A stretch of 21,918 bases of DNA from contig CAMLOU010000075.1 in the NCBI GenBank assembly GCA_946481735.1, forward strand, positions 1-21,918, written 5' to 3'. This stretch comes from an uncultured Cellvibrio sp. (GTDB lineage Bacteria > Pseudomonadota > Gammaproteobacteria > Pseudomonadales > Cellvibrionaceae). Made by a program: the position numbers and the translations under genes. The notes beneath the pieces are model-generated. The model saw only the letters and a program-made list of their open reading frames with translations, made no database searches and was not told the DNA's origin. Positions 1 to 21,918 of the stretch are shown here, in pieces. Position 1 is the first letter of the stretch. The number at the start of each line of letters is the position of its first letter.

Positions 1-17
1 TTGTTGTACTGCAAACG

Positions 18-45
18 AAAAGCCGCTGGAAACAGCGGCTTTTTT
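18..45 (+). terminator. Intrinsic terminator of an upstream off-window gene
   Basis: A perfect 11-bp stem (18-28 with 33-43) closes a GAAA tetraloop and runs into a T-tract (40-45). It should end the transcript of a gene lying left of the window. It also separates that gene from the halogenase cassette beginning at 121. The A-run on the 5' side makes it potentially bidirectional. Confidence 0.9.
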
Positions 46-120
46 AGCGCTTTACGCTGGCCCTGTTTTCTGTTCATACTGCGTGTTAATCAATAATTAT
101 TAGAAATCTGTAGGTCGTTT

Positions 121-1689
121 ATGACAGATCAAATAACCCGGGTTGTCATCGTGGGTGGCGGTTCCGCAGGTTGGTTATCGGCAGGTATAATTGCGGCATC
201 AAGTCCTGCGCATGTTCAGGTTACGCTGATCGAATCTCCCGATGTACACCCCATCGGTGTAGGCGAAGGTACCTGGCCTACCATGCGTGCAACCTTGCAA
301 ACTATCGGCGTATCAGAAACGGATTTTTTCCGTGAGTGTGATGCCAGCTTTAAACAAGGTTCCAAATTTTCCCGCTGGACAAGCTTGTCCCAAGAGGATG
401 ACTACTACCATCCGTTTACGCCACCGGCTAAATACCACGACATAAATCTGGCACCTTTCTGGTTGCCCTTCAAAGATAAAATCCCTTTTGCCAACGCGGT
501 TTGCCCGCAAGCGGCAATATGTGATGTGGGCAATGCGCCCAAACAAATTACCACGGCGGAATTCGGTGCGGTATTAAATTATGGCTACCATTTGGATGCC
601 GGAAAATTTGCGCCTTTTTTACACAAACATTGTGTAGAAAAGCTCGACGTACACTATGTCAGTGCGAATGTGATCCACATAAACTCGCAAGACAATGGCG
701 ATATAGAATCCGTGACGACCGATGCCCAGGGCAACATTCCTGGCGATTTATTTATCGATTGCACGGGTTTGTCATCTTTGCTAACGGAAAAGCATTACAG
801 CATTCCTTTTATTTCCCGGAAGACTGTTTTATTTAACGACGCTGCCCTTGCCGTGCAAATTCCCTATGCAGAGGATCAAACGGCTATTGCATCGCATACA
901 CTCTCCACTGCACAAACGAATGGCTGGATCTGGGATATTGGCTTGCAATCCCGGCGCGGTATTGGCCACGTGTTTTCCAGCGCTTATACGACAGATGAAG
1001 CTGCGGAGCGCGAGCTGCGTCATTACCTTGCTCCTTCGGTGGGTAGTGAATTGGCTGAAAAGCTGGCGGTCAGAAAGATTACGTTCAACCCCGGGCACAG
1101 GAAAACCTTCTGGCATAAAAACTGTGTAGCCATTGGATTGTCTGCCGGCTTTATCGAGCCGCTTGAGGCAACTGCCCTGGTATTGATCGAGCTGTCGGCA
1201 AAGATGATTGCGCAACAGTTTCCTGCTAATCGCAGGGTGATGGATACAATAGCCAAGCGCTTTAACAACACCATGAGCCATCACTGGGAACGCATTATCG
1301 ACTTCTTAAAATTACATTATGTATTGACCAGGCGCACCGATTCTGCCTACTGGCGTGATAACAGCGCTGCCAATACGATACCGGATAGCTTGAAAGAGCT
1401 GCTGGAATTATGGAAGGTGCAGTCGCCCTGGCTGCATGATGAAGTGCTGCGCGAAGAGATGTTTCCCTCTGCCAGTTACCAGTATGTCTATTATGGTATG
1501 AAAGGTACTACCGAGATTGCCTCCGGCAGCAGCACCCGTAATCGCAAACATATACACGAAAAACACTGGAAGAAAGCTGAAGCCTTGTTCATGGAAAATG
1601 CGCAGCATATCCAGCAACTGAAAAAAATATTGCAACCCAACCGCGAGCTGATAGAAAAAATAAAGCTCCATGGGATGCAGACGATCTAA
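121..1689 (+). CDS. Flavin-dependent tryptophan halogenase-like protein A (divergent)
   Basis: 522 aa, the usual length of the tryptophan halogenase (PrnA/RebH) superfamily. Known members use FADH2, oxygen and halide to make HOX, which reaches the substrate through a tunnel lysine. Seen: the N-terminal FAD motif GGGSAGW (residues 12-18), the GVGEGTWP loop (46-53), a lysine at 78 in ASFKQG aligning with PrnA Lys79, and the FIEPLEAT segment (344-351) with Glu349 aligning with PrnA Glu346. Odd: the family signature WxWxIP reads WIWDIG (269-274), and the Ser usual after the catalytic Glu is Ala350. The FAD fold is secure, but halogenation is doubtful and the substrate unknown. It starts at ATG 121 with only a weak AGG upstream. 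It is first in a cassette with a SapC protein, a cupin and a second halogenase. Similar proteins occur in TonB-dependent-receptor loci (family knowledge). Confidence 0.88.
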   Translation: MTDQITRVVIVGGGSAGWLSAGIIAASSPAHVQVTLIESPDVHPIGVGEGTWPTMRATLQTIGVSETDFFRECDASFKQGSKFSRWTSLSQEDDYYHPFTPPAKYHDINLAPFWLPFKDKIPFANAVCPQAAICDVGNAPKQITTAEFGAVLNYGYHLDAGKFAPFLHKHCVEKLDVHYVSANVIHINSQDNGDIESVTTDAQGNIPGDLFIDCTGLSSLLTEKHYSIPFISRKTVLFNDAALAVQIPYAEDQTAIASHTLSTAQTNGWIWDIGLQSRRGIGHVFSSAYTTDEAAERELRHYLAPSVGSELAEKLAVRKITFNPGHRKTFWHKNCVAIGLSAGFIEPLEATALVLIELSAKMIAQQFPANRRVMDTIAKRFNNTMSHHWERIIDFLKLHYVLTRRTDSAYWRDNSAANTIPDSLKELLELWKVQSPWLHDEVLREEMFPSASYQYVYYGMKGTTEIASGSSTRNRKHIHEKHWKKAEALFMENAQHIQQLKKILQPNRELIEKIKLHGMQTI

Positions 1690-1724
1690 TTTCCTTATTG
1701 GAGGCATTTCCTCCCGGAGACCCT

Positions 1725-2465
1725 ATGCCTAATTTTGCTCTGTTAAATAATGTCGCCCATAAAGCGTTACGCGTTATTCGTGAACACTCAACGCGCTACG
1801 GCGATAACGATATGTCAGTGGTGACCTTTCCACAGGAATTTCGCGCAGTACAAAATGAATACCCTATTTTTTTCCAGAAAAATGCAGAGACAGGAAAATT
1901 TATTCCTATTGCGTTAATGGGCTTGCGCCAGAATGAAAACCTGTTTCTGTCAGAGCAGGGATGGGACGCACAATATATTCCTGTGTCAGTAAAAAGAAGA
2001 CCTTTCCTGATCGGTATCCAACCGCCACAGCCCGGCCAGGAATCCAGTCAGCTCACCAAGATGGTGTATGTGGATATGGATAGCCCGCGCATCAGCGAGA
2101 CTCAGGGCGAGCCGGTCTTTTTACCCCACGGCGGCTATTCGCCCTATCTGGAATCGGTGGTGGATTTACTGGAGTACATCCAATACGGTACCGAGTTGAA
2201 TGAACAATTTGTTGATGCGTTGTTAGCTCAGGAGTTGTTGGAAGTGGTCGCGTTGGAAATCACCCTTAAAAATGGTGAGCGCCATAACCTGGCAGGGCTT
2301 TATACCATCAACGAAGATAAACTGGCGGCTTTACAAGGTGGTGCAATAACAGCGTTGCACAGTAAAGGCTTTATGGAATGCATCTACATGGTGTTGGCGT
2401 CCCATGCCAATGTTGTCAAGTTGATCGCCCGCGTTGAGAAAAAGTTAGCACATCAGGCATCCTGA
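1725..2465 (+). CDS. SapC-family protein
   Basis: 246 aa from ATG 1725. An in-frame TTG at 1698 would add nine residues, but CGGAGA (1715-1720) sits at the right distance for the ATG. The protein reads as the SapC family (PF07277): YPIFF near residue 45, then a GKFIPIALMGLRQNENLF block, W/Y-rich VKRRPFLIGI, a VDMDSPR strand and a helical C-terminal half. No signal peptide, membrane helix or catalytic motif is obvious. The name comes from a Campylobacter S-layer locus and does not establish a role here. In proteobacteria such proteins are repeatedly found beside tryptophan-halogenase-like genes and TonB receptors, so a partner role in that system is a reasonable inference. It lies 35 nt after halogenase A and 33 nt before the cupin gene, so co-transcription is likely. 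Confidence 0.85.
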   Translation: MPNFALLNNVAHKALRVIREHSTRYGDNDMSVVTFPQEFRAVQNEYPIFFQKNAETGKFIPIALMGLRQNENLFLSEQGWDAQYIPVSVKRRPFLIGIQPPQPGQESSQLTKMVYVDMDSPRISETQGEPVFLPHGGYSPYLESVVDLLEYIQYGTELNEQFVDALLAQELLEVVALEITLKNGERHNLAGLYTINEDKLAALQGGAITALHSKGFMECIYMVLASHANVVKLIARVEKKLAHQAS

Positions 2466-2498
2466 ATCATTTCCAACAAATGAAACCTGGCGGCATTT

Positions 2499-3512
2499 AT
2501 GATCAGCGTTGATAAAACAGTTAAAGTGATTGATGGCTGTACGCCAGACCGGATTCCGGATGAGGTCTTGTCATCAACGGAACCGTTAATCCTGAAAGGC
2601 TTGGCATCTTCCTGGCCGATTGTGCAGGCGGGTCTGGTTTCCGATGAAGATGCAGCGCGTTATTTATTGCAATTCTATCAAGGCCAGGAGGTGGCGGCCT
2701 TTTTAGGTAAGCCGGAGAACAACGGCCGTATTTTTTATAATGAAGCCCTCACAGGGTTTAACTACGATACTGTCAGCACCAAGCTGGATTTCGCGCTAAG
2801 GCAATTTGCTGCCCAGGCTGACAACGCTAAACCGCCCACCATTTATATTGGCTCTACAGTGATCGACAGTTATCTGCCGGGTTTTCGTGCCGATAATGAT
2901 CTTGATTTGCAGCAGCACAACCCACTCGTCAGTATCTGGTTGTCCAATAAATGCCGTATCGCCGCTCACTGGGACAGCCCGTTGAATATTGCCTGTTCGG
3001 TGGTCGGACACAGGCGCTTTACCTTATTTCCCTTCGAGCAAATGGAAAATCTCTATGTAGGCCCGCTGGATAAAACCCCGGCCGGACAAGCGATCAGCCT
3101 GGTGGATTTTTATAACCCTGATTTTGAAAAATTTCCCAAATTTAAACAGGCGTTAGAGCACGCCCGGACTGCCGATCTGGAACCAGGTGATGGCATCTTT
3201 ATTCCCAGCATGTGGTGGCATCATGTGGAAAGCCTGAGCCCGCTGAATATCCTGGTGAATTATTGGTTTAAAGGTTCGCCCGCATTGTATGGTAAGCCGG
3301 TCAATGCGCTGTTCCACTCGATCTTGTCCATTCGCGACTTGCCGCCCGAGCAGCGGGCAGCCTGGAAGATGATGTTTGATCATTATATTTTTGATTATTG
3401 CAAAGATAATTTTTCACATATCCCGGAACCAGCCCAAGGTGCCATTGGTGAATTGACGGATGATAACGCGCGGAAAATTCGTGCGAAATTATTGAACCAT
3501 TTAAACCGCTAA
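2499..3512 (+). CDS. Cupin_8/JmjC-like (FIH-type) Fe(II)/2-oxoglutarate oxygenase, Pass1-related
   Basis: 337 aa. The central double-stranded beta-helix carries an HxD metal pair at His157-Trp-Asp159. The distal histidine is in IPSMWWHHVESL (His241, possibly His242), followed by LVNYWFKGSP. This distal block closely resembles that of the asparaginyl hydroxylase FIH, so an Fe(II)/2-oxoglutarate-dependent hydroxylase or demethylase activity on a protein or peptide is the best inference. The substrate is unknown. Homologues in halogenase loci have been annotated as Pass1-related or cupin-like proteins. The start is ATG 2499 with a poor Shine-Dalgarno (GGCGG just upstream). The stop is followed directly by the leader of halogenase B, consistent with one operon. 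No membrane segment or export signal is seen. Confidence 0.85.
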   Translation: MISVDKTVKVIDGCTPDRIPDEVLSSTEPLILKGLASSWPIVQAGLVSDEDAARYLLQFYQGQEVAAFLGKPENNGRIFYNEALTGFNYDTVSTKLDFALRQFAAQADNAKPPTIYIGSTVIDSYLPGFRADNDLDLQQHNPLVSIWLSNKCRIAAHWDSPLNIACSVVGHRRFTLFPFEQMENLYVGPLDKTPAGQAISLVDFYNPDFEKFPKFKQALEHARTADLEPGDGIFIPSMWWHHVESLSPLNILVNYWFKGSPALYGKPVNALFHSILSIRDLPPEQRAAWKMMFDHYIFDYCKDNFSHIPEPAQGAIGELTDDNARKIRAKLLNHLNR

Positions 3513-3557
3513 GTGCACTCCACCGGCAGCCGGATAATAACAACGAATGGTATCAAT

Positions 3558-5054
3558 ATGATCGGCAATCAAACCGTTAAAAACCTGGTCATCGTGGGTG
3601 GCGGTACGGCGGGCTGGATGGCTGCAGCGGCTTTTTCCAAATTATTAGGGAAAAGTCTTTCTGTGACCCTGATTGAATCCGATGAAATTTCCACTGTCGG
3701 TGTTGGCGAAGCGACGGTGCCGCCCTTGATCCTGTTTAACCGTTACCTTGGTATTAACGAGCAGGAATTGATGGCCTTTGTGAAAGGAACCATCAAGTTA
3801 GGCATATCGTTTGAAAACTGGAAAAATGTCAACGAAAGTTACATCCATCCTTTTGGTTACACGGGTAAGGATACCTGGGCAGCCAGTTTCCAACACTTCT
3901 GGCGTAAAGGGTTGGAGTTAGGCGTGAATTACCCACTGGGTGAATACTCCGTGGAGTATCAAGCGGCATTACAGAATAAATTCTCTCACATGCCGGGATC
4001 ACCTTTGACCTATGCATACCATATCGACGCCGGTCTCTATGCAAGGTTTTTGCGCAGCATTGCTGAAAAGGCCGGTGCGACACGTATAGAAGGAAAGGTG
4101 CAGGATGTCGCTCTTGATGACGGCGGGTATATCAGGTCGATCCAGTTGGCTTCCGGTGAAACCGTTGCGGGCGATTTTTTTATCGATTGCTCCGGCTTCC
4201 GCGCATTGTTAATTGAACAGGCTTTACACACCGGTTTCGAAGACTGGTCACACTGGTTGCCCTGCGATAGTGCGCTGGCGGTGCAAACGGAATCGATTCG
4301 TGAGCCGGTGCCCTATACCCGATCCATCGCACACACCGCTGGCTGGCGCTGGCAAATTCCTTTACAGCACCGGGTCGGTAATGGCCTGGTGTATTGCAGC
4401 CGATATATGTCCGATGATGAGGCCAGAAAAACCCTGCTAGACAACGTCGAAGGTCGCATCATTTCTGAGCCAAAGATCATCCGCTTTAAAGCAGGTCAGC
4501 GCCTTAAGCATTGGAATAAAAATTGTGTCGCCTTGGGGTTGTCGAGTGGATTTATTGAGCCACTGGAATCCACCAGTATTCATTTGATTCAGCGCGGTAT
4601 AACGCGACTATTGCAAATGTTTCCTTCCAACGGAATTTTCAGCGGCGATATTGAAGAATACAATGCGCAGATGAAAACGGAAATCCTGTCCATAAGGGAT
4701 TTCATTGTGATGCATTATCATTTGACCGAAAGGGAAGACAGCGATTTCTGGCGCTATTGTAAAAATATGCCGATACCGGCATCGCTTGCGCATCGCATTA
4801 ATTTATTCAGGGAAACCGGAAAGCTTTTTGTGGAATCACCCTATAAGCTTTTTGCCGAACCATCCTGGCTGCATGTGATGGTAGGTCAGGGCGTTGTGCC
4901 TGAGCGTTATCATGCGGTGGCAAATGAAATGACCGATGCTGAATTGAAGCAGTTTCTGGAAGGTATCAGAAGCTCGGTACAGAAAACGGTTCAGAAGATG
5001 CCATTGCATCACGATTACTTACAATATTATTGCAAGGCGCCAGAGTGGACTTGA
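3558..5054 (+). CDS. Flavin-dependent tryptophan halogenase-like protein B (canonical motifs)
   Basis: 498 aa from ATG 3558. An in-frame GTG at 3513, directly after the cupin stop, would add 15 residues that look unlike the family. FAD motif GGGTAGW (14-20), GVGEATVPP (48-56) and the lysine in GTIKLG (Lys80) aligning with PrnA Lys79 are present. So are the complete WRWQIP signature (263-268) and FIEPLEST (332-339) with Glu337-Ser338. All residues associated with halogenation that I can place are therefore intact, unlike in the paralogue at 121-1689. Substrate and regiospecificity cannot be read from sequence; many TonB-locus members act on free indoles or have no known substrate. It is last in the plus-strand cassette and ends 17 bp from the convergent DUF6445 gene, with no clear terminator between them. 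Confidence 0.9.
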   Translation: MIGNQTVKNLVIVGGGTAGWMAAAAFSKLLGKSLSVTLIESDEISTVGVGEATVPPLILFNRYLGINEQELMAFVKGTIKLGISFENWKNVNESYIHPFGYTGKDTWAASFQHFWRKGLELGVNYPLGEYSVEYQAALQNKFSHMPGSPLTYAYHIDAGLYARFLRSIAEKAGATRIEGKVQDVALDDGGYIRSIQLASGETVAGDFFIDCSGFRALLIEQALHTGFEDWSHWLPCDSALAVQTESIREPVPYTRSIAHTAGWRWQIPLQHRVGNGLVYCSRYMSDDEARKTLLDNVEGRIISEPKIIRFKAGQRLKHWNKNCVALGLSSGFIEPLESTSIHLIQRGITRLLQMFPSNGIFSGDIEEYNAQMKTEILSIRDFIVMHYHLTEREDSDFWRYCKNMPIPASLAHRINLFRETGKLFVESPYKLFAEPSWLHVMVGQGVVPERYHAVANEMTDAELKQFLEGIRSSVQKTVQKMPLHHDYLQYYCKAPEWT

Positions 5055-5071
5055 CCTCCGGCTTTGCGGCG

Positions 5072-5782
5072 TTATTTTAAATAAATAAAACTGTTTAACG
5101 TTAGCCGCCCGACAAGCGGGTTGGGAACAAACTGGAATTTTTCAGGAATGGACGCGGAGTGTAATACATCACTGGGGTACATAATCAAACGGTTAAAGCT
5201 GGCTTCGTAACGGGCTATCTCTTCATAATATTGATTAGAGCCATTGATGTATTTGTTATGCCAGCTGGTATCCAGCGCTTCTTTGGCAAGATGCTCCCCA
5301 TACACATCCATTCGCTCGGGTGAAAGCTGTTCAAAACCGGTTGCTCTATGGCGATAGATTGATGTGCCACCTTTGTCAGGCGTACAAAGATAATGTACAC
5401 AGGCCAACTTTTCTTTCTTGATGGTATCCACATGCGGTCGCGATTGCGGCAACGCCAGGCGCGCGGGTGGCGTAAGCACAAGGGAATACATGGATTGGGA
5501 ATAATGTATGTTGTCTTTGGTGAGATGAAACGCTTCGCAAATAATATCAGGTAAGTAAGTTTGCAGTGCCTGGCTATAAAATTCCGGGACCTTTGATTGA
5601 ATGCCGGGGTAATAATCTGTCCCATCGCGGAACTCGCCAAATTTTACGGCAAAACCCAAGAGCGCTTCCGCTTCATGTAAAAAATTATCTATCACCAGCA
5701 CGGGGGTTTTTTCGTTACCTACAATATCAACCCGGTAGCGAAATTGAGGGTGTAGTGGAGGTAGAAAACTTTCAGTCGACAT
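5072..5782 (-). CDS. DUF6445-like protein, putative Fe(II)/2-oxoglutarate dioxygenase fold
   Basis: 236 aa, ATG at 5782. The sequence shows a prolyl-4-hydroxylase-like pattern: HVD (His117, Asp119), a distal histidine in SDVLHSAS (His208), and Arg226 where a 2-oxoglutarate carboxylate ligand would lie. The GGTSIYRHR strand (138-146) and the YYEEIARYEASFNRLIMYPS stretch also match this fold. I read it as DUF6445, which is commonly found near tryptophan-halogenase/SapC genes (family knowledge). It lies convergent to halogenase B with a 17-bp gap, so it has its own promoter while remaining part of the locus. No signal peptide is seen. The reaction is unknown; hydroxylation of a product or carrier made by the cassette is inference. 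The family call is fairly secure, the catalytic role moderate. Confidence 0.72.
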   Translation of the reverse strand: MSTESFLPPLHPQFRYRVDIVGNEKTPVLVIDNFLHEAEALLGFAVKFGEFRDGTDYYPGIQSKVPEFYSQALQTYLPDIICEAFHLTKDNIHYSQSMYSLVLTPPARLALPQSRPHVDTIKKEKLACVHYLCTPDKGGTSIYRHRATGFEQLSPERMDVYGEHLAKEALDTSWHNKYINGSNQYYEEIARYEASFNRLIMYPSDVLHSASIPEKFQFVPNPLVGRLTLNSFIYLK

Positions 5783-5839
5783 GATGCATGGCTCTGCAAT
5801 TTTTATAGAGTTTATTATTGCTTATTCTTAAGCCCAGTT

Positions 5840-5856
5840 CCATGTGTAAAACATGG
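5840..5856. repeat. 17-bp inverted repeat upstream of the DUF6445 gene
   Basis: CCATGT, 5-nt spacer, ACATGG (5840-5845 and 5851-5856). It lies 58-74 bp upstream of the minus-strand DUF6445 start and downstream of rep. It has no T-tract, so a terminator is unlikely; a regulator site is possible but unproven. Confidence 0.35.
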
Positions 5857-5937
5857 CAACCGATAAGCAGTCATGCGTTGTGCCCAGGTTGGGTTTCAAT
5901 ACAGCGTCAGGCCGCCAGATGAATGTAGCGGTAGTGT

Positions 5938-7956
5938 TTAGTCAAACAAATTCATCAAGGAAGCCAGTGTCTCTTCACCTTTGGCAAAATTCTTTTCCGG
6001 ACTGAGCTCGCCAAAACCTTCGCGTTCGACATCTTCCGGCGGCAGTTCATCCAGAAAACGGCTGGGCGTGGTTTCGCTGATATCGCCGAATTGTTTGCGC
6101 TTGCCCGCGAGGGTCATGGTCAGTGTTTTTTGCGCGCGGGTAATCCCCACATAGGTGAGCCGCCGCTCTTCTTCGATGTTGTTGTCTTCAATGCTGTTGC
6201 GGTGGGGTAACAGGTCTTCTTCCATGCCGACCATAAAGACGTGAGGGAACTCCAGGCCTTTGGACGCGTGCAGTGTCATCAACTGCACCTGATCGCTCAG
6301 GTCTTCCTCTTCCTGCCGTTCCAGCAGGTCACGCAACACCAGCTTGGCGATGGCATCTTCGATGCGCGCTTCTTCCTCTTCGTCATCGTTCGCACTTTTA
6401 TCCAGGGTTTTCTGCAGGGATTCCACCAGATAAAACACGTTCTCCAGGCGCTTCTCGGCCGCTTTGCTGCTGGACGCATTTTGGTGCAGCCAACCTTCGT
6501 AATCGATATCGTTGAGCATCTCGCGAATCGCCGACACCGGGTCAGCGGTGCGGCAGTTGTTTGCCACCTGATTCAGCCAGTGCGTAAAGCGTTGCAGACG
6601 CTCGAGATTCTTCTCGGGAATGTGACTTTGAATACCCATTTCCTGAGCGGCAGCGAACAGACTGATGTGGCGCTCGCCTGCATAGTGACCGAGCGCTTCG
6701 AGGGTATTGGTGCCGATCTGGCGGCGGGGTGTGTTGATAATGCGCAAGAACGCATTGTCGTCATCCGGGTTGATGATCAGGCGCAGGTAGGCCATGACAT
6801 CTTTGATTTCTGTCTTGGCAAAAAATGAAGAACCGCCGCTGATCTTGTACGGAATCTGATGATGCTGCAGCTTGAGCTCCAGCAGGCGGGCCTGGTGATT
6901 ACCCCGGTACAGAATGGCGTAATCGCGAAACTTATTCTGTTGGCGTAAACGTTGCGTGAGAATTTCAGTGGCAATGCGTTCGGCTTCGGCGTCTTCGTTG
7001 GGGCAGCGCACCACACGAATGGGATCACCCAAGCCCATTTCGCTCCAGAGCGCCTTGTCGAATTCGTGCGGGTTGTTGGCAATCAGATGGTTGGCCACCC
7101 GCAGGATACGGCTGGTCGAGCGGTAATTCTGTTCAAGTTTAATGACTTTAAGTGAGGGAAAGTCTTGCTTGAGCAGCGACATGTTTTCCGGGCGAGCCCC
7201 GCGCCAGGCGTAGATGGACTGGTCGTCATCACCCACTACCGTCAGCGCGCCGCGGTCGCCCACCAGCAGTTTTACCAGCAGGTACTGGCTGGAGTTGGTG
7301 TCCTGATACTCGTCCACCAGCAGGTAACGGATCTTGCGTTGCCAGCGGGCAAGCACCTCGTTGTGCTGCTGGAACAGGTGAACCGGGATCAAAATTAAAT
7401 CATCAAAATCCACCGCGTTGTAGGCGCGCAACGCTTGGTTGTAACGCTGGTAAACCAGCGCGATGGATTGTTCGCCCGGGCTTTGGGCATGGCTAAGGGC
7501 ATGTTCGGGCGCGGTAAGATCGTTCTTCCAATTGGAGATCTGGTGCTGGACCAGGTCGAGATGATCGCTGTCGAGATCACCATCGCGCAGCATCAACTCC
7601 TTTAACAGGGCGCGCGCGTCTTCCGCATCGAAGATGGAGAAACCCGGTTTAAAGCCCAGGGTTTTGTATTCGCGGCGAATGATATTGAGCCCGAGGTTGT
7701 GAAAGGTCGACACGGTTAAACCCTTGGCGGCGGCACCTTTGACCAGGCCGGTTACGCGCTCCTTCATCTCGCGGGCGGCCTTGTTGGTAAAGGTTAACGC
7801 AGCGATATGACGGGCCGGCAGATCACACTGCTGGATCAGGTAGGCAATCTTGCGTGTGATCACGCTGGTCTTGCCGCTGCCTGCGCCGGCCAGTACCAGG
7901 CAGGGGCCGTCAATGTAAAGCACGGCTTCGCGTTGGCGGGCATTGAGTTGCGTCAC
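5938..7956 (-). CDS. rep: ATP-dependent DNA helicase Rep (UvrD/Rep superfamily 1)
   Basis: 672 aa, essentially the E. coli Rep length (673). All SF1A motifs are visible: Walker A AGAGSGKT (23-30), FTNKAAREM (56-64), DEYQDTN (215-221), VGDDDQSIYAWRG (241-253), QNYRS (276-280), TLHASKGLEF (561-570) and VGITRAQ (603-609). Rep is a 3'-5' translocase that clears proteins from replicating DNA and works with DnaB and PriC at forks. The long motif-IV region and the N-terminal GPCLVLAGAGSGKT favour Rep over UvrD. The start is a GTG (7956-7954) with GAGG four bases upstream; no better ATG exists. It stands alone, and a promoter candidate sits at 8029-8056. No anomalies seen. Confidence 0.95.
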   Translation of the reverse strand: MTQLNARQREAVLYIDGPCLVLAGAGSGKTSVITRKIAYLIQQCDLPARHIAALTFTNKAAREMKERVTGLVKGAAAKGLTVSTFHNLGLNIIRREYKTLGFKPGFSIFDAEDARALLKELMLRDGDLDSDHLDLVQHQISNWKNDLTAPEHALSHAQSPGEQSIALVYQRYNQALRAYNAVDFDDLILIPVHLFQQHNEVLARWQRKIRYLLVDEYQDTNSSQYLLVKLLVGDRGALTVVGDDDQSIYAWRGARPENMSLLKQDFPSLKVIKLEQNYRSTSRILRVANHLIANNPHEFDKALWSEMGLGDPIRVVRCPNEDAEAERIATEILTQRLRQQNKFRDYAILYRGNHQARLLELKLQHHQIPYKISGGSSFFAKTEIKDVMAYLRLIINPDDDNAFLRIINTPRRQIGTNTLEALGHYAGERHISLFAAAQEMGIQSHIPEKNLERLQRFTHWLNQVANNCRTADPVSAIREMLNDIDYEGWLHQNASSSKAAEKRLENVFYLVESLQKTLDKSANDDEEEEARIEDAIAKLVLRDLLERQEEEDLSDQVQLMTLHASKGLEFPHVFMVGMEEDLLPHRNSIEDNNIEEERRLTYVGITRAQKTLTMTLAGKRKQFGDISETTPSRFLDELPPEDVEREGFGELSPEKNFAKGEETLASLMNLFD

Positions 7957-8028
7957 AGAACCTCGATGATCATCAGATCTGAACAGGGAACAATTGCGTA
8001 AAATGCAGGTTAAGCAAAAAGGGTCCGC

Positions 8029-8056
8029 ATTGTAACAAGGGATAATTACCTTGCAA
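8029..8056 (-). promoter_or_regulatory. Candidate sigma-70 promoter for rep
   Basis: On the minus strand TTGCAA (8056-8051) is followed after 16 nt by TACAAT (8034-8029). A start near 8022 would give a leader of about 65 nt to the rep GTG. This is a by-eye match to the consensus only. Confidence 0.45.
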
Positions 8057-8128
8057 TGTGCAAAAGTGTTTTTTCACGTGGCTATAACCATTCCAGTAAC
8101 TAATAGTGATGAATAACGCGCCCAACTT

Positions 8129-8157
8129 TTGACTTGGTTATAAACCAACGATAGTTA
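8129..8157 (+). promoter_or_regulatory. Weak candidate promoter for the REC-GGDEF-EAL gene
   Basis: TTGACT (8129-8134), 17 nt, then TAGTTA (8152-8157). The -35 is good and the -10 poor. The implied leader is about 90 nt before the ATG at 8255. The rest of the 7957-8254 gap holds the rep promoter candidate and nothing else I can name. Confidence 0.3.
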
Positions 8158-8254
8158 TTTATTCCGCTGTGCGGCTGGTGTAGAGTCTTCGCCCTAATGT
8201 GAAGGGGTATTTGAAAAAGTGGTTACGCTCCTCGCATCCAGGGAGTCCGGTGGT

Positions 8255-9955
8255 ATGGATAAAAAAATAAAGATCTTGTTTATTGATCGCGAGTATGGCG
8301 AGTATTTGCTTATCGCAGATATTCTCTCGCAAGTTCGTCATGTCGAATATCAGTTGACCTGGTGTAATCAGCTGGAAGCCGCTTTACCCAAAATTCTCTC
8401 CCAGGATTACGATGTCGTGCTGCTCGATTATTATTGGGGCGGTAGTAGCGCGCGCGACCTGCTCAATGCGGCGCGGGTCCAAGCCTGTCAGACGCCCATC
8501 GTAGTGATGACCGATGAGATGGAAACCGAAGTGGATCGCGAAGCGATCCGCGCTGGTGCATCTGACTATTTGATCAAGGGCCAGATCGATTGTGAACTCC
8601 TTGAGCGCACCCTGCGCTATGCCATCGAACGCAAGCTGACAGAACAACACCTCGCGCGGCTGGCCCACTATGATCCGTTAACGGATATTCCCAACCGTAT
8701 TTTATTTCGCGACCGCCTTGAACATGCGATTCGCCTGGCGGAACGCGATAACACCTTTTTTACCTTGATGTTTATCGACCTTAACGGCTTCAAACAGGTT
8801 AACGATAATTTCGGCCACGACGCCGGCGATGCGGTTATCCGGATTTGTGCCGAGCGTTTGAGTAACTGCATGCGGCGCAGCGATTCGGTGGCGCGTATGG
8901 GCGGCGATGAATTTACCTTGCTACTGCAAAATATCGAGAACAACACCGACGTGGCGCACATTGCACAAAAGGTTATCGATTCCATCTCCATACCCTCCCA
9001 GATCGGCGGTTATGAAGTCGTGGTGGGGTGCAGCATCGGCATCGCCATGTATCCCCAGGCGGGTCGTGATGCGGATACCTTACTTAAAAATGCCGACCTC
9101 GCCATGTACAAGGCCAAACAGGAAGATGGCAGCAGTTACTGTTTCTTCACCGATGCGATGAACCAGGATGTGCGGCGCCAGTTGCGCCTTGAATCCGACC
9201 TGCGCAAAGCGCTCAAGAAAGAACAGTTCTTTCTTGAATACCAACCGCGTATCGATGTGAATACCGGTCGCATTATTGCGTTGGAGTCGTTGTTGCGTTG
9301 GGATCATCCTGAGCGAGGCATCCTCAGTGCGAATGAATTTGTTGCGATAGCGGAAGACACCGGTTTGATCACCGCCATTGGTTATTGGGCGATCCGACAA
9401 GCCTGCACAGACCTCAAAAAACTGCACGCCGTCTTCGGCGAAGAACTGGTGATGTCTATCAATCTGTCGGTGCGTCAATTCAAAGATGATCGCCTGGTGC
9501 AAGAGATCGCCACCATCTTTTCTGATACAGGAATCCAGGCCGGTGATATTGAACTGGAATTAACCGAAACCTCGTTTATGGAAAACATTGACCTGGTCAG
9601 TTTATGCATGCGGCCGTTGTCCTTCTTTGGTATTAATTTTTCGTTGGGCAACTTCGGTACCGGCAGCTCATCATTTTTGCATTTGCAGCGCTTGCCGATA
9701 ACCGCAGTAAAGATCGACTCACGTTTTATGGCGGAATTGCAACGCAGCCGCAATGACCGTCGCCTGGTTTCCGCGATGATTACGCTGGCGCGCAACCTTG
9801 GCAAAGTCGTCGTTGCGGACGGCGTGGAAAATGATGAGCAGAAAGAGTGGCTGGCCCAGAGCGGCTGCGATCATATGCAGGGAAATTATTTTGCCGAGCC
9901 GCAAAGTCTGGATGACATATTTTCATTATTGCGTGGAAATTTATTGCCGGGCTAA
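8255..9955 (+). CDS. Response regulator with GGDEF domain and degenerate EAL domain
   Basis: 566 aa from ATG 8255, with AGGGAG about 9 nt upstream; an in-frame GTG at 8219 lacks such a site. Receiver domain (about 5-120): phospho-acceptor Asp58 in VVLLDYY, and a lysine in DYLIKG. GGDEF domain (about 138-297): IDLNGFKQVND, an intact GGDEF (216-220) and an RxxD inhibitory site (Arg207-Asp210), so diguanylate cyclase activity with product feedback is expected. EAL domain (about 314-560): the signature reads ESL (344-346), the metal-binding DDFGTG loop reads GNFGTG (465-470), and the catalytic Glu of AEGVE is Asp522. Asn in SINLS, ELTE and Lys486 remain. The EAL half is therefore probably non-catalytic and may bind c-di-GMP or be regulatory. 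It is cytosolic, with no membrane segments. No partner kinase is adjacent. Confidence 0.92.
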   Translation: MDKKIKILFIDREYGEYLLIADILSQVRHVEYQLTWCNQLEAALPKILSQDYDVVLLDYYWGGSSARDLLNAARVQACQTPIVVMTDEMETEVDREAIRAGASDYLIKGQIDCELLERTLRYAIERKLTEQHLARLAHYDPLTDIPNRILFRDRLEHAIRLAERDNTFFTLMFIDLNGFKQVNDNFGHDAGDAVIRICAERLSNCMRRSDSVARMGGDEFTLLLQNIENNTDVAHIAQKVIDSISIPSQIGGYEVVVGCSIGIAMYPQAGRDADTLLKNADLAMYKAKQEDGSSYCFFTDAMNQDVRRQLRLESDLRKALKKEQFFLEYQPRIDVNTGRIIALESLLRWDHPERGILSANEFVAIAEDTGLITAIGYWAIRQACTDLKKLHAVFGEELVMSINLSVRQFKDDRLVQEIATIFSDTGIQAGDIELELTETSFMENIDLVSLCMRPLSFFGINFSLGNFGTGSSSFLHLQRLPITAVKIDSRFMAELQRSRNDRRLVSAMITLARNLGKVVVADGVENDEQKEWLAQSGCDHMQGNYFAEPQSLDDIFSLLRGNLLPG

Positions 9956-9994
9956 ACATGTTATCTCTTTGCCGGCATGAATCCATGTCCGGTC

Positions 9995-11497
9995 CTATTG
10001 AATACCCTGTCGATCCAGCGTGCGATAGCTCAAGGCTTCAGTAAGTTGTGCCGTGCCCGGCTGTTCCAATCCTTCCATATCCGCCAGGGTGCGCGCTACT
10101 TTTAACACACGATGATACGCGCGCGTTGACAGACCCAGTTTGTTGATCGCCTGTTCTAATAATAATTTGTCCTGATTATTCAACTGGCAAAAACGTTCCA
10201 GTTCCGGTGCGCTGAGCTGGTGATTGCATTTCCCTTGTCGGTCGAGTTGTCGCCGTCTGGTTTGCTCCACTCGCTCGCGCACGTGGGTGCTGTTATCGCC
10301 GGTGGACGGTGCATATAACTCACCTTGCTTGAGCGCTCGAACGGGCACATGCATATCAATGCGATCCAACAGGGGGCCAGAAACCTTATCGCGATAGCGG
10401 CGGACCTGATCCGGCGTGCAGCGACACCGGTCCGCATCACTACCGTGATAACCACAAGGGCAAGGATTCATGGCGGCAACCAATTGGAAATGTGCCGGAT
10501 AAGTGACCTGGGCTTTTGCACGGGAAATTCGTACTTCGCCACTTTCCAGCGGTTCTCGCAAGACTTCCAGCACATGCCGTTGGAACTCCGGTAATTCGTC
10601 AAGAAACAACACCCCGCGATGTGCCAGTGAAATCTCGCCGGGACGCGGATTGCTGCCGCCGCCAACCAGCGCAATCGCAGAGGTTGTGTGATGCGGCGCG
10701 CGAAAAGGTCGCTTGCGCCAGGGGTGGCTACTGGTCTGCGGCGCCACCGAATAAACCGCCGCAACATCCAGCATCTCTCGCTCATCAAGCGCCGGTAAGA
10801 TACCGGGCAAGCGGCTGGCTAACATCGTCTTGCCGGTACCGGGCGGGCCGTAGAGGAGTAAGTTATGCCCGCCGCTGGCTGCAATTTCCAGTGCGCGTTT
10901 TGCTTGCGCCTGTCCTTTTACATCGCTCAGGTCCAATTGATCGCCATGTTCAACCGCGATAGCGGTTTCGGCCTGAAACAAAAATTCCCGCTGATGTAAA
11001 TGTGCACATACCTGCAGCAAATTATCACTGCCATACACCCGGGTGATATGGCTCAGTGCGGCTTCACTGGCATTGGGCGTGGGTAAGATCAAATGGCGTT
11101 GGGCATCGCCGCTCGCGAGGGCGGCGGGCAACGCGGCGGTGATCGGGCGAAGCTCGCCGGACAGTGCCAGTTCACCCAGGAATTCATAGGCAGTCAGGCT
11201 TTCTGTGGGAATTTGTCCGGAGGCGGCGAGGATGCCGAGTGCAATGGGCAGATCATAGCGACCCCCTTCTTTCGGCAGGTCGGCCGGCGCCAGATTGACG
11301 GTGATACGGCGAGCAGGAAATTCAAAGTGGCTATTAAGGATGGCGCTGCGCACCCGGTCCTTGCTTTCTTTCACCGCCGTTTCCGGTAAACCGACGATGG
11401 AAAGACTGGGCAAGCCATTGGAGAGGTGAACTTCTACAGTGACCAGTGGGGCATTGATGCCGAGTTTTGCGCGAGAGTAAACAATGGCCAATGACAT
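9995..11497 (-). CDS. comM: ComM/YifB family AAA+ ATPase (Mg-chelatase-like)
   Basis: 500 aa from ATG 11497 (MSLAIVYSRA), preceded by AAGGA with a 6-nt gap; an in-frame ATG at 11503 overlaps that site. The E. coli YifB N-terminus also begins MSL. Order: an N-terminal ChlI/Lon-S16-like domain (about 20-140, with VGLPETAVKESKDRVRSA and APADLPKEGGRYDLP), then the AAA+ core with Walker A GPPGTGKT (217-224) and Walker B VLFLDE (296-301). A four-cysteine cluster (C346, C348, C358, C360) follows the NPCPCG motif, then LLDRIDMHV and a C-terminal Mg-chelatase domain. In Vibrio and Acinetobacter, ComM is a hexameric helicase that promotes branch migration during natural transformation. It ends convergent with the GGDEF gene (39-bp gap) and lies downstream of ubiK. 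Confidence 0.94.
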   Translation of the reverse strand: MSLAIVYSRAKLGINAPLVTVEVHLSNGLPSLSIVGLPETAVKESKDRVRSAILNSHFEFPARRITVNLAPADLPKEGGRYDLPIALGILAASGQIPTESLTAYEFLGELALSGELRPITAALPAALASGDAQRHLILPTPNASEAALSHITRVYGSDNLLQVCAHLHQREFLFQAETAIAVEHGDQLDLSDVKGQAQAKRALEIAASGGHNLLLYGPPGTGKTMLASRLPGILPALDEREMLDVAAVYSVAPQTSSHPWRKRPFRAPHHTTSAIALVGGGSNPRPGEISLAHRGVLFLDELPEFQRHVLEVLREPLESGEVRISRAKAQVTYPAHFQLVAAMNPCPCGYHGSDADRCRCTPDQVRRYRDKVSGPLLDRIDMHVPVRALKQGELYAPSTGDNSTHVRERVEQTRRRQLDRQGKCNHQLSAPELERFCQLNNQDKLLLEQAINKLGLSTRAYHRVLKVARTLADMEGLEQPGTAQLTEALSYRTLDRQGIQ

Positions 11498-11579
11498 AGG
11501 CATTCCTTGCGATGTCGAATAAAAGAGCTGTGCACTATAAACAAACCTGGTTGCGAATGAAACGGCTCGCGACCAGGGT

Positions 11580-11816
11580 TTAATTGTCTGCGCCGGCTTC
11601 GAGGTCGGCCAGTGTCTTTTCTAACTGTTCGAGCTTTTCGCGGGTGCGCGCCAGTACCGCCTGTTGTGCATCAAATTCCTCGCGCGTTACCAGATCCAGT
11701 CGGCCCAGTGCCGATTGCAGGGCCAGATGCAATTCACGCCTGGGCAAGAGTGCGGAAATCTGGGGCAGGTTTTTCTGTAATTCCTGTAACAGGCGCTGAG
11801 CGAAGTCGGTAATCAT
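11580..11816 (-). CDS. ubiK: UbiK/YqiC (BMFP) ubiquinone biosynthesis accessory factor
   Basis: 78 aa, ATG 11816. It matches the BMFP family: a short amphipathic N-terminal segment (ITDFAQRLLQEL), then VTREEFDAQQAVLARTREKLEQLE, a C-terminal coiled coil (about 43-74) carrying the family's FD-Q--VL-RTREKLE-LE pattern. UbiK helps the UbiJ/COQ9-type lipid-binding complex in aerobic ubiquinone synthesis (E. coli). GAGG lies about 8 nt before the ATG. It is transcribed toward comM with a 76-bp gap, and the comM-ubiK-glnK-amtB order is shared with Pseudomonas as I remember it. Confidence 0.88.
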   Translation of the reverse strand: MITDFAQRLLQELQKNLPQISALLPRRELHLALQSALGRLDLVTREEFDAQQAVLARTREKLEQLEKTLADLEAGADN

Positions 11817-11928
11817 TGAACGGGCCTCGGGGTGCTGCTCAAAGCTGTGCAGTCTACTCCCTGTTTTTGCGCTTGTCCTGACGTCTGCGGGAAAAGAAGG
11901 ACGAATTCATATGCCCGAATCCCGTCAA

Positions 11929-11945
11929 TGATCAAAAACGGTGCG
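11929..11945 (+). promoter_or_regulatory. Distal NtrC-like enhancer half/imperfect dyad
   Basis: TGATCAAAAACGGTGCG. The right half GTGC (11941-11944) and the AAAAAC spacer match the proximal site, while the left half is degenerate (GATC for GCAC). It lies 32 bp upstream of the proximal site, three helical turns, as in the E. coli glnA enhancer. Confidence 0.5.
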
Positions 11946-11960
11946 CGCCGCTTTGGCGAG

Positions 11961-11977
11961 GGCACAAAAACAGTGCG
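11961..11977 (+). promoter_or_regulatory. Proximal NtrC-binding dyad
   Basis: GCAC-N7-GTGC (11962-11965 and 11973-11976) agrees with the TGCAC-N7-GTGCA NtrC consensus. It is centred about 120 bp upstream of the start expected from the sigma-54 promoter at 12062, which is a usual enhancer distance. Confidence 0.65.
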
Positions 11978-12061
11978 AGCCAAATAGCATTTCCTTTATA
12001 AATCCTGTGATTTAACCCGCATTTATCCTTATCTGATTGAAATACAAAGTTTTTTTTGTAT

Positions 12062-12077
12062 TGGCCTGCTCTATGCA
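12062..12077 (+). promoter_or_regulatory. Sigma-54 (RpoN) promoter of glnK-amtB
   Basis: TGGCCTGCTCTATGCA has the invariant GG (12063-12064) and GC (12075-12076) at exactly GG-N10-GC, with TGGC and TGCA blocks. Transcription should begin near 12088, giving a leader of about 210 nt before glnK. Two NtrC-like sites sit upstream. An AT-rich stretch (12042-12061) directly precedes it. Confidence 0.75.
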
Positions 12078-12087
12078 AAGTTCCATT

Positions 12088-12638
<551 letters not shown>

Positions 12639-12669
12639 ATTTAACAACTTTAAGATCGGGGAATGAGCA

Positions 12670-13935
12670 ATGGAAGAGAATATTTATCATCTTCAGTACG
12701 CCATGGACACCTTTTACTTCCTGGTGTGCGGCGCACTGGTTATGTGGATGGCCGCCGGCTTCGCCATGCTGGAGTCAGGCTTGGTACGCGCCAAGAACAC
12801 CACGGAAATTTTGACTAAAAACGTCGCGCTGTATGCGATAGCGTGCATCATGTACATGGTGTGTGGTTACGCCATTATGTACGGCGGCGATGTCTTCCTG
12901 ACCGGTATTCAGGAGGTTGATGTGACCGCCAAGCTTGGCGAGTTTGCCGAGCGAGAGGGCGGTTTCACCGGTGGCGCAATCTACTCTTCCGCGTCTGACT
13001 TCTTCTTTCAGGTGGTCTTCGTAGCTACCGCCATGTCAATCGTATCTGGTGCAGTAGCTGAGCGCATGAAGCTGTGGGCATTCCTGCTGTTCGCTGTGGT
13101 CATGACCGGCTTCATCTATCCGATGGAAGGCTCCTGGACCTGGGGTGCGGAAGGCAAATTCGGCTTGAACCTCGATGACCAGTTTGGCTTCAAGGATTTC
13201 GCGGGCTCGGGAATCGTTCACCTCGCTGGCGCCACGGCGGCATTGGCAGGTGTAATCCTTTTGGGAGCTCGAAAAGGCAAATACGGCCCCAACGGCGAAG
13301 TACACGCAATCACCGGTGCTAACCTGCCCCTGGCTACCTTGGGAACCTTCATCCTGTGGATGGGTTGGTTCGGCTTCAACGGTGGCTCTGTGTTGAAACT
13401 TGGCGATATCGGAAATGCCAACGCTGTGGCGATGGTGTTCCTGAACACTAACGCAGCGGCTGCCGGCGGTCTGGTTGGTGCTTTGATGGTTGCTCGTATC
13501 CTGTTTGGCAAAGCAGATTTAACCATGGCCCTGAATGGTGCTTTGGCTGGCCTTGTTGCTATCACTGCGAGCCCTGACTCGCCCAGCGCTCTGGCAGCAA
13601 CCATAATCGGAATCGTTGCGGGTATCATTGTTGTCTTCTCGATCATCGGGTTGGACAAATTGAAGATCGACGATCCGGTAGGTGCTATTTCGGTGCACGG
13701 CGTAGTTGGCCTGTTCGGATTGCTAGTTGTACCCTTCACCTCTGAAGGCACCACCTTCCTGGGTCAACTTATCGGTGCTGCGGTAATCTTTGCGTGGGTG
13801 TTTATTGCCAGCTTCGTTGTCTGGTTCATCATCAAGCTGGTTATCGGTATCCGTGTATCCGAAGAAGAAGAGTTCGAAGGTGTGGATATCGCTGAATGTG
13901 GTATGGAAGCCTACCCTGAGTTTACGCACAAGTAA
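12670..13935 (+). CDS. amtB: Ammonium transporter AmtB
   Basis: 421 aa, ATG 12670 with GGGG/GGAA just upstream. It is a membrane protein with about 11 hydrophobic segments and the Amt hallmarks: ESGLVRAKN (35-43), FFFQVVF (111-117) at the outer phenylalanine gate, DFAGSGIVHLAG with Asp177 and pore His184, GWFGFNGGS (232-240), and SVHGVVGLFG with the second pore His343. The cytosolic tail (VSEEEEFEGVDIAECGMEAYPEF) is the GlnK-responsive C-terminus. There is no cleavable signal peptide, unlike E. coli AmtB, but this is common in other proteobacteria. It conducts ammonium across the inner membrane when nitrogen is scarce. It is flanked by two glnK genes and probably co-transcribed with at least the first. 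Confidence 0.96.
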   Translation: MEENIYHLQYAMDTFYFLVCGALVMWMAAGFAMLESGLVRAKNTTEILTKNVALYAIACIMYMVCGYAIMYGGDVFLTGIQEVDVTAKLGEFAEREGGFTGGAIYSSASDFFFQVVFVATAMSIVSGAVAERMKLWAFLLFAVVMTGFIYPMEGSWTWGAEGKFGLNLDDQFGFKDFAGSGIVHLAGATAALAGVILLGARKGKYGPNGEVHAITGANLPLATLGTFILWMGWFGFNGGSVLKLGDIGNANAVAMVFLNTNAAAAGGLVGALMVARILFGKADLTMALNGALAGLVAITASPDSPSALAATIIGIVAGIIVVFSIIGLDKLKIDDPVGAISVHGVVGLFGLLVVPFTSEGTTFLGQLIGAAVIFAWVFIASFVVWFIIKLVIGIRVSEEEEFEGVDIAECGMEAYPEFTHK

Positions 13936-13948
13936 GACTCTCTCTGGC

Positions 13949-13976
13949 CCATCGCCCGGTAAATATCGGGCGATGG
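13949..13976 (+). terminator. Hairpin after amtB, no T-tract
   Basis: A perfect 10-bp stem CCATCGCCCG/CGGGCGATGG with an 8-nt loop begins 14 bp after the amtB stop. No T-run follows, so it may be a leaky terminator, a pause or a 3'-end stabiliser that uncouples glnK2 from amtB. Confidence 0.45.
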
Positions 13977-14113
13977 ATAGCAAAGCCATAATCTTGCAGT
14001 AAACTTGCTCCTGGCGGACTGATGATTTTCACGGGCGTTGCGTGTATCGTAACGGAACTTCACTGACGTTTCCGGGTTCTCAACCCAACGGCTGTGGCCA
14101 ATCAGATGAATAA

Positions 14114-14518
<405 letters not shown>

Positions 14519-14533
14519 ATCCTTTCAATGCAC

Positions 14534-14552
14534 AAGCCGTTGTCTACGGCTT
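14534..14552 (+). terminator. Small hairpin after glnK2
   Basis: AAGCCGT, TGTCT loop, ACGGCTT, then ATTT. It is a 7-bp stem 15 bp past the glnK2 stop and probably assists the stronger terminator that follows. Confidence 0.4.
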
Positions 14553-14572
14553 ATTTGCCATTGATGTCTCCG

Positions 14573-14604
14573 GCAGCGTTACCCCTCGGGTGCGCTGCTT
14601 TTTT
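14573..14604 (+). terminator. Intrinsic terminator of the glnK-amtB-glnK unit
   Basis: GCAGCG (14573-14578) pairs with CGCTGC (14593-14598), with an inner ACCC/GGGT pairing, followed by six T. It separates glnK2 from the convergent membrane-protein gene. Confidence 0.85.
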
Positions 14605-14612
14605 ATGCCTGC

Positions 14613-14948
14613 TTAACGGGCATGTTGGCGGGCGAGTTGATCGACTACCGGCCGCAGCCTGGCCAGATAACGACGCTGTTGAATCCATAAAAAAACCGGG
14701 AAAACAATCAGCATCAACAGCGCGCCGGTCGTGCTCGCCTGCAAATCCAGCCAGGGGCCAATCACGGCAATTACCAAGGTACAAGCAATAATCAATACAG
14801 CAAAACCTGCCAGGTTATTACGCCAGATACGCAATTTATTATGCGCCCCGAACGCCTCATCGTGGGCATTCTGCAACAGGCGAAGCTGGGCGTCCTGGGG
14901 CAGGTGATGAATTTCAGGAAAGTATTTCAATAGCGGTTTCACATTCAT
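14613..14948 (-). CDS. Small two-TM inner-membrane protein of unknown function
   Basis: 111 aa, ATG 14948. I do not recognise the family. The N-terminal 42 residues are soluble and basic/polar (KPLLKYFPEIHHLPQDAQLRL). Two hydrophobic helices follow, about 46-66 (LAGFAVLIIACTLVIAVIG) and 73-90 (TGALLMLIVFPVFLWI). A short Arg-rich tail (RRYLARLRPVVDQLARQHAR) completes it. A cytosolic N-terminus and tail with a helical hairpin in the membrane fit the positive-inside rule. It is convergent with glnK2 and divergent from sutA, so the context gives no role. Coding is supported by the coherent hydrophobic pattern rather than by homology. Confidence 0.65.
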   Translation of the reverse strand: MNVKPLLKYFPEIHHLPQDAQLRLLQNAHDEAFGAHNKLRIWRNNLAGFAVLIIACTLVIAVIGPWLDLQASTTGALLMLIVFPVFLWIQQRRYLARLRPVVDQLARQHAR

Positions 14949-15065
14949 TAGAATAGCCCGAAAAATGAGTCGGCCCGTGTAGGGATAATAGTCGCACCCC
15001 GGGTATCAAACCGTCTGTCCCGTGGGGCGAAAGGAGCGGCGTGATACGAATCCCCCCGATACTTA

Positions 15066-15079
15066 TTGCAGCGCTGCAA
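15066..15079. promoter_or_regulatory. Perfect 14-bp palindrome, possible operator
   Basis: TTGCAGCGCTGCAA is a perfect inverted repeat with a central CG, the layout of LacI-family operators. No LacI-type regulator gene is in the window. The site lies about 120 bp from the membrane-protein start and about 340 bp from sutA. Confidence 0.35.
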
Positions 15080-15312
15080 ATTATACGCAGCTCGGGGAAA
15101 ATTATTCCGGTTTCACCCTCTCTCTATTGCGTCTGATTGTCATACGCGCAAGTCCCTCATTTTTTGTTCCTGCCGCGCTACAGATGGTGGCAGGTGCTAA
15201 TCAGCTGGCTGAAAAAACAGTGTGTTGTGGAGCAGGCGCGGTTAATAACCAAATTATTTCCACTTTTTAATAGGTAAGATAAAAAAAGCCTAAAAAAAAG
15301 AAGCCACTTCGC

Positions 15313-15341
15313 ATGACGTTTAAACAGGCCTGCGCTATAAA
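15313..15341 (+). promoter_or_regulatory. Candidate sigma-70/sigma-S promoter of sutA
   Basis: ATGACG (15313-15318), 17 nt, then TATAAA (15336-15341). The start would be near 15348, about 70 nt before the sutA ATG. Matched by eye only. Confidence 0.45.
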
Positions 15342-15416
15342 TTAGGCGAAGCGAACGGCCAGCCGAAAACCGGTATGGCTTCGTGCCTCCAACAGTTCAA
15401 GATTCCAGGTGACAAT

Positions 15417-15719
15417 ATGGCTACTGATGAACCCCTTAACGATGAAGATGTTGATGAGCCCATCGAAGGCGAAGAGGATGATGAAGACGTTGATGTCCTT
15501 GACAGTGATGAAGCCAGTTTTTCATCCACCAGCAAGGCTGCCAGCATTGAAGTCATCGAAGATTTCAGTATCGCTTCCCGTCAGCGTATACGCGATGAAA
15601 TCGATGATCAGGTTGCAGCGTTTTTGGCTCGCGGCGGCAAGATCAATGAAGTTCCACCCAATGTAACCTCAGATCCACCCAAAAAACCCAGCCCGGATTA
15701 CGGTGGCCGCCCCATTTGA
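15417..15719 (+). CDS. sutA: SutA-like RNA-polymerase-associated transcriptional regulator
   Basis: 100 aa from ATG 15417, with AGGTGA about 6 nt upstream; an in-frame ATG at 15375 would add 14 atypical residues. The N-terminus (1-32) is extremely acidic, a central helix (about 52-72, ending AAFLARGGKI) follows, and the C-terminus reads DPPKKPSPDYGGRPI. This tail and layout match Pseudomonas aeruginosa SutA (about 105 aa), an intrinsically disordered-ended protein that binds the RNA polymerase beta subunit and supports transcription, especially of rRNA, during slow growth. In P. aeruginosa, sutA also lies close to amtB and glnK (from memory), which agrees with the context here. It is transcribed alone and ends in its own terminator. 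Confidence 0.85.
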   Translation: MATDEPLNDEDVDEPIEGEEDDEDVDVLDSDEASFSSTSKAASIEVIEDFSIASRQRIRDEIDDQVAAFLARGGKINEVPPNVTSDPPKKPSPDYGGRPI

Positions 15720-16179
15720 TGGCGAGCACCTGCACAGGAACTGTCATACTTTGGCCTCGCGAATAGCGGGGCCAAGTTGTTTTTGTCCCGCGTATTTTTT
15801 ATCCGGTTTTCCCCTCGCAGCCCGCGTGCGCTCTGCATCGGGGCACCCATGCCATTGGGTAATTTTTGCGCGGCGGGGCGCTGGATTTTTAGGGGGGGCT
15901 ATGAGTAAAATGCGCTGTCTTTTGCCTATGGCCAATGTCCCGCATCCTTAAATCGTTGCAGGTTTACCGCGAACAGCTAAGCAAGAGACGGTAAACGTTT
16001 CGTGAGTAAACCAGCGGCATCCGCGCCCAGCAACGAGTCCTTGACCGTCCCGGTCAACTCCCCTCGGCTGGCCGCTTGTTTGTCGGGGTTATCCGCTTTA
16101 CGGTGGCTGACCGTCGTGAATACCTGTCCCGGATTCGCTGCCACGACCCTAATGACATATAAAGAGGAGCACAGTCACG
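15720..16179 (+). other. Intergenic region between sutA and the pot operon
   Basis: This stretch of about 460 bases holds the sutA terminator (15751-15785) and a 16-codon ORF at 15901-15951 (MSKMRCLLPMANVPHP) preceded by a strong GGGGGG-type Shine-Dalgarno. It also holds an open GTG frame from 16002 that runs 8 nt into potA and has no family-like features. I could not place a convincing promoter for the pot genes. Confidence 0.45.
15751..15785 (+). terminator. Intrinsic terminator of sutA
   Basis: TTGGCCTCGC (15751-15760), GAATA loop, GCGGGGCCAA (15766-15775). The stem is 10 bp with one G-U pair, followed by GTTGTTTTTG, 31 bp after the sutA stop. Confidence 0.8.
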
Positions 16180-17286
16180 GTGAATGAACCGCGTCCCCTG
16201 CTGATACTAAAGCAGTTGTCGAAAACCTATGGCGACAACCGCGTGCTGGATAATTTTGATCTGACGATCTTCGATGGTGAGTTCTTTACCCTCCTGGGGC
16301 CGTCAGGCTGTGGTAAAACCACTGTGCTGCGCATGATCGCCGGTCTGGAAGATGCTGACGTCGGTGAAATCCATTTGGCGGGGCAGGAAATCAGCAAGAT
16401 TCCGGCAGAGAAACGCCCGGTTAATACCGTGTTCCAGAGTTACGCACTCTTCCCGCACATGACCGTCTTTGACAATGTCGCCTTCGGCTTGAAGATGAGC
16501 AAGGTGCCGAAAGAAGAGATCAAACCGCGTGTGATGGAAGCCCTGGAGATGGTGCGCCTGGGTGATTTTGCCCAGCGTAAACCCAGCCAGTTGTCCGGTG
16601 GCCAGCAGCAACGCGTAGCCATCGCGCGCGCCGTGGTTAATCGCCCCAAACTGTTGCTCCTCGATGAATCCCTCAGTGCATTGGATTACAAACTCCGCCA
16701 ACAGATGCAGGTAGAGTTGAAACGCTTGCAACGCAAGCTGGGTATCACCTTTGTGTACGTCACACATGATCAGGAAGAAGCGTTGTCGATGTCTGATCGT
16801 GTGGTGGTCATGCACAAAGGCAAGGTGCAACAGTTGGGTACGCCGCGCGAGATTTATGAGCAGCCGGCCAACCTGTTTGTGGCGAAATTTATCGGTGAGA
16901 TCAACCAACTGGATGGTGAAATTGTTGCCATCGACGGTAACCACCAATACGAAGTAAAAGTAGAAGGCATGCAGTGGACCCTGCATGCTGAGCACAGCTT
17001 CAAGGTGGGCGATAAGGTGAACGTATTGTTGCGCCCCGAAGATCTGCGCGTGGAGTACCTGGAAGATGTGCACACCAGTCAGACGCTGACAGGTAAAATT
17101 GTCGAGCGCAATTACAAAGGTAAAACCCTCGACTCCATCATTCGTCTGCCGTCCGGTGCTGAGCTGATGACCAGCGAATTCTTTGACGAAGATGATCCAT
17201 CCTTCGATTACAGTCTGAACCAAAGCGTCGCCGTAAAATGGGTGCCGGGTTGGGAAGTGGTGTTGCCCTATGAAGCATCACATTAG
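16180..17286 (+). CDS. potA: Polyamine ABC transporter ATP-binding protein PotA
   Basis: 368 aa, GTG 16180 with AGGAG (16165-16169) 10 nt upstream. ABC ATPase of the PotA/PotG class: Walker A GPSGCGKT (40-47), Q-loop Gln86 in [10 protein letters not shown], signature LSGGQQQR (138-145), Walker B LLLLDE (158-163) and switch His196 in [14 protein letters not shown]. It is followed by a C-terminal TOBE regulatory domain (about 245-365). It energises import of spermidine or putrescine through the PotB/PotC channel. Its last 17 bases overlap potB, indicating translational coupling. Nothing is missing in the catalytic core. Assignment to polyamines rests mainly on the PotD partner. Confidence 0.93.
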
Positions 17287-18139
17287 TCAGTTTCGTTTTT
17301 GGGCCATCGGCCTTATCACCGTTTGGCTGGCACTGTTTGTGTTCATGCCCAACGTGTTGGTATTGATCACCAGCGTGCTGACCCGCGATACCGTCGACAC
17401 TGTGGCCTTGCCATTCAATGTGGAGAACTACGTTCGCACCCTGGATATTCTTTATCTGCAAGTGCTGCTGGATTCGCTGGGCATGTCATTGCTGGCGATG
17501 GTGGTGTGCTTGTTGATCGGTTACCCGTTTGCGATGTGCATCGCGCAGTTACCCAAGCGTTGGCAACCGATTCTATTATTTCTCGTGATCCTGCCGTTCT
17601 GGACCAATTCCCTGGTGCGCACCTACGCGCTGCAATTTATCCTCGGCAACAAGGGGTTGATCAATAACCTGCTGTTGTGGGTGGGCGTGATTGAAAAGCC
17701 GCTGCAGCTCTTGTACACCAAGTTTGCGGTGGTGCTTGGGTTGAGTTACATCCTGCTGCCTTTTATGGTGCTGCCATTGTTCTCCGCGCTGGAAAAACTC
17801 GATGTACGCTTGTTGCATGCAGCCAAAGATTTGGGCGCTGGCGCTTTCCATCGTTTCTGGCGCATCACGGTGCCGCTGACGTCGCCCGGTATTGTAGCCG
17901 GCTGTTTGATGGTGTTATTGCCGGCAATGGGCATGTTCTATATCTCTGATTTGCTCGGCGGTAAAAACCTGTTGCTCGGCAACGTGATCAAAACCCAGTT
18001 CCTCAACACACGCGATTGGCCCTTCGGTTCGGCGCTGAGTGTGTTGTTGATTGTCCTGCTCGGCTTCATGCTGTGGTTGTATTTCCGTGCGGCGAAATTT
18101 GTCAGTCGTCAGGGAGGCATCAATGACTCGGACTTTTAG
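17270..18139 (+). CDS. potB: Polyamine ABC transporter permease PotB
   Basis: 289 aa, ATG 17270, inside the end of potA (17-nt overlap). It has six hydrophobic segments; the first is [19 protein letters not shown] after a short basic N-terminus. The EAA loop that contacts the ATPase reads [26 protein letters not shown] (about 183-208), with His in place of the usual Glu at the first position. The [13 protein letters not shown] block is typical of PotB/PotH permeases. It forms the inner-membrane channel together with PotC. It ends overlapping potC by 17 nt. Confidence 0.92.
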
Positions 18140-18890
18140 ATTCAGCTTCCTGGGCCTGGTGTTATTTTTTATCTACCTGCCGATCGGCGTGTTGGTGGTG
18201 AACTCCTTCAACGGCTCGCGTTACGGTACCAGTTGGCAAGGGTTTACGCTGAAGTGGTATGAACGGTTGTTGGCCAATGAAAGCTTGATGACTGCCGCCA
18301 CCCATTCACTGACCATCGCCGTGGCGGCCGCCACCGTTGCGACCATCATCGGTACACTGGGTGCCGTTGCGCTTTATCGCTACCAATTTCGCGGCAAGGC
18401 GGCTTTATCTTCCATGGTGTTCGTCAGTATGCTGACGCCGGATATCGTGATGGCGATTTCGCTGCTGATTATCTTTATCGCCATCGGCATCGAGTTAGGC
18501 TTTATTTCCTTGCTGTTAGCGCACATCACCTTTTGTTTGCCCTTTGTGATTATTGCCGTGTATTCGCGTTTGCGCGGTTTTGATGTCAAGATGCTGGAAG
18601 CCGCGCGCGATCTCGGCGCGTCTGAAAGCCGCGTCTTCTGGAAAATTATTTTGCCACTGGCGATTCCCGCAGTGGCGTCAGGATGGTTATTAAGCTTCAC
18701 GCTGTCATTGGACGACGTGATTGTAAGCGCATTCGTCACCGGCCCCGGCTATGAAATATTACCGCTCAAGGTATATTCCATGGTGCGCGTCGGTGTTTCA
18801 CCGGAGGTAAATGCCATCTCGACACTGCTGTTGGTTGTGTCCCTGGTATTGGTCATCATTTCCCAACTTCTTTTACGTGAGGAACGCTAA
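18123..18890 (+). CDS. potC: Polyamine ABC transporter permease PotC
   Basis: 255 aa from ATG 18123, with AGGGAGG 6 nt upstream; the frame is open further 5' but that part only overlaps potB. The N-terminal helix LGLVLFFIYLPIGVLVVNSFN and the SWQGFTLKWYERLL stretch are typical of PotC/PotI. About six membrane segments are present. The EAA loop reads LEAARDLGASESRVFWKIILPLAIPAV. LDDVIVSAFVTGPGYEILPLKVYSMVRVGVSPEVNA is the conserved C-terminal block. It pairs with PotB in the channel. The stop is 1 nt before the potD ATG. Confidence 0.93.
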   Translation: MTRTFRFSFLGLVLFFIYLPIGVLVVNSFNGSRYGTSWQGFTLKWYERLLANESLMTAATHSLTIAVAAATVATIIGTLGAVALYRYQFRGKAALSSMVFVSMLTPDIVMAISLLIIFIAIGIELGFISLLLAHITFCLPFVIIAVYSRLRGFDVKMLEAARDLGASESRVFWKIILPLAIPAVASGWLLSFTLSLDDVIVSAFVTGPGYEILPLKVYSMVRVGVSPEVNAISTLLLVVSLVLVIISQLLLREER

Positions 18891-18891
18891 G

Positions 18892-19968
18892 ATGAAAAAA
18901 ATGTGGGCATTTGCCATCGCCGTAGCCTGGATACTCAGCGGTTGTAGCGATAAATCCGACAGCGAGGCCGGCACGGCTGATGCGGCACCGAAGTCCGACG
19001 AAAAAGTCGTCATCTACAACTGGACCGAATATATTCCGGAAGATGTCTTGCAGGCTTTCACCAAAGAAACCGGCATTCAGGTGGAGTACGCAACTTACGA
19101 AAGTAATGAGGCCATGTATTCCAAATTGAAATTGCTGGACGGCAAGGGTTATGACCTTGCAGTGCCCTCCACCTTCTATGTGGAGAAGATGCGCAAAGAA
19201 GGTTTGATTCAACCGATCAACAAAGAATTGCTCAGCAACTACGCCAACCTCGACCCCTCACTGCTGAACAAACCCTATGATCCCGATAACAGTTACAGCG
19301 TGCCTTATTTGTGGGGCAGTACCTCTATTGCGGTGAATGGCGATGAGGTAGACGCGAGCCAGATCACCAAGTGGGCCGACCTGTGGAAGCCGGAATACGC
19401 GGGCAAGCTGATGGTGATGGACGATGTGCGCGATAATTTTTACGTGGGGCTGCGCGTAGCGGGTTTTGAAAACAATAGCACCAATGAAGACGAAATTCGT
19501 GCAGCTTACGAAAAATTAAAAGCGCTGTGGCCGAGCATCAAGATGATCAACTCCGACTCGCCCAAATCACCGCTGATTAAAGGTGAAGTGAGCATTGGTG
19601 CGATCTGGAATGGTGAAGCCTATATGGCCCAGGAAGAATTGCCGAACCTGACATACATTTACCCGGAAGAGGGTGCGGTGTTGTGGGTCGACAGTTTTGT
19701 GATTCCCAAGGGCGCAGCTAACGTAGAGAATGCGCACAAATTTATCGACTTTATGCTGCGTGCAGAGAGCGGTAAAGCGGCAATTGAGGAGCTGGGTTAC
19801 GCGGCACCGAACATTCCCGCCATTGCGTTGCTGGATGAAAAGCTGCGCAATAACAAGATCGTTTTTCCGGACAAGGCTGACATAGATCGCGGCAGTTTCC
19901 ACCAGGACCTGGGCGATACCGTACTGGTGTATGAAAAATACTGGCAGATGTTAAAAGCCGGTCAATAA
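18892..19968 (+). CDS. potD: Polyamine-binding protein PotD, lipoprotein form
   Basis: 358 aa from ATG 18892, with GAGGAACG just upstream. The signal peptide ends in a lipobox LSGC with Cys18, so this is a predicted lipoprotein, whereas E. coli PotD is a soluble periplasmic protein. The mature part matches PotD along its length: YNWTEYIPEDVL, YESNEAMYSKLK, PSTFYVEKMRKEGLIQ, ADLWKPEYAGKL, IWNGEAY, LWVDSF, and the terminal QMLKAG. Aromatic and acidic ligand positions known from E. coli PotD (Trp34, Tyr37, Trp229, Trp255, Asp257, numbering from memory) are kept. The position of Glu171 is Asp here (DDVRDNF). It captures spermidine or putrescine and delivers it to PotBC. It is last in the operon. 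Confidence 0.93.
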   Translation: MKKMWAFAIAVAWILSGCSDKSDSEAGTADAAPKSDEKVVIYNWTEYIPEDVLQAFTKETGIQVEYATYESNEAMYSKLKLLDGKGYDLAVPSTFYVEKMRKEGLIQPINKELLSNYANLDPSLLNKPYDPDNSYSVPYLWGSTSIAVNGDEVDASQITKWADLWKPEYAGKLMVMDDVRDNFYVGLRVAGFENNSTNEDEIRAAYEKLKALWPSIKMINSDSPKSPLIKGEVSIGAIWNGEAYMAQEELPNLTYIYPEEGAVLWVDSFVIPKGAANVENAHKFIDFMLRAESGKAAIEELGYAAPNIPAIALLDEKLRNNKIVFPDKADIDRGSFHQDLGDTVLVYEKYWQMLKAGQ

Positions 19969-19979
19969 GCTCCCCAAAG

Positions 19980-20014
19980 AAACGCCAGAAGCAATCACTT
20001 CTGGCGTTTTTGTT
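19980..20014. terminator. Strong terminator between potD and the convergent UbiA-like gene
   Basis: AAACGCCAGAAG (19980-19991), CAATCA loop, CTTCTGGCGTTT (19998-20009), then TTGTTTG. It is a perfect 12-bp stem. It should stop the pot transcript, and the minus strand also shows a T-rich flank, so it may serve both directions. Confidence 0.9.
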
Positions 20015-20017
20015 TGT

Positions 20018-20731
20018 TCAATCCCCTCTCACATATTTCTGCCCGAATCGGGTCATCGCGGCGGCCACCAGGCCGATGAAAATCCACCAGGGATTTACCA
20101 GCACCGCGAGAACCAGTCCATCCAGGATGGCCATGCCAGCGATCATCAAAGGGATCAAGGGAATACTGTAATTCTGTTGGCGCCGGTGTTCATACCGCGC
20201 GACCACGGTTACCAGCAGCGTGTAAATAAACTGTAGCCCACCGGCGATCCAGATCACCGTGACCCATTCTTGCGTCAGTGCATAGGCGGTGACTGCAAAG
20301 ACCAACAGCCGGGCGGATGCCATTACGATCACGCTTAAGGGGGTTGCCTTGTGGATTGCGTCGTAAGCGATGATAACGGCGAGTAACAAAAATCCCATAT
20401 AAAAACCGCTGATTTGCGGTGCAAACAACAATAGAACCTGCGCAGCGCTGAACAGTGCAAGAGAAATAATTAATGCGGTCGTAGCGCTGATTTTTCCGGA
20501 CGGAATCGGGCGAAAGGTTTGGTGCTGGGCATCCCAATGGCGATCCATATAGTCATTGAAGCTCATGCCGCCCATATAAAACAGTGACAGTGACAGCATC
20601 AATAACACAAGGGTACCTGGCTCAAGCGGCAGGTTGTTTGCCTGGCCAACCAATAGCGCAGCGGTGAGCACATTCATCCAGACGGTTGGCAAATTACTCA
20701 CGCGGCACAAAGTAAGAAACGTTTTAACCAT
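20018..20731 (-). CDS. UbiA-superfamily prenyltransferase, EboC-like
   Basis: 237 aa, ATG 20731. It is an all-helical membrane protein with about seven to eight TM segments. The first Asp-rich motif reads NDYMDRHWD (59-67: Asn59, Asp60, Asp63, Asp67), followed by RPIPSGK (74-80). The second conserved region reads AYDAIHKAT (122-130, Asp124), shorter than the usual DxxxD. UbiA enzymes bind a prenyl diphosphate through Mg2+ at the Asp motifs and transfer it to an aromatic or other acceptor. It is shorter than UbiA (about 290 aa), as are related enzymes in ebo-type clusters. It lies 8 bp downstream of a phosphatase-like gene, so they are co-transcribed. The acceptor is unknown. The superfamily is secure; the EboC link is tentative. 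Confidence 0.82.
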   Translation of the reverse strand: MVKTFLTLCRVSNLPTVWMNVLTAALLVGQANNLPLEPGTLVLLMLSLSLFYMGGMSFNDYMDRHWDAQHQTFRPIPSGKISATTALIISLALFSAAQVLLLFAPQISGFYMGFLLLAVIIAYDAIHKATPLSVIVMASARLLVFAVTAYALTQEWVTVIWIAGGLQFIYTLLVTVVARYEHRRQQNYSIPLIPLMIAGMAILDGLVLAVLVNPWWIFIGLVAAAMTRFGQKYVRGD

Positions 20732-20739
20732 GATGAACT

Positions 20740-21918
20740 CTATTCTTCAAAAAGGTGTTGCAGGATTAATTCACACACATCCGTTGCCGCTATTTTTGCG
20801 GGCATGTTTGTGCCGTAATTACTGATCAACACCGGTTGCGCGTGGGGCGAGGATGAGGACACACCGTGTTGCCCTTTGACCAGATAAGGATCAGTCGCAA
20901 TCACATCCATCACATAACGGAATCCGGCGATTTTTTTCGCAATGCGCGCGCCGACCGACAATTTTGGAAAACGCAGGCGTGGGTCGAGGAATAATTCGCA
21001 GGGATCGTAGCCCGGCTTTTTATGGATCTCGACGCATCGGGCAAAGTCCGGCGCACGGTTCTCTTCCTGCCAATAATAATAGGTAAACCAGGCATTCTCT
21101 TCCGCCAGCAGCACCAGCTCACCGGAGCGCGGATGATCAAGGCCCAGCTCACGTTTGCCTGCGTCATCGAGTACACGCGCAATACCCGGTTGCTTTTCAA
21201 ATAGCGCTTTAACCTCCGGAATTTTTTCTGGCTGTTGCACATACACGTGGCAAATCTGATGATCGCTTACGGCAAAAGCAGCGCAACTGGCATAGTCGAG
21301 ATACTCACGCCCCAGATCGACTTTTAACGAGAGCATGCCCGCGTCGCGCAAGATGCGGTTGGGATGAACCGGGTGGGAGACGGGCACAATGCCATATTCA
21401 GATAACAACAGAATGCGATGTCCGCGCTGCTGGAAAAAATCCAGTAATTTTCCAACCACTCGGTCGATATCGCGCAAGTCCTGCGCGATATCGCCTTCAG
21501 GCCCCACACGTTGCAAACAATAATCCAGGTGCGGCAGATACACCAACTGCAAACTGGGTTGGTAATGTTCTTCTACATAAATGGCCGCATCCGCAATCCA
21601 TTCGGTGGATTTGATATGTGTTGCCGGCCCCCAGAATTGAAACAACGGAAATTTACCCAGTTTGGTTTCCAGCGCTTCGCGAACATCCAGGGGATAGGTG
21701 TAGCAGTCGGGCAGCTTGCGACCATCAGCCAGATATAACGGTCGCGGCGTCAGCGTGATATCGGCATCGGTGGCCATGGCATACCACCAAAAGGTATTGG
21801 CGCAGGTGAACGACGGGTCGCGCGCTTTGGCCATATGCCAGACCTTGGGCGCTTCCACCAGCTTGTTACTCTGCCGCCATAACCAGACTTCGTTCAATTC
21901 GCGAAAATACCAGCCATT
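20740..21918 (-). CDS. Alkaline phosphatase superfamily / type I phosphodiesterase, partial (EboF-like)
   Basis: Open to the right edge; 392 codons are visible after NGWYFRE at the edge. The N-terminal part (about 60-80 residues, with the metal and nucleophile Asp/Thr) is off-window. The visible part matches the type I phosphodiesterase/nucleotide pyrophosphatase family: WLWRQSNKLVEAPKVW, NTFWWYAMATDADITLTPRP, VYLPHLDYCLQRVGP and KGQHGVSSSS, whose His is a metal ligand. Odd: canonical nucleotide pyrophosphatase ligands differ. In the D-x3-H-x2-GP pattern the His is Gln (near 21511-21525), and the SDHG block reads SEYG (near 21393-21404). It ends 8 bp before the UbiA-like gene. The pair resembles EboF and EboC of ebo/edb clusters. 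Its substrate is unknown. Confidence 0.83.
   Translation of the reverse strand, partial: NGWYFRELNEVWLWRQSNKLVEAPKVWHMAKARDPSFTCANTFWWYAMATDADITLTPRPLYLADGRKLPDCYTYPLDVREALETKLGKFPLFQFWGPATHIKSTEWIADAAIYVEEHYQPSLQLVYLPHLDYCLQRVGPEGDIAQDLRDIDRVVGKLLDFFQQRGHRILLLSEYGIVPVSHPVHPNRILRDAGMLSLKVDLGREYLDYASCAAFAVSDHQICHVYVQQPEKIPEVKALFEKQPGIARVLDDAGKRELGLDHPRSGELVLLAEENAWFTYYYWQEENRAPDFARCVEIHKKPGYDPCELFLDPRLRFPKLSVGARIAKKIAGFRYVMDVIATDPYLVKGQHGVSSSSPHAQPVLISNYGTNMPAKIAATDVCELILQHLFEE

Follow-up and report, generated by a model that had tools for sequence, protein, structure and literature searches.

The window, a stretch of 21,918 nucleotides from an uncultured Cellvibrio sp., opens 120 bases 5' of a five-gene cassette. 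Its features of interest are as follows.

20-48, plus strand: intrinsic-terminator-like hairpin, GC-rich and followed by a T run
121-1689, plus strand: HalA, a flavin halogenase-family monooxygenase of the 2PYX type (Pfam Trp_halogenase, 2.9e-117, 392.8 bits)
1698-2465, plus strand: SapC-family protein (Pfam SapC, 7.6e-69); the reading frame begins at TTG 1698, with ATG 1725 the likelier start
2499-3512, plus strand: FIH-like cupin, Cupin_8/JmjC (Pfam Cupin_8, 2.2e-68)
3513-5054, plus strand: HalB, of the Xcc4156/BrvH type (Trp_halogenase, 1.1e-183, 611.7 bits); GTG start, with in-frame ATG 3558 as an alternative
5072-5782, minus strand: DUF6445 protein, a predicted Fe(II)/2-oxoglutarate (2OG) oxygenase (Pfam DUF6445, 2.4e-73)

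The cassette exists as described, and each of its five proteins falls clearly into its assigned family. The original prediction, of four plus-strand genes and one convergent gene encoding two halogenase-like enzymes, a SapC protein and two probable Fe(II)/2OG proteins, is borne out by the coordinates and strands of all five genes, and Pfam, residue and fold evidence agree on the families. It had also held that a reductase, NRPS and PKS are lacking, and a Pfam scan of 19 window proteins (overlapping and some small reading frames were left out, and the region left of the window lies outside this view) detects no NRPS, PKS or flavin reductase. With neither a scaffold enzyme nor a dedicated reductase among these 19 proteins, the contention that this is not an ordinary halogenated-metabolite cluster stands. 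The other scanned genes look, by sequence, like housekeeping genes: a UvrD/Rep helicase, a GGDEF-EAL response regulator, YifB, an ammonium transporter with P-II, a SutA-like protein, a PotA-like ABC transporter, UbiA and a type I phosphodiesterase; two small reading frames gave no family match in the profile scan. None of the five cassette proteins matched a PADLOC anti-phage defence model, and none has an evident N-terminal signal peptide when the sequences are read directly rather than through a predictor.

How widely does this combination recur, and in what company? A HalB scan of genome contigs yielded at least 575 loci, of which we took the best 80, a set in which HalB cassettes are over-represented and which includes the identical L072 and L073. 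In 74 of the 80, the gene immediately upstream, in the same orientation, encodes a TonB-dependent receptor (TBDR); of the six exceptions, five are truncated by a contig end, and in the sixth, L043, the TBDR is in two pieces. SapC is present in 76 loci and the cupin family in 73; genes of the HalA type occur in 53 and DUF6445 in 51, and 30 loci hold the complete set. Counted over the 80 loci and the window, the same-strand neighbour pairs are SapC-cupin (70), cupin-HalB (69), HalA-SapC (50) and HalB-DUF6445 (48). The median spacing of these pairs is 5-44 bases, against 202 between TBDR and HalA, and the gene order is kept across many genera.

An unanchored survey covered 299 genomes from the phylum of the Cellvibrio MAG (G001; Pseudomonadota), with thresholds of >250 bits for halogenases and >190 bits for DUF6445, one scan scoring the five best candidates per genome. 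SapC was found in 104 genomes, a halogenase in 36 and DUF6445 in 14. SapC occurs in 35 of the 36 halogenase-positive genomes versus 69 of the 263 others (Fisher p 3e-17, kinship ignored), these 69 carrying SapC without a halogenase above 250 bits, and a halogenase occurs in all 14 DUF6445-positive genomes versus 22 of the other 285 (p 1e-14, kinship again ignored). Four genomes chosen as cassette carriers hold 66 halogenases above 300 bits (26, 16, 15 and 9); a TIGR01782 TBDR lies within 3 kb of 53 of these, where about 3.5 would be expected by chance, and within 6 kb of 59. Where the distance is under 1 kb, 30 of 31 halogenases are downstream of the TBDR on the same strand. Of the 89 TIGR01782 TBDRs, 41 have a halogenase or SapC gene within 3 kb, 42 are more than 15 kb from one, and a single genome holds 26 halogenases and 14 linked TBDRs. 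The analysis drew on 40 of 45 linked regions and on 40 of the 42 far unlinked ones. Forty regions were hand-picked from the survey lists; in 28 further hand-picked SapC regions of halogenase-positive genomes, a same-strand upstream TBDR is present in 22, the exceptions being L282 (convergent), L291 (contig end) and L278, L292, L293 and L302 (no TBDR). The five families thus co-occur repeatedly, and near TBDRs, as had been predicted.

In the window itself, the hairpin at 20-48 is almost identical to those in the gaps between TBDR and HalA or SapC in L001, L003 and L004. Since it matches the hairpins that follow the receptor gene in these relatives, a TBDR gene most likely ends just left of the window. 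Such terminator hairpins are found in 39 of 72 measured TBDR-cassette gaps, with 0.2 expected from mononucleotide shuffles.

The cassette is modular, ranging from TBDR with HalB, TBDR with HalA and SapC, TBDR with SapC alone (L240) and TBDR with SapC and cupin (L248) up to the full set. Because a TBDR can be accompanied by SapC alone or by one halogenase, the receptor is the common element. In a tree of 179 receptors (L241, L263, L264 and L072 left out, four duplicate SapC-type receptors kept), the division between SapC-cassette receptors and the rest requires 4 changes (minimum over 100 shuffles, 46), and that between linked and unlinked receptors 10 (minimum, 30). TBDR subfamily predicts cassette type. 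With the duplicates removed, both here and for the refined residue association below (105 of 109 receptors kept), TBDR distances over 47 matched loci correlate with those of SapC at 0.91, HalB at 0.89, the cupin at 0.82 and a neighbouring MFS transporter at 0.71; matched values are 0.69 for HalA (32 loci) and 0.64 for LacI (31 loci). In the 26 loci with all six genes plus MFS, correlations are 0.67-0.77 versus 0.62 for MFS. On unmatched sets the values for HalA (0.35) and the cupin (0.52) are lower than those for MFS (0.71) and LacI (0.76), so the case for co-inheritance is strong where SapC, HalB and DUF6445 are concerned and soft in the case of HalA and the cupin.

Could these enzymes simply be hitch-hiking independently in polysaccharide-use loci, transferred together as an operon with no joint function? 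Operon co-transfer would yield congruent distances, and the wide variation in subsets and the low congruence of HalA and the cupin with the TBDR on unmatched sets fit this account. We nevertheless consider it highly improbable in view of the genome-level association in the 299 sampled genomes, the order conserved across many genera and the lesser constancy of the flanking polysaccharide-use genes.

The commonest flanking clusters in 103 loci, each named from one representative, are GH3 (48), MFS_2 (48), LacI (39), GH1 (23), another MFS group (22) and GH16 (19). This company points to beta-glucan use for many cassette loci and agrees with the glycan-degrading context originally suggested. One might then suppose that the substrate is the ligand itself: a glycan fragment bearing aromatic decorations, imported by the TBDR and altered by the enzymes once in the cytosol. 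The cassettes are tightly linked to receptors as well as to GH3, GH1, GH16, GH43, MFS and LacI genes (one representative per cluster), which would suit such a role. Beta-glucans, however, carry no aromatic ring for halogenation, the scanned window genes include no glycan-use gene (the left side being outside view), and on matched loci TBDR distances correlate better with the enzymes than with MFS. We regard this explanation as quite improbable.

What chemistry do the enzymes perform? Against a cut-off of 21 bits, the scores of HalA and HalB place both in PF04820 over the full-length profile. Catalytic-type residues are present in both (K78, E349 and W269/W271 in HalA; K95, E352 and WxWxIP in HalB), and the catalytic Lys and Glu are kept together in 74 of 74 HalA and 157 of 164 HalB-like sequences, as well as in the window proteins. 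The closest solved relative of HalA is 2PYX (571 bits). Relatives of HalA at E<=1e-50 number at least 7999, many of the named ones annotated 'tryptophan halogenase', and among the matches listed the nearest is 96% identical, with Cellvibrio entries near the top at 78-82%, which marks the window as Cellvibrio-like. Both halogenases have weak NCBIfam matches to QhpG and LodB, and HalB also to GoxB; their QhpG scores, 32.3 and 30.4 bits, fall far short of the 240-bit cut-off, so neither belongs to the QhpG peptidyl-Trp monooxygenase family. HalB has not retained the C-terminal YSY-type segment, which we take to be a motif of free-Trp halogenases. The closest solved relatives of HalB are Xcc4156 (6Y1W, 625 bits) and BrvH (6FRL, 448 bits), with 9LUQ also close. 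According to the consulted parts of the two reports (PMC7336383; PMC5945002), Xcc4156 and BrvH have an open active site, are inactive on free Trp and accept free indole, and a peptide is suggested as the natural substrate.

The cupin combines a Cupin_8/JmjC profile with iron-binding HxD...H residues, the HxD (HWD) and distal His having been read in the window sequence alone. Its closest solved sequences are FIH (1e-21) and JMJD5, over about 110-120 aligned residues. In DUF6445, H117, D119, H208 and R226 are invariant in 46 relatives, giving the HxD...H triad plus Arg of Fe(II)/2OG oxygenases (R226 would be the 2OG-binding Arg), and the predicted fold is a double-stranded beta-helix. That DUF6445 belongs to the Fe(II)/2OG oxygenases is all but certain. 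Its best structural matches include OGFOD1, Tpa1, lysyl hydroxylases (LH3), PHD2 and the Pseudomonas P4H that acts on EF-Tu, with several small-molecule enzymes ranking close to these protein hydroxylases; the likeness to prolyl and lysyl hydroxylases is one of fold, and a protein substrate is putative.

A diffusible aromatic small molecule (a signal, a siderophore-like compound or a defence compound), made or altered by the kit and taken up by the partner TBDR, would accord with several of these observations. Known family members use tryptophan or indole (free indole in the case of Xcc4156 and BrvH), TBDRs import small molecules, and several small-molecule enzymes are among the structural neighbours of DUF6445. 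Against this, no scaffold-building enzyme, carrier or exporter is seen in the cassettes, HalB departs from the free-Trp halogenases in the YSY-type segment, the flanks are recurrently glycan-use genes, and 26 halogenases with 14 linked TBDRs in one genome would be odd for one signal. The low activity of BrvH on indole, moreover, led its authors to doubt that indole is the natural substrate, in the part of PMC5945002 consulted. Such a small-molecule role is possible but unlikely.

SapC has a confident predicted fold with no match in the PDB. Away from halogenases, neighbours were scanned at 11 SapC loci, and 5 of these hold export genes: RTX and HlyD in L309, a SecA-like gene in L308, OEP in L307 and L321, and a TPS adhesin with ShlB in L303. 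Twenty regions were likewise hand-picked from the survey lists, and in 6 of them (L315, L317, L319, L323, L324 and L327) the cassette-trained profile is silent at SapC. A cluster of SapC with type I secretion is likewise described in the consulted part of PMC11059613. We propose that SapC is an adaptor or presenter. Its wider company, exported proteins generally, would also suit a kit that modifies another exported or periplasmic protein, or a dedicated peptide, working with the TBDR (for example TonB or a ribosomal peptide), and the adjacent TBDR is missing from some cassettes. Yet outside the five families the TBDR is the most constant gene, at 74 of 80 loci against 48 of 103 for the commonest flank. 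A search for RiPP precursors restricted to the TBDR-cassette gaps found 107 small reading frames spread over 41 of the 72 gaps, and the 105 cross-locus matches pair, in the rows shown, close relatives only. We judge this alternative rather unlikely.

If the receptor is the substrate, its sequence might betray the target residues. The positions correlating most with HalB or cupin presence are Y267, W498 and W633 (L004 numbering), in a set of 93 receptors at 95% identity with only 7 and 10 negatives from few clades. Trp enrichment gave uncorrected p values of 0.052 and 0.030. L248, which lacks HalB, nevertheless retains all three residues, and L240 retains two; no residue type fitting HalA or DUF6445 emerged from the association with TBDR positions, and halogenase-only receptors show no Trp enrichment over unlinked ones (p 0.37). 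These searches are thus weak or negative, and the test loses force in both directions because a receptor could be served in trans by enzymes encoded in another cassette of its genome.

The linkage, modularity and co-inheritance with the TBDR, the operon-like order and the intact catalytic-type residues are directly observed. As the TBDR is constant, the enzymes have no export signal on reading, their relatives include protein-modifying enzymes and SapC is found near exported proteins, we favour modification of the receptor before export: the cassette may be a cytosolic post-translational modification kit for a partner TonB-dependent glycan receptor, a reading to which we give slightly less than an even chance. 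A role on proteins is backed by closest solved relatives and folds that include proteins acting, or suspected to act, on proteins. SapC would bind the unfolded receptor chain ahead of Sec export and present its segments; HalB, with HalA where present, would act oxidatively on aromatic side chains, by halogenation or hydroxylation; the cupin would hydroxylate residues of the Asn/Asp/His type, and DUF6445 those of the Pro/Lys type. The terminator often present after the receptor gene would need to be leaky for the cassette to be expressed, and would therefore give much receptor and little enzyme, as befits catalysts of an abundant substrate. The purpose is likely the tuning or hardening of the glycan-binding vestibule or plug. 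Among the substrates guessed at originally, the receptor is the best fit. A scavenged indole-like compound is a poorer one, given that the neighbours are GH3, GH1, GH16, MFS and LacI genes and that the cassette mixes assemble around a receptor; a shared peptide is a conceivable alternative.

More tentatively, and on balance doubtfully, a widespread class of TBDRs may be matured in the cytosol, where SapC, as a chaperone-adaptor of new fold, would pass the nascent receptor to flavin halogenases and to Fe(II)/2OG hydroxylases, which would introduce the halogenated or hydroxylated residues that glycan uptake requires, and many orphan 'tryptophan halogenases' would be receptor-modifying enzymes. 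Such receptor finishing might explain the function of many of these orphans. If receptors are modified, outer-membrane proteins would have a new mode of maturation, one that bears on glycan uptake by marine and soil bacteria. The enzymes being tied to a specific, purifiable outer-membrane receptor, the substrate question of orphan halogenases becomes testable by mass spectrometry, while DUF6445 gains a chemistry and SapC a role, both for testing.

Each part of the cassette belongs to a known family, and a peptide substrate for relatives of HalB has already been put forward, as the consulted parts of PMC7336383 and PMC5945002 show. Our literature search found no paper joining halogenase, SapC and TBDR; the terms TonB and SapC are absent from the consulted text of these two papers, as are 'receptor' and 'cupin' from that of PMC5945002. 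As to how the proposed kit might work, a model for the halogenases is QhpG/LodB/GoxB, in which a side chain within a peptide is oxidised by a flavoenzyme prior to export, but the QhpG scores are only 30-32 bits against the cut-off of 240. The best solved relative of HalA, the 'tryptophan halogenase' 2PYX, is presumably a Shewanella structural-genomics protein, and HalA-type proteins differ in having G for P in WxWxIP (62 of 74). HalB is of the same type as Xcc4156 and BrvH by sequence and differs in standing in a receptor-linked kit; like a cassette with HalA and HalB, the BrvH gene adjoins a second halogenase gene, as stated in the consulted portion of PMC5945002. PrnA and RebH are halogenases of free Trp; among characterised enzymes, the two nearest to HalB show no such activity, as far as the consulted sources go. 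The protein hydroxylases FIH and JMJD5 are closest to the cupin over a short aligned stretch, whereas OGFOD1, Tpa1, PHD2, LH3 and the Pseudomonas P4H resemble DUF6445 in fold. The Pfam SapC family was presumably named after the SapC of the Campylobacter S-layer export locus. The export-gene company of that protein is also seen for SapC here and in the consulted part of PMC11059613. Unlike Campylobacter SapC, the cassette SapC stands with a TBDR and oxidising enzymes.

Diverged halogenase paralogues, scoring 51-99 bits against the HalB profile, are found in four of the related loci (L234, L245, L249 and L299), with intact halogenases around them. These paralogues are devoid of both the catalytic Lys and the catalytic Glu and are likely pseudo-enzymes, perhaps acting as scaffolds. 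The two residues are also absent from large halogenase-like proteins in two other loci:

L292, 10621-13440, minus strand: large halogenase-like protein, 939 aa
L293, 4565-6946, plus strand: large halogenase-like protein, 793 aa

Both regions also encode SapC, together with ORFs of 1765-2028 aa; a TonB-dependent receptor was detected in neither. Halogenase-family proteins are numerous in the single Cellvibrio genome that carries locus L004 (26 scoring above 300 bits), where several are arranged in tandem and adjoin TonB-dependent receptors.

Outside the cassette, SapC directly adjoins or neighbours genes of other kinds:

L308, 8202-11048: SapC, directly adjoining a short SecA-like ATPase
L309, 1-11588: SapC, adjoining an RTX giant protein with HlyD
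L312, 7889-9976: SapC, adjoining a Mu-type portal protein gene

The SecA-like neighbour in L308 and the RTX protein with HlyD in L309 raise the possibility that SapC handles exported proteins more generally. In L313 and L314, the SapC neighbours are similar in size to those in L312.

Two further groups of genes are present in the window:

12670-14515: ammonium transporter, 'marine subtype' (TIGR03644), with a P-II gene after it
16180-19968: polyamine-type ABC transporter, made up of a PotA-like ATPase, a pair of permeases and a solute-binding protein
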